From: a virus | Strand: one strand, 5' to 3' | DNA length: 64,000 nucleotides | Virus record (IMG/VR): IMGVR_UViG_3300037247_000810 | Span: 39,460-103,459 of that record | In this document: piece by piece, positions 1 to 64,000 of the stretch | How the letters are laid out: the number at the start of each line of letters is the position of its first letter | How positions within the stretch are numbered: the stretch's first letter is position 1 | Translations under genes and position numbers: made by a program | The notes under the pieces: generated by a model | What the model saw: the letters and a program-made list of their open reading frames with translations, nothing else | What the model was told of the DNA's origin: nothing | Database searches by the model: none

Positions 1-415
1 GGATTGTCTCCTCAGAGCAGCCGAACTTCGCGCAGAGGAACCGCACCATGCGGGCAATCCCGACCGTGGCCTGGCGCATCATCTGGAGCGTCGGCCCCAC
101 GATGCCGAACAGGTATTCGGTGCCGGGTGGGCCTTCGTCAACCTTCTTCTGAATCTCCCGCCAGAGCCAGTGGGGGCCAACGTGCGACTTGCCGCCCTGA
201 GACCCCGCCAAGAGGATTGTGTTTAGGGTCTCCCTATCATACCAGACAGGCTTCTGACCCCAGTGCGGGGTAAAAGTTGCGGCCATAGGGCCAACCTTCT
301 TGACATCGCCCAGTACACGGCGTGGGCGACGCACCTCGACGACGTTGCCCGTGACCTTGTACGCGGTCGTGGGCAGTCGAAGGTTGCCGTTGGCGGTGGA
401 GATGTAAGTGGTCAT
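1..415 (-). CDS. terL: Terminase large subunit, N-terminal part (runs off left edge)
   Basis: The reading frame starts with ATG at 415 and runs off the window, giving 138 residues. A Walker A-like motif, LLAGSQGGKS, lies near residue 70 after a short N-terminal segment, the usual place in phage terminase ATPases; it is followed by a tryptophan-rich helix and a segment ending VGPTLQMMRQA. Known role of the family: ATP-driven packaging of DNA into proheads and cutting of concatemers. The nuclease domain is outside the window, so this is a family-level call from the ATPase start only. Confidence 0.7.
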   Translation of the reverse strand, partial: MTTYISTANGNLRLPTTAYKVTGNVVEVRRPRRVLGDVKKVGPMAATFTPHWGQKPVWYDRETLNTILLAGSQGGKSHVGPHWLWREIQKKVDEGPPGTEYLFGIVGPTLQMMRQATVGIARMVRFLCAKFGCSEETI

Positions 416-487
416 ACCGATCAAGTTTCTTATCCTTGATCAATTGTAACCGCTGGCCTCCTAGCGGTCTAGGATTTGGGCCACTTC

Positions 488-721
488 TCATTCGGACGGG
501 GTGCGGGTGCCAAACAGCGCGCCGACCACGATGCCGAATGTGGTCGTGATCGATCCCAAGACGACGGGCAGCAAGTCCTTGATGACGCCGCCATCCTCCA
601 AGCCCAGGTACGTGAACAGCGCGTGTAGGCCCAGCAGCGAAGCCGCCAGGAACAGAACGCCGCCGAAGGCCCCGAATGCGATGGTGCGTGCCGTCAACGT
701 CAGTGGTTGTCCGTTAGCCAT
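488..721 (-). CDS. Small membrane protein, two predicted transmembrane segments
   Basis: 77 residues from ATG at 721 (MANGQPLTL). Two hydrophobic stretches flank a short acidic loop (EDGGVIKD). The start overlaps the end of the upstream gene at 714. A holin-like role is possible from size and topology but nothing in the sequence proves it. Confidence 0.6.
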   Translation of the reverse strand: MANGQPLTLTARTIAFGAFGGVLFLAASLLGLHALFTYLGLEDGGVIKDLLPVVLGSITTTFGIVVGALFGTRTPSE

Positions 722-923
722 TGTCTTCCCCCTTCTCAATAGTGATGCCGCCCTCCTGCTGGAGTACGATCACGTCGCCTTCCTGGAGGTGCAAGCTCAA
801 AGTACTCATGGGTGGCACCGTGTCGGGTGCCGCACTGAGACTCGCCGTTGTCACCTCGACTGGGCGATCCGTGATCGTGAACGGCACGGGTTGGATACGG
901 TCGTTCCTAATCGTGATCTTCAT
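714..923 (-). CDS. Hypothetical protein, 69 aa
   Basis: ATG at 923 overlaps the 3' end of the upstream gene (stop at 907), the coupled arrangement typical of this block. The product begins MKITIRNDRIQPVPF, is rich in beta-formers with an LHLQEGDVIVLQQ stretch, and ends acidic. It might be a small beta-barrel or decoration protein; no family recognised. Confidence 0.55.
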   Translation of the reverse strand: MKITIRNDRIQPVPFTITDRPVEVTTASLSAAPDTVPPMSTLSLHLQEGDVIVLQQEGGITIEKGEDNG

Positions 924-1542
924 CAGCCTCGAATACCTCCTCCCATTTGGGATCATCCCCATTTTCGCCAGCCGGGGCCTTCTCCTCGTCCTCCGACTGC
1001 TTTTCTGGTTCTACGGGCGGCTGCTTGGTGCTCCCGCGCCCAGCGCGGACGAGTCGGATACCTTCCGCCTCGGCGATGGCCCGGTTCCACCCGTCGATGG
1101 CATCCAGCAGTGACTTGTGATGGGCCGCGCCCACCTCATCCAGCGTAATCCAAGTCGCGTCAATGAGCCGATGAAGGCGCTGGATGTACTCGTCACGGGC
1201 CGCCTCCGAGCCTTTCTTCCCGCGCTCCTCCTTGACCTCCCTGATGATTACCCGAACAGTGTCGTGGACATTCCCCAGACCCTCAATGAGAATGCTGTAT
1301 GGCGACTCTGGGTCGGCGAGTGCCATAAAGATTTCCTCGCTCAGATAGCCCGCCACAACCATCTCTCCAATTGCTTGGCCGCGCAACTTATTGAGCCCGC
1401 CGCGCCCTTTGTTAGAGAAGACCACGGCGGCAGCGGCGCGCTGGGCATCACTCAACCCGTCCTTGGAATCCCATAGCCCCTTGAGACGGCGTAGCTGATT
1501 GAGCCGAGCATAGGCACTAATCGGTAGGTGTGGCTTAGTCAT
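907..1542 (-). CDS. Hypothetical helical protein next to terminase (small terminase candidate)
   Basis: 211 residues from ATG at 1542 (MTKPHLPIS). The body is helical with many charged residues and the last 40 residues are very acidic. It is the first gene of the leftward unit that ends in the terminase, which is where a small terminase subunit often sits, but no DNA-binding motif is clear. The predicted -10 box ends only 8 bases before this ATG, so the mRNA would have almost no leader. Confidence 0.6.
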   Translation of the reverse strand: MTKPHLPISAYARLNQLRRLKGLWDSKDGLSDAQRAAAAVVFSNKGRGGLNKLRGQAIGEMVVAGYLSEEIFMALADPESPYSILIEGLGNVHDTVRVIIREVKEERGKKGSEAARDEYIQRLHRLIDATWITLDEVGAAHHKSLLDAIDGWNRAIAEAEGIRLVRAGRGSTKQPPVEPEKQSEDEEKAPAGENGDDPKWEEVFEADEDHD

Positions 1543-1550
1543 ACACTGAT

Positions 1551-1580
1551 AGCCTACCACAGTCGCAGGCGAGTTGACAA
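1551..1580 (-). promoter_or_regulatory. Leftward promoter for the terminase unit
   Basis: On the minus strand TTGTCA (1575-1580), 18-bp spacer, TAGGCT (1551-1556). The -35 box overlaps that of the rightward promoter at 1574, so the two start sites share one site. Moderate match only. Confidence 0.45.
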
Positions 1581-1603
1581 GGGCGGGCCAGAACAGGTAC
1601 TAT
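1574..1603 (+). promoter_or_regulatory. Rightward sigma70-type promoter
   Basis: TTGACA (1574-1579), 18-bp spacer, TACTAT (1598-1603). The start of transcription is predicted near 1610, which is exactly the GTG start of the next gene, implying a leaderless mRNA. Confidence 0.75.
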
Positions 1604-1609
1604 GGCCCT

Positions 1610-2017
1610 GTGACTAGCTCATCTACAAAACGGGGGCATTCCGTCGAGGCGCGCCGTGCGGAGTTAGACCGAGCGCTCCGCAGGCCCCGTCGGGTTCTGT
1701 GGTCGTACTGTCCGCATCACGAAGGCGGATATTACTTCTTCGGCATCAGCATCCAATCATGGGGCGGCGGTGAGGAAGAACGCTGGAGTGCTGACCCGGA
1801 TATGCGGAAGATCAGGGGCACCTGTATGTGGTGCGGGAAGCGCACGATCTTCTTTGTCAATGCTGATGAACTAGAGAAACACCGATACACACCCATTGAA
1901 CTCTGCCTATGTGGGCTCCCGGACTATCACAAGGCCCCTTCCGTCACCTTCCTTCAAGAATACAACGCTATGGGCGTAGTTTGCCGACCCAATGGCCGTC
2001 AAGAAGCCAACGTTTGA
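1610..2017 (+). CDS. Cysteine-rich zinc-binding-like protein
   Basis: 135 residues from GTG at 1610; the frame extends upstream through the promoter, so the longer start is rejected. CPHH, CMWCGK and CLCG clusters suggest bound metal. The N-terminus is basic and the middle aromatic (GGYYFFGIS). First gene of a three-gene rightward unit; its end overlaps the next start by 26 bases. Function unknown. Confidence 0.6.
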   Translation: MTSSSTKRGHSVEARRAELDRALRRPRRVLWSYCPHHEGGYYFFGISIQSWGGGEEERWSADPDMRKIRGTCMWCGKRTIFFVNADELEKHRYTPIELCLCGLPDYHKAPSVTFLQEYNAMGVVCRPNGRQEANV

Positions 2018-2657
2018 CGAACTCACGGAGGAGAGCCGCTACGCCGGGCCGCGCCGGACGCCAGTACTCGATCACGCAGCAGTCACTAAGGCCGTAATCG
2101 AATGGTTCCAGAACAAGAGCCAATGGCGGGCAGCCGAGACCGAGATGGCGCTGCCGACGAGCCCCCGTCGAAAGGCGACTCCGAAGTCTGCCCCATCTAC
2201 CATCGTGCGGCGGGCCGATGTCATCGCGTTCAATTCCGCCGACCACGAATTCTACATCATCGAAGTCAAGGCCCAGTGGAACGACTTCCACCAAGACCGC
2301 AAGTTCTTCGACTATCGCAAGTGGTGTAACTGGTTCGCCTTCGCCGTGCCGGAGGAGCTAGCCGTATGCGCCCGGCGACGGATGGATGACATCCCTGGCT
2401 GGTACGAGGGTGTGGGCCTGCTCGTGATCCCCAATGACTACAGTGATCGGCGAATGGTGCGACGGCCGAAGAAGTACGAAATGTCAGACGAGGACTACCG
2501 CTCGATGGCCGAGCGGTGGGGGCTGTCTTGTTGGGGACGGCTGATCGGGACGCGCACGAAGATCGCCGAGCTAGAGTGGCAGCTAAAGAATATCCGGTCA
2601 GATGTCCGCCAATTGCAGAAGAAGCTAGGCGACTCGAATCCTACCCTCTACCCGTAA
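1992..2657 (+). CDS. MmcB-like PD-(D/E)XK family DNA repair/nuclease protein
   Basis: 221 residues. The core RRADVIAF, then FYIIEVKAQWNDF, then DRKFFDYRKWCNWFAFAVP matches the MmcB-type PD-(D/E)XK fold: the Asp of RRAD and the Glu-x-Lys of EVK would bind metal. A C-terminal coiled coil (IAELEWQLKNIRSDVRQL) is extra. Known relatives are linked to DNA repair or act as phage nucleases; the substrate here is unknown. The start overlaps the upstream gene. Confidence 0.65.
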   Translation: MAVKKPTFDELTEESRYAGPRRTPVLDHAAVTKAVIEWFQNKSQWRAAETEMALPTSPRRKATPKSAPSTIVRRADVIAFNSADHEFYIIEVKAQWNDFHQDRKFFDYRKWCNWFAFAVPEELAVCARRRMDDIPGWYEGVGLLVIPNDYSDRRMVRRPKKYEMSDEDYRSMAERWGLSCWGRLIGTRTKIAELEWQLKNIRSDVRQLQKKLGDSNPTLYP

Positions 2658-2662
2658 CGCCA

Positions 2663-2974
2663 ATGTATCCAATTCTGCCGGGGCCAAAGGATTACAGCCT
2701 AGAGGACGCGGAGTGCGAGAAGCCCTTCGCCATTTACGTTTGGGAATCGCCGCTCTGCCCGCGATGCGGGCAATGGCTTCGGCCCGTGGATATGCGGCCA
2801 GTTGGACAACCGTTCCAGGCAACCGCTGCCTGCCCGTCCTATCACGGACTACTCATTCACAACCAAACGGTCTGGGCTGATCTCCGTCCCCCGAAGGCCC
2901 AGAGGGGAGGCGACGGGGCCTGGTGTTCGAGTCTCACCGCCGAACAATTACGGGTGATGGCCGCGGAGTATTAA
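2663..2974 (+). CDS. Hypothetical protein with zinc knuckle, 103 aa
   Basis: Starts at ATG 2663, five bases after the previous stop (MYPILPGPKDY). A CPRCGQW motif with a later ACPSYHG suggests a zinc ribbon. Last gene before a strong hairpin. Confidence 0.55.
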   Translation: MYPILPGPKDYSLEDAECEKPFAIYVWESPLCPRCGQWLRPVDMRPVGQPFQATAACPSYHGLLIHNQTVWADLRPPKAQRGGDGAWCSSLTAEQLRVMAAEY

Positions 2975-2981
2975 ATGCGAA

Positions 2982-3008
2982 CACCGCGCCCCAATTAGAG
3001 GCGCGGTG
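2982..3008. terminator. GC-rich hairpin between convergent units
   Basis: A perfect 9-bp stem (CACCGCGCC / GGCGCGGTG) with a 9-base loop lies between the plus-strand gene ending at 2974 and the minus-strand RNA operon. Neither side has a strong T run, so it may stop both transcripts or cap the RNA operon 3' end. Confidence 0.55.
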
Positions 3009-3242
3009 CTGATATGTGACGGGTGACTTGGGGGCGGCCGGTGTGGGCAACTCAGACCCGCAAGTCTTCGATTCCTCTCAGACCTTGGCACTTGCTTCCG
3101 GTCTGGATTATTTCAACGCCGCCCGTCCGACGTTAGCCCACGGGATCACACACCTGACCCGTGGGGAAACGCAGTGGCCCGCGCGGGTGCTACCACTGTC
3201 CACGTCTTCGGGCAAGCCCTACTGGTGAACTTACGCAGGCCG
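3009..3242 (-). ncRNA. Structured RNA at the 3' end of the tRNA operon (unidentified)
   Basis: No open frame is convincing here. Perfect stems are visible: CAGACC/GGTCTG (3079-3105), CCCACGGG/CCCGTGGG (3137-3165), CAGTGG/CCACTG (around 3173-3199) and GGGC/GCCC (around 3210). It follows a tRNA-like minihelix and is closed by the hairpin at 2982. It does not match tmRNA, 6S or SRP RNA by eye. Confidence 0.4.
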
Positions 3243-3286
3243 GTGCCGGTGGAGGGAGTCGAACCCTCTTCTTACCCTTGACCGGC
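3243..3286 (-). ncRNA. tRNA-like minihelix 1 (acceptor stem plus T arm)
   Basis: Acceptor GCCGGT/ACCGGC pairs over 6 bp, with a perfect T arm (GAGGG, loop TTCGACT, CCCTC). An 11-base linker replaces the D and anticodon arms. The 3' end is ACCG, not ACCA. It directly follows the CCA of tRNA-Thr(CGT) and precedes the 3009-3242 RNA. Confidence 0.65.
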
Positions 3287-3361
3287 TGGAGCCATCGGAG
3301 GGAATCGAACCCTCTCCTGCGGTTTACGAAACCGCTGCACAGCCACTTGTGCTTCGATGGC
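3287..3361 (-). tRNA. tRNA-Thr(CGT)
   Basis: Anticodon loop TTCGTAA reads ACG. Acceptor GCCATCG/CGATGGC is perfect, discriminator U, CCA encoded. Confidence 0.92.
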
Positions 3362-3446
3362 TGGTAGCCTCGGCGAGAGTCGAACTCGCACGCCGTTTCC
3401 GGCCGGGGCTTCTAAGACCCCTACGTCTACCATTCCGTCACGAGGC
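3362..3446 (-). tRNA. tRNA-Leu(TAG)
   Basis: Loop CTTAGAA reads CTA. The long variable arm expected of leucine tRNAs is present; discriminator A, CCA encoded. Confidence 0.9.
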
Positions 3447-3522
3447 TGGTACACCTGGTAGGAGTCGAACCTACAATCTCTCGGATGTGAACCGAGCGCC
3501 TTAGCCTTTGGGCCACAGGTGC
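3447..3522 (-). tRNA. tRNA-Val(CAC)
   Basis: Loop TTCACAT in a CTCGG/CCGAG stem reads GTG. Acceptor GCACCTG with a G-U first pair; discriminator A, CCA encoded. Confidence 0.92.
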
Positions 3523-3598
3523 TGGTGCTTCGGGACGGATTTGAACCGCCGACGCCGCGCTCTTCAGGCGCGCGCTCTACCCCTGAGCTACCGAAGCG
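3523..3598 (-). tRNA. tRNA-Phe(GAA)
   Basis: Loop CTGAAGA reads TTC. Acceptor GCTTCGG/CCGAAGC is perfect; CCA encoded. Confidence 0.92.
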
Positions 3599-3675
<77 letters not shown>

Positions 3676-3750
3676 TGGAGCGGAAGAAGGGACTCGAACC
3701 CTCGACATTCTCGTTGGCAACGAGACATTCTACCACTGAATTACTTCCGC
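3676..3750 (-). tRNA. tRNA-Gly(GCC)
   Basis: Loop TTGCCAA in a TCTCG/CGAGA stem reads GGC. Acceptor GCGGAAG/CTTCCGC; discriminator U as usual for glycine; CCA encoded. Confidence 0.93.
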
Positions 3751-3837
3751 TGGTGTCACCGGCGAGAGTCGAACTCGCACCCCCTTGCGGGGACAAGGCT
3801 CTCAACCTTGCATGTCTACCTGTTCCATCACGGTGAC
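3751..3837 (-). tRNA. tRNA-Leu(GAG)
   Basis: Loop TTGAGAG in a CAAGG/CCTTG stem reads CTC. Long variable hairpin (CCCC/GGGG); acceptor GTCACCG/CGGTGAC; CCA encoded. Confidence 0.92.
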
Positions 3838-3913
3838 TGGTGAACTCGGTAGGAATCGAACCTACGACATCCGACGTATCAGATCGGCGCTCTAACCCCT
3901 GAGCTACGAGTCC
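3838..3913 (-). tRNA. tRNA-Ile(GAT)
   Basis: Loop CTGATAC reads ATC. Anticodon stem CCGAT/GTCGG has one wobble; CCA encoded. Confidence 0.9.
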
Positions 3914-3989
3914 TGGTGACAGCGGGTGGACTTGAACCACCGGCCTTCGCCTTATGAGGGCGCTGCTCTACCAACTGAGCTACGCTGCC
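3914..3989 (-). tRNA. tRNA with CAT anticodon, probably elongator Met (copy A)
   Basis: Loop CTCATAA. The anticodon stem GCGCC/GGCGA lacks the three G-C pairs of an initiator and has an end mismatch, and bases 1-72 pair (G-C), so an initiator role is unlikely. Met elongator or lysidine-modified Ile are both possible. Confidence 0.88.
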
Positions 3990-4067
3990 TGGTAGCCCCA
4001 GCAGGATTCGAACCTGCGACGTTCCGCTTAAGAGGCGGCTGCTCTGGCCGGACTGAGCTATGGGGCC
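3990..4067 (-). tRNA. tRNA-Lys(CTT)
   Basis: Loop CTCTTAA reads AAG. Acceptor GGCCCCA starts with a G-U pair; CCA encoded. Confidence 0.91.
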
Positions 4068-4153
4068 TGGTGCGCAAGGAGGGAATCGAACCCTCAAACC
4101 CTAGTGGGCACACGGTTCTGAGCCGTGCGTGTTTACCGTTTCACCACTCGCGC
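4068..4153 (-). tRNA. tRNA-Leu(CAG)
   Basis: Loop CTCAGAA in a CACGG/CCGTG stem reads CTG. Long variable arm present; CCA encoded. Confidence 0.92.
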
Positions 4154-4241
4154 TGGTGGGGCAGGTAGGACTCGAACCTACGGAGACCGTTAAGGCCAGC
4201 AGGGTTACAGCCTGCCGCAATTGCCGCTATGCGACTACCCC
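4154..4241 (-). tRNA. tRNA-Tyr(GTA)
   Basis: Loop CTGTAAC in a GCAGG/CCTGC stem reads TAC. The long variable arm fits bacterial tRNA-Tyr. A two-base spacer separates it from the CCA of the next tRNA. Confidence 0.92.
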
Positions 4242-4243
4242 TT

Positions 4244-4317
4244 TGGAGACCCCGGCCGGATTCGAACCGACGATAACCGGGTTGCAGCCGGTTGCCTTAC
4301 CACTTGGCCACGGGGTC
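4244..4317 (-). tRNA. tRNA-Cys(GCA)
   Basis: Loop CTGCAAC in an ACCGG/CCGGT stem reads TGC. Acceptor GACCCCG/CGGGGTC is perfect; discriminator U, as in bacterial tRNA-Cys; CCA encoded. Confidence 0.92.
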
Positions 4318-4390
4318 TGGCACACCTGGTAGGAGTCGAACCTACTCTCACGGGTTTGGAGTCCGGTCGGCGCATCCCGCGCTCAGGTGC
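4318..4390 (-). tRNA. tRNA-Trp(CCA)
   Basis: Loop CTCCAAA reads TGG. Discriminator G fits tryptophan identity. The anticodon stem has only three clean pairs; the unusual stem is shared with tRNA-Gln(TTG). Confidence 0.85.
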
Positions 4391-4465
4391 TGGCTGTCGG
4401 ACTAGGATTCGAACCTAGAACTTCCTGATTCAGAGTCAGGCGTCATACCGTTAGACCATCCGACA
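4391..4465 (-). tRNA. tRNA-Gln(CTG)
   Basis: Loop CTCTGAA in a CCTGA/TCAGG stem reads CAG. Acceptor TGTCGGA/TCCGACA, discriminator G as in glutamine tRNAs; CCA encoded. Confidence 0.92.
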
Positions 4466-4539
4466 TGGATGCGGGAGCAGGAATCGAACCTGCATTCACG
4501 GGTTCAAAGTCCGACGTCCGACCTTTAGACGATCCCGCA
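4466..4539 (-). tRNA. tRNA-Gln(TTG)
   Basis: Loop CTTTGAA reads CAA. Acceptor TGCGGGA/TCCCGCA. The discriminator is U rather than the usual G, and the anticodon stem is weak. Confidence 0.86.
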
Positions 4540-4626
4540 TGGTGCGCCGGGAGGGAGTCGAACCCTCATGCCCCTGGAAGCACACGGGTTTGAGCCGTGC
4601 GTGTCTACCAATTTCACCACCGACGC
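4540..4626 (-). tRNA. tRNA-Leu(CAA)
   Basis: Loop CTCAAAC in a CACGG/CCGTG stem reads TTG. Long variable arm; CCA encoded. Closely resembles tRNA-Leu(CAG) in the anticodon arm. Confidence 0.91.
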
Positions 4627-4704
4627 TGGTGGGCCAGGTGGGAGTCGAACCCACAAGAGACACGGGGTTTAAGCCCGCCGCATATACCATTCTGCTACTG
4701 GCCT
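4627..4704 (-). tRNA. tRNA with TAA anticodon (Leu by codon, but short variable loop)
   Basis: Loop CTTAAAC would read TTA. Unlike the other four leucine tRNAs the variable region is only about 7-8 bases, so the leucine identity is open. First pair is A-C, D stem about 3 bp. CCA encoded. Confidence 0.75.
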
Positions 4705-4780
4705 TGGCACCAGAGGTAGGACTCGAACCTACAACCAACCGCTTAACAGGCGGCCGCGCTACCTATTGCGCCACTCTGGT
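4705..4780 (-). tRNA. tRNA-Asn(GTT)
   Basis: Loop CTGTTAA in a CCGC/GCGG stem reads AAC. Acceptor ACCAGAG/CTCTGGT, discriminator G; CCA encoded. Confidence 0.92.
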
Positions 4781-4849
4781 TGGAGCCAGGGGCGGGATTC
4801 GAACCCGCGTCTACAGACTTACAAGGCCCTAGACAACCTGTTACCTGGC
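4781..4849 (-). tRNA. tRNA-Thr(TGT), shortened D arm
   Basis: 69 bases. Loop CTTGTAA reads ACA. The D arm is cut down to a 3-bp stem with a GGT loop, and the anticodon stem relies on G-U pairs. T arm and acceptor are normal apart from one mismatch; CCA encoded. It may be degenerate. Confidence 0.72.
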
Positions 4850-4939
4850 TGGCGAAGCGAGCAGGATTCGAACCTGCGAGACCTTACGGCCCACCGCGTT
4901 AGCAGCGCGGCGCATTCAACCTGACTCTGCCACCGCTTC
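4850..4939 (-). tRNA. tRNA-Ser(GCT)
   Basis: Loop CTGCTAA in a CCGCG/CGCGG stem reads AGC. Long variable arm and discriminator G fit serine. The 12 bases TGGCACCGCTTC just outside its 5' end (4940-4951) duplicate its acceptor end. Confidence 0.9.
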
Positions 4940-4951
4940 TGGCACCGCTTC

Positions 4952-5027
4952 TGGCACCCTCGGCAGGAGTTGAACCCGCGACATCCTGGTTCGAAGCCAG
5001 GCACTCTGTCCACTGAGCTACGAGGGC
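4952..5027 (-). tRNA. tRNA-Arg(TCG)
   Basis: Loop CTTCGAA in a CCTGG/CCAGG stem reads CGA and probably CGG. First pair G-U, discriminator G; CCA encoded. Confidence 0.92.
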
Positions 5028-5105
5028 TGGTATCCGTGAGAGGGCTCGAACCTCCGGCCTCAGCCTTCGCAGGGCTGCGCTCTTATCCAACTGAGCTACA
5101 CGGAC
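5028..5105 (-). tRNA. tRNA-Arg(GCG)
   Basis: Loop CTGCGAA in a CAGCC/GGCTG stem reads CGC. Most bacteria use an ACG (inosine) anticodon for this box, so the G34 form is unusual. Confidence 0.9.
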
Positions 5106-5192
5106 TGGCGGAAGGTGAGGGATTCGAACCCCCAAGGCCCATCACGCCCAACCGCTTTCAAGGCGGTGTACCACACCAATGGCAGACCTTCC
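5106..5192 (-). tRNA. tRNA-Ser(TGA)
   Basis: Loop CTTGAAA in an ACCGC/GCGGT stem reads TCA. Long variable arm, discriminator G, CCA encoded. Confidence 0.92.
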
Positions 5193-5280
5193 TGGAGGAG
5201 ACGGTGGGATTCGAACCCACGAGACCTTGCAGCCCACTCGCTTTCGAGGCGAGCGCTTTCATCCACTCAGCCACATCTCC
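5193..5280 (-). tRNA. tRNA-Ser(CGA)
   Basis: Loop CTCGAAA in a CTCGC/GCGAG stem reads TCG. Long variable arm; discriminator U instead of the usual G; CCA encoded. Confidence 0.91.
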
Positions 5281-5368
5281 TGGCGGACGCTGTAGGATTC
5301 GAACCTACGGTGCCTTGCGACACACACGCTTTCCAGACGTGCCCGTTAAACCACTCCGGCAAGCATCC
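5281..5368 (-). tRNA. tRNA-Ser(GGA)
   Basis: Loop CTGGAAA in a CACGT/GCGTG stem reads TCC. Long variable arm, discriminator G, CCA encoded. Preceded by a structured spacer instead of another tRNA. Confidence 0.91.
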
Positions 5369-5456
5369 GTGTGCGGCGGCCTGCATCACAGTGTGCCTAC
5401 TAACATATAGGGTGGAGCCCAATGTTTCGGCACACGCCGCCGCCATCCACATTCTG
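5369..5456 (-). ncRNA. Structured spacer RNA, about 88 nt
   Basis: On the minus strand a nested hairpin is visible: outer GGCGGC/GCCGCC, then a perfect GTGTGCC/GGCACAC, then AACAT/ATGTT, then GGG/CCC around a small loop. No tRNA domains are seen. It sits between minihelix 2 (5' side) and tRNA-Ser(GGA). Function unknown. Confidence 0.45.
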
Positions 5457-5501
5457 TGTCGGCTGCGGGAATCGAACCCACCTAACACCAGTTTAGCCGA
5501 C
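5457..5501 (-). ncRNA. tRNA-like minihelix 2
   Basis: Perfect 7-bp acceptor GTCGGCT/AGCCGAC, T arm GTGGG/CCCGC with loop TTCGATT, and a 13-base linker containing CTGGTG in place of the D and anticodon arms. The 3' end is ACAG, not ACCA. Abuts the CCA of tRNA-Asp. Confidence 0.7.
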
Positions 5502-5578
5502 TGGCGACCCCTACGGGATTTGAACCCGTGACCTCCGCCTTGACAGGGCGGCGAGCACAACCACTGCTCCAAGGGGCC
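5502..5578 (-). tRNA. tRNA-Asp(GTC)
   Basis: Loop CTGTCAA in a CCGCC/GGCGG stem reads GAC. Acceptor GGCCCCT, discriminator G, CCA encoded and directly followed by minihelix 2. Confidence 0.92.
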
Positions 5579-5663
5579 TCGTTGCTAGCGCAGGTGCCCT
5601 TGGCCTTGGCTCCCCGACCGACCCGCTAGCTAGTCGACCGGATCAACGCTGTACCGAAGGGCT
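5579..5663 (-). ncRNA. Structured spacer RNA, about 85 nt
   Basis: On the minus strand CGTTG pairs with CAACG and, inside it, GCTAGCG with CGCTAGC, enclosing about 35 bases. Unlike the other spacers it has no minihelix on its 5' side; it follows the CCA of the CAT tRNA directly. Function unknown. Confidence 0.35.
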
Positions 5664-5739
5664 TGGTGGCGGAGGCAGGATTCGAACCGACGTTCTCTTG
5701 CTTATGAGGCAAGCGAGATGACCACTTCTCCACTCCGCT
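5664..5739 (-). tRNA. tRNA with CAT anticodon (copy B), A1-C72 mismatch
   Basis: Loop CTCATAA in a CTTGC/GCAAG stem. The first acceptor pair is A-C, reminiscent of the initiator mismatch, but the anticodon stem lacks the three G-C pairs of an initiator. Could be Met, initiator-like, or lysidine Ile reading ATA. Confidence 0.85.
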
Positions 5740-5814
5740 TGGCGGCCCATCAGGGAATCGAACCCTGCTCTGATGCTTGAGGGGCATCTATCCTATCCGA
5801 TAGACGAATGGGCC
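5740..5814 (-). tRNA. tRNA-Glu(CTC)
   Basis: Loop CCCTCAA in a GATGC/GCATC stem reads GAG. Acceptor GGCCCAT/ATGGGCC, discriminator G, CCA encoded. Confidence 0.91.
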
Positions 5815-5890
5815 TGGTCGGGACGGCAGGATTCTAACCTGCGATTCCGTGCTCCCAAAGCACGTGTGTTGAACACTACACTACGCCCCG
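5815..5890 (-). tRNA. tRNA-Pro(TGG), altered T loop
   Basis: Loop TTTGGGA reads CCA. C1-G72 and A73 fit proline. The T loop is TTAGAAT: the almost universal C56 is A, which should disturb the G19-C56 contact. Confidence 0.86.
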
Positions 5891-5967
5891 TGGTCGGAGT
5901 TGCAAGACTCGAACTTGCGGCCCCCGCGTCCCGAACGCGGTGCTCTTCCTGGCTGAGCTAAACTCCG
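5891..5967 (-). tRNA. tRNA-Pro(CGG)
   Basis: Loop TTCGGGA in a CCGCG/CGCGG stem reads CCG. Acceptor CGGAGTT/AACTCCG with C1-G72; CCA encoded. Confidence 0.92.
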
Positions 5968-6043
5968 TGGGGTGATCGAGGAGATTTGAACTCCCGCTAA
6001 GAGGGCCACAACCTCTTGTGCTAACCACTACACTACGACCACC
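5968..6043 (-). tRNA. tRNA-His(GTG)
   Basis: Loop TTGTGGC in an AGAGG/CCTCT stem reads CAC. Discriminator C and an extra 5' G (G-1) give the histidine identity pair. Confidence 0.92.
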
Positions 6044-6044
6044 T

Positions 6045-6118
6045 TGGAGCGCCTAGCGGGAATCGAACCCGCGAACTCTGCTTGGAAGGCAGATATGTTG
6101 CCCCTACATCACAGGCGC
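6045..6118 (-). tRNA. tRNA-Gly(TCC)
   Basis: Loop CTTCCAA in a TCTGC/GCAGA stem reads GGA and likely GGG. Discriminator U; CCA encoded. Confidence 0.92.
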
Positions 6119-6193
6119 TGGTACGGGCGGTGGGACTCGAACCCACACCGAACGGTTTAAAAGACCGCTGCTCTGCCTTCGAGCTACACCCGC
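6119..6193 (-). tRNA. tRNA-Lys(TTT)
   Basis: Loop CTTTTAA in a CGGT/ACCG stem reads AAA. Acceptor GCGGGTG with wobbles; CCA encoded. Confidence 0.91.
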
Positions 6194-6269
6194 TGGTAGC
6201 GTCGACGGGATTCGAACCCGCTCCGTCCGGTTTGAAAGACCGGCGACCTATCCTGTAGTCGACGACGCT
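6194..6269 (-). tRNA. tRNA-Glu(TTC)
   Basis: Loop CTTTCAA in a CCGGT/ACCGG stem reads GAA. Acceptor AGCGTCG/CGACGCT; CCA encoded. Confidence 0.91.
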
Positions 6270-6345
6270 TGGAGCCTTCGGCGAGATTCGAACTCGCTGC
6301 CTCGTTCTTACCAAGAACGCGCTCTACCAATTGAGCTACGAAGGC
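6270..6345 (-). tRNA. tRNA-Thr(GGT)
   Basis: Loop TTGGTAA in a CGTTC/GAACG stem reads ACC. Acceptor GCCTTCG/CGAAGGC; CCA encoded. Its 5' end lies 8 bases after the RNase P RNA 3' end. Confidence 0.92.
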
Positions 6346-6353
6346 TTGTTATC

Positions 6354-6686
6354 GAGCAATCGGGTCGTAAGCCGCTTTCTGTTTCTCTGCCTACATCTCT
6401 CTAGCTGTCACGCGGTCGCTGCCAAACTACCCGCCGCGCCTCCGGCCCCCTAACGCAATCCGTCTTTTCACACGACCTCCGTGTCTCCGGGTCTCGGCAG
6501 GCTCGGTGGCCCGCTACCCGTAGTCGCTGTTCGTGACATCTCGCCGGTCTCTTGCCCGACGGCCCGCCTTATTAGGGACGGGTAGGTTGTTTGGCGGCCG
6601 AGCGGACTTTCCTCAAGGGCCTCGTGGTGCAAACGCCTCGCGGCTCCCACCAGACGATCCTGCGTAGGCACGTCCGATTGCTCTCT
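6354..6686 (-). ncRNA. rnpB: RNase P RNA (catalytic RNA), phage-encoded
   Basis: About 333 nt. The universal core is complete on the minus strand: CR-I GAGGAAAGTCCG (6603-6614) and the 3' block ACAGAAAGCGGCTTA (6368-6382). Helix P1 is a perfect 10 bp, GAGCAATCGG (5' end, 6674-6683) with CCGATTGCTC (3' end, 6354-6363). P2 pairs TGCCTAC with GTAGGCA. P4 pairs AAG-CCGC with GCGG-CTT leaving the conserved bulged T. P3 is visible as TGGTG/CACCA. Role: the ribozyme that cuts tRNA 5' leaders. The 5' end abuts minihelix 3 and the 3' end lies just before tRNA-Thr(GGT), so it would be released from the same precursor it matures. No RnpA protein gene is seen, so the host protein is presumably used. Confidence 0.93.
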
Positions 6687-6737
6687 TGGCAGCCGGTCGC
6701 GGAATCGAACCGCACGGAGGTCAACCAGACCCCGGCT
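6687..6737 (-). ncRNA. tRNA-like minihelix 3
   Basis: Acceptor AGCCGG/CCGGCT, T arm TGCGG/CCGCG with loop TTCGATT, and a linker that itself forms GGTC-TGGTT-GACC, like a D arm. No anticodon arm. This copy keeps GCCA at its 3' end. It joins the CCA of tRNA-Arg(CCT) to the RNase P RNA. Confidence 0.7.
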
Positions 6738-6812
6738 TGGTGCCCTGAGCGGGAATCGAACCCGCATCTGCCGCTTAGGAGGCGGCTGCGCTATCCATTA
6801 CGCCATCAGGGT
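6738..6812 (-). tRNA. tRNA-Arg(CCT)
   Basis: Loop CTCCTAA in a GCCGC/GCGGC stem reads AGG. First pair may be A-C; discriminator A; CCA encoded. Confidence 0.9.
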
Positions 6813-6892
6813 TCAATAGGCATCCGTGCCGATGGCCTTCCTGGCCCCAATACCACGGCCCGCCTGAGTTAAGGCACACGGGCCGGACGGTC
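6813..6892 (-). ncRNA. Structured spacer RNA, about 80 nt
   Basis: On the minus strand GGCCCG/CGGGCC encloses GCCT/AGGC, followed by CCGTG/CACGG around a GGCC/GGCC hairpin. Two adjacent stem-loops, no tRNA domains. Preceded by minihelix 4 and followed by tRNA-Arg(CCT). Confidence 0.4.
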
Positions 6893-6935
6893 GACTGCGC
6901 GGGGATTTGACCCCATAGCGCCAAGCGCCGCAGCC
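6893..6935 (-). ncRNA. tRNA-like minihelix 4 (degenerate T loop)
   Basis: Acceptor GGCTGCG/CGCAGTC pairs over 7 bp with one wobble. A GCGC-TTG-GCGC hairpin sits where the D arm would be. The T stem is TGGGG/CCCCG but the loop is TCAAAT, one base short. 3' end GACC. Two bases from the CCA of tRNA-Arg(TCT). Confidence 0.55.
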
Positions 6936-6937
6936 GT

Positions 6938-7007
6938 TGGCACCCTCGGTGGGAGTCGAACCCACGTTTGGCCGCTTAGAAGGCGGCGCATCGTCCCCGA
7001 CGAGGGC
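6938..7007 (-). tRNA. tRNA-Arg(TCT), shortened D arm
   Basis: 70 bases. Loop CTTCTAA in a GCCGC/GCGGC stem reads AGA. The D arm is only TCG-GGGA-CGA. Acceptor GCCCTCG as in tRNA-Arg(TCG); CCA encoded. Confidence 0.82.
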
Positions 7008-7083
7008 TGGTGAGCGATGAGGGAGTCGAACCCCCGGCACCCTGGATGTAAGCCAGGTGCTCTGGCCTCTGAGCTAATCGCCC
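7008..7083 (-). tRNA. tRNA-Val(TAC)
   Basis: Loop CTTACAT in a CCTGG/CCAGG stem reads GTA. Acceptor GGGCGAT; CCA encoded. Confidence 0.92.
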
Positions 7084-7158
7084 TGGTGGAGATGACAGGA
7101 TTCGAACCTGCGACTTTCAGTCTGCCAGACTGACACTCTCCCGCTGAGTTACATCCCC
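7084..7158 (-). tRNA. tRNA-Ala(GGC)
   Basis: Loop CTGGCAG in a TCAGT/ACTGA stem reads GCC. Acceptor GGGGATG; CCA encoded. Confidence 0.91.
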
Positions 7159-7234
7159 TGGTGGAGCACGCGGGACTCGAACCCGCAACCTCCTGCGTGC
7201 AAGGCAGGCGCACTCCCAATTGTGCTAGCACCCC
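7159..7234 (-). tRNA. tRNA-Ala(TGC)
   Basis: Loop CTTGCAC in a CCTGC/GCAGG stem reads GCA. The acceptor pairs with several G-U wobbles; CCA encoded. Confidence 0.91.
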
Positions 7235-7310
7235 TGGTGGAGACGACAGGACTCGAACCTGCTACCTCGTCGTTGCGAACGACGCACTCTCCCTGCTGAG
7301 CTACGCCCCC
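7235..7310 (-). tRNA. tRNA-Ala(CGC), first tRNA of the operon
   Basis: Loop TTCGCAA in a CGTCG/CGACG stem reads GCG. CCA encoded. The promoter lies about 45 bases upstream. Confidence 0.92.
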
Positions 7311-7359
7311 TAGTCTATTCTAGCAAAGAACGGGCCGCCTCTATGGGCGGTCGATCCTC

Positions 7360-7388
7360 AATATACCGGATCGCGGAATACTTGTCAA
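7360..7388 (-). promoter_or_regulatory. Promoter of the tRNA/RNase P RNA operon
   Basis: On the minus strand TTGACA (7383-7388), 17-bp spacer, TATATT (7360-7365): a near-perfect sigma70 promoter, the best in the window. Transcription would begin near 7353, leaving a leader of about 43 bases before tRNA-Ala(CGC). The host polymerase should read it without phage factors. The rest of 7311-7530 shows no convincing gene. Confidence 0.88.
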
Positions 7389-7530
7389 GGGCAAAACGAA
7401 CTTTCTTCGAAAATATTTCAGGAGCCGTATCCGCATGTGACGGCGTAGAGACACCATGACCGACCATTCGGCTCGATCTGAAGACTCTGGCGGTGACATC
7501 GTGGACAGTACACAAGAAGTCCTAGCATCA

Positions 7531-7770
7531 TTACCTCCTCACCCGGCCCTCGGCGACGGCTACCGTAAGAATCTCGACTACCTGTTCCAAGTTGTCTAAC
7601 ACCCTCTGAAATGGGATACCGCGCCTAGTCAGATCGACGAGTTGGAACTTGAGCGGGCCAGGGCCATAGGCTTCCAGTAGCGCGCAGATGCGGGGCAACT
7701 CGGCCCCGAACTCGCGCTCGCTAATGCAACCGTCCCGGATGATCTCGAAGGCCCAGACCTCAAGGTTCAT
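7531..7770 (-). CDS. Hypothetical protein, 79 aa
   Basis: Begins MNLEVWAFEIIRDG. Small helical protein with a basic C-terminus. ATG at 7770 overlaps the upstream stop (7767) by 4 bases. Last gene of the leftward unit before the tRNA operon. Confidence 0.6.
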   Translation of the reverse strand: MNLEVWAFEIIRDGCISEREFGAELPRICALLEAYGPGPLKFQLVDLTRRGIPFQRVLDNLEQVVEILTVAVAEGRVRR

Positions 7771-8360
7771 CGCTTGTTCCTCCCCCGCCGTCGAAGTCGT
7801 TTCGGCACCTCGCCCCGGGTCTGGTAATCCCTAATCTCCTGTGGCGTCATCTCCTCGATGTGCTCGTTCAGGAAGAAATTGTAGGACGGCAGCGGCGGCT
7901 CCTCGTCGGCCCCGTACAACGCGGGCCGGAGCACCATCTTGCCCTTGGCCATCACATCCTTACCAGACACGCCCTGCTCTCCCTCGAACTTGCCCTTCTC
8001 GTACCAGAGCACGAATGCTTGGTTCTCCTTGGCCTCTTCCAAGCAGGAGAAGTGACGGCCGCACCAATCGAAGCCGTCCTCCCGCACCTCGCTATGCTGG
8101 CCACCGTGGCCGGGATTGGAGCAGTGCGGCGGGACACATGGGTCAGCGGTCGTGTGCAAGTCGGCCGAGCCATACCAAGAGTAGACGCGGAAGCACGGCC
8201 GATACCAGACCCGCGCCTTCGTTGGATCATGGCGAGGCGGCTTCCGCCCGCCGAAGCGCCGCCAGAGATTGCGGAGGCCGGGGAAGGATGGCTGAAGGAG
8301 ACCCGCAACCGCACGCGGGATCGGCCCGCTGGTCTGCTGCTCCTCTTCTTCGTTAGCCAT
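7767..8360 (-). CDS. Hypothetical protein, 197 aa
   Basis: Start taken at ATG 8360 (MANEEEEQ), overlapping the upstream stop at 8353. An acidic N-terminus is followed by a cysteine/histidine-rich centre (CVPPHCSNPGHGGQH, WCGRHFSC) that may bind metal, and the C-terminus is strongly basic (KRLRRRGRNKR). No family recognised. Confidence 0.6.
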   Translation of the reverse strand: MANEEEEQQTSGPIPRAVAGLLQPSFPGLRNLWRRFGGRKPPRHDPTKARVWYRPCFRVYSWYGSADLHTTADPCVPPHCSNPGHGGQHSEVREDGFDWCGRHFSCLEEAKENQAFVLWYEKGKFEGEQGVSGKDVMAKGKMVLRPALYGADEEPPLPSYNFFLNEHIEEMTPQEIRDYQTRGEVPKRLRRRGRNKR

Positions 8361-8514
8361 CGCACTCCTCACTGCCCGCGAGACATTCCTTGCAGGTCAC
8401 GGCCTCCCTGTAGTTGGCAATGCGGTAGCGCTCCCGTCGCTTGTGCGCGGCGTCGGGCGAGAAATCACAAACAATCTGCCCGGCGCGGCAGTAGTGGACA
8501 TCGGGCTTAGCCAT
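8353..8514 (-). CDS. Small zinc-finger-like protein, 53 aa
   Basis: Start at ATG 8514 (MAKPDVHYC), overlapping the upstream gene end at 8507. VCDF near the N-terminus and TCKECL further on form a likely C2-C2 metal site; the spacer RYRIANYREAVTCKEC is a layout common in small phage proteins. Confidence 0.6.
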   Translation of the reverse strand: MAKPDVHYCRAGQIVCDFSPDAAHKRRERYRIANYREAVTCKECLAGSEECDG

Positions 8515-8716
8515 TACGCTTGGCTTTCTCATAGAATTGAATGGCGCGGTGAAATCTAGTTGTCGCCCGGCGGTTCGGCGGGCAGATACCATAGCTGCAA
8601 GTCTTAATGGGTTCGGGGTGCCCCTGGCCCTCGTGCATAGACCACCGCATTGTCCCTAACAGAGCAGCCATAAAATCTGCACTTGACAACACTTCATCGA
8701 TCAGATCGTCCATCAT
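8507..8716 (-). CDS. Hypothetical protein, 69 aa
   Basis: Start at ATG 8716, in an ATGA overlap with the upstream stop; the longer frame beyond it would run through the upstream gene and is rejected. Begins MMDDLIDEVLSSADF and is helical, with a CSYGIC pair near the middle. Confidence 0.55.
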   Translation of the reverse strand: MMDDLIDEVLSSADFMAALLGTMRWSMHEGQGHPEPIKTCSYGICPPNRRATTRFHRAIQFYEKAKRNG

Positions 8717-9426
8717 CGCCTTTTCCCCCTCTTTGCTTTGCCCTTCTTGCGTTTCTTCGGCTGAGGGCGCGCGGGCTGCGCCACCACTAACTGGCCGCGT
8801 TTGACGGGCTGGAACTTGTAGGTGCAGAAGTCCAGGCCGTCCACGTCCGTCGGATGCTGGGGATAGGACGCGCACATCTTCGGACGTTGCGCCGTACCGG
8901 AAACACCACACAGCCCATCTTTGGTCAATTGGGTACAGCGGACAGGCACGTAAGCCGCCAGTTGTTGGCCAAACCGCCGGAGCATCGTGATCCCGTGCTG
9001 CTCCAACCAGACCACCCAGGCATCGAAGTCCCATGTGGGCGGCTCGCTCTTCACCTCAACGGGAATAGCCGCCGTCAACAGGCCGCTCGGCAACTGATAC
9101 AGGTAGGCATCATGCTGCGCGAGCCAGTATTCCCAATCCTCGAATCCCGCTTTGCCGCGCGTGACGGGATCGATAGGTAAAATGATCTGCTCGTGGACGA
9201 CTAGGGCGAAGTCTTCATCCGCCAACCCTTCGACCTGAATCGGTACGACGAATGCGGTGCAACAGGCCCCGCAGCCCGCCGTGCAACCGCCCATCCGCAA
9301 ATAGCCAACAAGGTCTTCCAACTCCGCAACGAGGGGCTTGAACAGCTTGATCTCATCGGCCTGGAGCCGCGAGGGATTGAAATGGGCAGGCTTATCAATT
9401 GTCGGATAGCGATCAAGAACCGGCAT
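8713..9426 (-). CDS. YkgJ/UPF0153-like cysteine cluster protein
   Basis: 237 residues. The pattern C-x3-CGACC near residue 48, then a RCTQLTKDGLCGV segment and RPKMCASYP, fits the putative zinc- or iron-chelating family (CxxxCxxCC type). These proteins likely hold a metal or Fe-S cluster; their reaction is unknown. The C-terminus is a lysine/arginine tail. It lies in a leftward run of overlapping genes of unknown role. Confidence 0.6.
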   Translation of the reverse strand: MPVLDRYPTIDKPAHFNPSRLQADEIKLFKPLVAELEDLVGYLRMGGCTAGCGACCTAFVVPIQVEGLADEDFALVVHEQIILPIDPVTRGKAGFEDWEYWLAQHDAYLYQLPSGLLTAAIPVEVKSEPPTWDFDAWVVWLEQHGITMLRRFGQQLAAYVPVRCTQLTKDGLCGVSGTAQRPKMCASYPQHPTDVDGLDFCTYKFQPVKRGQLVVAQPARPQPKKRKKGKAKRGKRR

Positions 9427-9873
9427 CTACGCCGACCATTCTGGACAGTAACCGGGCTTGTGTTCCCCGACGCAGCCATCTGAGAATTGCTCCGTCGATA
9501 GGTCGCCGGGCAGCGGCATCGGATCGGACAACACGGCCACGTGCACCTCACCCAACTCATCCAGCACGCGATGGCCCGCCTCGTCTAAATGCATCTTTTC
9601 GACTTCGAATCCGGGCCGGATGGCGAGCTTGCCCTGGCGCAGCAATTCGACCAGATCAACATCGTCGAAGTACGCCTGCACGTACAGGTCGTGGTCGTCA
9701 ATCCACGCCTGGTCGATTTGCCCAACCGGCCGCCGGAAATTGAAGTCGCGTGTGATAATGGAGCCAGTCCACAGTGCATCGACCATATCCATCAGCGCCT
9801 CGGCGGTGACGATTTCACCTCGTACATCTACCTGTTCGCTCCGCCAGACCAGTGCATCGATATTCTCTCCCAT
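9427..9873 (-). CDS. Hypothetical protein, 148 aa
   Basis: Start at ATG 9873 (MGENIDALVW) with a GGGAGG ribosome site close upstream. Mixed alpha/beta with an acidic bias and a C-terminal GCVGEHKPGYC. The segment GEVHVAVLSDPM resembles phage virion-associated proteins, but no family could be fixed. Confidence 0.55.
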   Translation of the reverse strand: MGENIDALVWRSEQVDVRGEIVTAEALMDMVDALWTGSIITRDFNFRRPVGQIDQAWIDDHDLYVQAYFDDVDLVELLRQGKLAIRPGFEVEKMHLDEAGHRVLDELGEVHVAVLSDPMPLPGDLSTEQFSDGCVGEHKPGYCPEWSA

Positions 9874-9900
9874 ATCTACCTCCCTAATGGGCGCAATTCC

Positions 9901-9929
9901 TTGCCAAGTTCTTGGCCGCATGGCATAAT
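9901..9929 (+). promoter_or_regulatory. Rightward promoter, leaderless gene
   Basis: TTGCCA (9901-9906), 17-bp spacer, CATAAT (9924-9929). The predicted start is within a few bases of the ATG at 9939, and no ribosome site is present. Confidence 0.65.
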
Positions 9930-9938
9930 GAGAATGTC

Positions 9939-10301
9939 ATGGCCACCAAGAAGAACTCCACGAAGTCCGTGAACAGCGGCCGCGCCACCACCCGCGATGT
10001 GCTGTCGGCTGTCCTCGGCCTGAATGAGCGGATCGACGACACAAACGAGCGGGTCGACCGCACGCTCGAAGGCCAAGTACGCCTCTCGGAGCAAATGACC
10101 GGCCTTCATAACTCGATGCACGATCTCCGTGAAGCAACCAATGACCGCCTGCACGAGATGAAGGCGGATATTATCACGCTCAAGCGCCCGTGGCTGATCC
10201 TGGCCTCCGGTTGGTCGAAGGCCCTGGCCGTCGGTGGCTTCGCGGCCGCCCTTACCGGCACCATCGTCAAGCTGGAGTTGTGGCGCTACCTGCCGTTCTA
10301 G
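9939..10301 (+). CDS. Coiled-coil protein with C-terminal membrane segment
   Basis: 120 residues from ATG 9939. A long heptad-like helix (NERIDDTNERVDRTLEGQVR and on) occupies the middle, followed by a hydrophobic segment (ALAVGGFAAALTGTIV). Such tail-anchored coiled coils occur among phage holin-like and membrane proteins. Ends overlap the opposing gene by 4 bases. Confidence 0.6.
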   Translation: MATKKNSTKSVNSGRATTRDVLSAVLGLNERIDDTNERVDRTLEGQVRLSEQMTGLHNSMHDLREATNDRLHEMKADIITLKRPWLILASGWSKALAVGGFAAALTGTIVKLELWRYLPF

Positions 10302-10729
10302 CACGCGATCAACCACTCCCCCTCAACCTTTTCCAACATAGCGGTGCTCGGCAAGCCGGACGGCGTGTTCAGGCCCAAGATCGCTTCGGTGCTGTCCTCA
10401 CTGATCCAGACCTCCTCCACATCGAATGTCCGGCGGAAAGAGAAGCCGGAAGCTAGTGTCTCGTCCAACACCTCCTGCGGGTTGTCCTCGGCCCCGGCCA
10501 GGAACCCGATGGTGCATTCCCCCTTGACATAGATGTCGGACAACTCCCAGTCCCCAGCGTCGAGCGCCGCGAGATGCGCTTCGAAGACATCACGCGGGCC
10601 AATCTCCGAATCGTGAGTGGCGATCCCGCCGAAGATCAGAAGGGCGGTGATGAATAGGCCCCCGAAGACTACTCCGGCTCCCATTACAACCAGCCGCAGC
10701 AGCCATCCTTGTTCTTGTTCGAGTCCCAT
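10298..10729 (-). CDS. Membrane-anchored NTF2-like protein
   Basis: 143 residues. An N-terminal transmembrane helix (residues 11-36) precedes a domain with VFEAHLAALDAGDWE and GEWLIAC, the layout of NTF2/lumazine-like folds found in exported proteins. The start has a GAAGGAA ribosome site. A weak promoter (TTGCGC, 17 bp, TATGAT at 10753-10758, minus) interleaves with the opposing one. Function unknown. Confidence 0.55.
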   Translation of the reverse strand: MGLEQEQGWLLRLVVMGAGVVFGGLFITALLIFGGIATHDSEIGPRDVFEAHLAALDAGDWELSDIYVKGECTIGFLAGAEDNPQEVLDETLASGFSFRRTFDVEEVWISEDSTEAILGLNTPSGLPSTAMLEKVEGEWLIAC

Positions 10730-10763
10730 AGTTCCTTCACCCCCTCGTACCCATCATAGCGAC

Positions 10764-10792
10764 TTGACACATTCGGCGCAACATCTTATGCT
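10764..10792 (+). promoter_or_regulatory. Rightward sigma70-type promoter
   Basis: TTGACA (10764-10769), 17-bp spacer, TATGCT (10787-10792). Start near 10799, followed by an AGGAGGAAAT ribosome site for the HicA-like gene. Confidence 0.75.
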
Positions 10793-10811
10793 GGAAGTCG
10801 AGGAGGAAATT

Positions 10812-11036
10812 ATGAGCAGCAATATCTCGAAGCGCGGGGCCATCCGAATACTCCGGCGGGCGGGCTATCAACAGGAGTCCACGAGTAAGAGACATGAGCT
10901 TTGGACGAACGGGAAGCACCGAATATCACTACCCCATAAGCCGATCAGCGGTGTGCTGTACGGCTGGTTGGCGAACCAGATTCTAAGGATCGAGGCCGGG
11001 GCAGACCCGGCCAAACTCTTCAAAAGGGAGGTGTAA
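10812..11036 (+). CDS. HicA/YcfA-like small RNA-binding protein
   Basis: 74 residues. RILRRAGYQQES, then KRHELWTNGKHRISLPHK, follows the HicA (YcfA) fold: a helix after the motif G-Y/F, and a catalytic-type His in a beta strand (ISLPHK). HicA toxins cut mRNA and are checked by HicB; the gene downstream is not HicB but an HTH protein, so this may be a solitary copy or a different pair. Start has a strong ribosome site; stop overlaps the next ATG (TAATG). Confidence 0.6.
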   Translation: MSSNISKRGAIRILRRAGYQQESTSKRHELWTNGKHRISLPHKPISGVLYGWLANQILRIEAGADPAKLFKREV

Positions 11037-11290
11037 TGCGTAACCTGACCAGCGCACAGATTGCCCGGCGGAGCGCCCTGTTGGAGCGGCTAAGGGTGCA
11101 GGGGTGCCAGACCGCCGATATGCTCCGCAGCTACCTCGTGCACCGCAAACGCATCATCGTGACGGTTGACACGGTTCAACGAGACCTCCGGGCGATGGAG
11201 GCCGTGGGCACCTTGAGGCGACGTGGGCTCTCATCCGCCGGACGCGCATGGGGAAACGGGCGCAGCATCATCTGGAGCATGGCCGAATGA
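11036..11290 (+). CDS. DeoR-type winged helix protein, 84 aa
   Basis: The segment RIIVTVDTVQRDLRAMEAVG is a typical DeoR-family recognition helix region. Overlaps the HicA-like gene by one base and is co-transcribed from 10764, so it could control that promoter. Confidence 0.55.
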   Translation: MRNLTSAQIARRSALLERLRVQGCQTADMLRSYLVHRKRIIVTVDTVQRDLRAMEAVGTLRRRGLSSAGRAWGNGRSIIWSMAE

Positions 11291-11628
11291 GCGAACAACG
11301 TCACGAAGTCGCGCGCATCACAATTGCATTCGTCCGCGAGACGGCCCGCCTGCGGCACGACCGCGGCCTCGATTATATGCCGTGGTGCCGGGGCAAGAAG
11401 CATAAAGGTGTCGGCTGGCCGTGGTGGAACATCCGGTTCTCGTACAAGACCCTCTCGGTTAGGGCCGCCAACCAGTCCTTCTACTGGTGCGACGTGTGCC
11501 TGCCCGCCCGCTACCGAACGGTTGCGGACTCCATGATTAGGGGCAGCGAGAAGGCCCGCGTTCTCCAGGGCGAGGCGCTGGAGAACGTTGCGCGCCGAGC
11601 CGCGCCGCAAGGAGCCGATGGGCACTGA
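11287..11628 (+). CDS. Hypothetical protein, 113 aa
   Basis: ATG at 11287 overlaps the upstream stop by 4 bases (ATGA). Begins MSEQRHEVARITIAF; has an aromatic patch (GWPWWNIRFSYKTL) and one CDVC pair. No family recognised. Confidence 0.55.
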   Translation: MSEQRHEVARITIAFVRETARLRHDRGLDYMPWCRGKKHKGVGWPWWNIRFSYKTLSVRAANQSFYWCDVCLPARYRTVADSMIRGSEKARVLQGEALENVARRAAPQGADGH

Positions 11629-11647
11629 CCGCATCCCGTGGAAGCAA

Positions 11648-11806
11648 TTACTGTTGTAGCTCATCCTTGATCTCTCGCCAGAGGTTCTTGAGCGTTTCCT
11701 TATCAACGTCACGATGGAGCCGCATCTCCGCCCAGGCGACAAGGATAAGAGCGGCGACCAGATCGGCCGTCGCTTCTTTATCCTTGTACGCTGGGTGAAT
11801 AGGCAT
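11648..11806 (-). CDS. Small helical protein, 52 aa
   Basis: ATG at 11806, one to two bases after the upstream gene's stop at 11810. Begins MPIHPAYKDKEATADLV and is a run of amphipathic helices ending IKDELQQ. Converges on the plus-strand gene ending at 11628. Confidence 0.5.
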   Translation of the reverse strand: MPIHPAYKDKEATADLVAALILVAWAEMRLHRDVDKETLKNLWREIKDELQQ

Positions 11807-11809
11807 CCG

Positions 11810-12142
11810 TTACTGTGGATCGCCGCTCCAGAGAATACCACGCACGCGAGGATTCTGGCCCGTCGTCACATTAATGAACGACAGCTTGGTATCGATCTCC
11901 AGGTCGTGCTCATCGTAAGCATCGCCCTCCTCCAGTAGCAGGTCGGTGATCACGGCCGTGGCATCGAAGGCGATGGCCACATCACCCGGCCCCGCGTTGA
12001 CGAAGGACACAGCGCGGCCCTTCTTGCCGCCGGGCACTGTCACCAAGTCTTCGGCAGTCGCTGGCGTGGTCAGCGTTTCGTCGAAGGGTGTCGGAGTATC
12101 GGCGACTGGAGTCTTGAAAACGGGACGTGGGTTAAGAGCCAT
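11810..12142 (-). CDS. Hypothetical beta-rich protein, 110 aa
   Basis: Start at ATG 12142 (MALNPRPVF) with an AAAGGAG ribosome site. Segments such as GRAVSFVNAGPGDVAIAFD and an acidic EEGDAYDEHD suggest a small beta-sandwich, as in decoration or head fibre proteins; not proven. Confidence 0.6.
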   Translation of the reverse strand: MALNPRPVFKTPVADTPTPFDETLTTPATAEDLVTVPGGKKGRAVSFVNAGPGDVAIAFDATAVITDLLLEEGDAYDEHDLEIDTKLSFINVTTGQNPRVRGILWSGDPQ

Positions 12143-12172
12143 TTGGGTATCTCCTTTCGATGGTCTCCTCGC

Positions 12173-12178
12173 ATTATA
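12173..12178 (-). promoter_or_regulatory. Extended -10 promoter
   Basis: Perfect TATAAT preceded by TGC (extended -10) on the minus strand, with only a poor -35. Start near 12166, just upstream of the ribosome site for the gene at 12142. Confidence 0.65.
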
Positions 12179-12313
12179 GCACATCGTCGGCCCGGCAACT
12201 AGGCGAAGAACACACCCTTTACTTGTAGAACGGCCCCCAGTACTATGAGAGTAAGCCTGGCTCGGAGCGACGCAACAGCGCGCCCGAAGCAATCAAGAGA
12301 GGAGAACACCCCT

Positions 12314-12820
12314 ATGTCCGAAGAACTCACCTTGATCACGGCCACTCCGGTTGTGAAACTTCTGAAGGTCTACCCGTACAGTACCCGTGAGAGGATCGAG
12401 GTACGCGCGGCGTCGGAAGACGGCCCACGCGGCCTGAGCCTTTATTACACTACCGAGAGCGATGAAGCCCCATCAGCCAACGAGAAGCTACTGGTCGCGG
12501 TGCTGGCGGGCGTCTATCCTTCATGGCTTACCCCTACCGCTGCGGAGTCACTGGCGGCGGCCGCCCGCGATGAGCCGGTGCCCATCCGTTTCGAGGGCGT
12601 GAGCGCAATCCCCCACGGGGGCAGTGATCCATCCCGCTCCATCCAACACGATGCGTTGCATATCGACGCTGTCGCTGGCAATGGTATGACCCGCCTGCAT
12701 ATGTCGATGGCGAATGAGGCTGGTAGCATCCACCTCGCGCGTGTCATGTTTAGCAAGGGGCAGGTCACGTCGATGATCGCGGCCCTGTTGGCGATCTACC
12801 CACGCCTGCGAGAGAACTAG
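12314..12820 (+). CDS. Hypothetical protein, 168 aa
   Basis: Start at ATG 12314 (MSEELTLIT) with AGAGAGGAG upstream; a weak promoter (TTTACT, 17 bp, TACTAT near 12232) precedes it. Single-gene unit closed by a strong terminator, which suggests a well-expressed protein. No family recognised. Confidence 0.6.
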   Translation: MSEELTLITATPVVKLLKVYPYSTRERIEVRAASEDGPRGLSLYYTTESDEAPSANEKLLVAVLAGVYPSWLTPTAAESLAAAARDEPVPIRFEGVSAIPHGGSDPSRSIQHDALHIDAVAGNGMTRLHMSMANEAGSIHLARVMFSKGQVTSMIAALLAIYPRLREN

Positions 12821-12836
12821 GAAAAAGGAGTGCACT

Positions 12837-12879
12837 GGGGAGCGACTAGGGGGCCAGGCCCGTCGCTCCCCTCTTTTTA
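12837..12879 (+). terminator. Rho-independent terminator
   Basis: Perfect 10-bp stem GGGGAGCGAC/GTCGCTCCCC followed by TCTTTTTAT. Ends the gene at 12314-12820. Confidence 0.92.
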
Positions 12880-12883
12880 TCTC

Positions 12884-12948
12884 GGCCCCTAATATGGCCC
12901 GGCCCCTAATATGGCCCGGCCCCTAATATGGCCCGGCCCCCGATATTG
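12884..12948. repeat. 17-bp tandem repeat, 3 full copies plus a partial
   Basis: Unit GGCCCCTAATATGGCCC occurs at 12884, 12901 and 12918, followed by a diverged copy. The unit is partly palindromic. The remaining stretch 12949-13300 is GC-rich with no convincing gene. Confidence 0.9.
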
Positions 12949-13302
12949 CTGCTCCCTTGCCGTATCCGTAAGAGCGGCCCCCGATGATGTCCCCGGCTAG
13001 GTACTCGCCGGGACTTTCGACCAGGGGGGTGGGTGGGGAGGTTCGCCCGCGTGTCGGGGCGGTCGGTGCCCACGCTACCTAGACCCTGCTGATCCCGCCT
13101 GCTCGGTCGCCGCACCCTTCGGCTGCCATCCCTACCATCCCCCGCCGGATGCCGTGGCTCCTACCGCGCGCCCTTCGGGTGGCGTGGGTGCTGGCGACTC
13201 CCGCTTCGATGCCGTGCTGTGCTCCCGCTCGGCTCCCGCCGCCCCACCTAATGCCCCTCGGTCAACGCCACCCAATGCCCGTGTCGCCCATGCCAGGGAC
13301 AC

Positions 13303-13343
13303 AAAAATAGCCCCTACCACCAGCATCCCGCTAGCGGTAGGGG
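13303..13343 (-). terminator. Rho-independent terminator (minus strand)
   Basis: On the minus strand CCCCTACC/GGTAGGGG with a 17-base loop, followed by TATTTTT. Ends the leftward unit whose last gene stops at 13401. A second hairpin (GGAGCC/GGCTCC, 13354-13379) lies just before it. Confidence 0.88.
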
Positions 13344-13400
13344 TTGGGAGTTAGGAGCCGAGAGCCCCGATAGGCTCCGAGCGTTGCCGTCGTCGTTTCC

Positions 13401-14018
13401 TTACGGCGTGGCTGTGGGCGTGATCACGGGCGATAGGGGAGCGACGGGACACACACCATAGGCATTGATCTCGCTGGTGCCGTCCTGATAGGTGCGCTCA
13501 GTAGTGACACACTCCGTACCGTCGGCGTTGACGTTGACGGCTGGACGAGGCGAGCCATCGCCGCCATACTTCGATGCGCAGTCAGCGTCACTGCCGCACA
13601 GGGCGGTCGTGGGAGCTAGTGAGCATGTGGGCGAACCACCCTCGATTTCATACTCAAGGCGCGTCGCTCCCATGCACTCGGCGGACAGGATACGATCCAC
13701 GTGGATACACTCATTGCTCACGTGGTCGAACACTGCATCCTCCTCGCAAGACGTTTCGCCCGGCACGTAGTCACCGAGCGTCAAGGTGATTGTGCCATCG
13801 CGCTCGGCGTCCGTCGTCTCAGGCGGCGCAAACACGATTGCCAGCGCCACAAGCCCGATCAGCGCCAGGGCTATCGGGTACGGCAGCATCCGCCAGGGCA
13901 TGAGCACGTTGCGCCAGTTGCGCACCAGGATTGACGGCAGCCCACGCGTTAGCTGCCCGAAGGCGCGCCCGAAGGCTGCCCGCGTCTTCTCTGATTCGGT
14001 CTTTCTTGGTGTTACCAT
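13401..14018 (-). CDS. Single-pass membrane protein with cysteine-rich outer domain
   Basis: 205 residues. A basic N-terminal region (residues 1-45) precedes one transmembrane helix (about 46-66), then a 140-residue domain with ten or more cysteines, low in lysine, ending in a proline/threonine tail (PVITPTATP). This suggests an exported, disulfide-stabilised domain. AGGAAGG ribosome site. Last of a leftward set of nine small genes. Role unknown; surface or superinfection functions are guesses. Confidence 0.6.
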   Translation of the reverse strand: MVTPRKTESEKTRAAFGRAFGQLTRGLPSILVRNWRNVLMPWRMLPYPIALALIGLVALAIVFAPPETTDAERDGTITLTLGDYVPGETSCEEDAVFDHVSNECIHVDRILSAECMGATRLEYEIEGGSPTCSLAPTTALCGSDADCASKYGGDGSPRPAVNVNADGTECVTTERTYQDGTSEINAYGVCPVAPLSPVITPTATP

Positions 14019-14034
14019 GTATGACCTTCCTTTC

Positions 14035-14208
14035 TCAGAATGCCAGGGATATGATAGCGACGATGATTAGCACCAGCAGCCCCATGCCGAACAGTGGCAC
14101 GATGCCACTGGTGCTGTCGTCCATCATGCTCTGCTGAACCGATGCCTTCACAGGGCGGCGGGCGGCATCCTTGCCCTTGCCCCCAGCGCTGTCGCTACAG
14201 CCACCCAT
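14035..14208 (-). CDS. Small membrane protein, 57 aa
   Basis: Begins MGGCSDSAGGKGKDAARR and ends with a hydrophobic helix (GMGLLVLIIVAIISLAF). ATG overlaps the upstream stop as TAATG. Confidence 0.55.
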   Translation of the reverse strand: MGGCSDSAGGKGKDAARRPVKASVQQSMMDDSTSGIVPLFGMGLLVLIIVAIISLAF

Positions 14209-14399
14209 TAGGCGACCTTCCTAAGCGTCTCTGCGCTTGCTGGTAGGCAGCCCGCCTCCACCAGTAGGCGTATGACCGCGTGCGTGCCGCCCTTGCTGTG
14301 CTCGTATCGCAGCCCGCGCACCGTGTCGGTGCGGAGCTCGCTGAGCTCCTTCTCAGCGGCGCGGTCGTTCATAGCGATTAGGTCTCTTAGTCCATGCAC
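14208..14399 (-). CDS. Hypothetical protein, 63 aa
   Basis: Begins MHGLRDLIAMNDRAAEKEL; short helical protein ending SAETLRKVA. Two bases after the upstream small gene. Confidence 0.55.
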   Translation of the reverse strand: MHGLRDLIAMNDRAAEKELSELRTDTVRGLRYEHSKGGTHAVIRLLVEAGCLPASAETLRKVA

Positions 14400-14401
14400 G
14401 G

Positions 14402-14482
14402 TTATGCTCCCTTCTTGGCGATGATTTGCTTGCCGCTCTTGCGGACGGCAGCGCGGATGGCGAGTGCTAGCGTGCCGCCCAT
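14402..14482 (-). CDS. Very small basic protein, 26 aa
   Basis: Reads MGGTLALAIRAAVRKSG and ends AKKGA. It fills exactly the space between its neighbours (2 bases on each side), has a positive charge and an amphipathic helix. Kept because the fit is tight; could be spurious. Confidence 0.4.
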   Translation of the reverse strand: MGGTLALAIRAAVRKSGKQIIAKKGA

Positions 14483-14483
14483 A

Positions 14484-14810
14484 CTACGCTGCCTTCGCCG
14501 CCTTCCTAGCGGCTACCTGCGCTTCCTTCGCTTCCTCGCGCTGTAGCTGTGCCAGCGCCTCTGCCAGCCGCTTCACCTGTGACCGCTTGCGGGACAACGC
14601 CCGGCACCGCTTGCACCATATCCGCTCTAGCGGTGCTGGCGTCGCCTTCGTCGCCTTCGCCGTGTACCGGAAGATGTTGTCGTCGTCCATGCGGTGCGTG
14701 GGCTTGTTGTAGCACACCTTCCGCTGACCGAGCGACAGGACGCGCCCCTTACCGGGACGACCCTTGACGATCCCGTTGACCGTCGGCTTGTGTTCTCCGT
14801 TCTGGGTCAT
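14484..14810 (-). CDS. Basic protein, 108 aa
   Basis: Begins MTQNGEHKPTVNG. A WCKRCRALSRKR stretch and an alanine/lysine-rich C-terminal helix suggest nucleic-acid binding. Overlaps the upstream gene end by 4 bases. Confidence 0.55.
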   Translation of the reverse strand: MTQNGEHKPTVNGIVKGRPGKGRVLSLGQRKVCYNKPTHRMDDDNIFRYTAKATKATPAPLERIWCKRCRALSRKRSQVKRLAEALAQLQREEAKEAQVAARKAAKAA

Positions 14811-15040
14811 GATCCGCTCTCCTTCTCTAGTGGCGCATCATAGGCACCCCTTATCTCAGCGAGCCGTGCTTGACAGGCAGCGATGTGATGCTCTAGCCCT
14901 TTAGCTCCGAGCGTCACTTGCCGATCACCCCGACCGCTGATGATAAGCTTTGCGAAGTACGCGCCGTACTTGTTCACTTCGATATGATTCTGCGAGACCG
15001 CCCCTGCGAATGTCTGCTCGTAAGTCTCGTGGCTTGTCAT
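14807..15040 (-). CDS. Hypothetical protein, 77 aa
   Basis: Begins MTSHETYEQTFAGAV. Mixed alpha/beta, no cysteines. Part of the leftward overlapping set. Confidence 0.55.
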   Translation of the reverse strand: MTSHETYEQTFAGAVSQNHIEVNKYGAYFAKLIISGRGDRQVTLGAKGLEHHIAACQARLAEIRGAYDAPLEKESGS

Positions 15041-15052
15041 AGGTGCCTTCCC

Positions 15053-15289
15053 CTACGCCGCTCTGTACCGACGCGGCATGTAGCGGGCGATCCGTGTCGG
15101 GACGTAGCCTAGACCGTCCGCAGCCCCTAGGCTGCGTGCTAGCATCCTTGCGCGGACGGTGGACTTGCTGTCGCCGGAGCAGGCGACGGAGCAGGCGACA
15201 CACCCGGCGACCATGCCGCCGATAGAATGTGTCGCCCGATTGCGGACACTGATCTTGCGCCCGCATGCGTGGCAGCCTTTGCCGTTCAT
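15053..15289 (-). CDS. Zinc-ribbon-like basic protein, 78 aa
   Basis: Start at ATG 15289 in an ATGA overlap with the upstream stop. CHACGRK and CVACSVAC form likely metal sites; the C-terminus is arginine-rich (ARYMPRRYRAA). Confidence 0.55.
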   Translation of the reverse strand: MNGKGCHACGRKISVRNRATHSIGGMVAGCVACSVACSGDSKSTVRARMLARSLGAADGLGYVPTRIARYMPRRYRAA

Positions 15290-15705
15290 GATATGGGCAC
15301 AATCAGCCGCGCACGGCAACGAACGCAAGAGTAGCGCCAGTTGCCGTGCGCCGCATCGTCAGCGTCGATGATGCGCGTCTCTTCTGCCTCAGTAGTGACG
15401 CCTTGGCGCACATCTGAGGAGAACGCGAGCAACATTTCGATACCTGTGGTGCTTGCCATGCGCCCGCCGCAATTGGGGCACCTGGCACCAGCCTCTCGAA
15501 GCTCGCACATCTTGTGATCCTCTGCCGCCATTTCCAGGGCAGCGTCGATGCGCCAGTCTTCACCGCGTGCCTCGCACGCGCCGCCATCGGAGCACCAGCA
15601 GTCAGGATTGTATCGCCCTTCCCAATCGCAATTGGCGCAGCCGACAACGGTATCAAGTGTACCGTCGTCAACAATGTGGAGCCGTCTGATCTTCTCGCCA
15701 GCCAT
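15286..15705 (-). CDS. Zinc-ribbon protein, 139 aa
   Basis: Start at ATG 15705 (MAGEKIRRLHIVD). Three cysteine clusters: CANCDWEG, CPNCGGR and a C-terminal CVRCRAR. Probably a metal-stabilised nucleic-acid or protein-binding factor. Confidence 0.55.
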   Translation of the reverse strand: MAGEKIRRLHIVDDGTLDTVVGCANCDWEGRYNPDCWCSDGGACEARGEDWRIDAALEMAAEDHKMCELREAGARCPNCGGRMASTTGIEMLLAFSSDVRQGVTTEAEETRIIDADDAAHGNWRYSCVRCRARLIVPIS

Positions 15706-15713
15706 AGCGCCGC

Positions 15714-15878
15714 CTACGCTTCCTCGCCTGCGCCACGGGCTAGCAGACGGGCTACCAATGCTTCCGCCTCGCCCATTGGCGACGGGTTGCCGAAGCAGTA
15801 CAGGCAGCCGAGGATGTGATATTCTGACCGAACAATCTCGGTCAGCTTGACTTGCTTGTGACAGAATGGGCACTCCAT
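15714..15878 (-). CDS. Zinc-ribbon protein, 54 aa
   Basis: MECPFCHK then CLYCFG give a C2-C2 ribbon; the rest is a helix. Fits between its neighbours. Confidence 0.55.
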   Translation of the reverse strand: MECPFCHKQVKLTEIVRSEYHILGCLYCFGNPSPMGEAEALVARLLARGAGEEA

Positions 15879-15907
15879 TTGACCTTCCTCTCTTCAGCGG
15901 GAGATGT

Positions 15908-16033
15908 TTACCGTGGCGGGCAGATGTGCGGACGCCCTGAGAATTCCACCAGCTTGTCGCTGAGGGTCTTCAGCACGGACGTCCCACAAGGGCAGCGCCA
16001 CGCCTTGATCGTGAACGTGTCTTTACGTTTCAT
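15908..16033 (-). CDS. Small cysteine protein, 41 aa, first gene of the leftward unit
   Basis: MKRKDTFTIKAWRCPCGTS and a later HICPPR. An AAAGGAAGG ribosome site precedes ATG 16033. Its promoter is probably at 16222-16249. Confidence 0.55.
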   Translation of the reverse strand: MKRKDTFTIKAWRCPCGTSVLKTLSDKLVEFSGRPHICPPR

Positions 16034-16221
16034 TCCGAGAGCCTTCCTTTAATGGTGTGGTGAGTGTTGCCCTTCGGCTTGTGCGGCTCACTCTTGCCGC
16101 TTGCCGTCCGCCCTATCGACGGCTCCCGCTTGCTACCTCGCTTGTGCCAGGTGGGGCTTTGGGGGTGGAGTCCGGCGCGTGTAGCGCGTTGGGTGTGTTG
16201 TGTGCTGTACCTCTCATCATT

Positions 16222-16251
16222 AGTATCGGCATCCTGAGGGATTCCTGAAGG
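16222..16251 (-). promoter_or_regulatory. Phage promoter motif, leftward copy
   Basis: Minus-strand TTCAGG (16244-16249), 16 bp, GATACT (16222-16227). The 30 bases 16222-16251 are a perfect inverted copy of 16351-16380. Confidence 0.65.
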
Positions 16252-16350
16252 CTGGCCGGACTTTATTTCCGAGAATCTTTTGAGCCCTGGCCAGGTGTTC
16301 CTACACCCTAGAACGTGTTGGCGGGCGGAACGTTACTCCCTGCTCCTACC

Positions 16351-16380
16351 CCTTCAGGAATCCCTCAGGATGCCGATACT
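16351..16380 (+). promoter_or_regulatory. Phage promoter motif, rightward copy
   Basis: TTCAGG (16353-16358), 16 bp, GATACT (16375-16380). Identical over 30 bp to the leftward copy 99 bp away. Confidence 0.65.
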
Positions 16381-16746
16381 TAGAGTGGAAGGGCTGGTAC
16401 GCTGGTATCGCCCGCCAGGGCTCTACGGAGCTCTGGTACGCCGACCGCCACCCGTCAGCCCCTTCCACCTTGACAAACGAATAGCGGTCAACGCGGGCGA
16501 TGGGCGCGGGAGATTCCTTCCCGTAGGCGGTTCGGTAGGTGTGTTCCCTCTCTCCTCTCCCGCCCCCATCGCTCCCGTTGACCGTAGCGCAGGCGTCCGG
16601 CGCATCGAACGGACGCGAGCCAGCGACCGCCCACGGCGGCGTCGGGAAGACCGGGAGCTTCTAAGGGAGCCCGCCCCCCCCCCGCGCGACTAGAACAGGT
16701 GAGCTACAGGGGCCAAATACACTATTGCACTAGAGCGGTCACAATT

Positions 16747-16810
16747 TCACTATGGGGCCAGCGGTCACTATGGGGCCAGCGGTCACTATCAACGAGGCGG
16801 GCCAACTATG
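16747..16810 (+). repeat. 18-bp direct repeats with ACTAT core
   Basis: TCACTATGGGGCCAGCGG occurs twice in tandem (16747 and 16765), then TCACTAT again at 16783 and CAACTAT at 16804. Core ACTAT spacing 18, 18 and 20 bp; ACTATTG also lies at 16721. Confidence 0.85.
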
Positions 16811-16846
16811 GCCGCTATCGCTCGCCAGGGCCAGCGATGGCCTACA

Positions 16847-17046
16847 AGGGAGCAGGGAGCGGAGCCGGGGCCAGGAATGGCCCGTGGGCCAAACTTGCGG
16901 CGCGGGGCCAGGGAGCAGGGAGCTCGGCCAGGGAGCCCATACCGGAGCAGGGAGCCGGGCCAAGGGGAAGGAAGCGGCCGCCGGTACGTCGCCGGGCCAG
17001 ACACTCGGCCGCCGGGCCGGGGCCAGTCCTCCGCTCCCTGCTCCCT
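16847..17046. repeat. Inverted repeat, 16 bp arms
   Basis: AGGGAGCAGGGAGCGG (16847-16862) is the exact inverse of 17031-17046. Further GGGAGCAGGGAGC-like copies lie at 16911, 16944 and 17162. Confidence 0.85.
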
Positions 17047-17394
17047 GCTCCCTTGGCGGGCCAGAACGTGGCAGTGATTTCGCCAGCACTATCGTTCAAC
17101 GTAGACGTCCCCGGCGGGCCAGGGAGCTTTGGGGGCGGGCAGATTCTGAGGTGGCGGCCGGGCCAGGGAGCAGGATCACCCACCGTTCCCCATTTTCCCC
17201 CACGCTCACCCTTGCACCCCGTCCCAGACTACCGGGCCAGGATCGGGCCAGTAGCTCTCGCCTGTGACCCTCCAAAGCCCCTTCCCTGGAAAGGCTCCAA
17301 AGCCCCTCAAAGGGGCCAGTGAGTGGAAAGCCCCTCGAAAGGCTGTCCGGCGCAGGCGGAAAGCCCCTGGTATGCTGGCATCGGGCAATCCCCC

Positions 17395-17422
17395 TTCAGG
17401 AATGGGGCAACGTGCCGATACT
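17395..17422 (+). promoter_or_regulatory. Phage promoter motif
   Basis: TTCAGG, 16 bp, GATACT (17417-17422). Shares CCTTCAGGAAT and TGCCGATACTTA with the 16351 copy but differs in the 9 bases between. Start near 17429, upstream of the gene at 17496. Confidence 0.65.
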
Positions 17423-17495
17423 TATGGTAGACCAATGGTGCGGGCTAAGGCGGTAGTCTGCGCCCATATAGCTTGTACTGAGAGGAGGGGCCAAT

Positions 17496-17624
17496 ATGAG
17501 ACAGACGGGACAGGGCCACAAGTGCGCGAGGTACATCAATGCACGGGGCGAGATGATCGACCCCGCGAAGCAGAACGGTATCGGCTGTCGGGTCTGCTGC
17601 GCGCCGGACGGCAGAGTGAGCTAG
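17496..17624 (+). CDS. Small cysteine protein, 42 aa
   Basis: MRQTGQGHKCARYINARGE with a later GCRVCC. Preceded by GAGAGGAGGGG. First gene after the divergence region. Confidence 0.5.
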   Translation: MRQTGQGHKCARYINARGEMIDPAKQNGIGCRVCCAPDGRVS

Positions 17625-17640
17625 GAAGGAGGGCCACAAG

Positions 17641-17679
17641 ATGCTAATCATCTACCAGGCAACGCTAACCATCACTTAG
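17641..17679 (+). CDS. 12-codon frame with strong ribosome site (leader peptide?)
   Basis: MLIIYQATLTIT after GGAAGGAGGG. The promoter at 17685 follows at once. Could be a leader peptide or a remnant. Confidence 0.3.
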   Translation: MLIIYQATLTIT

Positions 17680-17684
17680 AGGGC

Positions 17685-17712
17685 TTCAGATTCCCGGCGG
17701 GCGGTCGATACT
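17685..17712 (+). promoter_or_regulatory. Phage promoter motif
   Basis: TTCAGA (17685-17690), 16 bp, GATACT (17707-17712). Gives a 100-base leader before the gene at 17820. Confidence 0.6.
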
Positions 17713-17819
17713 ACCAGTGAAGGGGTGTAACGCTAGGGGTGCTACCGCGTTCCACATTATAGAGGGATCGGCAGTCCGGTCGAAGGATTGACCCAAGCAG
17801 AAGGAGGGCCAAAAAAAAT

Positions 17820-18152
17820 ATGGTGAAGATCGGGACAACCAATAAGCCTACGATCATAAGCAAGGGCGGAACCCATTACATCCAATGCAACGGGCGGACA
17901 CACGTGGTGTTACCCTATGACGGGTACACGCGGATTGATGGCCCCTGCAAGGGCGCTGGCGATTCGCGGCATCACGATGACTATCTCACCATGATGCTGG
18001 CCGCAGACCGGCTAATGACTGGTCTAACCCAGGATCACGCGGACGCGGCGCAACGTGCGCTTGATCTGTTCGAGGAAACGATAGGCTGCCCGACAGGTGG
18101 CAAGTGCGTGGACGCGGAAGCGGAAGTCTGCAACCGCTGCCAGGGAGCCTAG
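17820..18152 (+). CDS. Hypothetical protein, 110 aa
   Basis: Begins MVKIGTTNKPTIISKGG; a CNGRTHVV segment and a C-terminal CPTGGKC...CNRC pair suggest bound metal. AAGGAGGGCCA ribosome site followed by an unusual run of eight A. Confidence 0.55.
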   Translation: MVKIGTTNKPTIISKGGTHYIQCNGRTHVVLPYDGYTRIDGPCKGAGDSRHHDDYLTMMLAADRLMTGLTQDHADAAQRALDLFEETIGCPTGGKCVDAEAEVCNRCQGA

Positions 18153-18186
18153 TATGCGGCACCTGGCTGTAAAAGAAGGGCCAAGC

Positions 18187-18294
18187 ATGAGACATAACCC
18201 GAAGGCGATGGCACAGGTTCTCACAGTCGAAGGCTTCCTTCGCTGGTGCGAGGGCAAACCACTGAACGCGCAGGACTTCAAGAGCCAAGTATGA
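18187..18294 (+). CDS. Small protein, 35 aa
   Basis: Start at ATG 18187, placed by the GAAGGGCCAAGC ribosome site rather than the in-frame ATG at 18154. Reads MRHNPKAMAQVLTVEGFL. Stop overlaps the next ATG. Confidence 0.45.
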   Translation: MRHNPKAMAQVLTVEGFLRWCEGKPLNAQDFKSQV

Positions 18295-18458
18295 AGTACA
18301 GCAATAAGGTTGACATGGGGACTCTCTGCGAATGCGGTGCCCCACTACGTGAGCATCGAGGTACGGCGGCTCAATGTCCACCTCTCAACGACTTTGGGCA
18401 GACGTTCCGGCCAGCCGACAAGGGCATCGCCCAGAAGGAGGGCCAAGCACGAGCATGA
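18291..18458 (+). CDS. Small cysteine protein, 55 aa
   Basis: MKYSNKVDMGTLCECGAPLR, with a third Cys (AAQCPPL). ATG 18291 overlaps the upstream TGA. Confidence 0.5.
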   Translation: MKYSNKVDMGTLCECGAPLREHRGTAAQCPPLNDFGQTFRPADKGIAQKEGQARA

Positions 18459-18568
18459 GCAATCAATTATGGATAGCCGAGACACGGAATGGGGCCACGG
18501 TGGGCTGGCTCGTCATAGACAAGCGGACGGGCCAAATCGTGCGCGCCATTCGCTACGCAGATCGATAG
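18455..18568 (+). CDS. Small protein, 37 aa
   Basis: MSNQLWIAETRNGATVGWLV: compact beta-hairpin-like, ending RAIRYADR. AAGGAGGG ribosome site; 4-base overlap with the upstream gene. Confidence 0.5.
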   Translation: MSNQLWIAETRNGATVGWLVIDKRTGQIVRAIRYADR

Positions 18569-18579
18569 GAGGGCCAAGC

Positions 18580-18963
18580 ATGAGAACATACGAGCAACTG
18601 GCAGAAACCGAGCCGGAGCACGACTTCCGACTCGAAGGCGAAGGGCCAATGACCTCGGTATTCCGGCTGATCCCGCTGACCACCGTGGCCAAGGTGTGGG
18701 TCGCGCTGAACGTGGGCGAGGGCGGAGAAGACTTCCAGCCCGACTACCCTACGCTCTACGTGGAGCACAGGTATATCGAGCCCCTGCTAGAAGGCATCGG
18801 CGAGGCGGGCTTGACCGTCAATGTCATAGAGCGGGCGGTAGCCGCTAGCACGCCGGGCAGCGCACGCTTGTGCCAGCACTGTAACGAGCCGGTCGCTGGT
18901 GCTGGCACCTGCCCACATTGCGGGCTACAGGCGGCGCGTGAAACTTACCACGGAAGGGCCTAG
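18580..18963 (+). CDS. Hypothetical protein with C-terminal zinc ribbon, 127 aa
   Basis: Start at ATG 18580 (MRTYEQLAETEPEHDF) after TAGGAGGGCCAAGC. The C-terminus has CQHCNEP and CPHCGLQ, a rubredoxin-like zinc ribbon. The first 90 residues are alpha/beta with no known family. Confidence 0.6.
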   Translation: MRTYEQLAETEPEHDFRLEGEGPMTSVFRLIPLTTVAKVWVALNVGEGGEDFQPDYPTLYVEHRYIEPLLEGIGEAGLTVNVIERAVAASTPGSARLCQHCNEPVAGAGTCPHCGLQAARETYHGRA

Positions 18964-18964
18964 C

Positions 18965-19171
18965 ATGACGGTACATTCACACGCCCCATGCCAGGACTGC
19001 GGAGAGATGCGGGCGATCATGCCCACGACGGGCCAAGACGGCACCAAGAAGGCCAAGCGGTGTGCGCCCTGCCTGCGGAAACTGCGCGGGCGACCGCCCA
19101 TCGTAAGCCAAGATGATCGCCGCCTGCAAAAACTAGCGGAGAAGCACAAGAGAGAGGAGGCCAAGGCGTGA
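18965..19171 (+). CDS. Zinc-finger protein, 68 aa
   Basis: MTVHSHAPCQDCGEMR and RCAPCLRK form a C2-C2 finger, followed by a basic helix. One base after the upstream stop. Confidence 0.55.
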   Translation: MTVHSHAPCQDCGEMRAIMPTTGQDGTKKAKRCAPCLRKLRGRPPIVSQDDRRLQKLAEKHKREEAKA

Positions 19172-19311
19172 CGTACAAGATCATCCGGTTCCGGCTCAAT
19201 AGCAGCTCGCGCACCATCAAGCGGGGCCTGAGTCTGGAAGAGGCACAGGCACACTGCAAGCGGGAAGACACCCACGGGCCAGGTTGGTTCGACGGGTATG
19301 ACCAGGAATAG
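19168..19311 (+). CDS. Small conserved-type phage protein, 47 aa (GTG start)
   Basis: MTYKIIRFRLNSSSRTIKRG then LEEAQAHCKRED and GWFDGYDQE, a layout I have seen in many small phage proteins of unknown role. GTGA overlap with the upstream stop. Confidence 0.6.
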   Translation: MTYKIIRFRLNSSSRTIKRGLSLEEAQAHCKREDTHGPGWFDGYDQE

Positions 19312-19326
19312 GGAGGAGGGCCAAGA

Positions 19327-20400
19327 ATGAGTAAAACCAACGCACAGGTGCAAGAGGCATTCGGCCAGGGTAAGGCGGCCAGCAACAGTCGGGCCACGCT
19401 AGAGAGCAGGGCTCCATTCAACGAGCCTAACTATACGTTCCTAACGTCCTACCAAACCACTATCGCCATCCGTCGGGCCAAAGATGGGGCTGAATTCCAC
19501 GATGCCCATCACTACAGCCCGACAACGAGCCAGCATCAGCGGGGCCACTATGACCAGCCCAACTTCAGTTTCGATTGCGTTGCGGAGCTAATAGGGCCTC
19601 GCTGGTATGAGACGGCGCACATCCTGGACTGGGGGCCAAGGCAGTGCTCCAACCCTGAGTGCCAACGGGAGCGCGACGTCCAAGGCGAAGCCTTCCGCGT
19701 TGGCCTTATGAAGTGGTACGGCGACATCTTCAGCAAATGCTGGGGCCTGGGCGACCCGCAGGATCGGCACGATGTCACGATCCCCGCCTACACCAACGGG
19801 CATTGGCCTCACGTCGCCGCCGTCCTGCTGTCGTTTGACAGCAGGGGCCAGCAGGTGCTCTGCGGCTTCGAGCGGGGCAAGGCACTACCGCCCTTCGGCC
19901 GCACTGACCAGTTGTGGGCGACCATCCTGCCGTTCCGCGTACATGACGTGGTGCAGGCGTTCGAGGCGCTAAAGCCCTCTTACGTGCGGAACGCCGAGCA
20001 CAGCAACGCCATCGGCCAAACCGCCGAACCGCGCATACGCGCCGAAGAGGTGCCCACAGTGGCCATCCATCGGCAAGGCGACCTGTACTTTGTCGAATGC
20101 CCCAACGGGCACGGGCCACCGAAGGCAGCCGTCAAGCTGGACGGGGCAACGCTCCCGCCGGGGGAGCGCGCCAGTCACCAGGCCAACCAAGTGCGCGTAG
20201 TATTCGGTGATGACGCGGCGCAAGCATTTCACGCGGGCACGGGTGTATGGCGCATCTGGGCCAAGGGCAACGTCGATCACCCTGAGCACGCCCGCCTGCG
20301 CCTGAAGGGATGGCACCGCGTCCTACAGTCGGCGGCGGTACGCGGCGCGTCTAGCGCCTACAGGCACCCAATGGGCGGTGGAAGCGTAGGCATCGACTGA
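19327..20400 (+). CDS. Hypothetical protein, 357 aa
   Basis: The largest early gene without a family. Begins MSKTNAQVQEAFGQGKAA. A CSNPECQRERD zinc-type pair lies near residue 107, aromatic segments follow, and the C-terminal third is beta-rich (QANQVRVVFGDDAAQAFHAG). AGGAGGGCCAAGA ribosome site; the stop overlaps the next ATG (TGATG). A nucleic-acid or metabolic enzyme cannot be told apart. Confidence 0.6.
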   Translation: MSKTNAQVQEAFGQGKAASNSRATLESRAPFNEPNYTFLTSYQTTIAIRRAKDGAEFHDAHHYSPTTSQHQRGHYDQPNFSFDCVAELIGPRWYETAHILDWGPRQCSNPECQRERDVQGEAFRVGLMKWYGDIFSKCWGLGDPQDRHDVTIPAYTNGHWPHVAAVLLSFDSRGQQVLCGFERGKALPPFGRTDQLWATILPFRVHDVVQAFEALKPSYVRNAEHSNAIGQTAEPRIRAEEVPTVAIHRQGDLYFVECPNGHGPPKAAVKLDGATLPPGERASHQANQVRVVFGDDAAQAFHAGTGVWRIWAKGNVDHPEHARLRLKGWHRVLQSAAVRGASSAYRHPMGGGSVGID

Positions 20401-20645
20401 TGGCTAGTGATGAGCACATGGTCAAGTTCGGTACGCTACACCCTGACGAGTCGCTAACGAACGTCCGGCACATCCCCCAAGCGGACATCGGGGCCTGCCC
20501 GCACGCGATCTTCCATCCCGATCATTACCGGCTTGACGGTACATGCAGGTGCGACGACCCCGACGAGAGGGCCAAGATGATCGCGGAGTGGGGTTATGAA
20601 GCCAGCGACTTCGAGGGGCCAACAAGAGAGGAGGCCAAGGCATGA
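20400..20645 (+). CDS. Hypothetical protein, 81 aa
   Basis: MASDEHMVKFGTLHPDES with CPHAIFHPDHYRLDGTCRC, a probable metal site. Its last codons lie in a 37-bp repeat shared with the next gene (see 20604). Confidence 0.55.
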   Translation: MASDEHMVKFGTLHPDESLTNVRHIPQADIGACPHAIFHPDHYRLDGTCRCDDPDERAKMIAEWGYEASDFEGPTREEAKA

Positions 20646-20837
20646 CAAACAGGAGCTATCTCAAAAACATGCTGCGCTGTATTGAGGCATGGCTCGGCAC
20701 GGCGGAGCGTTACTGCGGCGATGAGCGAACCCTCGGTAACGTCCTAGAGCACATCAAGGCGGCCCAGAGACAAGTACACGCCGCCGAGGAGGCCGAGGTC
20801 AGCGACTTCGAGGGGCCAACGAGAGAGGAGGCCAAGG
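20604..20837 (+). repeat. 37-bp direct repeat carrying a gene end plus ribosome site
   Basis: 20604-20640 and 20801-20837 differ at one base. The first copy encodes SDFEGPTREEAK and the ribosome site of the next gene; the second is read in frame inside that gene. Confidence 0.9.
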
Positions 20838-21349
20838 TAAGAGAATACTACACGCTAGTCGACCGGGACGTCGGGAAGAATTGGCTGTTGGCCTTCGAGC
20901 AGACGTGGTTGGTCAGCGACTTCATGGGCCGAATACTGCCGACCGATGTGGGCAAGCGGGTCTACCAACAGGGCGACGTACTCCAAATCGAGAGCAATAA
21001 TCAACGCTCACGCCGCTTTGGGATATGGCCTTGGTGCGAGTGTATGGACACACTCTGTCGCGCAACGATCGCGGATACTGGCCATCATCCGGCGAGCGGA
21101 CGCCCACCAGCGGTCGGCTGCGGCCAGCCTGCGGTCATGCGCCTATTCCAAGTGACCATGCTCCAAGTGACTATAATGGTGCATAGGACACTGCTCGTGG
21201 AAGGCAAGCCAATCGCCTTCTGCGAGCCATGCGGGGACAATGCTCTGCAATCGGGCGCGTTCGCCACCAGTGAGGACACGGCGGCTGCGCTGCGGGCAGA
21301 AGAAGTCCATTACATCACACACGGCTACCCGCCGGAAGAGGGCCAGTGA
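20642..21349 (+). CDS. Hypothetical protein, 235 aa, likely fusion of two genes
   Basis: Residues 1-52 form a helical unit. Then SDFEGPTREEAK repeats the end of the upstream gene in frame, including its ribosome site, and a second unit follows (VREYYTLVDRDVG on) with CECMDTLC and CEPCGDN metal-type pairs. The simplest reading is that a gene junction was duplicated and the second start codon lost, joining two frames. Confidence 0.6.
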   Translation: MTNRSYLKNMLRCIEAWLGTAERYCGDERTLGNVLEHIKAAQRQVHAAEEAEVSDFEGPTREEAKVREYYTLVDRDVGKNWLLAFEQTWLVSDFMGRILPTDVGKRVYQQGDVLQIESNNQRSRRFGIWPWCECMDTLCRATIADTGHHPASGRPPAVGCGQPAVMRLFQVTMLQVTIMVHRTLLVEGKPIAFCEPCGDNALQSGAFATSEDTAAALRAEEVHYITHGYPPEEGQ

Positions 21350-21681
21350 TGGACGGGGCACCGCAGATTATGAGGCTGGCCGAAGCGGTACTTCGCTCCG
21401 GTGACGTTGAGGAAGCAGAGCGGGCTTTCGCCGCATTGGCCGCCGCCGATATTCACGCAGCGAACGACCTGGCCCGCGTCCTAATTCGAGCCATACCTCA
21501 GTCGGGGCCAATGTGGACGGCCATCTTACGTCAAGCGATGACCAGCCAACTGGTCGATCAGTACAACCAGGAACAAGAGCAGCCCAAGCCAATAGACTGG
21601 GGTCAAACGGACGCGGCGGACACTGCCGATGGGATAGCCGCTCGGATGGGATGGCGGGATGTGGAGCGCCAAGGGGCATGA
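21349..21681 (+). CDS. Helical protein, 110 aa
   Basis: ATG 21349 in a TGATG overlap (MDGAPQIMRLAEAV). Alanine-rich helices (EEAERAFAALAAADIHAA) resemble a short repeat protein. C-terminus acidic. Confidence 0.55.
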   Translation: MDGAPQIMRLAEAVLRSGDVEEAERAFAALAAADIHAANDLARVLIRAIPQSGPMWTAILRQAMTSQLVDQYNQEQEQPKPIDWGQTDAADTADGIAARMGWRDVERQGA

Positions 21682-21758
21682 GGAAGCTGATCTACGCCGT
21701 AACACTGGCGCTAGCACTCTGTGCCATCGCCCAGGAGCTAGCAAGGGCGGGGGCATGA
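21678..21758 (+). CDS. Small membrane or signal-like peptide, 26 aa
   Basis: MRKLIYAVTLALALCAIAQE: a basic start and one hydrophobic helix. ATGA overlap with the upstream gene. Small phage membrane peptide or signal sequence remnant. Confidence 0.45.
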   Translation: MRKLIYAVTLALALCAIAQELARAGA

Positions 21759-21894
21759 GAGCTTGTAACGTTTGGGACGGTGGCGGCGTTATACAGTTGA
21801 GGGTGCAGCGCAGGCAGTGGGCTGCTGCCCGCCGCTCCCCTCACTCCTACCGAGCGGCACGGATGCCGCGACGGGGCCAAGAGCGGGGTGCCCC

Positions 21895-21964
21895 GTCGCC
21901 GGTCAGCAGTTTCGTGGCCAAGTCGTCTCAGCTTGGCCCGCCTTCCTTCCTGCTGATCGGCGAC
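21895..21964 (+). ncRNA. Long hairpin element A (repeat family with 25033)
   Basis: A 15-bp stem (21895-21909 with 21950-21964, one G-T pair) encloses a perfect 7-bp GGCCAAG/CTTGGCC hairpin. The stem sequence differs from that at 25033 at only two positions. The gap 21759-22004 holds no convincing gene. Confidence 0.6.
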
Positions 21965-22004
21965 AGGCCACCCGGCCCGAATCTTACAGAAGGGGGTGAT
22001 CAGT

Positions 22005-22142
22005 ATGGGCATAACGGAGTACACGCGCTGGTGGATTACGCATCCCTGGCACGTGACGGGCACGCCAGAGAGCGGTAAGGTGCCGCCGGACTGTGATTGT
22101 GATACCTGCACGGAGAAGCGAGCCAGGGCTGCTAGGCCCTAG
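22005..22142 (+). CDS. Small protein, 45 aa
   Basis: MGITEYTRWWITHPWHVTG then CDCDTCTEKRARAARP. AAGGGGGTGATC ribosome site. Cysteines suggest bound metal. Confidence 0.5.
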   Translation: MGITEYTRWWITHPWHVTGTPESGKVPPDCDCDTCTEKRARAARP

Positions 22143-22157
22143 AGAGGAGGCCAAGAT

Positions 22158-22520
22158 ATGACGGAGTACCTAGACCTGCTGGATTTGGCCGAGGAATTGG
22201 CCGATCTGAAGGAACGAACGGAGTCGGAGGATGATCCGCTGGACGATGCCGATAAGGAACGGCTGGCCGCCTTGGTCGAGCTAGAGGGCCAACTGTGCAC
22301 CGACATAGCGGATTACGCCTCGAACGAGCAGATGTTGATCCCCGAAGAGGAGTTCGAGGACTACGCCCAGGAGTTTGCTTACGACGTGGACTTCGCGTCG
22401 CGGGCCGATGATAACCCGTTGCACGCATTCATCGACTGGGCGGGGTGGGCCAACTACATCAAGGACGACTACACCGAGGTCACGTTTGAGGGCCAGACCT
22501 ACCTGATTCGAGCTTACTAG
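22158..22520 (+). CDS. Acidic phage protein, ArdA-like C-terminal pattern, 120 aa
   Basis: Very acidic. The segment EEEFEDYAQEFAYDVDF, then FIDWAGWANYIKDDYTEV and FEGQTYLIR, is a pattern frequent in phage proteins often annotated as antirestriction-like DNA mimics. That would mean binding and blocking restriction enzymes, but identity with ArdA is not shown. GAGAGGAGG ribosome site. Confidence 0.5.
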   Translation: MTEYLDLLDLAEELADLKERTESEDDPLDDADKERLAALVELEGQLCTDIADYASNEQMLIPEEEFEDYAQEFAYDVDFASRADDNPLHAFIDWAGWANYIKDDYTEVTFEGQTYLIRAY

Positions 22521-22534
22521 AGAGGAGGCCAGAT

Positions 22535-23077
22535 ATGGCAAGACAGCAGTTTGAACGAGGCCAGACGGTCTACGTACACCGCTACAGTGGCCGTTGGCAG
22601 AAGGCAATCGTGGCCGACCCGGACATCGTGAAGATGTCCCCCGGCTGGCACGGCAAGAAGCGGGCCATCAACTACGTCGGGGTCAACTACGTTGATATGG
22701 TCGGCGTCGACCGCCAGTGGGACATACTGAACAACCGGCTGCGTATCATCACCGAAGAGGAGAACGCGAAGCTCGACCGGGCCAAGGACATCGGCAAGCT
22801 GCACCAGATCATCGCCGACTACCGCGCCTTCGAGACGAATTTCGCCAAGTACGTCGAGCAGGCCAGAATCATCCTTGAGGAACAAGTCACCAAGGCTGGC
22901 CTGGACGACATCGACGAGTTGGCCCACTACCTGCGCGGGACGTTCAGCTTCCGAGGCGACTACAGCCGCTTGACGCGGGGCGAGGTGCGGAAGGTGCGTG
23001 CCGACAAGCGGACGGAAGCGCAGGCGGCACAGGTGACGCTACAGGTGCTAGGCGAGCCGCCGCCGGAGCTACCCTAG
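22535..23077 (+). CDS. Hypothetical protein, 180 aa
   Basis: An N-terminal SH3-like beta segment (MARQQFERGQTVYVHRYSG) leads into a long helical region (ITEEENAKLDRAKDIGKL), then a basic tail. GAGAGGAGG ribosome site. Confidence 0.6.
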   Translation: MARQQFERGQTVYVHRYSGRWQKAIVADPDIVKMSPGWHGKKRAINYVGVNYVDMVGVDRQWDILNNRLRIITEEENAKLDRAKDIGKLHQIIADYRAFETNFAKYVEQARIILEEQVTKAGLDDIDELAHYLRGTFSFRGDYSRLTRGEVRKVRADKRTEAQAAQVTLQVLGEPPPELP

Positions 23078-23335
23078 ATGTCTATCGATGATGACGACAC
23101 CTGCGTAACACTAACTCAAGAAGAGTTGGATGCTCTGATTGAGAAAGAGTGTCAGCGGTCGCTAGGTATCTCCCGTGAGACGTTCATCCAGCGATACAAT
23201 GATGGGACGTTCAGACGCGAGGGCAACGGCTGCATATGCTGTGCTCGTGATGGCAAGGTGCGAAGCATCTCAATATGGTTCGGCATAAGCGGACGAGAAG
23301 AGTTGAACGAGGAGGCCCGCACCCATGACCAATGA
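23078..23335 (+). CDS. Hypothetical protein, 85 aa
   Basis: ATG directly follows the upstream stop. Acidic start (MSIDDDDTCVTLTQEE), a CICC cluster near the middle. No family. Confidence 0.55.
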   Translation: MSIDDDDTCVTLTQEELDALIEKECQRSLGISRETFIQRYNDGTFRREGNGCICCARDGKVRSISIWFGISGREELNEEARTHDQ

Positions 23336-23750
23336 AATCGAGCGGATGTTCGAGCAAGAGGGCCATCGGCTGAAGGCGGCCATAGGACGGCTGAATGAGA
23401 TCGGGGCCTTTGGTGGCCAGGTCTGCGAGGCGGTGGACGAATACGGGTGGGAGCTAATGTGCGATACCTGGGCCGCGTCGGCGAACTTCAGCGACGCCTA
23501 TGGAGCGGGCGACGCGGACGAGCCGGGCCAAAAAGCCAACGTCACGGTGTTCTGCGCCGCACTCGGCGGACGACTATTGCCCACGTTCGTCCCCCATAAC
23601 TATACGGCAGAATGCTGGTGCGATCTGACCAACGGCGAGGGTAAGGAAGAGCTACTTATGCGGCTGGACGATCTGGAAGAGTGCCTAGAATCCTTCGCCG
23701 AGGCCATCAAGGAAAACCTGGCCGCGCTAGAGCGGGAAGGGGCCTTGTAG
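23325..23750 (+). CDS. Acidic hypothetical protein, 141 aa
   Basis: Begins MTNEIERMFEQEGHRLKAA; strongly acidic, helical, with a central GAGDADEPGQKANV loop. Overlaps its neighbour by 11 bases. Confidence 0.55.
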   Translation: MTNEIERMFEQEGHRLKAAIGRLNEIGAFGGQVCEAVDEYGWELMCDTWAASANFSDAYGAGDADEPGQKANVTVFCAALGGRLLPTFVPHNYTAECWCDLTNGEGKEELLMRLDDLEECLESFAEAIKENLAALEREGAL

Positions 23751-23754
23751 TCCG

Positions 23755-24051
23755 ATGGAATCGCCTGCCCCTGCTGACTGCCTGCCGATCCGCATCGGGG
23801 CCTTCATGTCGAAGGGCGCAATGCTGTGTGGGGGCTGCGGGATAGTACACCAACAAGAGCCACACCCGCAGCCTAACTGCCGGTTCCTGATGTTGATCTA
23901 TATGCCAGTTATGGAACGGGCCGCGCCCGCGATGGCCCGTTCTATGCCATTCATCGGTGGCCCGCGCACACCGCCGGTCGAGATCGCCCACGTGTCGATG
24001 GCCAGCCACCCAGCGGTACAGCATCTCATGAGATTCCTGCATTGGAATTAG
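23755..24051 (+). CDS. Hypothetical protein with CGGC motif, 98 aa
   Basis: MESPAPADCLPIRIGAFMSK then MLCGGCGIVHQQ. The ribosome site is weak (GAAGGGGCC). Last gene before a new promoter. Confidence 0.5.
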   Translation: MESPAPADCLPIRIGAFMSKGAMLCGGCGIVHQQEPHPQPNCRFLMLIYMPVMERAAPAMARSMPFIGGPRTPPVEIAHVSMASHPAVQHLMRFLHWN

Positions 24052-24086
24052 CGGTCGTGGTCGTGAATCTGATTCACTATTGGGGG

Positions 24087-24114
24087 TTCAGGGCCAGAAA
24101 TTGCTGCCGATACT
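24087..24114 (+). promoter_or_regulatory. Phage promoter motif
   Basis: TTCAGG (24087-24092), 16 bp, GATACT (24109-24114), preceded by an ACTATTG at 24076. Start near 24121, directly before the GAAAGGGGG ribosome site. Confidence 0.65.
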
Positions 24115-24132
24115 ATCACTGAAAGGGGGTCG

Positions 24133-24834
24133 ATGACTATGCCACGAAAGTCGTCAAAGGGTTCAAAGTACCCACAGCCAAGCCTGCCAATCGTCAAACT
24201 GGACAATGTGCCAGGGCCGGAAGATGACGTCGGTGCACTCAGAGCCCACTACCAGCAAGTGCAAAACGCTTTCGCCACACATCGATACGATGATGTGATC
24301 CAGGCTTGCCATTGGTGCCTCGATATGGAAGCGGGCCTAGGCTACTCCAAGACGGATGAGACCAGGGGCACGCGGATGTTCTGTTCGGGCCGATGCGCCA
24401 GCGCCTACTGCGCCTATCAGGTGAAGGTGTTGCACTGCGACAAGAAGGCGCAGCAGCAAGCTCGCCCACCGGAGGACGAGGGCGACGATCCAGCAGACGA
24501 CGCCAGCGAGGCCCCACCAGAACCAGCACCGGAGCCGGAGGCCAACCCCGCCGAGGCGGGTCGGGCAGACTGGGCCAAGCGCGTGTCGGAGCAAACTCTA
24601 ACAGGCCGCAGGCGGCGCGTAAAGGATGTAACGACGGTCGTAGGCAAAGAGGGTACGGGAAAGACCACCGCCCGCAAACCACGGGCCGGCAAGCCGAAAC
24701 GCACCGATGACAAATGCCCGAAGGGCCTGCATGAGATGACGCCGGAGAATCGGTACGAGTACAAGGGCACCGTCTGGTGCCGCGAGTGCCGGAAGGCCAG
24801 CCGCGCCAAGAGCAAGAACGGGGGGAGCAAGTGA
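24133..24834 (+). CDS. Zinc-finger protein with disordered centre, 233 aa
   Basis: ATG 24133 or 24139 are both possible. N-terminal half has CHWCLDME and FCSGRCASAYC cysteine sites, then a Pro/Glu/Ala-rich linker, then a basic stretch and a C-terminal CPKGLHEMTPENRYEYKG...WCRECRKA finger of the kind found beside HNH nucleases, but no HNH core. A GKEGTGKTT stretch looks like a Walker A but lies in a basic disordered part. Confidence 0.6.
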   Translation: MTMPRKSSKGSKYPQPSLPIVKLDNVPGPEDDVGALRAHYQQVQNAFATHRYDDVIQACHWCLDMEAGLGYSKTDETRGTRMFCSGRCASAYCAYQVKVLHCDKKAQQQARPPEDEGDDPADDASEAPPEPAPEPEANPAEAGRADWAKRVSEQTLTGRRRRVKDVTTVVGKEGTGKTTARKPRAGKPKRTDDKCPKGLHEMTPENRYEYKGTVWCRECRKASRAKSKNGGSK

Positions 24835-25019
24835 CAAGCACGGACGGACGGCCACGATTCTCGTTCTGGCGGCGATGGCTGCGTCGCCTCATTCTCACCA
24901 TCGCGCTAACCCGCTGTGTCCGATGCAAGGTGCGGGAAGCGGCCGGGCCAGACCTGCTTTGCGAGGAGTGTCTGACCGACCCGGACGTGCGGGAAAATTG
25001 GATTATGGACGATGACTGA
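24831..25019 (+). CDS. Small zinc-finger protein, 62 aa (GTG start)
   Basis: GTGA overlap with the upstream stop. Arginine-rich amphipathic N-terminus (FWRRWLRRLILTIAL), then CVRCKVRE and CEECLTDP. Possibly membrane-associated. Confidence 0.5.
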   Translation: MTSTDGRPRFSFWRRWLRRLILTIALTRCVRCKVREAAGPDLLCEECLTDPDVRENWIMDDD

Positions 25020-25023
25020 AGCT

Positions 25024-25107
25024 CCGGCTTCGGTCGACCGTCAGCAGTAGCACGGGCGGCGGCCCGTTTCGGGCTAGTCACATCTGCTGACGGTCGACGG
25101 GAGCCGG
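25024..25107 (+). ncRNA. Long hairpin element B (repeat family with 21895)
   Basis: A perfect 15-bp stem (25033-25047 with 25084-25098) continues outward as CCGGCT/AGCCGG and encloses a perfect ACGGGC/GCCCGT hairpin. No T run follows, so it is not a simple terminator. The outer stem matches element A except at two positions. Confidence 0.65.
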
Positions 25108-25146
25108 AAGAGAAGGCTCTACGCCAGCAAGAAAGGGGTGAAGCGT

Positions 25147-25356
25147 ATGGCAGAGATACAACGGTACGTGCTCGTGGGCTTGGATGATGTGGAAGGCGAT
25201 GAGGAGTACGCTACTCTTCACGATGCTATAGCTCATGCAAGAGTGCGCACCAGCACAGCCGTTATCAGCCGCACTTACGAGTACACCGACTCGGAGCTAG
25301 TGTGGACGCCAGACGATTCGGATATATGGCCGCCCACCAACGGCGAGGAGAAGTAG
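25147..25356 (+). CDS. Hypothetical protein, 69 aa
   Basis: MAEIQRYVLVGLDDVEGDEE. Start at ATG 25147 by the AAAGGGGTG site; a GTG nine bases upstream is in frame. Acidic alpha/beta. Confidence 0.5.
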   Translation: MAEIQRYVLVGLDDVEGDEEYATLHDAIAHARVRTSTAVISRTYEYTDSELVWTPDDSDIWPPTNGEEK

Positions 25357-25388
25357 CGCGGCCCGCAGGGGCAGAGAGGAGTAAGCAT

Positions 25389-25670
25389 ATGGGATACTAC
25401 ATCGAGGTTCAGATTCCACACGGCAAGGCGCAGCAGTTGGTTGACCTATACGGCGCGACCATCCTGCCGCAGCGCCCCGAAGCATTCGAGGATGTGCCAG
25501 AAGGCCAAGCGCTCATCTGCGTCGTGGACAATCGCGCGTTCGAGGCGGCGGCACTCTGCTACTCCCGCGAGGAGTTCGAGGACTTCGCTGACCCAGACGA
25601 CCCGCGCCCGCGCACATGGCTGCTGATGGGGCGAGACGATGCGCACGAGTTAGCCGGGTACACCGGCTAG
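25389..25670 (+). CDS. Hypothetical protein, 93 aa
   Basis: MGYYIEVQIPHGKAQQLVD; alpha/beta, ferredoxin-like pattern, acidic. AGAGGAGTAA ribosome site. Confidence 0.55.
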   Translation: MGYYIEVQIPHGKAQQLVDLYGATILPQRPEAFEDVPEGQALICVVDNRAFEAAALCYSREEFEDFADPDDPRPRTWLLMGRDDAHELAGYTG

Positions 25671-25683
25671 GAAGGAGGCCAAT

Positions 25684-26769
25684 ATGCCTGATGAATTCGA
25701 GAGTGGAGTGTACGCCCGCGAGCGAGCGTGGCACGGACACGGAACAGTGGTCGAAGGGGCTTTGACCACGAAGGAAGCGTTCGAGAAGTCGGGGCTGGAC
25801 TGGCCTGGTGGCGTCGAGAAGCGCCCGCTGTTCACGGTCGCAGCCAAGGTCGACCCGAACGCCAGGCCGGAGAGCCTAATCGACGCGGGGCATCCCCCGC
25901 TTGGCCGAATCGTCGGCCGCTCGGACAGCTTATCGAACCCGCTGTTCGTTCCCGAACAGAGTGCCGTTGTGCGCTGTATGGACAACGCCATCCTCGGCAC
26001 CGTCGGCCCCGCATACCAAGTGATTCAGAACGTGGCGATGTTCGATTTCCTGGACGCACTCACGGCCGGTGAGGACAAGGTGGCCAAATGGGAGTCCGCC
26101 GGTAGCCTGCGGGGTGGCCGCCACGTGTGGGCACTCCTCAACCTGCCGGACTCTGAGATCGTGGTGGGCAAGGATGACCGGCTGCTGCCGTACCTGCTCA
26201 TCACCAACGCCCACGATGGCAGCGCCGCCTGCCGTGTGATCCCAACGACCGTGCGTGTCGTCTGCATGAACACGCTGATGGCGGCCATCGCCGGAGAGTT
26301 CCGTGACCTGACCGTGAGCATCCGGCACACGGGGGATGTGGCCAACAAGATCGCCGAGGCCAAGCTGATGCTGGCCCAGGCGGCGACCATGTTCGGTGCC
26401 TTCGAGAAGGTGGCCAACGAGTTGGCGGCCACGCTCATCGACCGCAAGTCATTCGAGGCCGTGATCGAAGAGCTTTTCCCGACGCCGGAAGAGGATGCGA
26501 CGGACGCGGTGAAGACCCGCGTGGAGAACAACCGGACGTTGCTGGCCTCCTCGGTCGTCGAGGAAGTCAAGCTCCTGGCTGCGCCGGACATGACGTACTG
26601 GACGGTGCTGAACGGCGTAACGCGATTCGTCGACCACAGCCAGAAGGTGCAACTGCGCGGGCGCGAGGCCAGCGAGGCGCGGTTCGAGAACAGCTTTATC
26701 GGACGCGGCGCGGACTTCAAGGCCCGTGCAGCCTCGACGCTGATCGACCTGGCCCGCAAGGCGAGCTAG
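25684..26769 (+). CDS. DUF932 family phage/plasmid protein, 361 aa
   Basis: The family pattern is clear: RAWHGHGTVV near residue 13, SGLDWPG, LGTVGPAYQVIQN, FDFLDAL, ESAGSLRGGRHVWALL, LLITNAHDGS and TTVRVVCMNTL. Usual family length is 300-360 residues. DUF932 proteins are common in phages and plasmids; the role is unknown, although they often travel with replication or recombination genes. GAAGGAGGCCA ribosome site. Confidence 0.85.
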   Translation: MPDEFESGVYARERAWHGHGTVVEGALTTKEAFEKSGLDWPGGVEKRPLFTVAAKVDPNARPESLIDAGHPPLGRIVGRSDSLSNPLFVPEQSAVVRCMDNAILGTVGPAYQVIQNVAMFDFLDALTAGEDKVAKWESAGSLRGGRHVWALLNLPDSEIVVGKDDRLLPYLLITNAHDGSAACRVIPTTVRVVCMNTLMAAIAGEFRDLTVSIRHTGDVANKIAEAKLMLAQAATMFGAFEKVANELAATLIDRKSFEAVIEELFPTPEEDATDAVKTRVENNRTLLASSVVEEVKLLAAPDMTYWTVLNGVTRFVDHSQKVQLRGREASEARFENSFIGRGADFKARAASTLIDLARKAS

Positions 26770-26829
26770 AGGATCGGACAGTGATTAGTGGGCGGGGGCC
26801 AATCCCCCCCGCCGGAAGGGAGAAGCAAC

Positions 26830-27699
26830 ATGGCAGGAGATACCAAGAGGATCGTACTGAACGACGTCCTGCTGCCGGGGCAGTACGCGGCAGGCGCGCC
26901 ACGTAGCGCGTTCTGGGGCGTCCCGCATGCGGGCGAGACGCCGGACGAGCAAAAGGCGTTCCACCATCACGTGGCCGTCCTGACCGTCCGCACCGATGAG
27001 TACAACATCGCCACAGCAGTCGGCATCGAATACTTCCACTCGGAGCCGCTGGCACGTGGGGCGGTGCTCCTGGCCGGGGGGCTGCTAATGGTGGGCGAAG
27101 CAAGTGTGCTCCCCCACTACGGTATGTCCTCGAACGAGGGCAACCGACGCGTTAACCTGCTAGTCTGCTGCGCGATAGAGGGCGTCGAGCAGGGCCGGGA
27201 GCGCAACCTGGTAACGGCGATGGTGCGCGACACCATTACGGCCATCAAGCATGATCACGGCGAGGTTACGGACACGGCGGTACGCGAGCAAATCTTCGCT
27301 GTGCTGACCCCGATCTTCCAGCAGGTCTACGGCGTGCCGCTGGCCGTTGACGAGATACGCCCTCGCCTGCCGAGCAAGACGGGCACACCGATCTCGGCCG
27401 AAGTCCATTCCGATGACCACATGGTAGAGGTCACGTTCGATGCGATCCCGTGGTTCGAATACGTGAGGGCCGAGGACATCGTGGCCCTCGCCAACTGCGG
27501 ATGGGGCGACGACTATCCAGCGGATATGGTGGCGACATATATGGCCGAGCACAGCGGCAACGTTCGCCGTCTGTTCCAGTACCTCGCCGTCATCGCGGAC
27601 GGGCCAACGTCCGTCGGCTTCAAGTGCCGCGTAGACGGAGAGCAAGCAATGGCCTGGCTCGCCGCCAACCGGCGCGAAGTCCACGAAGCCATCGAGTGA
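26830..27699 (+). CDS. Hypothetical protein, 289 aa
   Basis: Start at ATG 26830 (MAGDTKRIVLNDVLL) by its GGAAGGGAGA site. Two alpha/beta parts; the segment RRVNLLVCCAIEGVEQGRER and a second half with PADMVATYMAEHSGNVRRLF. No family. It follows the DUF932 gene and may work with it. Confidence 0.6.
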   Translation: MAGDTKRIVLNDVLLPGQYAAGAPRSAFWGVPHAGETPDEQKAFHHHVAVLTVRTDEYNIATAVGIEYFHSEPLARGAVLLAGGLLMVGEASVLPHYGMSSNEGNRRVNLLVCCAIEGVEQGRERNLVTAMVRDTITAIKHDHGEVTDTAVREQIFAVLTPIFQQVYGVPLAVDEIRPRLPSKTGTPISAEVHSDDHMVEVTFDAIPWFEYVRAEDIVALANCGWGDDYPADMVATYMAEHSGNVRRLFQYLAVIADGPTSVGFKCRVDGEQAMAWLAANRREVHEAIE

Positions 27700-27790
27700 G
27701 AGGAGGCCAAAGATGAGGAATGAACCGACGACGTCAGGAACTTGTCGGCGAGGCCGATTGGCGCAGACTATAGGAAGGAGGTACGACACT

Positions 27791-28408
27791 ATGCCGAATA
27801 CACTTTCGATAGAAGGACTATCGCTGGCGGCCGTCGAAGTAGTCTCTAAGCCCTTCGATTGGGCTGCCGAGGGCGAAGGCCAAGCATGGAACAACGTCTA
27901 CGCGCCAGGGGTTATGTGCCCCGACTGTGAGACGGTCTTCCCCGACGGGGAGGCCACCGCCACTTGCCCGCACTGTTCGAACGCTTACCTTGAGGAGCGG
28001 GCGGGCGATCCGATGATGAACTATGTCTGGCCCCTTCCCGCATTCGGAGGTGAGGACGGCGGGGCCGAGATCGCGCAGGGCACGCTGATGGAAGCGCGAA
28101 TCAACATCTGTCTGGTACAGGTCGCCGACATCGGGCCGGAACGTGACGACGAGTACGGGCTGGCGCTGACCGGCGGGGGCATGAACCTCGCATGGGACAT
28201 CGCGCAAGCGTATGTCCTGCTAGGGTACGTGCCGCCAGTGGCGCTGTACGATAGCCTGCCGTGCTTCGCAGGACAAGACAACTCGCAGGAGCCGTTCGCG
28301 TCTGTGCTGAAAGCCTGTCACCGGGGCCTCGAAAGCGCCCGAAACCGCCTAATCTGGGCCGAGAAAAAGCTCCTGGACTGTCAGACATGGACGGGGCAAT
28401 CGTTATGA
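27791..28408 (+). CDS. Zinc-ribbon protein, 205 aa
   Basis: ATG 27791 (MPNTLSIEGLSLAAVEV) has AGGAAGGAGG; an in-frame ATG at 27713 also has a good site (GAGAGGAGG), so two products are possible. CPDCETVF and CPHCSNAY form a zinc ribbon near residue 45; the rest is a helical domain. Confidence 0.6.
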   Translation: MPNTLSIEGLSLAAVEVVSKPFDWAAEGEGQAWNNVYAPGVMCPDCETVFPDGEATATCPHCSNAYLEERAGDPMMNYVWPLPAFGGEDGGAEIAQGTLMEARINICLVQVADIGPERDDEYGLALTGGGMNLAWDIAQAYVLLGYVPPVALYDSLPCFAGQDNSQEPFASVLKACHRGLESARNRLIWAEKKLLDCQTWTGQSL

Positions 28409-28629
28409 GCACGCTGTACAAGATGACGTTCGGGCACCAGACGGGGCTATGCCGGGCCGTGGACGCCAACGACTGCGAGAAGTATATGGAGCGACGCATC
28501 GGCCTGGACAACGGCCCCGTCAAGGTGGAACTAGCGACCGAGGATGACGAAGCCTGGTTCAAGGGAATGGGCGGCGGGTTCATCTACTGCACGCCGGAGG
28601 CCCATCAGGAGGACAGAGAAGATGAGTGA
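28405..28629 (+). CDS. Acidic hypothetical protein, 74 aa
   Basis: MSTLYKMTFGHQTGLCRAV; ATGA overlap with the upstream gene. C-terminus acidic. Confidence 0.55.
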   Translation: MSTLYKMTFGHQTGLCRAVDANDCEKYMERRIGLDNGPVKVELATEDDEAWFKGMGGGFIYCTPEAHQEDREDE

Positions 28630-28858
28630 TAAAATCGCAGACACCATCCGCAGGATTCGCAAGCGGCCGGCGGCCGACCGACACGGACGGCCCAGCGGGG
28701 TGATGGTTGACTATACCGACCTCAAACACTACTTCGACATCCTGGATGTACACCTCGCTCCTGCTCTCAGAGCCGGGAATGCGGTAACGATCCATCCTAA
28801 CAGCACCGTGGGTCGTAACATCGTCTATCTCACGCAAGAGGACAGAGAAGATGGCTAA
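28622..28858 (+). CDS. Hypothetical protein, 78 aa
   Basis: MSDKIADTIRRIRKRPAAD; basic start, then alpha/beta. 8-base overlap upstream. Confidence 0.55.
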   Translation: MSDKIADTIRRIRKRPAADRHGRPSGVMVDYTDLKHYFDILDVHLAPALRAGNAVTIHPNSTVGRNIVYLTQEDREDG

Positions 28859-29009
28859 CACCTGTCAGCAAGTCGTGGATGACCGAACGAAGCGCCGGTG
28901 CGGGAAGCCCGCAAGGCCACGGTTACGGTTGGGCCTGTACACCATTCTCTGCGATGAATGCGCCGCACGGGCCAAGCGATGTGCGCTTGCTGCCTGGGGG
29001 ATTGACTGA
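28851..29009 (+). CDS. Small zinc-type protein, 52 aa
   Basis: MANTCQQVVDDRTKRRCGKP then LCDECAARAKRC: a treble-clef-like C4 arrangement. TGATG overlap with the next gene. Confidence 0.55.
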   Translation: MANTCQQVVDDRTKRRCGKPARPRLRLGLYTILCDECAARAKRCALAAWGID

Positions 29010-29281
29010 TGTGTGAGCTTGGTACAACCGAACTCGTCCGTGTGCGGATACCAGTCGACTTAGCGACTGGGGGGCGAGCTAAGTGGAAGCGAATGCGTAT
29101 CGATGCCTGCATCGCTCCATTAGTCCGAGCACTCCAAGAGGCAGGGATCAATATGCGCGGCTCGTGCTGTGGGCACGGACGGGGTTGCGGCGACATTCAT
29201 CTACAGGATGGCCGGATGTTAGTGATCTTGGACGAAGCGGCCGCAACGAAGTACCTGGTCAGCAAGAGGAAGGTGAGATAA
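29009..29281 (+). CDS. Conserved-type phage protein with CCGHG motif, 90 aa
   Basis: The core IDACIAPLVRALQEAGI, then RGSCCGHGRGCGDIHL, then DGRMLVIL, is a phage protein pattern I recognise without a known role; the Cys/His cluster could hold a metal. Confidence 0.6.
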   Translation: MCELGTTELVRVRIPVDLATGGRAKWKRMRIDACIAPLVRALQEAGINMRGSCCGHGRGCGDIHLQDGRMLVILDEAAATKYLVSKRKVR

Positions 29282-29282
29282 C

Positions 29283-29417
29283 ATGGCCAAGATCAGACGG
29301 CGATACTACGGCCCCAGGAACGACGAACAGAAGGACATCAAGTACGGCAAGCGGGTCGGCCCGCAGGGCAGCGGCCAGCAAGCCTACGCCGAGAAGAAGG
29401 GCCGGAAGGGGAAGTGA
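29283..29417 (+). CDS. Small very basic protein, 44 aa
   Basis: MAKIRRRYYGPRNDEQKD; lysine/arginine-rich throughout, likely nucleic-acid binding. One base after the upstream stop. Confidence 0.5.
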   Translation: MAKIRRRYYGPRNDEQKDIKYGKRVGPQGSGQQAYAEKKGRKGK

Positions 29418-29587
29418 TGATGCTACGGCAATTGGCCAAATTCCGCGCAGGCCGGTGGCTGCTAGATCGCATCCGACGTTATGAGTGGGCGCACTCGCGT
29501 CTTTGCTGGTGTCGGCCCAAAACGTGCGACCCTGATTGCACAGACTTTTGCTGCGGCCACCGTTGGACGATGGGAGATTGGTCATGA
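29417..29587 (+). CDS. Cysteine-rich small protein, 56 aa
   Basis: MMLRQLAKFRAGRWLLDR, then CWCRPKTCDPDCTDFCCGH with seven cysteines. TGATG overlap with its neighbour. Confidence 0.5.
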   Translation: MMLRQLAKFRAGRWLLDRIRRYEWAHSRLCWCRPKTCDPDCTDFCCGHRWTMGDWS

Positions 29588-30054
29588 ACATCATTCTAGT
29601 ACCGGGCCTATTCGCCAAGGCGGAATTCTTCGCCACGCTGCGCGAACGGTTAGAGGATGGGGGCTTCCAATGCTGGGGGCCGGGCTTCCATATCAATACG
29701 CTAGTGCGGGATGAGTTGGAGCTACTGCGCCGCCGATGCCAGCGACTAGCGCCCGTCATCCTGGTTGGCCACAGCGCGGGCGGGCTGCTGTCCGTGCAGG
29801 TGGCCCGTGAGGGTTCAGCAGATGTGCGCGGCGTGATAGGCCTGGGGACGCCGGTGTTCGCGCACAAGCTACCCGTACCCTACTGCGAAGCCCGTTCAGT
29901 GTGGGGTACATTGCTGCCCAGCCCAGCCCATGAGGTCAAGCGGTTCCTGTCGCTCCATACGATGCTGCCGATGACGGGGGCCGTACAAGATTGGGTAGTC
30001 GAGAAGGTGAACGAGCTTGTAACAAACGACGCCGATGCGCGTTGTAGGAAGTGA
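29584..30054 (+). CDS. Alpha/beta hydrolase fold protein, 156 aa
   Basis: MNIILVPGLFAKAEFFATL opens with the first beta strand and oxyanion loop of the fold. GHSAGG (about residue 65) is the nucleophile elbow, Ser as nucleophile; a C-terminal SLHTMLPM could hold the His. At 156 residues it is shorter than most lipases or esterases, so lid and cap regions are missing. It might act on host lipid or cell-envelope esters; the substrate is unknown. ATGA overlap upstream. Confidence 0.7.
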   Translation: MNIILVPGLFAKAEFFATLRERLEDGGFQCWGPGFHINTLVRDELELLRRRCQRLAPVILVGHSAGGLLSVQVAREGSADVRGVIGLGTPVFAHKLPVPYCEARSVWGTLLPSPAHEVKRFLSLHTMLPMTGAVQDWVVEKVNELVTNDADARCRK

Positions 30055-30061
30055 GGAGATT

Positions 30062-30334
30062 ATGACTGAATTACGCCGTTGCTCTCTGGAAGGTGATCTG
30101 CGTGTCTATCACATCCAGAACCCCCCACGCATGGGAGTTCGATATGATGTGAGCAGCCCGGCCGAGGGCTACAAGAAGATCGAGGCGCTTGCCGCCAAGG
30201 ACTTACGCAACCCCGACATCTGGGGCAACGCCTTTGGCCTAACCGTCCTTGAGGACGGCGAGTGGGTCGAATGGTACGACGACGAAGGCGATGACCTCGA
30301 TACCTGGGCCGAAAAGAAAGGGGTGACAGCATGA
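30062..30334 (+). CDS. Conserved-type phage protein, 90 aa
   Basis: MTELRRCSLEGDLRVYHIQN, then AEGYKKIEALAAKDL and WGNAFGLTVLEDGEWVEWYD. A small acidic phage family found in many siphophages, function unknown. GTGAGGAG ribosome site. Confidence 0.6.
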   Translation: MTELRRCSLEGDLRVYHIQNPPRMGVRYDVSSPAEGYKKIEALAAKDLRNPDIWGNAFGLTVLEDGEWVEWYDDEGDDLDTWAEKKGVTA

Positions 30335-30534
30335 GTAAGACAGATGAACGGCTCGTGATCTTCGCGGTGAAGGGGCCGCACGCGAGCGACCTGAGCAAAA
30401 TGATGCTGGTGGTATCCAAGGCCCTAGAGGTCGCTGGTTACTACAGCGTCTACTGGCGGGAGACGAGTTTGAACGCAGCGTCCAAGGCCCTCGTCGCCAT
30501 CGAACAGGAGGAAGACCGTGGCCATGACGCTTGA
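30331..30534 (+). CDS. Hypothetical protein, 67 aa
   Basis: MSKTDERLVIFAVKGPHASD; short alpha/beta. ATGA overlap upstream. Confidence 0.55.
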   Translation: MSKTDERLVIFAVKGPHASDLSKMMLVVSKALEVAGYYSVYWRETSLNAASKALVAIEQEEDRGHDA

Positions 30535-30730
30535 CGAGCTACGGCTACAGATTGCCAAGTACGCGCCGATAGTGGACACGCCTGCCGACCAGTACGCCCA
30601 CAACATCGTGGGCCTCTGCCTGTCACAGATCGCCAAGGAGTTCGGCGTGGCCGACGCGAACGAGGCCATCGAGGACTTCGGCCTGGAGGCCAAGGGCTGG
30701 AGCAAGCGACCTGTACCGGAGGGCGACTGA
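30518..30730 (+). CDS. Hypothetical helical protein, 70 aa
   Basis: GTG at 30518 fits the CAGGAGGAAG site; ATG 30524 is an alternative. Sequence MAMTLDELRLQIAKYAPIVD, helical and acidic. Confidence 0.5.
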   Translation: MAMTLDELRLQIAKYAPIVDTPADQYAHNIVGLCLSQIAKEFGVADANEAIEDFGLEAKGWSKRPVPEGD

Positions 30731-30954
30731 TGGCCTGCCAGAATCCCAAGTATTATCTGCTCGCCGTGGAGCTAAGCGTGGCGATGCCAGATGATCAGAA
30801 TTTCGAGGATGTACAATTCGATGCGGTCATGGCCATGAAGCATCATCTACGACAGCTTGGCGTCCACGTCACAGGCACCAAGATCACTACGGTCGGCCCA
30901 TCCCACGAGCCGATCACCATCGAACGGGAGGCGGCTGGGGAGGTGGGCGACTGA
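30730..30954 (+). CDS. Hypothetical protein, 74 aa
   Basis: MACQNPKYYLLAVELSVAMP; alpha/beta. TGATG overlap upstream and downstream. Confidence 0.55.
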   Translation: MACQNPKYYLLAVELSVAMPDDQNFEDVQFDAVMAMKHHLRQLGVHVTGTKITTVGPSHEPITIEREAAGEVGD

Positions 30955-31007
30955 TGGACGAACCGACCGCTGATCTACTTGCCGTCGATGGACTGCCAAG
31001 TGCTTGA
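30954..31007 (+). CDS. 17-codon frame, coupled to its neighbours
   Basis: MDEPTADLLAVDGLPSA begins in a TGATG overlap and ends inside the next gene. Possibly a translational-coupling frame only. Confidence 0.3.
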   Translation: MDEPTADLLAVDGLPSA

Positions 31008-31155
31008 CCTAGAACGGGTTGGCCCGTGCGGTGCTGACCCGCTATACCTACTGATCGAGAAGGACGGGACGTATATTCCCGTATGTCCAGAGCACATCAC
31101 TACCGATCCCGATGGGATGATTCTGCCTGCCATCAAAGTGGGGGAGGCCAACTGA
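30988..31155 (+). CDS. Small protein, 55 aa
   Basis: MDCQVLDLERVGPCGADPLY; a VCPEH motif follows. Its start lies inside the 17-codon frame. Confidence 0.5.
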   Translation: MDCQVLDLERVGPCGADPLYLLIEKDGTYIPVCPEHITTDPDGMILPAIKVGEAN

Positions 31156-31376
31156 TGCATGAACGTCAACGTCGACGACTGCGGAAGGAATACCTGAAGT
31201 TGCGGACGCAGTACGACCGCAACTATCCCGCTGATGAGTGCGGCGTTGCCCTGGCCGAGTACATCCGCCCTGAGCTAGCCATGTGGAGGCGGCGGATGCA
31301 AGAAATCGAGGCCGAGGTCGAAGCGGCCATCAGAGAGGAGAGAGCACGGGGCAACGCCGTGCCATTCGAGACATGA
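31155..31376 (+). CDS. Helical protein, 73 aa
   Basis: MHERQRRRLRKEYLKLRTQY; highly charged coiled-coil-like. TGATG overlap. Confidence 0.55.
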   Translation: MHERQRRRLRKEYLKLRTQYDRNYPADECGVALAEYIRPELAMWRRRMQEIEAEVEAAIREERARGNAVPFET

Positions 31377-31618
31377 GCGGGGAAATCATCGCCGTCTGGC
31401 AGGACGAACACTTTGGCTTCAATCCCGAAGGCGCGATAGGATGCCTACGCCACTTTGTCACACTCGACTTCCCGCAGCTAGAGCGCCGAACCGCGCTCAA
31501 TTTCATGATCATGGGCGACCCGCATCCGAGAGACATTATCGAGTGCACCGATTATTATGAGATTGAGCCGGAGCCGCCGCTCCTGCCATCACCGGAGGGC
31601 CAAGATGAGTTCCTATAA
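31373..31618 (+). CDS. Hypothetical protein, 81 aa
   Basis: MSGEIIAVWQDEHFGFNPEG; acidic C-terminus. 4-base overlap upstream. Confidence 0.55.
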   Translation: MSGEIIAVWQDEHFGFNPEGAIGCLRHFVTLDFPQLERRTALNFMIMGDPHPRDIIECTDYYEIEPEPPLLPSPEGQDEFL

Positions 31619-32051
31619 CCAAGTTGAGGAGACACGCACACTGGCCGAGACATTGGGCCTAGCAACCACGGAGGTTCTGGCCCTCTACGACGAATGTGCC
31701 GATCTCTGCGCGACAATCGCCGCGCAGTTCCCCAACACCTATGAGAACATCGCCAAGTACCGGCAGGCACACCACGCCCTAACGGCCCTAGACGAAGCAA
31801 AAACGGTGTTGGACGAGCCGCTAGAACGCCTTGATCCGCCCATTCGCAACTTATCGGTGACTGTGACCATCGGCAAACAGACCCGCTATAACCGGCCCAT
31901 GAGCCAGCGCGTCAGGCTTGGGAATGCGGTAGTGCGGCTGAAGGGCATCGTGGGAGCCTTGTCGGATGCGGACTGGACGGGACTATGCGAAGACCTAGCG
32001 GCCACGGTCGGCGAGCTAGAGGACGTGACGTTCCCGGAGAGATACGGGTAG
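31605..32051 (+). CDS. Hypothetical helical protein, 148 aa
   Basis: MSSYNQVEETRTLAETLGLA. Four or five helices, ends GELEDVTFPERYG; the same ending type (LAFPEKYG) occurs in the minus-strand gene at 41826. Overlaps its neighbour by 14 bases. Confidence 0.55.
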   Translation: MSSYNQVEETRTLAETLGLATTEVLALYDECADLCATIAAQFPNTYENIAKYRQAHHALTALDEAKTVLDEPLERLDPPIRNLSVTVTIGKQTRYNRPMSQRVRLGNAVVRLKGIVGALSDADWTGLCEDLAATVGELEDVTFPERYG

Positions 32052-32059
32052 GGGGGGCC

Positions 32060-32140
32060 AAATAACTATTGCCACGGACGGGCCGGACACTATTGCCGGG
32101 GCCGGACACTATTGCACCGAGCCTCGACAACTATCAGAAG
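32060..32140 (+). repeat. Spaced ACTAT(TG) repeats before the gene at 32152
   Basis: ACTAT at 32065, 32089, 32108 and 32130 (steps 24, 19 and 22); the first three read ACTATTG. GGCCGGACACTATTGC occurs twice. Confidence 0.8.
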
Positions 32141-32151
32141 GAGATGACACA

Positions 32152-32697
32152 ATGTTGCACAAGCGATCAGAGGCAGGCACGCCACGGCGATTTGGCTCAA
32201 GCGCACGCCTAGTGCTAAACAAGATCGCCGTGACGATTGATAACGCGAAGACGTATACGGAGATGGCCGACCGTATGCGACGTGAGGCGCGCGGCATGCT
32301 CGTCGATCTGTTCGGGCTGATAGAGTCACCGGGCAGCGCCGCGTATCGCGTAGACGCCCTCCCGCATAAGGGGAGCATTCTATGTCTGGACTTGCGCGTA
32401 CACTATGAGCCGGACGGCGAGAAGATGGCCAGGGTGCTCGGCGACCGACTAGAGCTAGTGCTCACGCTCAAGCCGCACTTCGACACGAAGAAGGCGGCCG
32501 CCGCAATCAAGGCAGGCTGGATCACCGAGGCGGAATTGGCCAAGTGCGTAACGCCGGTAGCTCGGCCCGCAGCCATTCTACGTGACGCGGGTGACAGCAA
32601 CAGCATGACCCCGAAAGGCATCCCACTTGGCGAGGGCAGGGTAAACCCCCTGACGCTCGCAAAGGGGCTAAAGCTCGATTGGGGAGAAAGGAGCTAA
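32152..32697 (+). CDS. Hypothetical protein, 181 aa
   Basis: MLHKRSEAGTPRRFGSSARL. A basic start, then a helical part and a beta segment (ILCLDLRVHYEPDG). Follows the ACTATTG repeat cluster, which may control it. AGAAGGAG ribosome site. Confidence 0.6.
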   Translation: MLHKRSEAGTPRRFGSSARLVLNKIAVTIDNAKTYTEMADRMRREARGMLVDLFGLIESPGSAAYRVDALPHKGSILCLDLRVHYEPDGEKMARVLGDRLELVLTLKPHFDTKKAAAAIKAGWITEAELAKCVTPVARPAAILRDAGDSNSMTPKGIPLGEGRVNPLTLAKGLKLDWGERS

Positions 32698-32703
32698 AGA
32701 ACC

Positions 32704-32967
32704 ATGCAAAACGGAAATCGGGATCAATTCACGGAGGCCATGACGGGGGCAATCAACGCGGCGCAGAGGCAGGTGGCCAACGAAACAGTGGGCAAAGTGC
32801 TCGGTACTATCATCGGCCTCGCATTCGCCACCTTCTTCCTACCATTCGTGGCCGTATACGCCTGGAACGGGATGACACCGGAGGGCTGGGTCGACCTGGC
32901 ATACCGGCCGACCGTGGCCGGGTTCTTCGTCTTCCGCGTCCTGCTGCATTGGGTGAGGACGGAATGA
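32704..32967 (+). CDS. Membrane protein, 87 aa
   Basis: MQNGNRDQFTEAMTGAINAA, then one to two hydrophobic helices (IIGLAFATFFLPFVAVYAW). Role unknown. Confidence 0.55.
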   Translation: MQNGNRDQFTEAMTGAINAAQRQVANETVGKVLGTIIGLAFATFFLPFVAVYAWNGMTPEGWVDLAYRPTVAGFFVFRVLLHWVRTE

Positions 32968-33377
32968 GCAGCAAATACCCGCAGCATGACAAACTCAGGC
33001 CCGTCCGCGAGCAGAGCCAGACTGTCGGCGAGTTCGTCACGTGGCTGGCCGACACGAAGGGCTGGTTCCTGGCCACGTTCGACGAGAAACAGGATAACTG
33101 CCGCAACTGTCAACACCCCGACCGGCACAATATCAGTCGCGGAGGAAGAGCTTGGGGACGGTGCACATATGAGGACGATGAGGGCGAAGAATGCGCCTGC
33201 ACAAGCGCCGACTTCGGGAACCCCGACCGCATGTACCCGCCACCCTACAGCTTGGAGAAACTGCTGGCCGAATTCTTCGGCATCGACTATGACGAGCTTC
33301 AACTTGAGAAGGACGGGATGCTCGCCGAGATCAGGGAAAACACGCGCCGCCGAGAGGAGGGCCTGAGCGTTGGCTAA
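32964..33377 (+). CDS. Cysteine-rich hypothetical protein, 137 aa
   Basis: MSSKYPQHDKLRPVREQSQ. NCRNCQHPDRHN and later CTYEDDEGEECACT give a metal-type cluster. 4-base overlap upstream. Confidence 0.55.
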   Translation: MSSKYPQHDKLRPVREQSQTVGEFVTWLADTKGWFLATFDEKQDNCRNCQHPDRHNISRGGRAWGRCTYEDDEGEECACTSADFGNPDRMYPPPYSLEKLLAEFFGIDYDELQLEKDGMLAEIRENTRRREEGLSVG

Positions 33378-33639
33378 GCCGCACAAGGCAGACGAGATCG
33401 ACAATTGGGAAGATGTTCTAGCGCTGCCCGTGCCGAAACTCGACCATCCGACGATAGCCGATATGTTCGCATATCTCTTGGAGGTTGAAGGCCATCGCGC
33501 CATTGACCCCGATGCGACGGATGCATATGGCTACGCCGCAGCCCCCAACCCATTCTGCGGGGTCGAGGGGATGGGCCGAGGAGCCTGTCCTAGTTGCATG
33601 GCGCTGCGGCTGTACCGACACGGCCAGGTGGGGGGATGA
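33370..33639 (+). CDS. Hypothetical protein, 89 aa (TTG start)
   Basis: TTG 33370 lies after GAGAGGAGGG and overlaps the upstream gene. MAKPHKADEIDNWEDVL; a CGVEGMGRGACPSC pair near the end. Confidence 0.5.
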   Translation: MAKPHKADEIDNWEDVLALPVPKLDHPTIADMFAYLLEVEGHRAIDPDATDAYGYAAAPNPFCGVEGMGRGACPSCMALRLYRHGQVGG

Positions 33640-33845
33640 GCACAACTACACGCGCCCGCCACTACACTGACCCAGTGACGGGGCTGACGAACATCCGGTG
33701 GCACCCCGAAGCCCACGAGTATCAATCGGTGGATGAGGTGAAGCGTATGGTCACGGGCCGGGCGAGCGTGGGAACCTGCCCACTTTGTCATCAGCCCTTG
33801 CCCGCAGGAACCGATGGTGAGGATAAGCCTGATGACGATTTGTAA
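33636..33845 (+). CDS. Small zinc-type protein, 69 aa
   Basis: MSTTTRARHYTDPVTGLTNI, then TCPLCHQP. ATGA overlap upstream. Confidence 0.5.
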   Translation: MSTTTRARHYTDPVTGLTNIRWHPEAHEYQSVDEVKRMVTGRASVGTCPLCHQPLPAGTDGEDKPDDDL

Positions 33846-34098
33846 CGAACCAGCCATAGGAGTCGTTATAGATACCATGAGTCACGAACATCGTAACAAG
33901 GACGACACCATCCGGCGCTGCGACCTCGATTTCACCCACTTGGTCGGGCCGGAAGGCGGGCCGCTGACGTGGTGCATCCACGGTAAGCTCGACCCCGATA
34001 TTGGGTACTGCATCCACTCAGGTACAACGGGAGCCAAGGGCATTCGCATCGGTACGCCCTGCGATAATCCGTTCCTAGCGAGGAGGAATCTGCCGTAG
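33832..34098 (+). CDS. Hypothetical protein, 88 aa
   Basis: ATG 33832 (MTICNEPAIGVVID) overlaps the upstream end; ATG 33877 is an alternative. RRCDLDF, WCIHGKLD and YCIHSGTTG suggest a metal site. Confidence 0.5.
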   Translation: MTICNEPAIGVVIDTMSHEHRNKDDTIRRCDLDFTHLVGPEGGPLTWCIHGKLDPDIGYCIHSGTTGAKGIRIGTPCDNPFLARRNLP

Positions 34099-34156
34099 AA
34101 GATGGTCGCCTACGTGCAGCAATCAAGCCCACTGGGGAAGTAGAAGGAGCCACACT

Positions 34157-34525
34157 ATGAAGATGAAGACCTTACTGATCGGAATCGCATTGCTGGCCGT
34201 GGTGTTCGTCGCCTGTGGCGGGCCACGGTACGGCGAGCCGCCCCATTCGTCCTGGAAGGAGCGCGAGGAATACTGCTTCTTCTTCCAAGTCGATCCCAAG
34301 GGCGGCAACAACAACAACGTCGGCTGGTCGGATACAAGGCCGATAGTCACGGAGACGGCAGCCGGACGGACACTCACCGCCGTCAATGCGAGGGTGAACC
34401 TCTACAACGAATACACCCACTTGCACGGCGACGCTAACGATGATTGGTTCCGGCCCGACGTGCTATGGGCGACGAGTGTGAACGGCGTGGTGAACGTCGA
34501 CCGCCGATGCAGGAACGAATTATGA
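34157..34525 (+). CDS. Putative lipoprotein, 122 aa
   Basis: MKMKTLLIGIALLAVVFVAC is a signal peptide with a lipobox-like FVAC, so the mature protein would start at Cys20 and be lipid-anchored. The outer domain of 100 residues is unrecognised. Phage lipoproteins often block superinfection; that is a guess here. AGAAGGAG ribosome site. Confidence 0.6.
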   Translation: MKMKTLLIGIALLAVVFVACGGPRYGEPPHSSWKEREEYCFFFQVDPKGGNNNNVGWSDTRPIVTETAAGRTLTAVNARVNLYNEYTHLHGDANDDWFRPDVLWATSVNGVVNVDRRCRNEL

Positions 34526-34689
34526 CGTGCCACATCAGGACGTGCGGACTGCCCGGCTGTGAGAAGCAGGTGGAACTTATCTATATGATAGCCTGCCAAT
34601 CGCAGGTCGGTGATAACGATAACTACTGCAAGATCGAGTTCTGCTCGGTTGAATGCGAGTGCAAGCACGAGTGCGAGGCCAAACCGTGA
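34522..34689 (+). CDS. Cysteine-rich small protein, 55 aa
   Basis: MTCHIRTCGLPGCEKQVELI with nine cysteines, ending CECKHECEAKP. Probably a zinc protein. Confidence 0.5.
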   Translation: MTCHIRTCGLPGCEKQVELIYMIACQSQVGDNDNYCKIEFCSVECECKHECEAKP

Positions 34690-34826
34690 CCACCGGCCTC
34701 ATCGTCCTACTCTGCACCGTCATCCTGGTCGGCTTCTTTCTGGAAATCAGTGTGCCTCGTGGTGGCCCGACCACCCAACCGCCGCCGTCACGCCCGCCAC
34801 CTGATGATCCGCCGGAGGACTATTGA
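34686..34826 (+). CDS. Small membrane protein with Pro-rich tail, 46 aa
   Basis: GTG start; one hydrophobic helix (GLIVLLCTVILVGFF) and a proline-rich tail. GTGA overlap upstream. Confidence 0.5.
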   Translation: MTTGLIVLLCTVILVGFFLEISVPRGGPTTQPPPSRPPPDDPPEDY

Positions 34827-35749
34827 TGCCTAAGATTTGCTATGTCGACAAGCGATTCAGCCAAAGCAGCGTCGCCATCATCGGCCAGGCGAACGCGATC
34901 ATCGCCGATTACGCGGCCCAGGGCTTCGACCTGACACTCCGCCAACTTTACTACCAATTCGTGGCCCGTGGCCTGATCCCGAACCAGGATAGCGAGTACA
35001 AGCGCCTCGGCAGCGTCATCAACGATGCGCGGCTCGCGGGCCTTATCGACTGGAACGCCATCCGGGATCGCACGCGGAATCTTCGGGCACTCAGTCATTG
35101 GGTAGGGCCACAGGACATCCTCAGGGCGAGCGCCGCACAATACCAGCGCGACCATTGGGTAGGCCAACTTTACCGCCCCGAAGTCTGGATCGAAAAGGAC
35201 GCACTCTTGGGTGTGATTACGCCTGTCTGTAACAACCTGGACGTGCCTTTCTTCTCGTGCCGTGGCTACACGTCGCAGTCCGAGATGTGGGTCGGCGGCC
35301 GCCGGATGGAGCGATGGATGAAGGAACCATCTGGACTACACAATGGGCAGGTGCCAGTCGTGCTGCATTTGGGCGACCATGACCCGTCGGGCATCGACAT
35401 GACGCGAGACATCATCGACCGGCTGGCGATGTTCTCCGGCGGCGTCGAGGTCAAGCGCTTGGCCCTGAACATGGATCAGGTCGAGGAGTACGGGCCGCCG
35501 CCCAACCCAGCCAAGATGACCGACAGCCGGTACATCGGGTACATCGACCTCTATGGCGAGAAATCATGGGAGCTTGACGCCCTCGAACCACAGATGATGG
35601 CCGACCTAATCACTGAGGCAGTCCTGGCCCTACGGGATGACGACATCTACCAGAACATGCTGGCCCGAGAGGAGCAGGATAAGACGCGCCTGAAGGCCAT
35701 CGCCAAGCGATGGGCAGATGTAACCGAATTTCTGGAGGACACGTCATGA
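34826..35749 (+). CDS. TOPRIM protein related to Spo11/topoisomerase VI A
   Basis: 307 residues. LTLRQLYYQFVARGLI (about residue 38) resembles the winged-helix CAP region with the LRQLYY motif. The TOPRIM part follows: a Glu in WIEKDAL (near 115) and the DxD of HLGDHDPSGIDM (about 190) would bind magnesium. Such proteins recur in phages; whether they cut DNA, RNA or something else is unknown. TGATG overlap upstream. Confidence 0.75.
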   Translation: MPKICYVDKRFSQSSVAIIGQANAIIADYAAQGFDLTLRQLYYQFVARGLIPNQDSEYKRLGSVINDARLAGLIDWNAIRDRTRNLRALSHWVGPQDILRASAAQYQRDHWVGQLYRPEVWIEKDALLGVITPVCNNLDVPFFSCRGYTSQSEMWVGGRRMERWMKEPSGLHNGQVPVVLHLGDHDPSGIDMTRDIIDRLAMFSGGVEVKRLALNMDQVEEYGPPPNPAKMTDSRYIGYIDLYGEKSWELDALEPQMMADLITEAVLALRDDDIYQNMLAREEQDKTRLKAIAKRWADVTEFLEDTS

Positions 35750-36036
35750 TCGAAGCATTGCGGAGGTTCCTGAACCGGCGCTACTGGCGCAACTACACGT
35801 TTGCTGGTTGGCACCAGCAATGTGGCTGCCAGCGTTGCACCCTACACGCTGGACGCTGCCCATTTCCTGAGAGTGGAGAGCGCTACAGGCGTGCGTGGAA
35901 TAGTATCTTGAGCCTCTGCACGGCCTGCGCCCTGAGTCGCACTGACCTAACACTAGACCGCCCCGGATATGGGGGGAAGACCCAATGGGATCGACAGCAG
36001 GCGGACTATGGCCAGACGGGGGTGTTCCATGAGTGA
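35746..36036 (+). CDS. Zinc-type protein, 96 aa
   Basis: MIEALRRFLNRRYWRNYTFA, then CGCQRCTLHAGRC and CTACALSR. ATGA overlap with the TOPRIM gene. Confidence 0.55.
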   Translation: MIEALRRFLNRRYWRNYTFAGWHQQCGCQRCTLHAGRCPFPESGERYRRAWNSILSLCTACALSRTDLTLDRPGYGGKTQWDRQQADYGQTGVFHE

Positions 36037-36460
36037 TACGGATAGGCCCCGCGTCCTGTTCGTCTTACAGAATGCCTGGCGGCGTGGGGCCAAGGAAGGG
36101 GAGACGGAATGGCTCCACGAGAAGGCTTGGCTACGACTGCTGTGGCGTTCAATGACTGGCAAGCGGTTGAAGGAGATGATCCCCGACGGCATCGACTATG
36201 AGGTGGTCAACGCCACTCTGCGTATCGGCGACCGTGCGGCAGCCACATTCCCGGCCGACCACATGCTGATGCACGCACGGATGCGGGCACGGCAACCTGA
36301 CTTGGTGGTGCTCTGCGGCAAGGTGGCCCAGGAGCTAAGATTGGTGGTCAGCTTCGGGTACAGTTGCCCATACATCCTCGCGCCGCATCCGGCCTGGCGG
36401 CTGTTGTCGAAGACACAGACGGCCGAGGTCAGAGAGGAGATCGCCGATGCCCTTCGTTAG
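36029..36460 (+). CDS. UDG-superfamily-like protein, 143 aa
   Basis: MSDTDRPRVLFVLQNAWRRG starts with the first strand of the uracil-DNA glycosylase fold; SMTGKRLKEMIP, VVNATLRIGD, PDLVVLCGKVAQEL and the late HPAWR follow the fold order (Asn motif, VVLCG strand, HPA motif). The usual catalytic acid is not obvious, so it may bind rather than cut. Confidence 0.5.
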   Translation: MSDTDRPRVLFVLQNAWRRGAKEGETEWLHEKAWLRLLWRSMTGKRLKEMIPDGIDYEVVNATLRIGDRAAATFPADHMLMHARMRARQPDLVVLCGKVAQELRLVVSFGYSCPYILAPHPAWRLLSKTQTAEVREEIADALR

Positions 36461-36716
36461 ACCTACGCGCTACGTCATTGAGTACACCGACCGGCGGCGG
36501 TGGGAGGAGCTACACCGCGCTCCTCACGCGGAGCCCGCCGAGTCGGTCGACTTCCGCGTGTTCGCGGATGTGAAGACGCTGATAGCTGCCCGCAAGGAGG
36601 CGGCACGGATGCTGGCCGAGTGGGAGTTCGCGCAGCCGGTGATCTATCGGCGTGATTGGATTACGCCGGTCGCGTGGGACTATGGCCTGGTATCGGTGGA
36701 CGACGATGAAGAGTAA
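36447..36716 (+). CDS. Hypothetical protein, 89 aa
   Basis: MPFVRPTRYVIEYTDRRRWE; alpha/beta with an acidic end. 14-base overlap upstream. Confidence 0.55.
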   Translation: MPFVRPTRYVIEYTDRRRWEELHRAPHAEPAESVDFRVFADVKTLIAARKEAARMLAEWEFAQPVIYRRDWITPVAWDYGLVSVDDDEE

Positions 36717-36918
36717 CCTAACACGGTTCTGTCCAAGGTGCGGTGGCACAATGGAGCCCAGGAGCGACCTGTACGGGGAGTATGATTGCTGTATCAACTG
36801 CGGCTACCACCTGGACGTGCTGCGAGGGCCGCCCATAGAGTTGAAGCCCCCGTACCGGGGCGGGCCGACGAAGGTGGGACGGAGGCGCGGGCCATCAAGG
36901 AGGGGCCAGAAGCTATGA
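36706..36918 (+). CDS. Zinc-ribbon protein, 70 aa
   Basis: MKSNLTRFCPRCGGTMEPRS, then CCINCGYHL: a clear zinc ribbon with a basic tail. Confidence 0.6.
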   Translation: MKSNLTRFCPRCGGTMEPRSDLYGEYDCCINCGYHLDVLRGPPIELKPPYRGGPTKVGRRRGPSRRGQKL

Positions 36919-37511
36919 CCTATAGCAACGAACTACTGTACTACGCCACTGAGGAGAGCAACCGCATTGAGCAGGAGCCGATCAAGGGCCGCTCGTTCGA
37001 CAATCATTGGCGGGCCACACTATTGGCCCGGACGGCGGCAGAAGAGTTTACACTATTGCATCCCCGCGTCCTGCATCAACTATTGTTCGAGGGATTACCA
37101 ATGCCGCTGCTCATGGCCAACGAGCAGGCGGGCGGCGACTACCGGCCGCCGGGCGTGACCGCCTACGTGCAGCACGAAGACGGTAGCAAGCACGTCTTCG
37201 CCGACCCTCGCCAAGTGGAAGCGCTTATGCGAGCGTGGTGGGCAGAGTGGTGGAAGGCGTGGGCCTACCATGATCCGAACATCCAGAGCGACCTCGTGCG
37301 CTGGTGGTTCCACGCCTGGTTCGAGGCCATCCACCCGTTCGCTGACGGCAACGGGCGTGTCGGTCGCCTGCTCTGGTGGAACATGACAATGCTTGCGGGC
37401 CAGAAGATTGAAGTCATTGGCTCCGGCGAGGAGCGATTCGCTTACTATGACCGGCTGGAAGCCTGGCAGCGCGATCACTGTAACACCGAGTACATGAACC
37501 CGTTTAAGTAA
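36915..37511 (+). CDS. Fic family protein (predicted AMP transferase), 198 aa
   Basis: The catalytic loop HPFADGNGRVGR is complete (His base, Asp, Gly-Asn-Gly, Arg). An N-terminal SNRIEQ at about residue 15 matches the class II inhibitory helix position, so the enzyme is probably kept off until needed. Family role: transfer of AMP or another group from a nucleotide to a protein hydroxyl; Doc of phage P1 phosphorylates EF-Tu. Three ACTATTG sites (37019, 37052, 37079) lie in its coding sequence. Confidence 0.85.
   Translation: MTYSNELLYYATEESNRIEQEPIKGRSFDNHWRATLLARTAAEEFTLLHPRVLHQLLFEGLPMPLLMANEQAGGDYRPPGVTAYVQHEDGSKHVFADPRQVEALMRAWWAEWWKAWAYHDPNIQSDLVRWWFHAWFEAIHPFADGNGRVGRLLWWNMTMLAGQKIEVIGSGEERFAYYDRLEAWQRDHCNTEYMNPFK
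37019..37085 (+). repeat. ACTATTG repeats inside the Fic gene
   Basis: ACTATTG at 37019, 37052 and 37079; each encodes Leu-Leu using CTA-TTG. Confidence 0.75.
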
Positions 37512-37516
37512 GTGAG

Positions 37517-37705
37517 ATGAAGAAGCTGTATCGTGTGAAGACGTCAGGCGTAAAGCGTGTGACCGTCACCCATCGAGTGTTCGCGGAAAGCGGGCGTGAG
37601 GCAAAGGTTCTGGTGATTACGGGCAAAGGCGAAAGGGTCAACCGAACCGAGCAATGGGTCGAAAAGCCCGACCTCACCGCCAAGCTAGATAAAGGAGAGG
37701 AGTAG
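37517..37705 (+). CDS. Basic protein, 62 aa
   Basis: MKKLYRVKTSGVKRVTVTHR; small beta-rich basic protein. Possibly nucleic-acid binding. Confidence 0.5.
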   Translation: MKKLYRVKTSGVKRVTVTHRVFAESGREAKVLVITGKGERVNRTEQWVEKPDLTAKLDKGEE

Positions 37706-37709
37706 CACT

Positions 37710-38213
37710 ATGTTCCCAATCATCCTAATCATCCTGTTCGTCGGACTTCTGGTGGTATCCGCCAAGGGCCTCGTGATCGCGCTACGGGCGAAGTACCCGC
37801 ATACCAATGATGGCTTGGGCGCGGCTTCTATCCTCGGCGGAGCGGTAGCTAGTGGTCTGTTGATTGCGATCACGGCAATCTGGCCCACGCTCTACTTCGG
37901 TAGCGTTGGCGAAATCACAAGCATGGAAGCATTCTATCACGATACGCTGTCGGCCTATGAGCACACGGTGACGGCCACCGGCAACATTGAGATCACGAAC
38001 GCCGAATCCGGTCTGGTCGACATCGCCTATCAAGAGCAGGGGGTCGCCACAAGCGAACGTCTGCGGGAGCTACGGGATCGAATCGAGTGGTTCAATGCGC
38101 GGTTGTGGCACTACGAGCGATTCAACACCTTCTTCATCGCCGACGGGTTCCTTGCTGACTTGCCGGGCGACCTGGCTCCGATTCGGATCGCCATCAATGG
38201 AGAGGAGGAATAG
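37710..38213 (+). CDS. Membrane protein, 167 aa
   Basis: Two hydrophobic helices (MFPIILIILFVGLLVV and GGAVASGLLIAITAI), then a helical outer part. AAAGGAGAGG ribosome site. Confidence 0.6.
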   Translation: MFPIILIILFVGLLVVSAKGLVIALRAKYPHTNDGLGAASILGGAVASGLLIAITAIWPTLYFGSVGEITSMEAFYHDTLSAYEHTVTATGNIEITNAESGLVDIAYQEQGVATSERLRELRDRIEWFNARLWHYERFNTFFIADGFLADLPGDLAPIRIAINGEEE

Positions 38214-38214
38214 C

Positions 38215-38601
38215 ATGAACGCAGAGAACATAGTCAGAGTCCACCTGAAGCAAGCCATCCTCGTCGGCTACGGCGAGGAGGAGGCCCGGTACGCGAAGGT
38301 GCTCATCGGCGAGGAGCAGGTCACGCCCACGAGAGCCCACCACAATGACATCTTCATCTTGGTAACAGTGATCGGGTACGTGCGTGGCTACCAGGGCCAC
38401 AACCTGGCCGAACCGACCAAGATGTTGCTCTCGACCAGCAATATCCTGTCCATCGAGTACGCGAAGATTGAGCCGACGCGCTACTTCTCCGGTAAGATCG
38501 ACAACGTTCGCATCTATCTGTGTGGACTGTATCGTGCTCACGCACCACACACTTACAGGGGCACGGGGCCAATGGTCGACTGCCCTGGTAAGGGATACTA
38601 A
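38215..38601 (+). CDS. Hypothetical protein, 128 aa
   Basis: MNAENIVRVHLKQAILVGYG; beta-rich. Stop overlaps the next ATG (TAATG). Confidence 0.55.
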   Translation: MNAENIVRVHLKQAILVGYGEEEARYAKVLIGEEQVTPTRAHHNDIFILVTVIGYVRGYQGHNLAEPTKMLLSTSNILSIEYAKIEPTRYFSGKIDNVRIYLCGLYRAHAPHTYRGTGPMVDCPGKGY

Positions 38602-38852
38602 TGGACTGGGGCCTGGCGCTCGTCGTCCTGGCAGTCATGTTCCTGGTGGGACACTTGGCGCTTGATGGCTACCGATTGCTTCGGCACGTGCGCCGTCTGC
38701 GCCACGTCAAGTACGAGAGCCTGGACAGGGAGCGGTGCGCGCGCTGCATCACCATCGCGGACGGGCTGGCGGACATGCGCCATGAGTCCATCTGGACGGC
38801 GGCCGCCGTCGTCGTCCTGAGCGTGCACATCACGCTGGACTTTGTAGGATAG
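38601..38852 (+). CDS. Membrane protein, 83 aa
   Basis: Helices at MDWGLALVVLAVMFLVGHL and at the C-terminus (AAAVVVLSVHITLDFVG), with a charged loop and RCARC between. Confidence 0.55.
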   Translation: MDWGLALVVLAVMFLVGHLALDGYRLLRHVRRLRHVKYESLDRERCARCITIADGLADMRHESIWTAAAVVVLSVHITLDFVG

Positions 38853-38862
38853 GAGGAACACC

Positions 38863-39087
38863 ATAAGCAACCCAGGCGGACGACCACTACAGGAGCAGCT
38901 AGACGAGGTGCATCGGGATATGCTCGGAGCCGCCCGCAGGCCGGACTCGGAGTGTGCCCACAGCGATGCGGATAATCACCTGACGCGCTTAGTCACATTG
39001 CTATCCGACGGCAGAAGCACTGAAGTCCAACGGTCAGCAAGGCTAGCACTGCGGGCCTACGGCCGCGTGACACGCTATTACGCATAG
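38863..39087 (+). CDS. Probable gene with an ATA start codon, 74 aa
   Basis: An open frame of 75 codons begins at ATA 38863, seven bases after AGGAGG, and ends TAG 39087. No ATG, GTG or TTG lies between the upstream in-frame stop (38845) and GTG 38908. It encodes (I)SNPGGRPLQEQLDEVHRD and on, helical. Neighbours fit on both sides. Confidence 0.5.
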   Translation: MSNPGGRPLQEQLDEVHRDMLGAARRPDSECAHSDADNHLTRLVTLLSDGRSTEVQRSARLALRAYGRVTRYYA

Positions 39088-39119
39088 GAAGAGAGGAGTA
39101 GACCCCATCATGCCGCATC

Positions 39120-39494
39120 ATGCAAGAAAGAGCAACTATGTGGACGGTCGAGGGCCAGCGCCGATGGTTCACGCACTGCGACCAGTGCTCCCACTGGCGG
39201 TTCGTCGGCTGGTACTACGAGGTCTATCCGCCGCTGCACAGCGACGGCGAGGCAGCGGGCTGGTGGTACGCCTGCGCCGACTGCCTAGTGAACACGCTCA
39301 GTGACCGACTAGACAAGGAGAATGAACCGGCCCACGCACCGTGGGGCGAGTACCGGGAGAACGGCCAGTGGGTGCACTATCGGCGCGGAATGCACGATGC
39401 CACCCAGCACGTTGAGGGTATATGGCCAGCCCACAAGTGCGAGCTATGCCGGTCAATGGCCGAAGCTAGCAAACGAGAGGAGCCAACGACGTGA
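39120..39494 (+). CDS. Cysteine/tryptophan-rich protein, 124 aa
   Basis: ATG 39120 or 39138 are both possible (the latter after AAGAAAGAG). Contains HCDQCSHWRF and CADCLVN, then a C-terminal KCELCRS: two zinc sites likely. Confidence 0.55.
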   Translation: MQERATMWTVEGQRRWFTHCDQCSHWRFVGWYYEVYPPLHSDGEAAGWWYACADCLVNTLSDRLDKENEPAHAPWGEYRENGQWVHYRRGMHDATQHVEGIWPAHKCELCRSMAEASKREEPTT

Positions 39495-39742
39495 GCAAGA
39501 GCCGACAATTCGACGTGTGCCTACGGGCCATCGAGGCAATGGGCTGCGGCGTCGTCCTGACTCAGAGCACGGTCAAAGTGCGCTTCCCGCCCGACCCAGA
39601 CGACCCGTTGGCCGCGCCGGACGGTGAGGAGCGGGAGTACCCCCGGCCATTCTTCACGCTCTTGATCACACGAGTTTTCATAGAGCTTGCGGAGGCGGCC
39701 ACCATTGACGATGAGGGCAACGCAAGCGAGTCCTTCCGCTGA
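39491..39742 (+). CDS. Hypothetical protein, 83 aa (GTG start)
   Basis: MSKSRQFDVCLRAIEAMGCG; alpha/beta with a PPDPDDPLAAPDG loop. GTGA overlap upstream. Confidence 0.5.
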   Translation: MSKSRQFDVCLRAIEAMGCGVVLTQSTVKVRFPPDPDDPLAAPDGEEREYPRPFFTLLITRVFIELAEAATIDDEGNASESFR

Positions 39743-39745
39743 CCA

Positions 39746-40015
39746 ATGATCAAGTGCGCAGTCTGCCGGGGACGGGTACGGCCCCCCACCCATCCTTGGA
39801 CGACGACCGCCCACGGCGGCGTCCACTTCTACCGGACAACCCCAGATGGGATGGCGCTCTATGAGAAGTGGCTGGCGAAGCTGGCGAAGAAGGTGCCATT
39901 CGTGCATGGGCATTGTGCGGAGACAGCGGCCTCCGGTACACTACCGGAGAAGTACATCATCGCGCTAGACCTGAACGCCAGACTGCGCCTACACCGAGAG
40001 GGGAGCGAACACTAA
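39746..40015 (+). CDS. Hypothetical protein, 89 aa
   Basis: MIKCAVCRGRVRPPTHPW; a single zinc-type pair plus HGHCAE. Stop overlaps the next ATG (TAATG). Confidence 0.55.
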   Translation: MIKCAVCRGRVRPPTHPWTTTAHGGVHFYRTTPDGMALYEKWLAKLAKKVPFVHGHCAETAASGTLPEKYIIALDLNARLRLHREGSEH

Positions 40016-40293
40016 TGCCGTTTCAACTATTCGAGCACGACGTGGCACTATTGCGTGAAGGCGATCAACTATTGTACGGGAACCGGCCCGACAATCTGGT
40101 GCCGGTCGTCGTAGTACTGGGGCCGGGCAGGCGGCTGAACAGCGTGTGCATCCGGTTCCTGGCAGACTACGACACGAACCGGCCGCTCGGTGGCAACTCA
40201 TTTTACAAGGCCGGGGCGGAGAATGACGCCCACGTCGGCGACCTATGGGTGGCCGCTAGCCCTCCGTCGTGCTCGCTAGCGGCACGAGCGTAG
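40015..40293 (+). CDS. Hypothetical protein, 92 aa
   Basis: MPFQLFEHDVALLREGDQL; the first codons hold three ACTATT sites 21 bases apart (40026, 40047, 40068). Beta-rich after that. Overlaps the opposing gene's end by 38 bases. Confidence 0.5.
   Translation: MPFQLFEHDVALLREGDQLLYGNRPDNLVPVVVVLGPGRRLNSVCIRFLADYDTNRPLGGNSFYKAGAENDAHVGDLWVAASPPSCSLAARA
40026..40074 (+). repeat. ACTATT(G) repeats with exact 21-bp spacing
   Basis: 40026, 40047 and 40068, two helical turns apart, at the very start of a gene. Confidence 0.75.
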
Positions 40294-40588
40294 CGATCTC
40301 CGTGCCCAGGAGTGCGAGTGCGTCGCGTGCAAGGACGGGCAACCCTAATTCTTTCCAAGCTAGGTACGCGGCGCTGGTGAACAGCGGGAAGTCGTCGACC
40401 AAGAAGCTCTGGATGGGACGGCCGTCGACATCGAAGAACAGGATATGATAGCCGAGCGGGCCGCCCCTCGCGTTCTGGCGTTCCAGGATCGTCACGTAGC
40501 CACGGATGGTGCGAATGCCCACCGGCTCGCTGGCGGCGACTACGCCCCACCTATACTCCAAGGTCTTTGACTGCAAAGCCTCATTCAT
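40256..40588 (-). CDS. Hypothetical protein, 110 aa
   Basis: Start at ATG 40588 (MNEALQSKTLEYRWG) after CAGGAGGAC. Alpha/beta (IRGYVTILERQ, YHILFFDVDG). Last gene of the leftward replication block. Confidence 0.6.
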   Translation of the reverse strand: MNEALQSKTLEYRWGVVAASEPVGIRTIRGYVTILERQNARGGPLGYHILFFDVDGRPIQSFLVDDFPLFTSAAYLAWKELGLPVLARDALALLGTEIATLVPLASTTEG

Positions 40589-41081
40589 CGGAAGTCCTCC
40601 TGAAAGGCCGGTAAACCCGCCAATAGGCCGCAATCCAAGCGCGCCAATCGGCCAGCCAACGGCCGATGCGAACGCCTTGGTGAGCCAACCAGCGTTTGGT
40701 TCGCGGGAAACGAGGGAAGGGCGGCCCCGCGCCAACCGCCACGGCCTCGAAGACAGCGAAAGCGATAGCCGCCTGCGCCGTCTCCCTATCGATCTCCGAC
40801 GGCACCTCCACAACCGGAGCAAGGCCCAGGTCTCGGCGCAAGGCGTTTACCGCGTCGACGGCGACGTGCCGGAGCAGGAAGTCCTTGTAGCCCATGCCGG
40901 TGTTGCGCCGGGTGATCCGGTTGGAGGTCGGGTAGTACCAGTAGCGCTGGTCGCAGGAGACGTTGTTGCAGACCGCCTCCGTGCGGCCGCCGTGCAGCGT
41001 ACCATCCAGCCCGACGGACGGGCCGTGCGACAGGAAGATAGAGTCCTGGATTCCGCACGAGGGGCAGACTTCGAGGGTCAT
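40581..41081 (-). CDS. Hypothetical protein with zinc ribbon, 166 aa
   Basis: MTLEVCPSCGIQDSIFLSHG and CNNVSCDQRYWYYPT form a zinc ribbon at the N-terminus. A helical middle and an aromatic, basic C-terminus (WLADWRAWIAAYWRVYRPF) follow. Confidence 0.55.
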   Translation of the reverse strand: MTLEVCPSCGIQDSIFLSHGPSVGLDGTLHGGRTEAVCNNVSCDQRYWYYPTSNRITRRNTGMGYKDFLLRHVAVDAVNALRRDLGLAPVVEVPSEIDRETAQAAIAFAVFEAVAVGAGPPFPRFPRTKRWLAHQGVRIGRWLADWRAWIAAYWRVYRPFRRTSDE

Positions 41082-41302
41082 GGCAGCAACCTTTCAGGAA
41101 TAAACTTTTCGGAAGTTTCGAGACGCTTCATCATGACGCACGTCGGAGCCTTAGTCGGCACCTCCAGCCGACGGGCCTCACTGCCGCAAGTGGGGCAGCG
41201 GACGCAGGCGGAATCGCGCTCCGCCATCAGGAGCCGCTTCTCGAACGGCTCGCCGTCACGAGAGCACTGACTGCTTTGGCAGCGGAAGTCGTAGGTGGCC
41301 AA
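41078..41302 (-). CDS. FmdB-like zinc-ribbon protein, 74 aa
   Basis: MATYDFRCQSSQCSRDGEPF and CPTCGSEARRLE resemble FmdB-type regulators with a C4 ribbon and a following helix. 4-base overlap downstream. Confidence 0.55.
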   Translation of the reverse strand: MATYDFRCQSSQCSRDGEPFEKRLLMAERDSACVRCPTCGSEARRLEVPTKAPTCVMMKRLETSEKFIPERLLP

Positions 41303-41305
41303 TGG

Positions 41306-41824
41306 CTACCTCTTCGCCACTCGGATCGACGGGAAGGGCGGGTAGATTAGGGGCTCCATCAGAATCCTATGCAGATCGGAATAATAATCCGCCCCCGACC
41401 GGATCAGAGGAATGGTGCCCCTGACTGTGCCCTCGTTATTCGGCACCGCATCGCACGGGCAGGAGTCCACGTGCTTGCCGCAACCGTCACAGCGGTCGCT
41501 GATTGTTGGCGACGTAGTACGGCCGCACGAGCGGCAGTAGTGCGGCGGCATCTCGATGTCGTTGTCAGGATGATCGTCGTTAGGGATGGTCAGGCCGAAA
41601 TCAATCCAGAGCAGACCGAAGCCAAACTTGAACTCCGGCCCCCAGGACATATCCCGCTCATCGTCCAAGTCGGCCTTGTGCGGCAGAATGAACTCGAAAC
41701 TGAAGTCGAAGTTGAGGCCGATGTGCGGATGCCAGGAGCTCCAAAGATTGACGGCCCGCAACCTCCGACAAGTGAAGTAGCGGTCGTCGAACAGGACGTG
41801 CCAGACCCACTTGAGTACGTTCAT
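41306..41824 (-). CDS. Hypothetical protein, 172 aa
   Basis: Beta-rich aromatic N-terminal half (FEFILPHKADL, FKFGFGLLWIDFGL), a central YCRSCGRT...RCDGCGKHVDSC zinc site, then an unassigned end. No family. Confidence 0.55.
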   Translation of the reverse strand: MNVLKWVWHVLFDDRYFTCRRLRAVNLWSSWHPHIGLNFDFSFEFILPHKADLDDERDMSWGPEFKFGFGLLWIDFGLTIPNDDHPDNDIEMPPHYCRSCGRTTSPTISDRCDGCGKHVDSCPCDAVPNNEGTVRGTIPLIRSGADYYSDLHRILMEPLIYPPFPSIRVAKR

Positions 41825-41825
41825 A

Positions 41826-42137
41826 TTACCTCCTCAGTAATTGTTCCCGCTTCGGCGCAGGCGGGAACCCGGCCAATTCTCGTGCCTCCGCCCAAACGAG
41901 AGTGGCGCGGGCGACTCCACGATAATTGACCTTTCCGTACTTTTCAGGAAATGCCAGCTTGTTAATTTCACCAGTCAAGCGGCCAATCTCTTGGTACGCC
42001 GCGTCAAGGGCCAACTGCGCCCCAATCTTGTCGACTAGGGCCTTGCTCAGCGCCTCGGCTAGCTTTAGCTCATCGGGTGTCAGGACGCGGCCCTTGGGCG
42101 CGCTGGGCTTAGTCTTCGTTTTCGTACTTCGGGCCAT
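41826..42137 (-). CDS. Hypothetical protein, 103 aa
   Basis: Start at ATG 42137 (MARSTKTKTKPSAPKGR). Basic disordered start, then helices; LAFPEKYG resembles the end of the protein at 31605. Overlaps upstream by 29 bases. Confidence 0.5.
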   Translation of the reverse strand: MARSTKTKTKPSAPKGRVLTPDELKLAEALSKALVDKIGAQLALDAAYQEIGRLTGEINKLAFPEKYGKVNYRGVARATLVWAEARELAGFPPAPKREQLLRR

Positions 42138-42414
42138 TTTGATCATCCCCCATTTCCCGGAGCGAGTGTTCCGCCGCCCGCATCAGCAGACGACCCCTCG
42201 CACTCTCCGGTGTCTTGCAGTCTCGCAGATAAACCAGTGCCCGGTCGAATGGAACACCAGTCACTACCGCCAAGAGCGCGTAATCCAGGACACGGGCGGC
42301 GGAGTACCGTGTGCGCTTCGCTAACTCCCTGGCAACCATCCGCGCCTCATTGACGAGACGGTCGGCCATTGCGCGCAGCGCGGCGTCTGTTACCCTGACG
42401 CTTGCTGACGGCAT
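42109..42414 (-). CDS. Helical protein, 101 aa
   Basis: MPSASVRVTDAALRAMADRL; alpha-helical repeats, acidic end (NGPKYENED). Confidence 0.55.
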   Translation of the reverse strand: MPSASVRVTDAALRAMADRLVNEARMVARELAKRTRYSAARVLDYALLAVVTGVPFDRALVYLRDCKTPESARGRLLMRAAEHSLREMGDDQNGPKYENED

Positions 42415-42416
42415 CC

Positions 42417-42635
42417 TTATAGACCCTCCCCAGAGCCCGGCCGCTCATCGGCATCCGACGGCGCTTCCTGCGTTCGCGTTGCTCCCAGCGTTTCTCGTTC
42501 CTTTTCCACACGCCGATTACGCCACCAAGCCCGGAACCCGAACCAGGAACCGAGCAAGAAGATGGCACCGAGGGCGGTGTCCAACGTGTTGAGGAAGATC
42601 AAGATGTCGTACCACACGTCTATGACCCTCTTCAT
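42417..42635 (-). CDS. Membrane protein, 72 aa
   Basis: MKRVIDVWYDILIFLNTLD and a hydrophobic helix (LGAIFLLGSWFGFRAWW), then a charged tail. Transcribed from the promoter at 42670. Confidence 0.55.
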   Translation of the reverse strand: MKRVIDVWYDILIFLNTLDTALGAIFLLGSWFGFRAWWRNRRVEKERETLGATRTQEAPSDADERPGSGEGL

Positions 42636-42669
42636 CGATAGCAGGAACGCAGAAACTCATGACTCTCCT

Positions 42670-42699
42670 ATTGTAGCACCGGAGGTGGGCCGCTGTCTA
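42670..42699 (-). promoter_or_regulatory. Leftward sigma70-type promoter
   Basis: Minus strand TAGACA (42694-42699), 18-bp spacer, TACAAT (42670-42675) with TGC before it. Start near 42663. Confidence 0.65.
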
Positions 42700-42749
42700 G
42701 TCACCCGTTACCATCTCTCTCGTGAGAGTCAGGCCGCACGATAGGGAAT

Positions 42750-43055
42750 TCACTCACCAGTACGCGCCTCATGCAGCTTGTCGGCGCGGAGGAGGACGAT
42801 ACGGGCTTCTGTTTCCGGGCAGATATGCTCTGGCGTATCGTTCCGCCCCTTGCGCCGCGAGAAGTCGCATGATTTGCACGTGAGTTCGCGGGTTCCCAAC
42901 GCCCGCAGCGCAGCCGCCAAGAGGGTATACACTTCCGAGACATTGCGTGCATCCTTCGCTGCGATCTTCAACACGGGCCTCTCAACCAACGCGGCAGCCA
43001 CATCTTGCCAGGTGCCAGCCTCTACTCCCAACCAAACTGTCACGTCATCCATCAT
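42750..43055 (-). CDS. Hypothetical protein, 101 aa
   Basis: MMDDVTVWLGVEAGTWQDV; a TCKSCDF...HICPE zinc-type motif near the end. ATGA overlap upstream. Confidence 0.55.
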   Translation of the reverse strand: MMDDVTVWLGVEAGTWQDVAAALVERPVLKIAAKDARNVSEVYTLLAAALRALGTRELTCKSCDFSRRKGRNDTPEHICPETEARIVLLRADKLHEARTGE

Positions 43056-43294
43056 TGCTCCTCCTCAGACGGCTTCTGATAGCACCCCTGCTCGGTACAT
43101 CGATCCGTGACCGGGTGCACATTCGTCACCAACCGCGACACGAGTTTGCGGCCGACAACCTCCCCCTGCTTCCTCTCGTCCACGAGTTTGCGCGCCAAGT
43201 CCTTATCGGCCGCATCAATCGCATACGTCCAGTAGAAAACTTCTTGCATCTCAACATGGAAAAGAGTTGGGGCGGTGGTAGGTTGCTCAGACAT
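43052..43294 (-). CDS. Hypothetical protein, 80 aa
   Basis: MSEQPTTAPTLFHVEMQEVF; alpha/beta with two cysteines at the end. Confidence 0.55.
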   Translation of the reverse strand: MSEQPTTAPTLFHVEMQEVFYWTYAIDAADKDLARKLVDERKQGEVVGRKLVSRLVTNVHPVTDRCTEQGCYQKPSEEEQ

Positions 43295-43303
43295 CGTACC
43301 CCC

Positions 43304-43489
43304 TTATACGCGCTTACCGTGCTCGACGATGAAACGCATAAGCGCCAAGTCTCCGGCGTGATCCGCAGTGATGTCCATAATCTGATCGGTCGTGAGCTTA
43401 CTATTATCGGGCGCTACCCAAGCGCGGCCGATGAAATCGTACTCCCAACTGTATTGGGCGAAGAGAGCCTTTTCCTGGTCGCTGTTCAC
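43304..43489 (-). CDS. Hypothetical protein, 61 aa
   Basis: MNSDQEKALFAQYSWEYDF; small acidic protein. 4-base overlap upstream. Confidence 0.5.
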   Translation of the reverse strand: MNSDQEKALFAQYSWEYDFIGRAWVAPDNSKLTTDQIMDITADHAGDLALMRFIVEHGKRV

Positions 43490-43668
43490 CCCGACACCGC
43501 GCCCTCGTCATCCTCATCAGGTCGCTCCTCTAGGTGCGAGATGTTCGCCCGCAGCCAATCACTAAAGCACCGCAAGCAGAATCGCTCCTCCTTGCCCTCC
43601 ATCGTAGACACAATCGCGTCCTCAACGGGCTGCTTACCATGCACTGGGCACCAATCGCTATTAGACAT
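43486..43668 (-). CDS. Zinc-type protein, 60 aa
   Basis: MSNSDWCPVHGKQPVEDAIV and FCLRCFSDWL: a C2-H-C2 pattern. Start at ATG 43668; an in-frame ATG 6 bases upstream is possible. Confidence 0.5.
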   Translation of the reverse strand: MSNSDWCPVHGKQPVEDAIVSTMEGKEERFCLRCFSDWLRANISHLEERPDEDDEGAVSG

Positions 43669-43781
43669 TGACAAACTCCTCTTGGCCCGCTAAACTGGGA
43701 CTGCGGCGTAGGGTGGGCCAACTGGTTTTCCTCCCTCTCCCCAGACCCCCGACTGGTTGGCTCACCCCGTATTCCTCCCTC

Positions 43782-43916
43782 TCATGGGGAGGCTCCAGGC
43801 CCCAGTGGCGGCCCGCCGTTCTTCTTATCCTCCCCAATCGGCCAGAGCCGCCAGATCACGACAGCCACCACCAAACAGATGATGGCCACGAGCAGAGGGT
43901 CAACGCCGAGGAACAT
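43782..43916 (-). CDS. Small membrane protein, 44 aa
   Basis: MFLGVDPLLVAIICLVVAVV: one membrane helix and a proline/glycine tail. GAGGATAACG ribosome site. The stretch 43669-43781 shows nothing clear. Confidence 0.5.
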   Translation of the reverse strand: MFLGVDPLLVAIICLVVAVVIWRLWPIGEDKKNGGPPLGPGASP

Positions 43917-44088
43917 CGTTATCCTCTTGACGCCGCTCCATCCGCTCGCGCTTATGCCTGCGGGTCTTCATCTTTCGATTCGGGCCACGCCGATATTCCG
44001 GTGGCACCTCGTCGATCCAGAGGATAGCATCCTCAATCACGAGCTTGTCCTCCCCCCGGCGTACCCTGACCTTAATGGGAACCTTCAT
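43900..44088 (-). CDS. Basic protein, 62 aa
   Basis: Start at ATG 44088 (MKVPIKVRVRRGEDKLV) after GGAGGCG. Strongly basic second half; likely nucleic-acid binding. ATGA overlap with rnhB. Confidence 0.5.
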   Translation of the reverse strand: MKVPIKVRVRRGEDKLVIEDAILWIDEVPPEYRRGPNRKMKTRRHKRERMERRQEDNDVPRR

Positions 44089-44807
44089 CGACGCCTCCGT
44101 TTCTCCGGCGGCGGGGCCGCGTGCATGAAACAACAAGCGGGCTTGGTGCCGTCACAACAATCACCGAGCTTGTGCGCAATTCGGCCTACAGGTTTGAAGC
44201 TGCGGCGATGATGCGGCGAGAGTCCGTACTTTTCCATAGCAGCCAGGTGCTCCGCGCTACCATAAGCCTTGTTCGAATCCCAACTGTACTCTGGATACTC
44301 CTTGGCCAACTCAGTCATATGCTCGTCACGGGCGACTTTGGCAACGATGGATGCAGCGGAGATAGAAGGGATGATGCTGTCGCCGTGGCGAATGAAACGG
44401 ACGGGCAGGTCGCCTAGCTCGATGTCGAAGGCGTCACCGTCAATGACTACCGCCGGAACAGGCACTGACATCTTGCTCTGCAACTCAGCAATAGCGCGCT
44501 CGATGGCCCTGGCGTGAGCGGTACGCACACCAAACTCATCAATCTCTGCGACCTCGCCGCGGCCCAGCCCCCACTTGCATTCCTCCCGGATTCGCTTGGC
44601 AAGGAAGGTGCGCTTGCGCGGCCCAATCGCCTTCGAGTCGCCTAGTTGGTCGACCTCCGGCCAATCGTAATTGTCGAGGATGACAGCCGCCGCGAAGATG
44701 GGGCCAGCGAAGCAGCCCAATCCAACCTCGTCGACCCCAGCGTAAGCCCCGAACTCATTCTCTAACTGGGAAGTTAGCCACAAGGAGACACCCCGCCGCT
44801 CACTCAT
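44085..44807 (-). CDS. rnhB: Ribonuclease HII
   Basis: 240 residues. AGVDEVGLGCFAGP carries the Asp26-Glu27 pair; VVIDGDAF and KVARDEHM supply the other acidic residues; LGDSKAI is the substrate-loop motif. Role: cuts RNA in RNA-DNA hybrids, for example primers or misinserted ribonucleotides. Extra 40 residues at the C-terminus with a CCDGTKPACC cluster are not part of the core. It works with the polymerase of this block. Confidence 0.93.
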   Translation of the reverse strand: MSERRGVSLWLTSQLENEFGAYAGVDEVGLGCFAGPIFAAAVILDNYDWPEVDQLGDSKAIGPRKRTFLAKRIREECKWGLGRGEVAEIDEFGVRTAHARAIERAIAELQSKMSVPVPAVVIDGDAFDIELGDLPVRFIRHGDSIIPSISAASIVAKVARDEHMTELAKEYPEYSWDSNKAYGSAEHLAAMEKYGLSPHHRRSFKPVGRIAHKLGDCCDGTKPACCFMHAAPPPEKRRRR

Positions 44808-45006
44808 GCGTTAGGCCCATAATCCTCTCTGCGCGATTCCAGACCTTGTGTGCCTCATACGAGGCAAACATTGCTAGCACTACCGCAGGTAGGAACTTCC
44901 AGCATCGGCGTTGTGCTAGCGCCCAAGTCGCCCACTCTTGTGACATCCCAAGCATCACAGTTGCGGCCAAGAAGCTGAATGCTCCACGAACGAGGTCTTC
45001 GTGCAT
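44800..45006 (-). CDS. Membrane protein, 68 aa
   Basis: MHEDLVRGAFSFLAATVML and a second hydrophobic helix (FLPAVVLAMFASYEAH). GGAGGCCC ribosome site. Confidence 0.55.
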   Translation of the reverse strand: MHEDLVRGAFSFLAATVMLGMSQEWATWALAQRRCWKFLPAVVLAMFASYEAHKVWNRAERIMGLTHE

Positions 45007-45023
45007 AACGGGCCTCCGGCCCA

Positions 45024-45029
45024 TTATAC
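45024..45029 (-). promoter_or_regulatory. Possible -10 element
   Basis: Perfect TATAAT on the minus strand 18 bases before ATG 45006, but no good -35. Confidence 0.4.
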
Positions 45030-45064
45030 CGCACCAAGCTACTCCTCGCTTGCTGCCTCCCGTG

Positions 45065-45274
45065 TCACGGACGGGACACGACGGACGCGAACGTGCGCTT
45101 GTGTGGCGCGTCGACCCGAATAGGAGCCACGTACTCGTCCTTGGCGTAGGTGATCCCGCCCGCAAGATCGACCGCGATACGCACGTCCTCGGCTGCTTCG
45201 GCGAAGAAGTCATTGATGGTGCGTTCTAAGTCGTCGAGCGTCTTGGCTCGTAGCAGCTTGATCATGAATGCCAT
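45065..45274 (-). CDS. Hypothetical protein, 69 aa
   Basis: MAFMIKLLRAKTLDDLERT; acidic middle, beta end. CTAGGAGG ribosome site. Confidence 0.55.
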   Translation of the reverse strand: MAFMIKLLRAKTLDDLERTINDFFAEAAEDVRIAVDLAGGITYAKDEYVAPIRVDAPHKRTFASVVSRP

Positions 45275-45288
45275 TGGGTTTCTACCTC

Positions 45289-46161
45289 CTAGTCCTCTGG
45301 TTCGGGCTCCGGCTGCTGGTAATCCACTGGGTCTACACCACCGGGGGCCTCCACGCGCGTCGTGTCCCATCCGTGACACGGGAGGCACAAGCAGCCCTCC
45401 CCGCACGTGCGGTCGTCGGCACCGTGTGGGCAATCAGGGTGATCAAACGTACATGGTTCGTCCGTGTCACCACCCTTACTGCGGAAGCAAGCCAGGCACA
45501 GGTCAACGGCATCCTCCGGCGGGAGCTTGAGAGGCACGGCGCAGCAGCGGCATACGCTAATGAGCCGGAGACTCATATCGATCAGGTCATCCCGATCCTC
45601 GGTCGGCTCGCCCTCAATCTCTTCGTCCTCGCCAGGGCAGCTATCCGGGCACTCGTCGGGGTGCTCGCTGCACGCATCCTTGATTGGCGTCGGCGCTGTT
45701 GCCATCTCCGCAATCTCTTCCAGCCGCGCACGGAGGACGTTCAGCACACCTTCGAGTTCGGCGACAGGTGCCTTTTCGTTCAGGTGTTCGAATAGCAACG
45801 CCCTGGCGCGATCCAACAACTGCAACGCCGTCGGCTGGGCATCGGGCGGGCCAGGGCAGCACCATTCATCGCACGGGAAGCACGACTCGTCACAGGTATC
45901 ACGTTCAGGATGAACGCAGCACGGCTCCTTTAGCTCCTCCGGCCGGGGGGTGCGGTGTGCGTACATGGGCTTGATGCGGCTGTTGAAGAATTTGCCCTTC
46001 GATTCACTCTCCATCAGCTTCTTGTACTCTTGTTCAAGCACCATCGGGTAATCGTAAGCGCGGCCCCCCTGGAAGATAATACGGAGCGTCTGGGTCTGTC
46101 GGTGATAACCAATGGCCTCGATGTTCGAGGACTCAACGGGTTCGGTGGGAATGTACGGCAT
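45289..46161 (-). CDS. KTSC-domain protein with cysteine-rich extension, 290 aa
   Basis: Residues 10-70 follow the KTSC domain: ESSNIEAIGYHRQTQTLRI, then YDYPMVLEQEYKKL and SKGKFFNSRIK. The family is named after lysyl-tRNA synthetase C-terminal-like domains and is common in phages. The remaining 220 residues are unusually rich in cysteine, acidic residues and proline, with several C-x2-C pairs, so probably metal-bound and flexible. Role unknown. Confidence 0.65.
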   Translation of the reverse strand: MPYIPTEPVESSNIEAIGYHRQTQTLRIIFQGGRAYDYPMVLEQEYKKLMESESKGKFFNSRIKPMYAHRTPRPEELKEPCCVHPERDTCDESCFPCDEWCCPGPPDAQPTALQLLDRARALLFEHLNEKAPVAELEGVLNVLRARLEEIAEMATAPTPIKDACSEHPDECPDSCPGEDEEIEGEPTEDRDDLIDMSLRLISVCRCCAVPLKLPPEDAVDLCLACFRSKGGDTDEPCTFDHPDCPHGADDRTCGEGCLCLPCHGWDTTRVEAPGGVDPVDYQQPEPEPED

Positions 46162-46180
46162 CTCGTTTTTCCTCCTCCTG

Positions 46181-46558
46181 CTACTCCAATGGATGCTGCC
46201 GCGCCGCAGCAGTGGCCGTAACTCGGATTGAGCGACCGATCAGAATCACGGTAAGTGGCGTCAACAAAAGCGAAACGCCGAGCTTGATACGCGATCCCAA
46301 TGACCAGCCCGTAGTCTCGTAGGCCGTGAAGGCGATTTGTCTACCAGATGGATCGGCGATACCGGCCGCTTCTTGCGCCGCCAATAGGTGCTCTAGGAGA
46401 ACGACGCAAGACTGACCGTAACTCGGTTCTTCGCCCCCGGCCGTGTCGAGGAACGCCCGGATCGATTCCCACTCCAACTCGTACTCCTTCGGGTTGTCAA
46501 TGTAGTTCTGCATCCATTGATTGAACGCAGCAGCGGTTCCTTCGGGCAATTGGGCCAT
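46181..46558 (-). CDS. Hypothetical protein with membrane segment, 125 aa
   Basis: MAQLPEGTAAAFNQWMQNY; helical first part, then one hydrophobic helix (LGVSLLLTPLTVILIG) near the end. Confidence 0.55.
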   Translation of the reverse strand: MAQLPEGTAAAFNQWMQNYIDNPKEYELEWESIRAFLDTAGGEEPSYGQSCVVLLEHLLAAQEAAGIADPSGRQIAFTAYETTGWSLGSRIKLGVSLLLTPLTVILIGRSIRVTATAAARQHPLE

Positions 46559-46561
46559 TGC

Positions 46562-46987
46562 TTATTCCTTCTCTTCTGGTGCTGAGAGGAGTTTCAGGTT
46601 CGATCCTCCCAACTCATCGTACAGAGTTCGCCCGCTAGGGGCAAGCATATAGGGCATGAACTCCTGCTCTAGATCGACGATGCCGAACTCGATGGCCTCG
46701 ATCTTCGCCTTCAAGTACCAGTAGAGGGCGCGGAGATTCTGGCGCTGCTGGCGCTCCGTATCGTACTCGATACGGAGCCGGAAGGCGAGCTTGCGGCTAT
46801 GCCACTGGATCATGGCACTCAGTTGCTCGAAACCAACCGCACCGCCGTTGAACTCTTTCCCATAGGGGAGGGCGCTGTCCCAGCGGAAGCCAATGGCCCC
46901 TACCTTCTTGAGCAGCGACTCGATCTGTTCCTTCGTGCGGCCCGCGCCGACCGACGTATTGGCGTAGCTCTTGAGCGACCCCGCCAT
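46562..46987 (-). CDS. Hypothetical protein, 141 aa
   Basis: MAGSLKSYANTSVGAGRTK; helical with an EALYWYLKAKIEAIEFG-like middle region. Overlaps the upstream small gene. Confidence 0.55.
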   Translation of the reverse strand: MAGSLKSYANTSVGAGRTKEQIESLLKKVGAIGFRWDSALPYGKEFNGGAVGFEQLSAMIQWHSRKLAFRLRIEYDTERQQRQNLRALYWYLKAKIEAIEFGIVDLEQEFMPYMLAPSGRTLYDELGGSNLKLLSAPEEKE

Positions 46988-47070
46988 CAGTCGTCGTCCT
47001 CGTCATCATCATCGTCGTCCGGCGGCCGCCCGAACAGCAGATACCACACAGCCGCAATCAAAGTCTCCAT
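46987..47070 (-). CDS. Very small protein with poly-acidic tail, 27 aa
   Basis: METLIAAVWYLLFGRPP followed by ten Asp/Glu residues. Fits between its neighbours; may be a membrane peptide or DNA mimic. Low certainty because of size. Confidence 0.4.
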   Translation of the reverse strand: METLIAAVWYLLFGRPPDDDDDDEDDD

Positions 47071-47071
47071 C

Positions 47072-47257
47072 TTAGTCGCCTTCCTCATCCTCCAACAACT
47101 CACCGAACGATTCGGAGCAGAGGATTAGGTTGTCCACATCATCGGCAATCTGCGCCAATGCGAGATCGTGCGCCTTTGCGAAAGCCGCCTCCTCCGTATC
47201 CGCCTCGACCACATCCTCCCAATAGGTCTCTACTGTCGTCCGAATCAGATACTTCAT
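47072..47257 (-). CDS. Hypothetical protein, 61 aa
   Basis: MKYLIRTTVETYWEDVVEAD; acidic. ATGA overlap upstream. Confidence 0.55.
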   Translation of the reverse strand: MKYLIRTTVETYWEDVVEADTEEAAFAKAHDLALAQIADDVDNLILCSESFGELLEDEEGD

Positions 47258-47466
47258 TCGTCCTCCACCGGCGCGAAGTCGATGTTCACCCATGCGCCAC
47301 GGGCCGTGACCTGATCGCCACTGTCGTCCGAGATCGTGACTTCTAGGTAGCGGCGAGAGGTTGCCTGGATGCACAGAGTGCCATCATCGCCCTCGCAGAG
47401 TGTGAACAGCTTGCCCTCACACTGCACTTCCACCGTCTTATCATGCGCAAGAATTACCGGGATCAT
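47254..47466 (-). CDS. Hypothetical beta-rich protein, 70 aa
   Basis: MIPVILAHDKTVEVQCEGKL; compact beta protein. 4-base overlap with the methyltransferase gene. Confidence 0.55.
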   Translation of the reverse strand: MIPVILAHDKTVEVQCEGKLFTLCEGDDGTLCIQATSRRYLEVTISDDSGDQVTARGAWVNIDFAPVEDE

Positions 47467-48302
47467 CGTGGCTCCTTTCGGTAGATGTACAGGCTGAAAT
47501 GGTCAACCAGGGGAACGAACGCCTTGCCCCAACCGAACACTTGGCGGCGAACATTCAGCGGGCGCTGGATATAGTGTTGGACACCCTTGAGCCGAAGACC
47601 GCTGCGCTCCTCGATGTACGCCTGAGCCTCGGCACCAACCACGCGATACTTACCGCCTCGGTGCCGGTCGCCGAACCACCAAAGCGCGTAAGCACCGGGC
47701 TTGAGTAGCTGCTCAGAGTAGTGGGCGACCTGGCCGATGTACTGGTAGAAGTAGTTCCACTCCTTGAACGTACCGATGTCTGGCTTGTCCTTGCCACCAA
47801 GATTGACCATGTTGAACGGCACGGAGCCGCCCTTGTCCGCCGTGCGGCCGTGATCGATGCCCCAAGGCGGGTCACAGAACAGCAAGTCCTGGGTCTCTCC
47901 CATATCCCGTTCAAGGCAATGCTGAAGCCAGTCCACGGCGTCGGCCGTCTGCATCCCCCACCAGCCCTTACCCGCAGGGAAACCGTAATGCGCACCGACA
48001 TAGGCGGCCGTCTCGCGGTTCTCGGCATACAGGTCGCAGCCAGCAGCCAGCCGCCCGGCCAGAGCCGCGCCCACAAGAATGCCGCCCTCGCCCGCGAATG
48101 GGTCGAAGACTTGGGCCATAGGCTGGGTGAAGAAGCGGATGATGTCGGCCGCCAGAGGCGGCGGAGTGAGGACGCCCAGCTTCAGATGTTCCCGAAGCTC
48201 CGGCGGCACCTTCCATCCGTACTCCTGAATGGAATGTAGGCGTTTCACCCATTCCTGGGTGTCTAGATCATTCAGGATGTTGTTCTTAATCGGGTTCCCC
48301 AT
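47463..48302 (-). CDS. DNA methyltransferase, amino (N4-cytosine/N6-adenine) type
   Basis: 279 residues from ATG 48302 (MGNPIKNN). Motif I VFDPFAGEGG at about 73-82 binds S-adenosylmethionine; the catalytic DPPW of LLFCDPPWGID is near 147. Order (DPFAG first, DPPW second) fits the alpha/gamma layout. Likely modifies phage DNA to avoid host restriction. No cognate restriction gene is seen. The target cannot be read from the sequence. Confidence 0.85.
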   Translation of the reverse strand: MGNPIKNNILNDLDTQEWVKRLHSIQEYGWKVPPELREHLKLGVLTPPPLAADIIRFFTQPMAQVFDPFAGEGGILVGAALAGRLAAGCDLYAENRETAAYVGAHYGFPAGKGWWGMQTADAVDWLQHCLERDMGETQDLLFCDPPWGIDHGRTADKGGSVPFNMVNLGGKDKPDIGTFKEWNYFYQYIGQVAHYSEQLLKPGAYALWWFGDRHRGGKYRVVGAEAQAYIEERSGLRLKGVQHYIQRPLNVRRQVFGWGKAFVPLVDHFSLYIYRKEPR

Positions 48303-48306
48303 CCGT

Positions 48307-48615
48307 CTAATCCTCCCCCAGCTTGACCCCAAGCTGTTCCTCTAGCCAGGCGGCGGCTGCGTTCGGCCCTTCATAGTGAATCCGGTACGCAAGGTCGACC
48401 GCAAATACCACGCGCCCGAATAACTCGGCAAGCAATCGGACTGTCGAGATACCATCGTAGCGCCTCAAGTCAATAGCGATGCTCCTAAAGCAGCATCGGC
48501 GCGCGATGCGCTGCGTCTTGGCATCCAATACACCGCTGGCGGCCCCACGATCAACGACCGCGATCCACTCCTGCCGCAGCGCACTGACATCGACCGGCTT
48601 ATTCGTGATGCGCAT
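48307..48615 (-). CDS. Hypothetical protein, 102 aa
   Basis: Start at ATG 48615 (MRITNKPVDVSALRQEW), overlapping the end of the endolysin gene by 17 bases. Helical; no family. Confidence 0.55.
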   Translation of the reverse strand: MRITNKPVDVSALRQEWIAVVDRGAASGVLDAKTQRIARRCCFRSIAIDLRRYDGISTVRLLAELFGRVVFAVDLAYRIHYEGPNAAAAWLEEQLGVKLGED

Positions 48616-49522
48616 CAGGGTCAGTTGCGTGCGCGGCCACCGCACCCTGCCACCCGGCAGCAGACTCGTCAACGACAGGATCGTGCTCGTGGGCCTGCTC
48701 ATGAGCCAAGTCAAGAAGCTCCTCCAGATCGTGAACATCATCCTGAAGGCGTACCTTGATGTCCTTTACGATGCCCTGAAGGGCCTCGATATCCTTGCCC
48801 TGCGCCTCGACAACCTTCTTCAAGTCGGCGACCAAACCTCGTAGTACCTGATCCTCTGCCATGTCGTCCTCCTCTTGCTGAAATGCGCTCAGGTGAAAGA
48901 TGCTACAGTCAACGCTCTCGCCACAGAAGTCCGGCACGGTGCCGGTCGTCTGCCAGCCCACCAAATTTCGAGTGAGCCAGCCACCGATGTAACCCTCAAG
49001 AGCATCCCTTGGGAATACCACGTCGAAGCCCGGCCGGTAGTACCCATCGGGCCGCCGGAATCGCAGCAGATAGCGGGCCAGCCAAAGCTTCAGGTGGGAA
49101 TACCGAGTCGTGTTGCCCATGATCGCGGCCCATGAGCTAGGTGAGGCGTAGATGCGCGGCTCCCAGCCCGCCTGCCGGACACCATCGATGATACCATCAT
49201 CCACACCCGCCCCGGCTTCGACATCCAGGTACACGGCACCAGACATGAATCGCTTGTAGTTGGCGACACCGATCCAGTCAAGGGCCAAGGGCCAATCACG
49301 CGGCGGCCAGATGTAGGGATCAATGTTGATGATGCCCACCGCACGGAACGCGTCAACGGCCTGGTGGAAGTATTCGTTACGGCGGCCTGGCACGCCCCCA
49401 CCACCCCACGCCTGAAGAATGACACCCTTCACATTGTACTCCTCCGCCATGCGACGTGCGTTCTGGACTGGGACTGGCCCCGTCCACTCACTCAGGTCAA
49501 TAACTCGAATGGTATCGCTCAT
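48599..49522 (-). CDS. GH25-type endolysin (lysozyme-like), 307 aa
   Basis: Residues 1-205 follow glycoside hydrolase 25: VIDLSEWTGPV at the start, GVILQAWGGG, and the catalytic-type AVYLDVEAGAG near 97, then LWLARYLLRF and VGWQTTGTVPDF, with a final VDCSIFH. Role: cuts cell-wall peptidoglycan to release phage. The last 100 residues are a coiled coil with a His/Asp-rich end rather than a usual wall-binding domain. No holin could be identified next to it. Confidence 0.85.
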   Translation of the reverse strand: MSDTIRVIDLSEWTGPVPVQNARRMAEEYNVKGVILQAWGGGGVPGRRNEYFHQAVDAFRAVGIINIDPYIWPPRDWPLALDWIGVANYKRFMSGAVYLDVEAGAGVDDGIIDGVRQAGWEPRIYASPSSWAAIMGNTTRYSHLKLWLARYLLRFRRPDGYYRPGFDVVFPRDALEGYIGGWLTRNLVGWQTTGTVPDFCGESVDCSIFHLSAFQQEEDDMAEDQVLRGLVADLKKVVEAQGKDIEALQGIVKDIKVRLQDDVHDLEELLDLAHEQAHEHDPVVDESAAGWQGAVAAHATDPDAHHE

Positions 49523-49534
49523 AGTCCCTCTCCC

Positions 49535-50305
49535 CTAGTGTAGCAGAAACATGACGTCTCCGGCGCGGCCCTTGACACAGTAACTGCACTCCTGGCAGTT
49601 GGCCTTGTGGCCCGTCTCCTCCGGGCAAACATAGACCGGCCGCCCGTCAATTGCTTTGAAGCTGCGCTGACCCGCGCCAATCCAAAAGTCTAGCCCCTGC
49701 TCAGCCCCAGGGCCGCTACCACGAATCGCGCGGATGTCGTCCTCCAACCAAGCCCGCCGCCAATCGGCTGGCGGACGCTCCTTGATGCTCTTATCCATGC
49801 TAGCGAATAGCTGGACGTTGGGCAAGGCCCGCAGCCGATTCAGATCAGGTAGCAAATCCGGCAGACGCCATGAACGCGTGTAGCCCCAGAAATGGACATC
49901 TGGGTGCTCCAACACCAGCTTGATCCAATGCTGGATATACTCCGGCGTTGTGAAATCGCCGCTGACATGGAGACGGACGAGCTTGGCATCGAGTGGTAAT
50001 TCGTCGGGAAGGGTCTCCACCTCACTGTTCTTCGTCCACATATCCCATACCGGGGGGCATGTGACCACCCGCCTCGCGTAGCAGATGAAGTCACAGTACG
50101 CGGACGCCCCCGGACACGTTCCCCTGGGAAGGTTGCCGCCAAGACCCACCGCTCCAGGGAGCCGCGAGTACGTGTACACACCACCTATGCCGAGCTTTGT
50201 GTTGCCGCGCCCCCACCGCGAAATCGTCACACCCCGCGTGTCCGGCAGGTAGACCGTCAGTTCCTGCTTCGCGGCCTCGACCTTACCCTTAGTCTTGCTT
50301 GGCAT
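49535..50305 (-). CDS. Gene product 88-family protein, 256 aa
   Basis: TKLGIGGVYTYSRLPG (about 36-51), GTCPGASAYCDFICYARR (about 62-79), RLHVSGDFTTPEYIQHW, VHFWGYTRSW and a C-terminal C-x6-HKANCQECSYC match the mycobacteriophage Gp88 type family. The cysteine sets could hold an Fe-S cluster or zinc. Function unknown although the family is widespread in phages. Confidence 0.75.
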   Translation of the reverse strand: MPSKTKGKVEAAKQELTVYLPDTRGVTISRWGRGNTKLGIGGVYTYSRLPGAVGLGGNLPRGTCPGASAYCDFICYARRVVTCPPVWDMWTKNSEVETLPDELPLDAKLVRLHVSGDFTTPEYIQHWIKLVLEHPDVHFWGYTRSWRLPDLLPDLNRLRALPNVQLFASMDKSIKERPPADWRRAWLEDDIRAIRGSGPGAEQGLDFWIGAGQRSFKAIDGRPVYVCPEETGHKANCQECSYCVKGRAGDVMFLLH

Positions 50306-50489
50306 CGGCTTCCTCCTCTAACAATTCAATGGTGACGCGCACCCGCTTGCCCTCTGCATCCATCCAAAATCCGCCGAAGGCCTTGCCGAACATACCGGCA
50401 AGGCTGAGATATTCACTCCTGCCAATACGGATCACCGCATCACCGCAGTCGCAAATGGGATCGTAGACGGTGCCCTCAAAAGTCTTCAT
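50289..50489 (-). CDS. Hypothetical protein, 66 aa
   Basis: MKTFEGTVYDPICDCGDAV; beta-rich with an acidic tail. 17-base overlap with the Gp88 gene. Confidence 0.5.
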   Translation of the reverse strand: MKTFEGTVYDPICDCGDAVIRIGRSEYLSLAGMFGKAFGGFWMDAEGKRVRVTIELLEEEADAKQD

Positions 50490-50510
50490 TCGGCCTCTGT
50501 GCTTGCCCCC

Positions 50511-50780
50511 CTAAACGAGCCCTCGCACATCCTTCAGATTACGCTCTCGGCGAACCTCGTTAACGGTCAGAGGAGTGAACACAATCAGTACGCCGTGCGT
50601 ACCGCACTCTGAGAGCTTCTTCGATCCATCGTACTCTGGCCCCTGATAATTGTACTCGATGTCCACGACCTTAGCCATTATGCCATGGTTGTCGAACCAG
50701 CGGTCGGTGGCGAGCATGACCTCTTGGGCCGTACCCTCGAACAGCACAATGCGGATGCGGTCGCCGCGAATGGATTGCAT
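50511..50780 (-). CDS. Hypothetical protein, 89 aa
   Basis: ATG 50780 after GGAGGATTG. MQSIRGDRIRIVLFEGT; ends NEVRRERNLKDVRGLV. Confidence 0.55.
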   Translation of the reverse strand: MQSIRGDRIRIVLFEGTAQEVMLATDRWFDNHGIMAKVVDIEYNYQGPEYDGSKKLSECGTHGVLIVFTPLTVNEVRRERNLKDVRGLV

Positions 50781-51064
50781 CAATCCTCCTTCAGTGAGCT
50801 ATAGATGACGCGCTGCGCTGCAATAAGGCCCCAAGCTATCGCCGTCGACGCGGCCGAACCAGCCGCAATCCACAGACCTAATGCGGCGTAGACTGCCGTG
50901 AAGATCACCAATCCCAGAAACGTGAGCATTGAGGACGGCAGCGGTACACTACTCGCCCGCACCCGCCACTGGTGCCACACGGTCGGTGCGAGCGCAACGG
51001 TGAACGTCGCGCTAACGATGGCCAAGATCGGGTCGGCGTAGGTTGCTAGGAAGCCCAGAATCAC
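50780..51064 (-). CDS. Membrane protein, three predicted helices, 94 aa (GTG start)
   Basis: GTG 51064 lies in a GTGA overlap with the HD gene. Hydrophobic helices at 2-20, 44-66 and 68-84 with a short basic loop (WHQWRVRAS). A PQ-loop or holin role is possible. Confidence 0.55.
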   Translation of the reverse strand: MILGFLATYADPILAIVSATFTVALAPTVWHQWRVRASSVPLPSSMLTFLGLVIFTAVYAALGLWIAAGSAASTAIAWGLIAAQRVIYSSLKED

Positions 51065-51645
51065 GGCAGGCCCGTCTCCTTCCGTAGCTCTACAAGCCAT
51101 ACCCATGTGAGTTCCTCCAACTCGTTCTTTACTTGCTGCACCACCTCGACCATCAGCGTGTTACCAATGTCCACCTCAGTCTTGGCAAACAGCAGAGCCT
51201 CCAGCTTGTCGGCATACTTGACGATCTGTTGTTCCAACGTCCGGTAGTCCTGGTGTACCATCTGCCGAACGTAGCCCCGATAGCGCTCTGCCATCTCGTC
51301 GGGCAGGGTGCGGAAGATGAGGCTGTCAGCGATCTTGCGCTCCACTTTGCGGACAGCGCGGGCCAAGTCGGGGAATTCGCGCTTCGCAGCCCCCGACACG
51401 TCACCGGACTCGAATTCCGATGCGTCATGGAAGTGCGCCATCAGGAGAATCTGTAGCTCGTTCGGCTCCTCCACCCCCAGCTTTTCCAGGATGTGGTGGT
51501 GTTTCAGCGCGTCCAGGATCACTAGGGAGTCGTGCAGCACGAAGTAGTGGTGCTCAGCCAGTGATTCCTTGCGCTGCACTTGGCGAGCGTGCCAGCGCGT
51601 GATGAAACCAGCACGGCGATCCTCCAGGAAACTTAGGATGGTCAT
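51061..51645 (-). CDS. YfbR-like HD-domain 5'-nucleotidase
   Basis: 194 residues. RWHARQVQRKESLAEHHYF (about 17-35), the HD motif in LLMAHFHDASEF (about 67-78), GDVSGAAKREFP and KYADKLEALLF follow the deoxynucleotidase YfbR. Role: removes phosphate from dNMPs, adjusting nucleotide pools for phage DNA synthesis. Metal ligands are the His and Asp residues named. Confidence 0.82.
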   Translation of the reverse strand: MTILSFLEDRRAGFITRWHARQVQRKESLAEHHYFVLHDSLVILDALKHHHILEKLGVEEPNELQILLMAHFHDASEFESGDVSGAAKREFPDLARAVRKVERKIADSLIFRTLPDEMAERYRGYVRQMVHQDYRTLEQQIVKYADKLEALLFAKTEVDIGNTLMVEVVQQVKNELEELTWVWLVELRKETGLP

Positions 51646-51867
51646 CTAACTTACCTCCACCTGCTGAATCTCACTCGGCACAAGCTGGCCCGACCTAGCA
51701 AACTCAATGGCCCACCGGCCCGGTGCTTCAGGCGGACTTTCTACCATAAGACATTTCGTCGCGGCATGGAACGGGCAATCAAGTAGGTTTGGACGGCAGG
51801 ACAGCGGGTGCTGGAGGCTCCAATCCGTCTCAGTAACTTCCAGAATGTGCAGATTGTTGGTGCTCAT
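51646..51867 (-). CDS. Hypothetical protein, 73 aa
   Basis: Start at ATG 51867 (MSTNNLHILEVTETDW) overlapping the polymerase end. Cysteines in SCRPNLLDCPFH and CLMV. Confidence 0.5.
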   Translation of the reverse strand: MSTNNLHILEVTETDWSLQHPLSCRPNLLDCPFHAATKCLMVESPPEAPGRWAIEFARSGQLVPSEIQQVEVS

Positions 51868-54464
51868 GCGGCGACCTTCTCCTCCTCCTCGCACGGGCGG
51901 CACTTATCCGGTGCGCCCTCATGCACTTGCGCTCCCTTAGTGAGATGGTGGCTCACGTCCTCCCACGCAGACCCCCATTCTACATCCACAGGCACGATCC
52001 ACGGCCGCCCGACACGAGCCGTCTCCTCGTAAGCCGAGTCCTGCATGACCTTCTGGACGTAGCGAGCTACCTCCTCAGCCTTCTCCACCGCGACCTCCAT
52101 CATTACGCTGTCGTGGATGGAAGCCACGATCCATGCTTCATTGTCGCACAACCACTGATCTCGGTCAAGCCGGATGGTCGCCAACGAGTGAATATCCGAG
52201 GCGCTGGACTGGACGGGGAAGTTATAGCTCTCGCGGTAGACGTGGCCCATCTGCTTCTTGTAGCCACCGAAATGCTTCATCGTCTCCACGCCCCAGAACA
52301 GGCGGCGACGGTCGAAGATATTGTAGACCTCGTGCCGGTTGCGAACAGTACGGCGCTGCTTGGCGAAGTAGTCAGGCAGCTTCTCGACGATGCCAAAGTA
52401 CATATCCAGAAGCTCGGCGGCCCGCTCCCTCGAACAACCCAACCGCTTCGCAATAGTCACTTCGCTCATCCCGTAGCCCAGGCCGAAGTTGAAGGTCTTC
52501 GCCTGGCGGCGCTGCTCCTTCGTCACCTGCGTACCATCCGGCACCTCGAACAGCTTGCGGGCCACGAAGTCGTGCACGTCCGCGCCGCTCTCCAGCACCC
52601 CGATCAGCCGCTCGTCCTCAGCAATGTACGCCAGGCCCCGCAACTCAATCTGCGAGAAGTCGGCGGACAGCAGCACACGACCAGGCGGCGCGATGAAGAT
52701 TTCACGGATGGGCGCGCCCTCTTCGGACTTGCCCTCGCCGACGACATTCTGGATATTCGGGCTGGCGCTCAGGCGGCCCGTCTCGGTGCCGTCCACGCGA
52801 TAGTTGGTGTGCAGGCGGCCGTCCACCTTCGAAATCTTGTTCAGCAGCCCCTTCTTGGCCTTCTCGCGCTGCTCCGGCTTCGCGCCTTTGAGGAAGGTCT
52901 TCATAATCTGTTCAAGGCCCGCCAAGCGGATCAGGATGGGGACAATCGGGTGCGAGCCAACGCCGACCTCTTCCAGCGCCTCCTTTTTCACACTCGGCAG
53001 CCGCGCCTTGTCCGTGAGAATGCCCGACGGCTCCAGGCCCAGCCCGCCCTCGGAGGGCTTACCGAACAGGAGCTTGCGCTTCTGCTGATCGCTGCGGTAA
53101 TTGAACTTCTCCGGCACTTCCGGGATGTCATCCAGCAGCGCCTTCTGCTCTGCTACCAGCCGGTCATAGGTCTCGACCAGCGCATCCGCCTTCTCCTGAT
53201 CAACCAGGACGCCGTGCTCCTCCATGTGCATCGTCGCCCCGGAGAGCGGCATGGTGACGTTCTCGAACAGCCACCGGCGCTTCGGGTTAGCATCGAAGTC
53301 CTTGTCGATTTCCAGCGCCACCCGCAGCGTGCAGTCTGCGTCACCGCCCTGGTACTTCCAGAGAATGGCCAGCGGACAGTCCGCCATGTGTGTCTTGTAC
53401 TCGGCGGCCCCACGGCCATAGTCCCCCATATTCGTGTACAAGTTGCACAGAATCTCAAGGGAGTGGCCCGCCTCCTCGTTGATTAGGTGGTAGGCGAGCA
53501 TCGTGTCGAACGAGATGTTCTTGAGGTAGATTTCGAGGTCGTGCGCGAGGTATAGCTCGTCGAACCTGATGTTCTGACCGATCTTCGGCACGTCGCTCTG
53601 GAAGATGCGGCGGAGGGCGCGGATCACGCGCTTCTTGTCGGCGGGCGACCACATCTCCTCGGCCCCCAAGCCGAGCACCGGCACGACGTAAGCGGTGCCG
53701 ACCTGCCAGGTGACGCCGACACACAGGATATTGCCGGTCTGCCAGTCCAGGGAGGTCGTCTCGGTGTCAATTGAGAGCACACCCGCCTCGGTCTCAACCA
53801 ACTCGGCTAGGTGCTCCACGCTCTCCACATCGAGGCAGACCTGGTACTTGCCCAGGCCCTCCTCGAAGACGTCGGGCTGCTTGCTCTCCTTCAAGGCTTT
53901 CTGGAGATCGGCGATGCCGTATTTTTCGTTGCTCCAGACATGGAAGGCAGAGGCCGGATGGAGAATGGGCACCATCTTCTTGCCCAATTCCTCCTGCCAG
54001 AGCACCGCGCCGCGCAGCCGCGTGATCGGCAGCGGCTTGCCGCCCTCGAACTTGGCCTCGTTGTACAGATTCTCTAGGGCGATGCCACCGGCGGGAACAA
54101 TGAGGTCGGGGTCAACCCACTCCAACTCGTCCATGAGGAAGCTGCGGCAATTGCGTACCTCCTCCGGCGTCGGCTCCCGCTCCTTGTCCTCCTTGGCCTT
54201 GGGGCCAATGCAGCGAGTACTGTTGGCCCAGTAGACATCCTTCTTGGGATGGAAGCCCGCCGCGATCAGCCACCCGCGCGCCGTCTCACCAGCAGGGCCG
54301 ATGAACGGCTCGCCGCGCGCATCCTCTTTCTGTCCTGGCCCCAAGCCGACGAACGCGATCTTCGCGTGTCGAGGCCCGCGCCCATTGACAATAGTATTGC
54401 GGCTATCACATAGCTCCGGGCAGCGGTCACAGTCTAGGACTGTTACGCCGTCACGTTTGTGCAT
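51864..54464 (-). CDS. polA: DNA polymerase I with N-terminal uracil-DNA glycosylase domain
   Basis: 866 residues from ATG 54464. Residues 1-200 are a family-4 UDG: CDRCPELC, FVGLGPGQKED, GEPFIGPAG, ANSTRC, NCRSFL and ILHPASAF, including four cysteines for a 4Fe-4S cluster. The 3'-5' exonuclease follows (SIDTETTSLDW near 230). The polymerase has motif A LLSADFSQIELRGL, motif B RRQAKTFNFGLGYG and motif C VASIHDSVMMEV. No 5'-3' exonuclease. Role: phage replication, with the UDG domain possibly checking uracil. The start overlaps the upstream methyltransferase gene. Confidence 0.92.
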   Translation of the reverse strand: MHKRDGVTVLDCDRCPELCDSRNTIVNGRGPRHAKIAFVGLGPGQKEDARGEPFIGPAGETARGWLIAAGFHPKKDVYWANSTRCIGPKAKEDKEREPTPEEVRNCRSFLMDELEWVDPDLIVPAGGIALENLYNEAKFEGGKPLPITRLRGAVLWQEELGKKMVPILHPASAFHVWSNEKYGIADLQKALKESKQPDVFEEGLGKYQVCLDVESVEHLAELVETEAGVLSIDTETTSLDWQTGNILCVGVTWQVGTAYVVPVLGLGAEEMWSPADKKRVIRALRRIFQSDVPKIGQNIRFDELYLAHDLEIYLKNISFDTMLAYHLINEEAGHSLEILCNLYTNMGDYGRGAAEYKTHMADCPLAILWKYQGGDADCTLRVALEIDKDFDANPKRRWLFENVTMPLSGATMHMEEHGVLVDQEKADALVETYDRLVAEQKALLDDIPEVPEKFNYRSDQQKRKLLFGKPSEGGLGLEPSGILTDKARLPSVKKEALEEVGVGSHPIVPILIRLAGLEQIMKTFLKGAKPEQREKAKKGLLNKISKVDGRLHTNYRVDGTETGRLSASPNIQNVVGEGKSEEGAPIREIFIAPPGRVLLSADFSQIELRGLAYIAEDERLIGVLESGADVHDFVARKLFEVPDGTQVTKEQRRQAKTFNFGLGYGMSEVTIAKRLGCSRERAAELLDMYFGIVEKLPDYFAKQRRTVRNRHEVYNIFDRRRLFWGVETMKHFGGYKKQMGHVYRESYNFPVQSSASDIHSLATIRLDRDQWLCDNEAWIVASIHDSVMMEVAVEKAEEVARYVQKVMQDSAYEETARVGRPWIVPVDVEWGSAWEDVSHHLTKGAQVHEGAPDKCRPCEEEEKVAA

Positions 54465-55374
54465 GACCCGCAATCCTCATGATTTGTCGGCCTACATACT
54501 CTGCTACTTGAGGGACGACAGCATTGCCGAGTCCCCTAAGTCTGTCCACCCTAGCGGGAACCCCATGAGCCATTCGACCCACGTTGGGTTCAATTTTCCA
54601 CCAGTCTTGTTCTCTAATCGCTGTACTTGAACAGTCAGCATCAAAGGTACGGTTCCTCGCTTGTGTGCCGGAGCATCGCAGTGATTGTGCGATCCGTCCC
54701 CGGCTTGCGGAGTCCGCCACTGCCTCACGGCCCTCTGCAAGTCCATCATCCCGGGCGGCCCCGTACCCTTCGCGTACTGCCCGCTCCGATGGCGGTTCGC
54801 CGCTCGTTTCTTCGCAGCCATCCACGCTTTTTCCGTCCGCCCGTCGTAGGTCTGTTGGGGCGTGGGCCACATCACATCCCGAATCGGTGTGGGCAATAAT
54901 GAAGACTCTGTTTCGGAGGTGTGGGGCTCCAACGTCTGCTGCCGACACACAACCCCATCCCGCATCGTACCCCAACGAGGAAAGGTCAGCGAGGACGAAT
55001 CCCATCCCTTTAGTAAGGAGTCCTGGGACGTTTTCCACAAGGACGTAGCGGGGTCGAAGTAGACCGATGACACGGGCGAACTCTGGCCAGAGCCAACGCG
55101 AATCGGCTTCAGCTTGCCGTTTACCCGCTGTCGAAACTGGTTGGCAGGGGAATCCTCCACAGATGAGATCGACTTTCGGCGTTGTTTCATCTAGCTCCCT
55201 CACATCCTCGTAGCAGTGTACGTCAGGCCAGTGCTTAGCCAGCACCTTGCGGCAATAGGGGTCGATTTCGCACTGCCAGATGATCTCCATGCCCGCCCGC
55301 TCCAAGCCCAAATCGATACCGCCAATACCAGAAAATAGGCTACCTACTGTCAGAGCGCCATCAAGTTCGCGCAT
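54451..55374 (-). CDS. dcm: DNA cytosine-5 methyltransferase
   Basis: 307 residues. Motif I GSLFSGIGGIDLGLERAG, motif IV GGFPCQPVS with the catalytic Cys77, motif VI ENVPG (114), motif VIII RNRVFIIAH and motif IX-X RLRGLGNAVVPQVAEYVG are all present, a complete enzyme. Likely protects phage DNA from restriction. A second frame overlaps residues 62-290. Confidence 0.93.
   Translation of the reverse strand: MRELDGALTVGSLFSGIGGIDLGLERAGMEIIWQCEIDPYCRKVLAKHWPDVHCYEDVRELDETTPKVDLICGGFPCQPVSTAGKRQAEADSRWLWPEFARVIGLLRPRYVLVENVPGLLTKGMGFVLADLSSLGYDAGWGCVSAADVGAPHLRNRVFIIAHTDSGCDVAHAPTDLRRADGKSVDGCEETSGEPPSERAVREGYGAARDDGLAEGREAVADSASRGRIAQSLRCSGTQARNRTFDADCSSTAIREQDWWKIEPNVGRMAHGVPARVDRLRGLGNAVVPQVAEYVGRQIMRIAGHAQT
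54504..55190 (-). CDS. Overprinted frame inside the cytosine methyltransferase gene, 228 aa
   Basis: Same strand, different frame, starting MKQRRKSISSVEDSPANQF. It holds SLWKTSQDSLLKGWDSS, FPRWGTMRDG, WPTPQQTYDG and KLNPTWVEWLMGFPLGWT, a pattern I know from separate phage proteins usually next to dcm genes. The whole frame is nested in dcm. It could be truly translated, or could reflect an ancestral fusion of frames. No separate ribosome site was found. Confidence 0.55.
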   Translation of the reverse strand: MKQRRKSISSVEDSPANQFRQRVNGKLKPIRVGSGQSSPVSSVYFDPATSLWKTSQDSLLKGWDSSSLTFPRWGTMRDGVVCRQQTLEPHTSETESSLLPTPIRDVMWPTPQQTYDGRTEKAWMAAKKRAANRHRSGQYAKGTGPPGMMDLQRAVRQWRTPQAGDGSHNHCDAPAHKRGTVPLMLTVQVQRLENKTGGKLNPTWVEWLMGFPLGWTDLGDSAMLSSLK

Positions 55375-55600
55375 GTCCCCCCAAGCCAGTCAGTTGCTCC
55401 GCCGCCTGCGCATTCATCTCGGCGGCCGTGATGGCGTGCTTCCCAACTCCTCCCCTAAAGTTGCGGGCCACTCCGCAATGACGGCAGTGGCCCGGCGCAG
55501 ATGGTGTTGACTTCGAATCGATGACCCAGCGGTGGCGCTTCGTGGGCGATTCCTCGCAATAATGAGCGCAGCCGGGGGCGCAATTATGAGCCACGATCAT
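55361..55600 (-). CDS. Zinc-type protein, 79 aa
   Basis: MIVAHNCAPGCAHYCEESPT and GHCRHCGVARNF. Probably a treble-clef finger. ATGA overlap upstream. Confidence 0.55.
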   Translation of the reverse strand: MIVAHNCAPGCAHYCEESPTKRHRWVIDSKSTPSAPGHCRHCGVARNFRGGVGKHAITAAEMNAQAAEQLTGLGGHART

Positions 55601-55752
55601 ACTCCCTTACAAACCAGCCATTCAACAATATGCGGCGCGGTGGCCTGATCAATCAGCTTTTCGTCTGGCCGCGCGCGACGGATATGCGGATCGTGGTACT
55701 GCACATATTCACATGGGACAAACCGGAGGCTATTCCACGTTGGCTTAATCAT
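55597..55752 (-). CDS. Small protein, 51 aa
   Basis: MIKPTWNSLRFVPCEYVQY; ATGA overlaps on both sides, so translation is coupled. Confidence 0.55.
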   Translation of the reverse strand: MIKPTWNSLRFVPCEYVQYHDPHIRRARPDEKLIDQATAPHIVEWLVCKGV

Positions 55753-57095
55753 ACCCTCGGCACCTGCTCGCGCGTGCGGCCGATGACCTCAATATCTCGC
55801 ACCTCATCCACCGTTGCCAGGTGGATGCGGGTCTGCTGCGTCTTGCGGCGCTTCGGGTGTAGGAACATGATCTCCTGCGACGGCAGATTGGCGGTCGGGC
55901 GGCTACCCTCTAGCACCTGCGGGGACGGGCCAACGAAGCAGCCGTTCTGGATGACCTCGCCACCAATCTCGTCCTCGGCGGACTCGGCGGTATGCAAATG
56001 GCCCTTGACCATGAAGTTGACGACCTCGCCGACCACCGCGTTCATGTGTAGCTTGTTGTCGAAGGCTCCCGTATACGTCCGGCGCAGGCCGCCGATCTTG
56101 TGACCGTGGCGGAGGTAGAACGACCAGCCTTCGATCTCCGTCATGAGGAAGAACGGACGGGCGATGTGGAAGTCCACCAGGCCGCCAGTGAGCGACATGA
56201 TGCCCGACGGCGATGTGTACTTGTCCGCGCCCTCACCGTACTCGATCCATTGACCGCCGGTCTGCTTCGATACCGCCTCGGCAATAAGCTGCCACGCCCA
56301 CAACTCCATGTTGTCTGCGCCGTAGGACTCGCGGTCGCGGGCAGTGATGCGGCCATGGTTGCCGCGCACCTTCAACCACACAGAATGCTCGAACCGTTGC
56401 GTGAGGTCAAGGATGATCTGGGTCATGTCCACCACGAACCCCGCGACCTGCCGCTCGACGGATGCCTCCATCTGGATGCCCTGTGACGGGAACATCAGCC
56501 CGTGGCCCTCGAAGTCATCTCCGAGTGCCAGCCCATAAAAGCGCGGCACCTTCATGAAAATCTGCCGCATCTGTGCGAACCGCAGCAAGCCATCCCGCCA
56601 GCGGCAGAGCCGTTCGCGGGCCAGGTCGATGTTATACTCGCCGATACCGCCGCTGATGCGCCGGTCGATCTGGGAACCGTAGTGCAGATCGGAGAAGGGA
56701 GCCACCATCGACTCCGGGGTATCGAAGCCCATATCCTCGATCCGCGTTGCCTGAATGTGCTCCGGCACAGGCCGGAGGCTGTCGGCACTCTCCAAGATCA
56801 GACCGCGCAATTCCTCGCGGCGCTGTGTCTCCTGCTCCTCGCGGGTCGGCGGCTTCTCTTTCACCTCGAACGGCTCGCCCTGAACGCGCTTCCGCTTGAG
56901 CACGTCCCGGATGATGTCCGCCGACAGATCGACCCAGTAGTCCTTGCCAGAGAACCACTTGTTCACCTCGGCCGCCACACTCTCGTAGCTACCACGGCCG
57001 GACGGGCCGCTGGCAGCAGTCGTGCGAACGTAAGCGCGCACGGTCTCCCGTAGTTCTTCGGGCATATCACGGAGTCGGGTGAAAGTTTCAGTCAT
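55749..57095 (-). CDS. Calcineurin-like metallophosphoesterase with N-terminal extension, 448 aa
   Basis: Start at ATG 57095 (MTETFTRLRDM). Residues 1-130 are helical. From about 135 the metal-binding motifs run in order: PFSDLHYGS (D-x-H), LALGDDFEGH (GD), VRGNHGRI (GNH), HGHKIGG and GHLHTAES. Family role: phosphodiester or phosphate ester hydrolysis. It is separate from the SbcD nuclease of this block. The target may be DNA, but this is inferred from its place next to polymerase and resolvase genes. Confidence 0.8.
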   Translation of the reverse strand: MTETFTRLRDMPEELRETVRAYVRTTAASGPSGRGSYESVAAEVNKWFSGKDYWVDLSADIIRDVLKRKRVQGEPFEVKEKPPTREEQETQRREELRGLILESADSLRPVPEHIQATRIEDMGFDTPESMVAPFSDLHYGSQIDRRISGGIGEYNIDLARERLCRWRDGLLRFAQMRQIFMKVPRFYGLALGDDFEGHGLMFPSQGIQMEASVERQVAGFVVDMTQIILDLTQRFEHSVWLKVRGNHGRITARDRESYGADNMELWAWQLIAEAVSKQTGGQWIEYGEGADKYTSPSGIMSLTGGLVDFHIARPFFLMTEIEGWSFYLRHGHKIGGLRRTYTGAFDNKLHMNAVVGEVVNFMVKGHLHTAESAEDEIGGEVIQNGCFVGPSPQVLEGSRPTANLPSQEIMFLHPKRRKTQQTRIHLATVDEVRDIEVIGRTREQVPRV

Positions 57096-57561
57096 GGTTT
57101 TCTCCCTTCGGTACGTTGTTGTGGCCCCACGCCGCAATACCGGCGGCGTCGTAGGCGTCCTGTGGTTGGCCAGGCGGCATCTGTAGGAACGTCTGCGCGA
57201 AGGCGGCGATCTCTTCCTTCGAAGCATGGCCATTGCCGAGCAGCCCCTTCTTCCAGGTGCCATTATCAACGAGCGAATTGGCTAGGCCGTGCCGCCACAG
57301 GAAGGAGCGAACAATACCCACTACCTGGGCCTGATCGCGGAGGGCCTTGGCATTGACCCCCATCACTGGTGTCTCGATGTAGACCCAGCAAACATGATGC
57401 CAGATACTCAATGACTGCACTTCCAACCGTGCCGCGAGTGCTTGAATCCGGTCTTCGGCCCGGCGGCCGTAACCCTCGATGCGGCAAATGTTTGGCACAC
57501 AGTCTCCGAGCGCCACGATCTGAATCGCCTTCGTGTCGGGATCGATACCCGCAATCCTCAT
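57088..57561 (-). CDS. RuvC-like resolvase, 157 aa
   Basis: Start at ATG 57561 after GGAGAGAAG. AGIDPDTKAIQIV has the first acidic residue of the RNase H-like fold; VYIETPVMG has the second; PQDAYDAAGIAAWG carries the last pair. Family role: cutting of Holliday junctions. Fits with RecA, polymerase and SbcCD in the block. Confidence 0.75.
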   Translation of the reverse strand: MRIAGIDPDTKAIQIVALGDCVPNICRIEGYGRRAEDRIQALAARLEVQSLSIWHHVCWVYIETPVMGVNAKALRDQAQVVGIVRSFLWRHGLANSLVDNGTWKKGLLGNGHASKEEIAAFAQTFLQMPPGQPQDAYDAAGIAAWGHNNVPKGENHD

Positions 57562-57604
57562 ACCTTCTCTCCGTCTCCTCTCAGGATACCCCATTGTAAC
57601 ACCA

Positions 57605-58306
57605 TTACACAGCGGCTGCCACCGTTGGGGCCTCTGCCCCCTTCAGCACGTGGGAATGGGTGATTTTGCGCACCTTCTCGAAGCTGTACGCAACGTCAGC
57701 CGCATCCACGTACTCGCGCTCCTGAGTGACCATGAGCACCTGGAATCCCAAACGATCAATGAGTGCGGCCATCATCTCCGCCAACGGGTGGCGGAACTCG
57801 ACACTGAGATGGGCGAACGGCTCGTCCATGACCAATACGAGCCGCAGTAGCGGCCGGGAGGCCATAATCAACAGGACGCGGAGCAGGAAGGCGATGATGC
57901 CGATGTAACCGCCACCCTGGCCCTCCATGACGTCCTCTTCCTGCCCATCTTTGACGAGCACGAACTCCACGGCGCTCATGTCCGCTTTCGTTGATGGCCT
58001 AATCTGTAGCTGTAACTCCTCACCGAACACGTGAGATAGGCCTTCGGAGACGATGGCCTCAGTCGACTTCTGGAACTTGCGCTGCCAGACCTCCTCCATC
58101 CCCTGAAGCCGGTCGAGAACAGTGCGCAGAATCTCGGCCTCATCGCCAGTCGCAGTGACGCGCTCCTCGGCCTCGGCGAGCGCAGCAGCAACTACCTCCC
58201 GCGCGCCCTCGTGCCGAGCTAGCTCCCGACTAAGCGCATCGAGGCGCGTTTGGAGCCGGGCCGCGATCTCATCAACCTCAAGCAAGGACGGATTCGGCTT
58301 CGTCAA
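57605..58306 (-). CDS. C-terminal half of a split Rad50/SbcC ATPase, 233 aa
   Basis: A coiled coil (about 1-80) precedes the ABC signature (EGQGGGYIGIIAFLL), Walker B LRLVLVMDEPFAHLS, and a D-loop region. There is no Walker A here; it is in the gene at 60276. The two halves would have to pair to make one ATP site. Overlaps the next gene by 29 bases. Confidence 0.8.
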   Translation of the reverse strand: MTKPNPSLLEVDEIAARLQTRLDALSRELARHEGAREVVAAALAEAEERVTATGDEAEILRTVLDRLQGMEEVWQRKFQKSTEAIVSEGLSHVFGEELQLQIRPSTKADMSAVEFVLVKDGQEEDVMEGQGGGYIGIIAFLLRVLLIMASRPLLRLVLVMDEPFAHLSVEFRHPLAEMMAALIDRLGFQVLMVTQEREYVDAADVAYSFEKVRKITHSHVLKGAEAPTVAAAV

Positions 58307-58538
58307 GCTGTTCCTCCAATTGCACCAGATCGGTTTTGATCTCTTCGATCAGCCGGTTCTCCTGGCGCTCCAGATCGCGGTCAGGATCGAGACCCAGTTG
58401 TTCGATAGCGTCGTCAGCGGCGGTAAGCTGATCCTCGGCCGCCTTCTTCTTCGTGCGCGCCTCGGTCGTGCACGTCTTGGCGCGGTCAACACGCTGGCGC
58501 AGATCGAGTACCTGTTGGGTTGGATCATCTTTAGCCAT
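58278..58538 (-). CDS. Coiled-coil protein between the Rad50 halves, 86 aa
   Basis: Start at ATG 58538 (MAKDDPTQQVLDL) after GGAAGGG. Almost wholly coiled coil (RLIEEIKTDLVQLEEQLDE). It could be a free piece of the missing SbcC arm. Confidence 0.6.
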   Translation of the reverse strand: MAKDDPTQQVLDLRQRVDRAKTCTTEARTKKKAAEDQLTAADDAIEQLGLDPDRDLERQENRLIEEIKTDLVQLEEQLDEAESVLA

Positions 58539-58555
58539 AAACACCCTTCCTCTTG

Positions 58556-58801
58556 TCATTGGCAAGACAGACAACGGTCGCCCTCGCGCTCGACCAGATT
58601 ATCACAGTCCGCACAAGGAACGCCTTTGCCCTCTTGACAATTCTCGCAATAGAGCTTGTCCCCTAATGCCAGCCAATCGCAATCGGTGGCGTGCCCTCGC
58701 GCCTCTTCAGGACTGGGGTGGTGGACGATGTAGTCAGTTTCAAGCTCCAGATTGCAGCCATCACAAACTGCGGTGTAACAAGTCGTCTGCGGTGTGCCCA
58801 T
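58556..58801 (-). CDS. Zinc-finger protein, 81 aa
   Basis: MGTPQTTCYTAVCDGCNLEL, YCENCQEG, CADCDNLV and CLSCQ: at least two zinc sites. Confidence 0.6.
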   Translation of the reverse strand: MGTPQTTCYTAVCDGCNLELETDYIVHHPSPEEARGHATDCDWLALGDKLYCENCQEGKGVPCADCDNLVEREGDRCLSCQ

Positions 58802-59023
58802 CTAATTCTCCTCCTCCTCATCATCATCGAGTGCAAATGGCAGCTTGTAATGGTCGCCAAGGCCAAGGCCAAGGCCGACCCACTTGAAGACGGCGCTGGG
58901 CCAAGTGTCCTCGGTCGCATCACAGAATGTGTGAAGCTCCCAACCCCGTTCTCGCGCTTCGTTCAACCGTTCCTCGATCCGCCCAGGGGGGAAGACTCGA
59001 TAAGCGTAATGCAATTTAGTCAC
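58802..59023 (-). CDS. Hypothetical protein, 73 aa
   Basis: MTKLHYAYRVFPPGRIEERL then NEARERGWELHTFC; acidic tail. 8-base overlap with the SbcD-like gene. Confidence 0.55.
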   Translation of the reverse strand: MTKLHYAYRVFPPGRIEERLNEARERGWELHTFCDATEDTWPSAVFKWVGLGLGLGDHYKLPFALDDDEEEEN

Positions 59024-59990
59024 AGGCCTCTGCCTCCGTTAGATAATGACGCAGCCGCCGAACCACCTCCGGCGGGTCGTCCTTGGTGTACCGGGCGATT
59101 AGCTCCTCCAGCGGCGTCTCTTCCAACTCCAGGGACGACGCCAGGTTCTCAGCGAAATCTCCTAGCTCCCGCTCCGGGGCCACCTCTTGATCGAAGAACA
59201 CCTCCTCGGCGGGGCGGGCCGACATAAGCGGATGCCGATCGAACTCGATCCCGCCTTTATCCAAGGTCACGGTCAGTACCTCCGGCCGCCGCTCCAGATT
59301 GTGCTTGGTGCGCTCGACCCGTGCGACGGAGCCGATGTTCGCGTACCAGCAGCCGGACGGCAACTGATGGATGCCCAGGTCTCGATGATCGTGCCCGCAC
59401 AAGAGCACGTGCAGCAAGTCAGTCGGTAGCTTGTCGGCGTTGTGATGTGGGTAGATGGCGTCCTGGCCCGGCGGCAGGATCATAGCGTGGGCAACCATGA
59501 TCGTGTACCCGTTCTTAGGCCGCAGCGCCACCTCTTCCTTCTTGAGCTTGAAGATATTCGAGAGGTTATCGATGTATGGCTCCCAGTTTCGCGGCACAAA
59601 TAGCACCTTCTCGCCACCCGCCTCAATGAGCCGGGCCTTGTCCAACCAATTGATGACGCCCGCCCTAATCAGCACACCGAATGGCATGGTGAACACCGAG
59701 TCCACGCCGGAGTAGGAGAAATCGTGGTTGCCACCGACGCCATAAATCTCGACGGGACGCCGCCGGTACAAATCCAGGAGGCGCACCAGCAGCCGATTGA
59801 TGTTGACAACGCCCCGGAATTTGTGGAAATAATCGCCGCAATCTACGATCAAATCGCAGCCAGTACGGGCGGCAATATCAAACGTCTCTTCCTGCTTAGC
59901 CAGAATGTCGTCCATATAGGACTCCGTGCGGCCAAGCGGCGGGCGGTCGGCGTTGTGCAGGTCGTTCCTGACGAGGAACTTAATGCTCAT
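59016..59990 (-). CDS. SbcD/Mre11-like nuclease, 324 aa
   Basis: VRNDLHNAD (metal motif 1), LIVDCGDYFHK (GD), VGGNHDFSYSG (GNHD), MVAHAMILP and LLCGHDHRDLG (GHxH) are in family order. Family role: with Rad50/SbcC, trims DNA ends and hairpins. The partner ATPase is split in the genes at 60276 and 57605. An extended acidic C-terminus may be the Rad50-binding part. Confidence 0.85.
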   Translation of the reverse strand: MSIKFLVRNDLHNADRPPLGRTESYMDDILAKQEETFDIAARTGCDLIVDCGDYFHKFRGVVNINRLLVRLLDLYRRRPVEIYGVGGNHDFSYSGVDSVFTMPFGVLIRAGVINWLDKARLIEAGGEKVLFVPRNWEPYIDNLSNIFKLKKEEVALRPKNGYTIMVAHAMILPPGQDAIYPHHNADKLPTDLLHVLLCGHDHRDLGIHQLPSGCWYANIGSVARVERTKHNLERRPEVLTVTLDKGGIEFDRHPLMSARPAEEVFFDQEVAPERELGDFAENLASSLELEETPLEELIARYTKDDPPEVVRRLRHYLTEAEACD

Positions 59991-60292
59991 GCTCTCCCCA
60001 CATCCGAATCGGTTGTGTCGGGCAGCCCCAATTCAACTGCGGCGGCAATAAAGCGCTTAGCAATGTCTGCACGGCCCCATCGAGCAAACAGCATTGAACT
60101 ACGAACCGCGATAGCCGCATCCGCTGTCTCGCGGACAGGTTGTGCTTCAACAATGAGGCCAAAGTCACTAGGATCACGATCTTGTAAGGTATCGAATGCT
60201 TCCCATTGATCCATTGCTTCAACGATCTCGTCGATGGCTTTGCTTGATAAAAACCATTTCATTGTGTTCTTGCCTTTATGATGCGTGCTCAT
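59987..60292 (-). CDS. Hypothetical protein, 101 aa
   Basis: ATG 60292 follows GGGGAGAGC, the same site as the SbcD-like gene; ATG 60262 is an alternative. MSTHHKGKNTMKWFLSS; helical. Overlaps the Rad50 N-terminal gene by 17 bases. Confidence 0.55.
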   Translation of the reverse strand: MSTHHKGKNTMKWFLSSKAIDEIVEAMDQWEAFDTLQDRDPSDFGLIVEAQPVRETADAAIAVRSSMLFARWGRADIAKRFIAAAVELGLPDTTDSDVGRA

Positions 60293-61229
60293 GCTCTCCC
60301 CACGCTTCGGTACTCCCACACAACGGACAAGCTCCTAGTTCCTCTACTAGCTTCTCGTACTGATGCTCCAGCCCCTCCAAGTCATCGAGTGCCTGGCCCA
60401 CCTCGGCCTGGGTCGCATCGACAGCGCCCGCCGCCTTCTTCGTCTGTTGAATGGCCGCCACGATCCCTTCCAGCGCGCCCACACGCTCTTCCAACGCCTC
60501 AACCTCTTCCATTCGCGGGAGCGTCAGGTCAGCAATAAGCAGCGAACCCGCGATGTCCTGAACAATGTCATCGGCCTGTTTTGCGATACCGAGACGCTGG
60601 TTGGCGGTGCGCATCAGCTTGTTGGCCCGCTCCAAGACATTGCGGACACGGCGCACGTTCGGCAACTCATCAAGCTGCGCCTTCGTCCGCCCGGCCTCCG
60701 TCTCAGCCACCTCGTGATCACGCTGGACGCGCTTCAGATCGCGGCGACAATCCATCTGCCCCTCCACCAGCACCGAGAGCTTAGTGAGCTTGGCAAGGGC
60801 GCGGGCGGCCAGCGTCGAGGACTCGGTGAGGAGCAGCGGCAGGTCGTGCTGCGAATGAAATTGAGGTGTGAAGGACACGCCCTTGTCGATTTCGATTCGC
60901 CGAATGCCGAGCACGTTCTCGATGTCCTCCGGCACCGTGCGGCCCACGCGCGTGTACGCCTGGTCGTCGGACGTGTAAGTCGCGCCCTTGTCGCGGGGCT
61001 TCTCCCATTCGATCTTCTTACCACCATCGAGCGTGAGCCGCACCCACGCCTTCTGCTGCTTGTGACGGATGAAGCGGGAACCAACTTGGTTGAAGCATAG
61101 GGCCTTGAGCGCGCGGATCAGGGCAGACTTACCGTTACCACTCGGCCCCACAATCACTGTGAACCGGCCAAGCGCCAGATCGATGTCCTCCAAGGACTGG
61201 TAGTCCTGTACCTCGATCCGTTCGAGCAT
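60276..61229 (-). CDS. N-terminal half of a split Rad50/SbcC ATPase with zinc hook, 317 aa
   Basis: Walker A GPSGNGKS at 28-35, a Q-loop region (HSQHDLPLLL), then a coiled coil from about 150 to 295, ending in CPLCGS (Cys301 and Cys304), the CXXC of a Rad50 zinc hook. In normal Rad50 the hook is mid-protein; here the protein ends 13 residues later. The second arm and Walker B are in separate genes at 58278 and 57605. Confidence 0.85.
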   Translation of the reverse strand: MLERIEVQDYQSLEDIDLALGRFTVIVGPSGNGKSALIRALKALCFNQVGSRFIRHKQQKAWVRLTLDGGKKIEWEKPRDKGATYTSDDQAYTRVGRTVPEDIENVLGIRRIEIDKGVSFTPQFHSQHDLPLLLTESSTLAARALAKLTKLSVLVEGQMDCRRDLKRVQRDHEVAETEAGRTKAQLDELPNVRRVRNVLERANKLMRTANQRLGIAKQADDIVQDIAGSLLIADLTLPRMEEVEALEERVGALEGIVAAIQQTKKAAGAVDATQAEVGQALDDLEGLEHQYEKLVEELGACPLCGSTEAWGEHEHAS

Positions 61230-61481
61230 CTAGAACGGCTCGATTCCGGGATCAGGATCGGCATACGCGACCACAACTTGCGTCAATTCGCCGACGAGAA
61301 TCATCAGACTGGCGCAGCGATCCACCAGATATTCGTCACCGTCTTCGTCCGCAAGTTCGCGGATGACGTTGACGACATCGATCACGTCCTGGCACGCCTC
61401 ACGCACGAGATCACCCTCGACAGTCGTCGGTACACAATCGTCAGAATCGCCGCCGCAGCACGAACCAATATCTTTGCACAT
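61230..61481 (-). CDS. Acidic cysteine-rich protein, 83 aa
   Basis: MCKDIGSCCGGDSDDCVPTT, then an acidic helix (ACQDVIDVVNVIRELADED). Stop abuts the Rad50 gene. Perhaps a DNA mimic or regulatory partner. Confidence 0.5.
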   Translation of the reverse strand: MCKDIGSCCGGDSDDCVPTTVEGDLVREACQDVIDVVNVIRELADEDGDEYLVDRCASLMILVGELTQVVVAYADPDPGIEPF

Positions 61482-62566
61482 TATGTCACCTCTGGGAAGC
61501 GTTTGCGGACAGTCTCCGACCAGAACTCCTCGCGGGCAGCAGCAGCGATGCGCTCGCGCAGCCCCGGCGCGTCAGCGAGAATCTGACCGAAGTCCGCCTC
61601 ATGGAACGATTCGTCGACGTCGGCCAACTTGTACCAGGAACCCTTCTTCACGACCATACCGAGTTTCAAAGCAGCCTGGAAGTGGGCGAAGTCATCATCG
61701 AAGCCGTCGTCGAAAGTGCAACGAATCAAGGCCTTGCCGAACGGGTTTGAGCACTTATTCTTGCTGATCTTTACCCGCGACATGATGCCGTAGGCCGGGC
61801 CGTCCTTGCCACCGTGCCGCAACTCCTCCCCCTTCTGCATATCGATGATGGTGCTGGCGTGGAATTGCAGCGGGCGCTTAGCGATCATCGTGCTCGTTTC
61901 CGCGCCGCGAAATCCGCCAGTCTCGACAATCTCCTTGTTCTGGTTGACGATGATCAGAACGATGTTCTCCTTGGCCACGATGGGCATGATGCGGCGTAGG
62001 GCAGCGCTCATAATCTTGGCGTGCTGCCCGATGGCCTGGCCTTCCTTCCCGAATTCGCCCTCAGACTCGGCCGTCGTCTGCGTACCGCCCACGCTGTCCC
62101 AAACGATGGTGGCCAGCGCATCTGGCGTCTCCGCCCGCACTGCCTTGATGCTCTTTTCAACCAGCCGAATCGCCTCCTCCATCGTCTCCGGCTGCGCTAG
62201 CAGCAGGTCTTCGCGCTCCAAGCCCAAACGGGCGGCACGGGATTCGTCGAACGCGAATTCGGCGTCGAGCAAAATGGCGATCCCACCGCGCTGGACGGTT
62301 TCGGCCAGCAGGTGCGTGATGAGCGAGGTCTTACCGGAGGACTCCCACCCACGCACCACTGTCAGGCGGCCAACTGGGATACCTGGCATATTCAACGCCA
62401 GATCGAGGGCAAGGCTCTGGGTCGAGAGATAGTCCTTGGCCCCGGCCACCTCGCCGGTCAAGATGCTCGATTCCTCACCCTCGCTCTTACGGATATGCTG
62501 AACTACCGCGTCGATGAGACGGGCGGGGCGTTCCTCGCCCGTCTCCGTCCTCTTGCTTCGTTGCAT
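61481..62566 (-). CDS. recA: RecA/UvsX-type recombinase
   Basis: 361 residues. Walker A GWESSGKTS (73-81), LLDAEFAFDE (Walker-B region), IVWDSVGGTQTT and VLIIVNQNKE follow RecA. Role: forms filaments on single-stranded DNA for strand exchange. It lies directly after the SSB gene. An SOS-cleavage partner was not seen. Confidence 0.93.
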   Translation of the reverse strand: MQRSKRTETGEERPARLIDAVVQHIRKSEGEESSILTGEVAGAKDYLSTQSLALDLALNMPGIPVGRLTVVRGWESSGKTSLITHLLAETVQRGGIAILLDAEFAFDESRAARLGLEREDLLLAQPETMEEAIRLVEKSIKAVRAETPDALATIVWDSVGGTQTTAESEGEFGKEGQAIGQHAKIMSAALRRIMPIVAKENIVLIIVNQNKEIVETGGFRGAETSTMIAKRPLQFHASTIIDMQKGEELRHGGKDGPAYGIMSRVKISKNKCSNPFGKALIRCTFDDGFDDDFAHFQAALKLGMVVKKGSWYKLADVDESFHEADFGQILADAPGLRERIAAAAREEFWSETVRKRFPEVT

Positions 62567-63535
62567 CTACTCCAAGTCCTTCACGCGGCCGCGAACACGG
62601 CTGCTGCCGGACGTGCCCTCGCTGCCGGATGGCTTGGGCTTGCGGCTGCGGGCCGGGCGCTCCTCTTCCGGCTCCGGGTCGGGCTCCTCTTCCTGCTCTG
62701 GCTCAGCACGACGCGAGCGGCGGGCCGGGCGCTCCTCTTCCTCCGACTCCTCCTCTCCCTCTGGCTCGGAGCGACGCGAGCGACGAACAGGCGTATCGCC
62801 TTCAGTCTTTTCGCCGTTATCGTCGCCGTTATCATCCTTCGACTCGGTGCGAGAACGGCCGCCCGACAGGCCCTTGTACGTGCGCTCCATCTCCTCGTCG
62901 GTGAGGAAGCTCTGCACCTCGGCCAGATTAGGCAACTCGTACTCCTCGTCCGCGAGTGCCTGGAACGTCTCGGCGACGGCGGTGCTGCTGTGATTCAACA
63001 GCTTATCCGGCGGGAATGGCTTCGGCCGCGTCGGAGTGGCATCGTACTTGGTTTTGATGCCGCTGCCGGTCTTCTCCACCAGAATGTCGAAGCCCTCCTC
63101 GAAGGACGTGAAGTCGCCGTAGTCCTCCTCATTGAGCCAGAACTTCTTCAACTGGCGGAAGATCGTCTTGGGGCAGGGCCAGACCTGCACACCGTTCTGC
63201 GGATTCGCCAGGTCGACGATGTTGAGCAGATAACGTGGGCGGGCACTCATTGCCTCGGCCTCCGTCACTTCGTCATCGTCGCCCTTCGACAACCGCTTCA
63301 CCAGACGATCCAGGAAGCAGGACTCGCTTACGCCGGACATCACCGGGCACGGCACGGCGCGCTCGTCAGGGCCGACGTTGAAGTGAGTCCCCGTAGCGAA
63401 CCAGAATTCCTCCGCGTCCGCCGCCCACGGCGGCATAACGCGGACACGGCTCTCGCCCTCTGGGGGGTTCCAGAAATCCGCGCCGCCGACCGGCGCGTTT
63501 TCGACTGCCTCTCGGCTAGGCTTACCGTAGCTCAT
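62567..63535 (-). CDS. Single-stranded DNA-binding protein, gp32-like, 322 aa
   Basis: Start at ATG 63535 (MSYGKPSREAVEN). FWNPPEGESRVRVMPPW, CPVMSGVSESCFLDRL and GVQVWPCPKTIFRQLKKFW, then EEGFDILVEKTG, match T4-gp32-like phage SSBs with a possible zinc site. The C-terminal 100 residues are acidic with repeated RPARRSRR-type blocks, an interaction tail. Adjacent to recA. Confidence 0.8.
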   Translation of the reverse strand: MSYGKPSREAVENAPVGGADFWNPPEGESRVRVMPPWAADAEEFWFATGTHFNVGPDERAVPCPVMSGVSESCFLDRLVKRLSKGDDDEVTEAEAMSARPRYLLNIVDLANPQNGVQVWPCPKTIFRQLKKFWLNEEDYGDFTSFEEGFDILVEKTGSGIKTKYDATPTRPKPFPPDKLLNHSSTAVAETFQALADEEYELPNLAEVQSFLTDEEMERTYKGLSGGRSRTESKDDNGDDNGEKTEGDTPVRRSRRSEPEGEEESEEEERPARRSRRAEPEQEEEPDPEPEEERPARSRKPKPSGSEGTSGSSRVRGRVKDLE

Positions 63536-63555
63536 GTATATTCTCTCCTCCCTCT

Positions 63556-63711
63556 CTATGAGAGTCGGCTGACGATCAGCGTCAGCAACGCGGCGACCAG
63601 TAGCCAATAGCCAGTGCTAAGAACCAGGGTCGTCAACTGGCTCACTACACGCTCGACGGGCGTTTGCCCGAAGTTCCAACGCAGCAGCAGCCACAGGTTG
63701 AGCAAGTCCAT
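63556..63711 (-). CDS. Small membrane protein, 51 aa
   Basis: MDLLNLWLLLRWNFGQTPVE and a second hydrophobic helix (GYWLLVAALLTLIVS). Confidence 0.5.
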   Translation of the reverse strand: MDLLNLWLLLRWNFGQTPVERVVSQLTTLVLSTGYWLLVAALLTLIVSRLS

Positions 63712-63951
63712 CTAGTCGTCCTGTGCGGCGGAACGCTGTGCCCGCACCGTGTCCACTAGCCGGTCGAAATCCTCCCAGCTAATATCCACGCCGTGGCCAT
63801 CGACCGCAAGGAAGACGACATCACTGGTCAGCGTGAAGCTAACCTCCTTCGTCTTCACCGGAGCCGTCCGGCTGAGCGTCACCACCGGATACCTGGATTC
63901 CTCCAGGCATTCCTCAGTGACCTCAATGTCGGTGCGCTCTTGTAGTCCCAT
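63712..63951 (-). CDS. Hypothetical protein, 79 aa
   Basis: MGLQERTDIEVTEECLEESR; beta-rich. Stop abuts the next gene's start. Confidence 0.55.
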   Translation of the reverse strand: MGLQERTDIEVTEECLEESRYPVVTLSRTAPVKTKEVSFTLTSDVVFLAVDGHGVDISWEDFDRLVDTVRAQRSAAQDD

Positions 63952-64000
63952 CTAATGACCCTCCCTTCCAACTGCGGCCATGTCGGCCCGATCCCGATTG
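63952..64000 (-). CDS. End of a gene that enters from the right edge
   Basis: Last residues read NRDRADMAAVGREGH with TAG at 63952-63954; the GGAAGGGAGG in it serves the next gene. Too short to identify. Confidence 0.3.
   Translation of the reverse strand, partial: NRDRADMAAVGREGH

Follow-up and report, generated by a model that had tools for sequence, protein, structure and literature searches.

The 64,000-nucleotide stretch of viral DNA analyzed here (the window; positions 39460-103459 of a record of 103,459 bases) encodes, inside a tRNA operon, an RNA that is, judged by sequence and predicted fold, a divergent class-A-like RNase P RNA homologue carried by a phage. Nearly all cells have RNase P, and it has been assumed that phages rely on the host enzyme. 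The best reading, to which we assign a probability of about 0.7, is that the RNA would be a phage ribozyme that borrows the host protein RnpA to process the phage tRNAs. A preliminary description had already proposed a phage-encoded RNase P RNA in a tRNA operon, and this proposal is now supported by covariation with a related phage contig, termed L060, and by the same arrangement in about 20 other viral contigs.

The tRNA operon and the architecture of the RNA

The record carries genes of a tailed phage, including terminase, portal protein, a family A DNA polymerase and a single-stranded DNA-binding protein (SSB), and it also encodes a UvsX-like recombinase and an endolysin-like protein. The tRNA array of the window contains 40 tRNAs detected by ARAGORN, all 40 of them with an encoded CCA, and 32 of the 39 spacers are 2 nt or shorter. 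With two further tRNAs with degenerate D arms that were read in gaps of the ARAGORN annotation, the previously claimed number of 42 tRNAs around the RNA is reached. These two, Trp(CCA) and Thr(TGT), were missed by ARAGORN and Rfam and complete a 20-amino-acid set. A promoter-like TTGACA-17-TATATT sequence sits upstream of the first tRNA of the array. The features are as follows:

7360-7388, minus: predicted promoter TTGACA-17-TATATT (11/12 consensus matches, predicted from the consensus only)
3287-7310, minus: tRNA operon (40 ARAGORN tRNAs, 42 with two degenerate ones)
6687-6737, minus: tRNA-like minihelix with acceptor stem, T arm and GCCA end (from its fold; kept in L060)
6354-6683, minus: phage RNase P RNA, P1 to P1, 330 nt (full-length RF00010 alignment; syntenic L060 homologue)
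6674-6683, minus: P1 5' strand GAGCAAUCGG, pairs with 6363-6354
6664-6670, minus: P2 5' strand UGCCUAC, pairs with 6394-6388
6614-6662, minus: P3 region, outer stem CAGG/CUUG (L060: CUGG/CCAG; from the L060 comparison)
6603-6614, minus: CR-I GAGGAAAGUCCG, exact universal block
6601-6609, minus: P4 5' strand AAG(U)CCGCU, U bulged, pairs with AGCGGCUU at 6376-6369
6596-6600, minus: putative P5 5' strand CGGCC, partner 6447-6443 (assigned from covariation in L060)
6589-6595, minus: putative P6-like pseudoknot strand GCCAAAC, partner GUUUGGC at 6427-6421 (assigned from covariation in L060)
6524-6532, minus: CR-II-like GAACAGCGA (by sequence; L060 differs at the first base only)
6464-6473, minus: CR-III-like GUGUGAAAAG (by sequence; identical in L060)
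6410-6439, minus: P15-like hairpin, loop with GGGUAG and the P6 3' strand (stem 6439-6434/6415-6410 covaries)
6394-6404, minus: J18/2-like CUAGAGAGAUG (resembles class A UAGAugaAUG; identical in L060)
6388-6394, minus: P2 3' strand GUAGGCA, pairs with 6670-6664
6367-6382, minus: CR-V and P4 3' strand ACAGAAAGCGGCUUAC (exact; covaries with the P4 5' strand in 22 phage sequences)
6354-6363, minus: P1 3' strand CCGAUUGCUC, pairs with 6683-6674
6270-6345, minus: tRNA-Thr(GGT), 8 nt downstream of P1
4781-4849, minus: tRNA-Thr, anticodon TGT, short/degenerate D arm (read in an ARAGORN gap)
4318-4390, minus: tRNA-Trp, anticodon CCA, short/degenerate D arm (read in an ARAGORN gap)

An RNase P core had been described at 6354-6686, and P1, P2, P4 with its bulge, CR-I and CR-V are indeed found on the minus strand from 6683 to 6354. 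P1 (GAGCAAUCGG/CCGAUUGCUC) consists of 10 perfect pairs, and when placements in the window are drawn at random, about 0.5% of them give a perfect 10-bp helix at this position; beyond this helix, two motifs that specify 23 bases match exactly at a fixed distance. P4 (AAG(U)CCGCU/AGCGGCUU) is formed between CR-I and CR-V with the bulged U, and P2 and P4 cross in a pseudoknot that is closed by P1, which is the topology of RNase P RNA. The CR-II-like and CR-III-like blocks follow in the correct order, as assigned by sequence and not by model placement. The loop of the P15-like hairpin (GCGGGUAGU) is unchanged in L060. In bacterial RNase P RNA, a GGU pairs with the tRNA 3' end, and by analogy the GGGUAG of this loop is a possible candidate binding site for the tRNA 3' RCCA. 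In class A RNAs, P6 joins J5/7 to the P15-P17 region, whereas class B has P5.1/P15.1. Unlike in E. coli, the 3' strand GUUUGGC of the P6-like helix is positioned 3' of the GGU. An A-rich J5/15 was not recognizable in the RNA, and its thermodynamic folding by itself was not unusual (z -1.55). An alternative P7 (CUACCC/GGGUAG), which had been picked by eye and by energy folding, was dropped, as L060 favours P6 GCCAAAC/GUUUGGC together with P7 CCUA/UAGG.

The immediate surroundings were also described correctly: the 3' end of the RNA lies 8 nt before tRNA-Thr(GGT), and a minihelix abuts the 5' end, three bases upstream of P1. This minihelix is one of four on the minus strand of the array (6893-6935, 6687-6737, about 5455-5501 and about 3242-3286), which consist of an acceptor stem and a T arm without D or anticodon arm, in most cases with a CCA-like end, and which stand at the edges of non-tRNA stretches or at the end of the array. 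One of them is mascRNA-like, with 27.9 bits and thus below the cut-off. Two strongly folded non-tRNA stretches, 6813-6890 and 5369-5454 (minus strand), each directly follow a minihelix, and the minihelices may possibly serve as processing punctuation.

Covariation with a related phage and Rfam scores

L060 has a terminase that is 85% identical, and its own tRNA array contains a syntenic RNA at about 5787-6117 with about 76% identity. When the collection was searched for a third close relative of the RNA by DNA pattern and protein, the L060 contig alone was returned. In P1, P2 and P4, the helices that had been chosen beforehand from knowledge about RNase P, nine pairs differ between the two phages, of which seven are still paired and six represent double changes. 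P1 shows three double compensatory changes, and one of its pairs is broken; P2 shows one double change, one compatible change and one broken pair, and in P4 a G-C pair is replaced by A-U and a U-A pair by C-G, with the bulged U being retained. The probability of six double changes among nine is about 5e-6 under a null drawn from every Watson-Crick column pair of this alignment, a null that ignores phylogeny and neighbouring pairs, and with a P1 3' strand that was aligned by hand. Because of these six double compensatory changes, we conclude that the fold of the RNA is under selection and that the RNA is no decaying relic. A search for covarying stacks further revealed two double compensatory changes in P5 and four double changes in the seven pairs of the P6-like pseudoknot GCCAAAC/GUUUGGC, and it also pointed to P7 and P15; the assignments of P5, P6, P7 and P15 were picked from the data and are weaker than those of P1, P2 and P4.

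L060 retains the upstream minihelix as well as the RNA. Its CR-I deviates from the universal bases (GGGAAAAAUCC), and its copy gives no match to RF00010 and 24.9 bits to the archaeal model. In L060, the RNase P RNA is separated from tRNA-Thr by a further minihelix and an HNH-endonuclease-like reading frame (6140-6716), in place of the 8 nt of the window.

The class A model of Rfam, RF00010, aligns in full length (1-367) to positions 6352-6681 of the window with 26 bits and an E-value of 3.9e-6 (901 bases), and the E-value is 1.1e-7 when the whole 103-kb record is searched. The gathering cut-off of RF00010 is 100 bits, and a gathering scan missed the RNA because its score is far below this value. 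At 26 bits, the previously suggested check with the Rfam models was passed weakly. Since tighter slices returned the 3' core alone (14.9 bits), we set the Rfam score by itself aside, and it is the comparison of the two genomes that carries the case for a homologue. Like class A RNase P RNA (RF00010, rnpB, M1 RNA), the RNA has P1, P2, P3, a P4 with bulged U, the P2/P4 pseudoknot, CR-I, CR-V, the J18/2 block and a GGU-bearing P15-like hairpin, together with the full-length model alignment; unlike class A rnpB, which is a lone chromosomal gene, it is phage-borne and lies inside a tRNA operon, its 26 bits stay below the cut-off of 100, P16, P17 and P18 are apparently absent, and P15 and J5/15 are reduced.

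RNase P RNAs in other viral contigs

Exact two-block patterns, composed of CR-I and CR-V at three spacings, matched 33 stretches in IMG/VR. On reading of sequence and context, 12 of these were sorted as host-like chromosome ends and left out (L018-L021, L023, L026-L028, L030, L033, L034, L036), and 21 were taken as viral; L029 is a near-duplicate of L017, which leaves 20 non-redundant viral contigs besides the window. In these 20 contigs, the scores range from 33 to 264 bits, and 11 are above the Rfam cut-off. Terminases were found in the contigs of L010, L013, L014, L016, L022, L024 and L031, and weakly in that of L005, which also encodes a T4-type gp23 capsid protein (2.5e-147); for the other contigs, the viral status is based on the IMG/VR classification and the tRNA arrays. 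The P1 sequence varies in nearly all viral RNAs and pairs in all of them. P1 and P4 covary in 22 phage sequences (99.4% of the cells paired; 0.756 versus 0.150 when shuffled), with a pairing rate that is inflated by P1, which was taken as the best helix per sequence, and not by P4, which was not picked in this way. A compact size had been considered as a phage trait and was rejected, as bacterial chromosomes frequently show this spacing, too.

The viral loci were also compared in location with bacterial rnpB genes. A tRNA on the same strand is found within 150 nt in 17 of 21 viral loci versus 5 of 80 bacterial ones, the latter from 80 contigs retrieved with one of these patterns, and the median number of tRNAs within 2.5 kb is 14 versus 0. 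The tRNAs next to the viral loci are nearly all on the same strand, and the downstream gap is 3-8 nt in 13 of the 21 loci. In several of the other phages, the spacers are longer and there are tRNAs that lack CCA. No RnpA was found in the 22 records searched.

Some of the individual contigs show further particularities. In a 114 kb viral contig (L011, 636-1755), about 450 nt separate a tmRNA (120.6 bits) from an RNase P RNA (203 bits); a 202-kb viral contig (L008), whose RNase P RNA has no tRNA nearby, carries a group I intron at 3325-3528 (68 bits); and for the RNA from a phage array on a 9.2-kb contig (L057, 56-354), unlike for the others, the top Rfam match was class B (32.8 bits). When the RNA of the window and five other phage RNase P RNAs were compared by BLASTN with 50,697 GenBank phage records, no convincing phage copy was detected; the matches were restricted to host-like DNA and unannotated faecal 'Bacteriophage sp.' records, and the two best of these each have at most one tRNA close to the matching stretch.

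Proposed function, rival explanations and known systems

In the proposed mechanism, a single transcript would carry the RNA and about 42 tRNAs, and a cut at the downstream tRNA-Thr would free the 3' end of the RNA, which would then fold to the P1/P2/P4 catalytic core and borrow RnpA of the host, as no RnpA is encoded in the 22 records. The holoenzyme would cut the 5' ends of the phage tRNAs, and a single RNase P cut would at the same time generate the mature CCA 3' end of the preceding tRNA. Because most tRNAs abut (0-2 nt) and carry CCA, the operon would need little other than RNase P. It is plausible that the RNA is cut from the same precursor; of its two ends, RNase P would release the 3' one only, and at the 5' minihelix junction either another nuclease would act or the RNA would stay joined. 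A maturation by RNase P alone fits most simply to the window, to L060, and to the group of L013, L014 and L016, and it cannot be a general rule because of the longer spacers and CCA-less tRNAs in several other phages. We lean slightly towards the broader view that in many unrelated phage groups an RNase P ribozyme has separately become part of a polycistronic tRNA transcript, and that in some of them, as in the window, RNase P cuts alone would mature a spacer-free, CCA-encoded array. Against the best reading count the low Rfam score, the lack of an RF00010 match and the altered CR-I in L060, the unrecognizable J5/15 and the inconspicuous thermodynamic folding. In addition, the RNase P of the host should already process phage tRNAs, and no RNase P RNA gene is known from most tRNA-rich phages. 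The phage would have to benefit from an additional or self-specific RNase P.

The array itself has features that could speak for an active RNase P with altered specificity, made for zero-spacer tRNAs, minihelices or other operon RNAs that the host RNase P cuts poorly: the array is largely free of spacers, minihelices stand at the edges of the non-tRNA stretches, and the specificity domain of the RNA is reduced and divergent. We consider this doubtful, as acceptor-T minihelices are known substrates of bacterial RNase P, so that a special enzyme is not obviously needed, and as the spacers are ordinary in other phages that carry the RNA. It is also unlikely that the RNA is a decoy whose RNase P fold sequesters host RnpA or pre-tRNA and lowers host tRNA processing without forming a useful enzyme. 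The lack of RnpA in the phages would agree with a decoy, as would the altered catalytic-core bases of L060 with its helices kept, but a decoy would be self-defeating inside arrays that need RNase P, and a P4 with U bulge, CR-V and J18/2 have been kept, which a protein decoy does not obviously require.

That the RNA is a non-functional relic of a captured host rnpB, as its low bit score and the broken pairs in L060 might suggest, is very unlikely in view of the double compensatory changes in P1, P2, P4 and P6, the synteny that is conserved at about 24% divergence, and its repeated occurrence within the tRNA operons of many contigs. That the RNA gene stems from bacterial contamination or misassembly, a concern raised by the twelve IMG/VR matches to host-like chromosome ends, is barely credible for the window, as its record contains terminase, portal, DNA polymerase and SSB genes, as L060 has the RNA at the same place, and as bacterial rnpB is seldom found in tRNA arrays.

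The RNase P RNAs of CPR bacteria are genuine and likewise divergent, score below the Rfam cut-offs, lack several helices and needed manual folding (Lui et al. 2021, PMC8172020), but they are chromosomal genes of cells and not part of viral tRNA operons. The tmRNA genes of huge phages (Al-Shayeb et al. 2020, PMC7162821) are a further case of a universal housekeeping RNA of translation in phages, albeit a different RNA, and L011 has both; RNase P is not mentioned in that paper. GOLLD and ROOL are large structured RNAs whose genes lie close to tRNA islands of phages (PMC12286853); their fold is unrelated, they have no known catalytic role, and neither had an Rfam match in the window. Among the open-access papers searched, a set without subscription papers and preprints, none describes a phage RNase P RNA, and priority is not proven.

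In summary, it appears that some phages carry a tRNA-processing ribozyme of their own, and several of the carriers are clearly unrelated. RNase P RNAs of viral operons would show that phages carry the catalytic core of a universal ribozyme, and they would offer structure-function studies a naturally varied set of RNase P RNAs of about 255-350 nt that are reduced and rearranged. They would also make it testable why a tRNA-rich phage may have its own RNase P, with possible reasons being a shut-off of the host tRNA machinery, unusual precursors, or the escape from tRNA-targeting defences.

Follow-up and report, generated by a model that had tools for sequence, protein, structure and literature searches.

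Among the C5-cytosine DNA methyltransferases described so far, the closest to the locus analyzed here is M.EcoHK31I, a two-polypeptide enzyme that recognizes YGGCCR; the likeness concerns the described motif layout and the presence of two polypeptides. Its smaller chain is reportedly read from a second frame within the gene for the larger chain, and M.EaeI has a similar nested arrangement. The larger chain of M.EcoHK31I contains motifs I-VIII and X, the smaller chain contains motif IX, and the predicted recognition domain has been placed in the alpha, not the beta chain (PMC3404938). Another natural two-chain C5-methyltransferase is M.AquI, which has been reconstituted in trans and the subunits of which are described as split within the variable region. 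In the multispecific C5-methyltransferases of Bacillus phages of the phi3T/SPbeta type, tandem recognition cassettes, each about 40 aa long, lie between motifs VIII and IX. References on multispecific enzymes are cited in two further papers (PMC4081073; PMC12707154). No paper describing a class of methyltransferases in overlapping frames was found in the literature searched, which lay outside most subscription journals, and therefore REBASE specialists may know part of what is reported here. The overlap is not discussed in the passages searched of publications that deal with overlapping genes, with methylases of mycobacteriophages or with phages of P. larvae.

A virus contig of 103 kb contains the window, i.e., the whole stretch of 64,000 nt that was analyzed, in which two ORFs, designated M and N, overlap on one strand. 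The earlier note had reported a nested ORF of 228 codons in another frame of the methyltransferase strand. Its coordinates and the ORF itself were verified (ATG at 55190, stop ending at 54504), and both peptides that had been quoted, one of them FPRWGTMRDG, occur verbatim in the translation of N. Each N codon begins one base after an M codon, and therefore the free third codon position of M is the second position of N, which is always amino-acid-changing. The following features, all on the minus strand, were assigned:

54451-55374 (-): M (alpha), the C5-cytosine methyltransferase ORF, 307 aa, with motifs I-VIII and X and without motif IX
54504-55190 (-): N (beta), the nested ORF, 228 aa, in the +1 frame relative to M
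55195-55200 (-): Shine-Dalgarno-like AGGGAG, 4 nt upstream of the N ATG and within M codons
54883-55362 (-): catalytic core of M, residues 5-164 (motifs I-VIII), HhaI large-domain fold, pLDDT >90
55141-55149 (-): PCQ nucleophile codons of M
54876-55172 (-): N1, N residues 7-105 (SPAN...YFDPATSLWKTSQ...FPRWGTMRDG), which overprints M motifs IV-VIII and is conserved in A1
54606-54899 (-): TP-module region, N residues 98-195 (LLPTP, WPTP and WRTP modules), candidate target-recognition cassettes
54607-54879 (-): M residues 166-256, the canonical position of the target-recognition domain, unconserved (about 0.68 bits/column), pLDDT <50
54543-54596 (-): motif IX, KLNPTWVEWLMGFPLGWT, N residues 199-216, assigned by motif scoring
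54457-54537 (-): motif X, LGNAVVPQ plus the C-terminal helix, M residues 280-306

It has to be considered that N is a shadow, kept open and seemingly conserved by the conservation of M, high GC content and codon bias. The region is indeed GC-rich and has relatively few stops, and N-frames that were shuffled by synonymous recoding of M stayed open for 122 codons on average. Nevertheless, when the codons of M were permuted synonymously in 77 relatives (200 times each), none of the 15,400 resulting N-frames matched the ORF of the window as well as the real frame did (z mean 8.9, minimum 5.2). The frame was then followed in 240 relatives. As the 80 viral loci chosen as the best relatives of N might introduce a selection bias, 80 viral loci chosen by M (profile A2) and 80 bacterial or archaeal loci from genomes (profile A1) were added; the two viral sets share about seven contigs. 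The N profile was found in the identical relative frame in 80/80 loci of each of the three selections. In contrast, only 2 of 74 canonical chromosomal C5-methyltransferase loci, collected by TIGR00675 searches of genomes, contained the profile at more than 20 bits, and the longest open run in the N frame had a median of 60 codons in these controls versus about 246 in the overlap loci. In the recognition-domain region conservation is even higher in N than in M (1.05 versus 0.68 bits/column).

The fourfold-degenerate sites of M yielded the same picture. In 97 disjoint pairs of homologs, a few of which include near-duplicate contigs, their identity was 68% in the overlap compared to 50% upstream of N (Wilcoxon p 5e-12). 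Between the window and its closest relative, 63% of these sites were identical inside the overlap (n=76) and 22% upstream of N (n=18). Canonical enzymes divided at the same point did not exhibit a rise (37.5% upstream, 34.7% downstream). The nested frame is not commonly broken by stops in relatives, which the earlier note had named as the observation that would speak against two proteins: N is distributed over two or more ORFs in just 2/240 loci, in which M is interrupted as well. Apparent breaks of N in loci L026 and L068 turned out to be stops near the start of N, with the remainder of N intact. The recoding, fourfold-site and canonical-control comparisons thus led us to reject the shadow interpretation, which we regard as extremely improbable. 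They indicate that the overlap is real and not due to chance, and that both frames are under selection, and together with the enrichment of Shine-Dalgarno sequences described below they strongly support the proposal that two meaningful proteins are encoded by the same DNA.

M matches the Pfam family DNA_methylase (PF00145, 2e-45), belongs to phrog_363, which is labeled DNA methyltransferase, and its sequence matches HhaI and HaeIII over motifs I-VIII. Motifs I, IV (PCQ), VI (ENV), VIII and X are present. It had been stated that the methyltransferase frame keeps all of its motifs, but motif IX and the small domain are absent from the chain. In the structure model of M confidence is high for residues 5-164 as well as for the motif X helix at the C-terminus, while residues 166-278 are unstructured (pLDDT <50) and a folded small domain is lacking, and the Foldseek alignment of the model to HhaI was confined to its large domain (about 163 of 327 residues). 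For N, none of the Pfam and NCBIfam models matched above chance. A homology search of the nested frame retrieved phrog_1008, which is also labeled DNA methyltransferase, and the same is true for 70/70 N proteins of A1. PHROG treats phrog_1008 and phrog_363 as two families and does not state that the two halves overlap. Searches for relatives of N with solved structures resulted only in chance-level sequence matches (glycolipid transfer and Kelch proteins), and the model of N alone is poor (pLDDT 58.7, pTM 0.26).

When a scoring matrix built from the C-terminal KLNPTWVEWLMGFPLGWT of N was slid over 57 canonical C5-methyltransferases, it landed on motif IX (RLTPRECARLMGFPD) in 49 of them, 15-35 aa and mostly 20-22 aa upstream of motif X. 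Column-shuffled matrices were placed on motif IX in 4.2 +/- 3.3 of the enzymes (maximum 17). In the opposite direction, canonical motif IX scored about 14.2-15.7 bits in N, -0.7 bits in shuffled N and -5.9 to -6.1 bits in M, which was scored just ahead of motif X. The best match of canonical motif IX was the WLMG site of N in 161/166 loci. By this scoring, motif IX resides in N and is missing from M. In addition, N was never found as a stand-alone gene without an overlapping methyltransferase among the 240 loci. As N accompanies an overlapping methyltransferase in all of these loci and contains the motif that is absent from M, the two ORFs most likely represent the two halves of a single enzyme. 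The interpretation given in the earlier note is thus supported in part: the coding of two meaningful proteins is strongly supported, but the view of N as a phage protein of its own that happens to lie near dcm genes is not, and the statement that the methyltransferase frame keeps all of its motifs is incorrect for motif IX.

It has to be weighed against this that N might be a separate effector overprinted on M, e.g., an anti-restriction protein or a factor that regulates or inhibits the methyltransferase, and that its likeness to motif IX is a convergent shadow. We regard this as unlikely. The N-alone model resembles no known fold, and N1 remains conserved in phages with a complete single-chain M, both of which would fit an effector, and the latter also counts against N as a mere supplier of the small domain. 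On the other hand, motif IX is found at exactly the canonical place and is missing in M, N homologs of phages with split enzymes run in-frame into motif X, and the modules of N occur within the methyltransferase chain at the position of the recognition domain (see below).

By analogy, N and M most likely form one split methyltransferase like M.EcoHK31I. As in that enzyme, the larger chain has motifs I-VIII and X and the smaller chain has motif IX, and a smaller chain read from another frame within the larger gene, which is also the reported layout of M.EcoHK31I, is present in the window and in 240/240 relatives. Two differences are apparent. While the recognition domain of M.EcoHK31I was placed in alpha, recognition-like modules are here found in the overprinted N, and residues 166-256 of M are unconserved and disordered in the model. 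Furthermore, M.EcoHK31I is part of a restriction-modification system, whereas the M/N locus is probably a phage orphan. Plasmid searches did not yield a match that was recognizable as EcoHK31I. In comparison to M.AquI, M and N are nested frames instead of subunits split within the variable region, and motif X is located in the large chain M, while it is in the small subunit of M.AquI.

The start of N bears on how the second chain would be produced. Among 369 N-frame ATGs near the start of N in the relatives 21% are preceded by a strong Shine-Dalgarno match, compared to 0/79 in the M+2 frame, 2% of 44 in the M frame and 4% of 1386 inside N, and 45% of the loci have at least one N-frame ATG of this kind near the start of N. 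In the window an in-frame TAG immediately precedes the ATG. The enrichment and the position of the TAG argue for internal initiation, and N likely starts at its own ATG. Alternatively, programmed frameshifting from M could join the catalytic core to the recognition region of N in one fusion protein, in line with the overlap of the two frames along the entire N and with several phages that have the recognition region and motif IX in the M frame. Such a fusion would skip N1, which is conserved upstream of motif VIII, and the Shine-Dalgarno sequences at the N starts and the TAG in the window likewise speak against it, so that we regard frameshifting as quite improbable.

Between N1 and motif IX, N contains modules of roughly 30-50 aa with the motif [W/L]xTPxxxD...L..xV. 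One to eight TP motifs per N protein were found in nearly all loci, and none in five with the pattern used. The module types recur, at varying positions, across N proteins that are otherwise diverged. In gp76 of mycobacteriophage Rita the TP modules, then motif IX and then motif X follow motif VIII in a single chain, and this order shows that TP modules occupy the recognition-domain position of single-chain enzymes. The TP modules are therefore candidate target-recognition cassettes, each of which may read a target. Judged by their descriptions, the TP arrays of N may be comparable to the tandem cassettes of the multispecific Bacillus phage enzymes, but unlike those cassettes they are encoded in the other frame. 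The longest TP array among the annotated phages examined, with about eight modules, was observed in gp82 of Arthrobacter phage PrincessTrina, an N homolog (L254, 642-2739).

Three architectures were observed among phages. In the nested architecture (A) M contains motifs I-VIII and X, and N contains N1, the modules and motif IX; members are the window, Aubs, the Paenibacillus phages Jacopo and Shelly, Escherichia NTEC3 and Xanthomonas BsXeu269p/3. In architecture B the enzyme is split with a partial overlap, M containing motifs I-VIII and N containing N1, the modules, IX and X (Rebeuca, Shida, Alma, Lilbooboo, Abidatro). For example, in the mycobacteriophages Rebeuca and Shida M ends after motif VIII and the N homolog runs into motif X in its own frame, a layout similar to that of M.AquI. 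In architecture C M holds both IX and X, while the other frame still contains an ORF with N1 and modules (Rita, Hamulus, Ailee, MidnightRain, JKSyngboy, Raleigh); in Rita, Hamulus and Ailee modules are also present in M. Judged by motif content, the cassettes, motif IX and motif X occur in either frame among phages. The retention of N1 where M already holds IX and X implies that N1 has a role beyond supplying motif IX or the small domain. Frames with N1 and TP modules that are open and conserved in overlap with an M with IX and X are located in L251 (968-1426), L252 (668-1600), L257 (938-1288), L258 (1045-1830) and L259 (851-1588). N was not found in the Dmt of the Klebsiella slopekvirus PSKm2DI.

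Taken together, the locus very probably encodes one orphan phage C5-cytosine DNA methyltransferase that consists of two polypeptides, M and N, in overlapping frames. We infer the following course of events. M, the alpha chain, would bind S-adenosylmethionine and bear the catalytic Cys, ENV, motif VIII and the motif X helix. N, the beta chain, would be translated from the internal, Shine-Dalgarno-preceded ATG and supply the small domain, contributing N1, which perhaps docks on alpha, motif IX, and the tandem TP modules, which would act as target-recognition cassettes. Both chains would assemble into one active heterodimeric enzyme, in which N sets the choice of targets and which would methylate the phage DNA, probably as a protection against host restriction. 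A wider proposal is that of a widespread class of phage C5-methyltransferases in which exchangeable recognition cassettes lie in the overprinted frame and cassettes, IX and X switch frames between the chains, so that in a single stretch of DNA one frame encodes a fixed catalyst while the second one provides for variable specificity; we give it a little better than an even chance.

The genes near M and N encode a polymerase A with an N-terminal uracil-DNA-glycosylase domain, RuvC, RecA and an SMC-like ATPase, and no evident restriction gene was present among the neighboring genes tested. This suggests that the enzyme is an orphan and probably has an anti-restriction function. Two of the adjacent ORFs deserve a remark. 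The ORF at 51864-54473 (-) contains a domain of the uracil-DNA-glycosylase superfamily (residues 31-184), a 3'-5' exonuclease and a family A DNA polymerase, and is thus a UDG-polymerase fusion. Just upstream of M, at 55364-55600 (-), lies a Cys/His-rich ORF of 79 aa (GCAHYC...HCRHCG) without a Pfam match.

Long gene overlaps on the same strand count as rare among bacteria and phages and are suppressed by gene callers. The overlap of about 200 codons was found in viral contigs, in phages of Mycobacterium, Paenibacillus, Acinetobacter, Escherichia and Xanthomonas, and in prophage-like loci of several bacterial phyla. Three aspects appear to be new according to these sequence comparisons, namely, that the rare arrangement is a large conserved class that spans several bacterial phyla, that the overprinted frame holds putative recognition cassettes, and that cassettes, motif IX and motif X seem to move between frames in phages. 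Although the overlap is conserved in hundreds of phages and bacteria, the second gene is usually missed by annotation, and predictions of the methyltransferase that consider only M would overlook the putative DNA-reading half. One prediction is that the annotated M ORF, when re-coded for expression, would yield an inactive enzyme. The coexistence of intact, split and single-chain versions represents an unusually clean system for the study of shared selection between two frames.

The annotation of these loci is inconsistent: for Shelly the nested ORF is listed as "g55 internal gene", while for other phages two methyltransferases or one are given. The methylase of Gordonia phage Ailee (L250, 166-2040) is annotated as two joined pieces around a LAGLIDADG endonuclease gene (608-1006), and the gene apparently contains an intron or an intein. 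The methyltransferases of the Streptococcus phages Javan374 and Javan369 have 164 and 171 open codons, respectively, in the relative frame of N (L260, 1562-2053; L266, 1562-2074), with weak matches to the N profile (29.9 and 10.2 bits), and the overprinted frame may thus extend to more distant methyltransferases.
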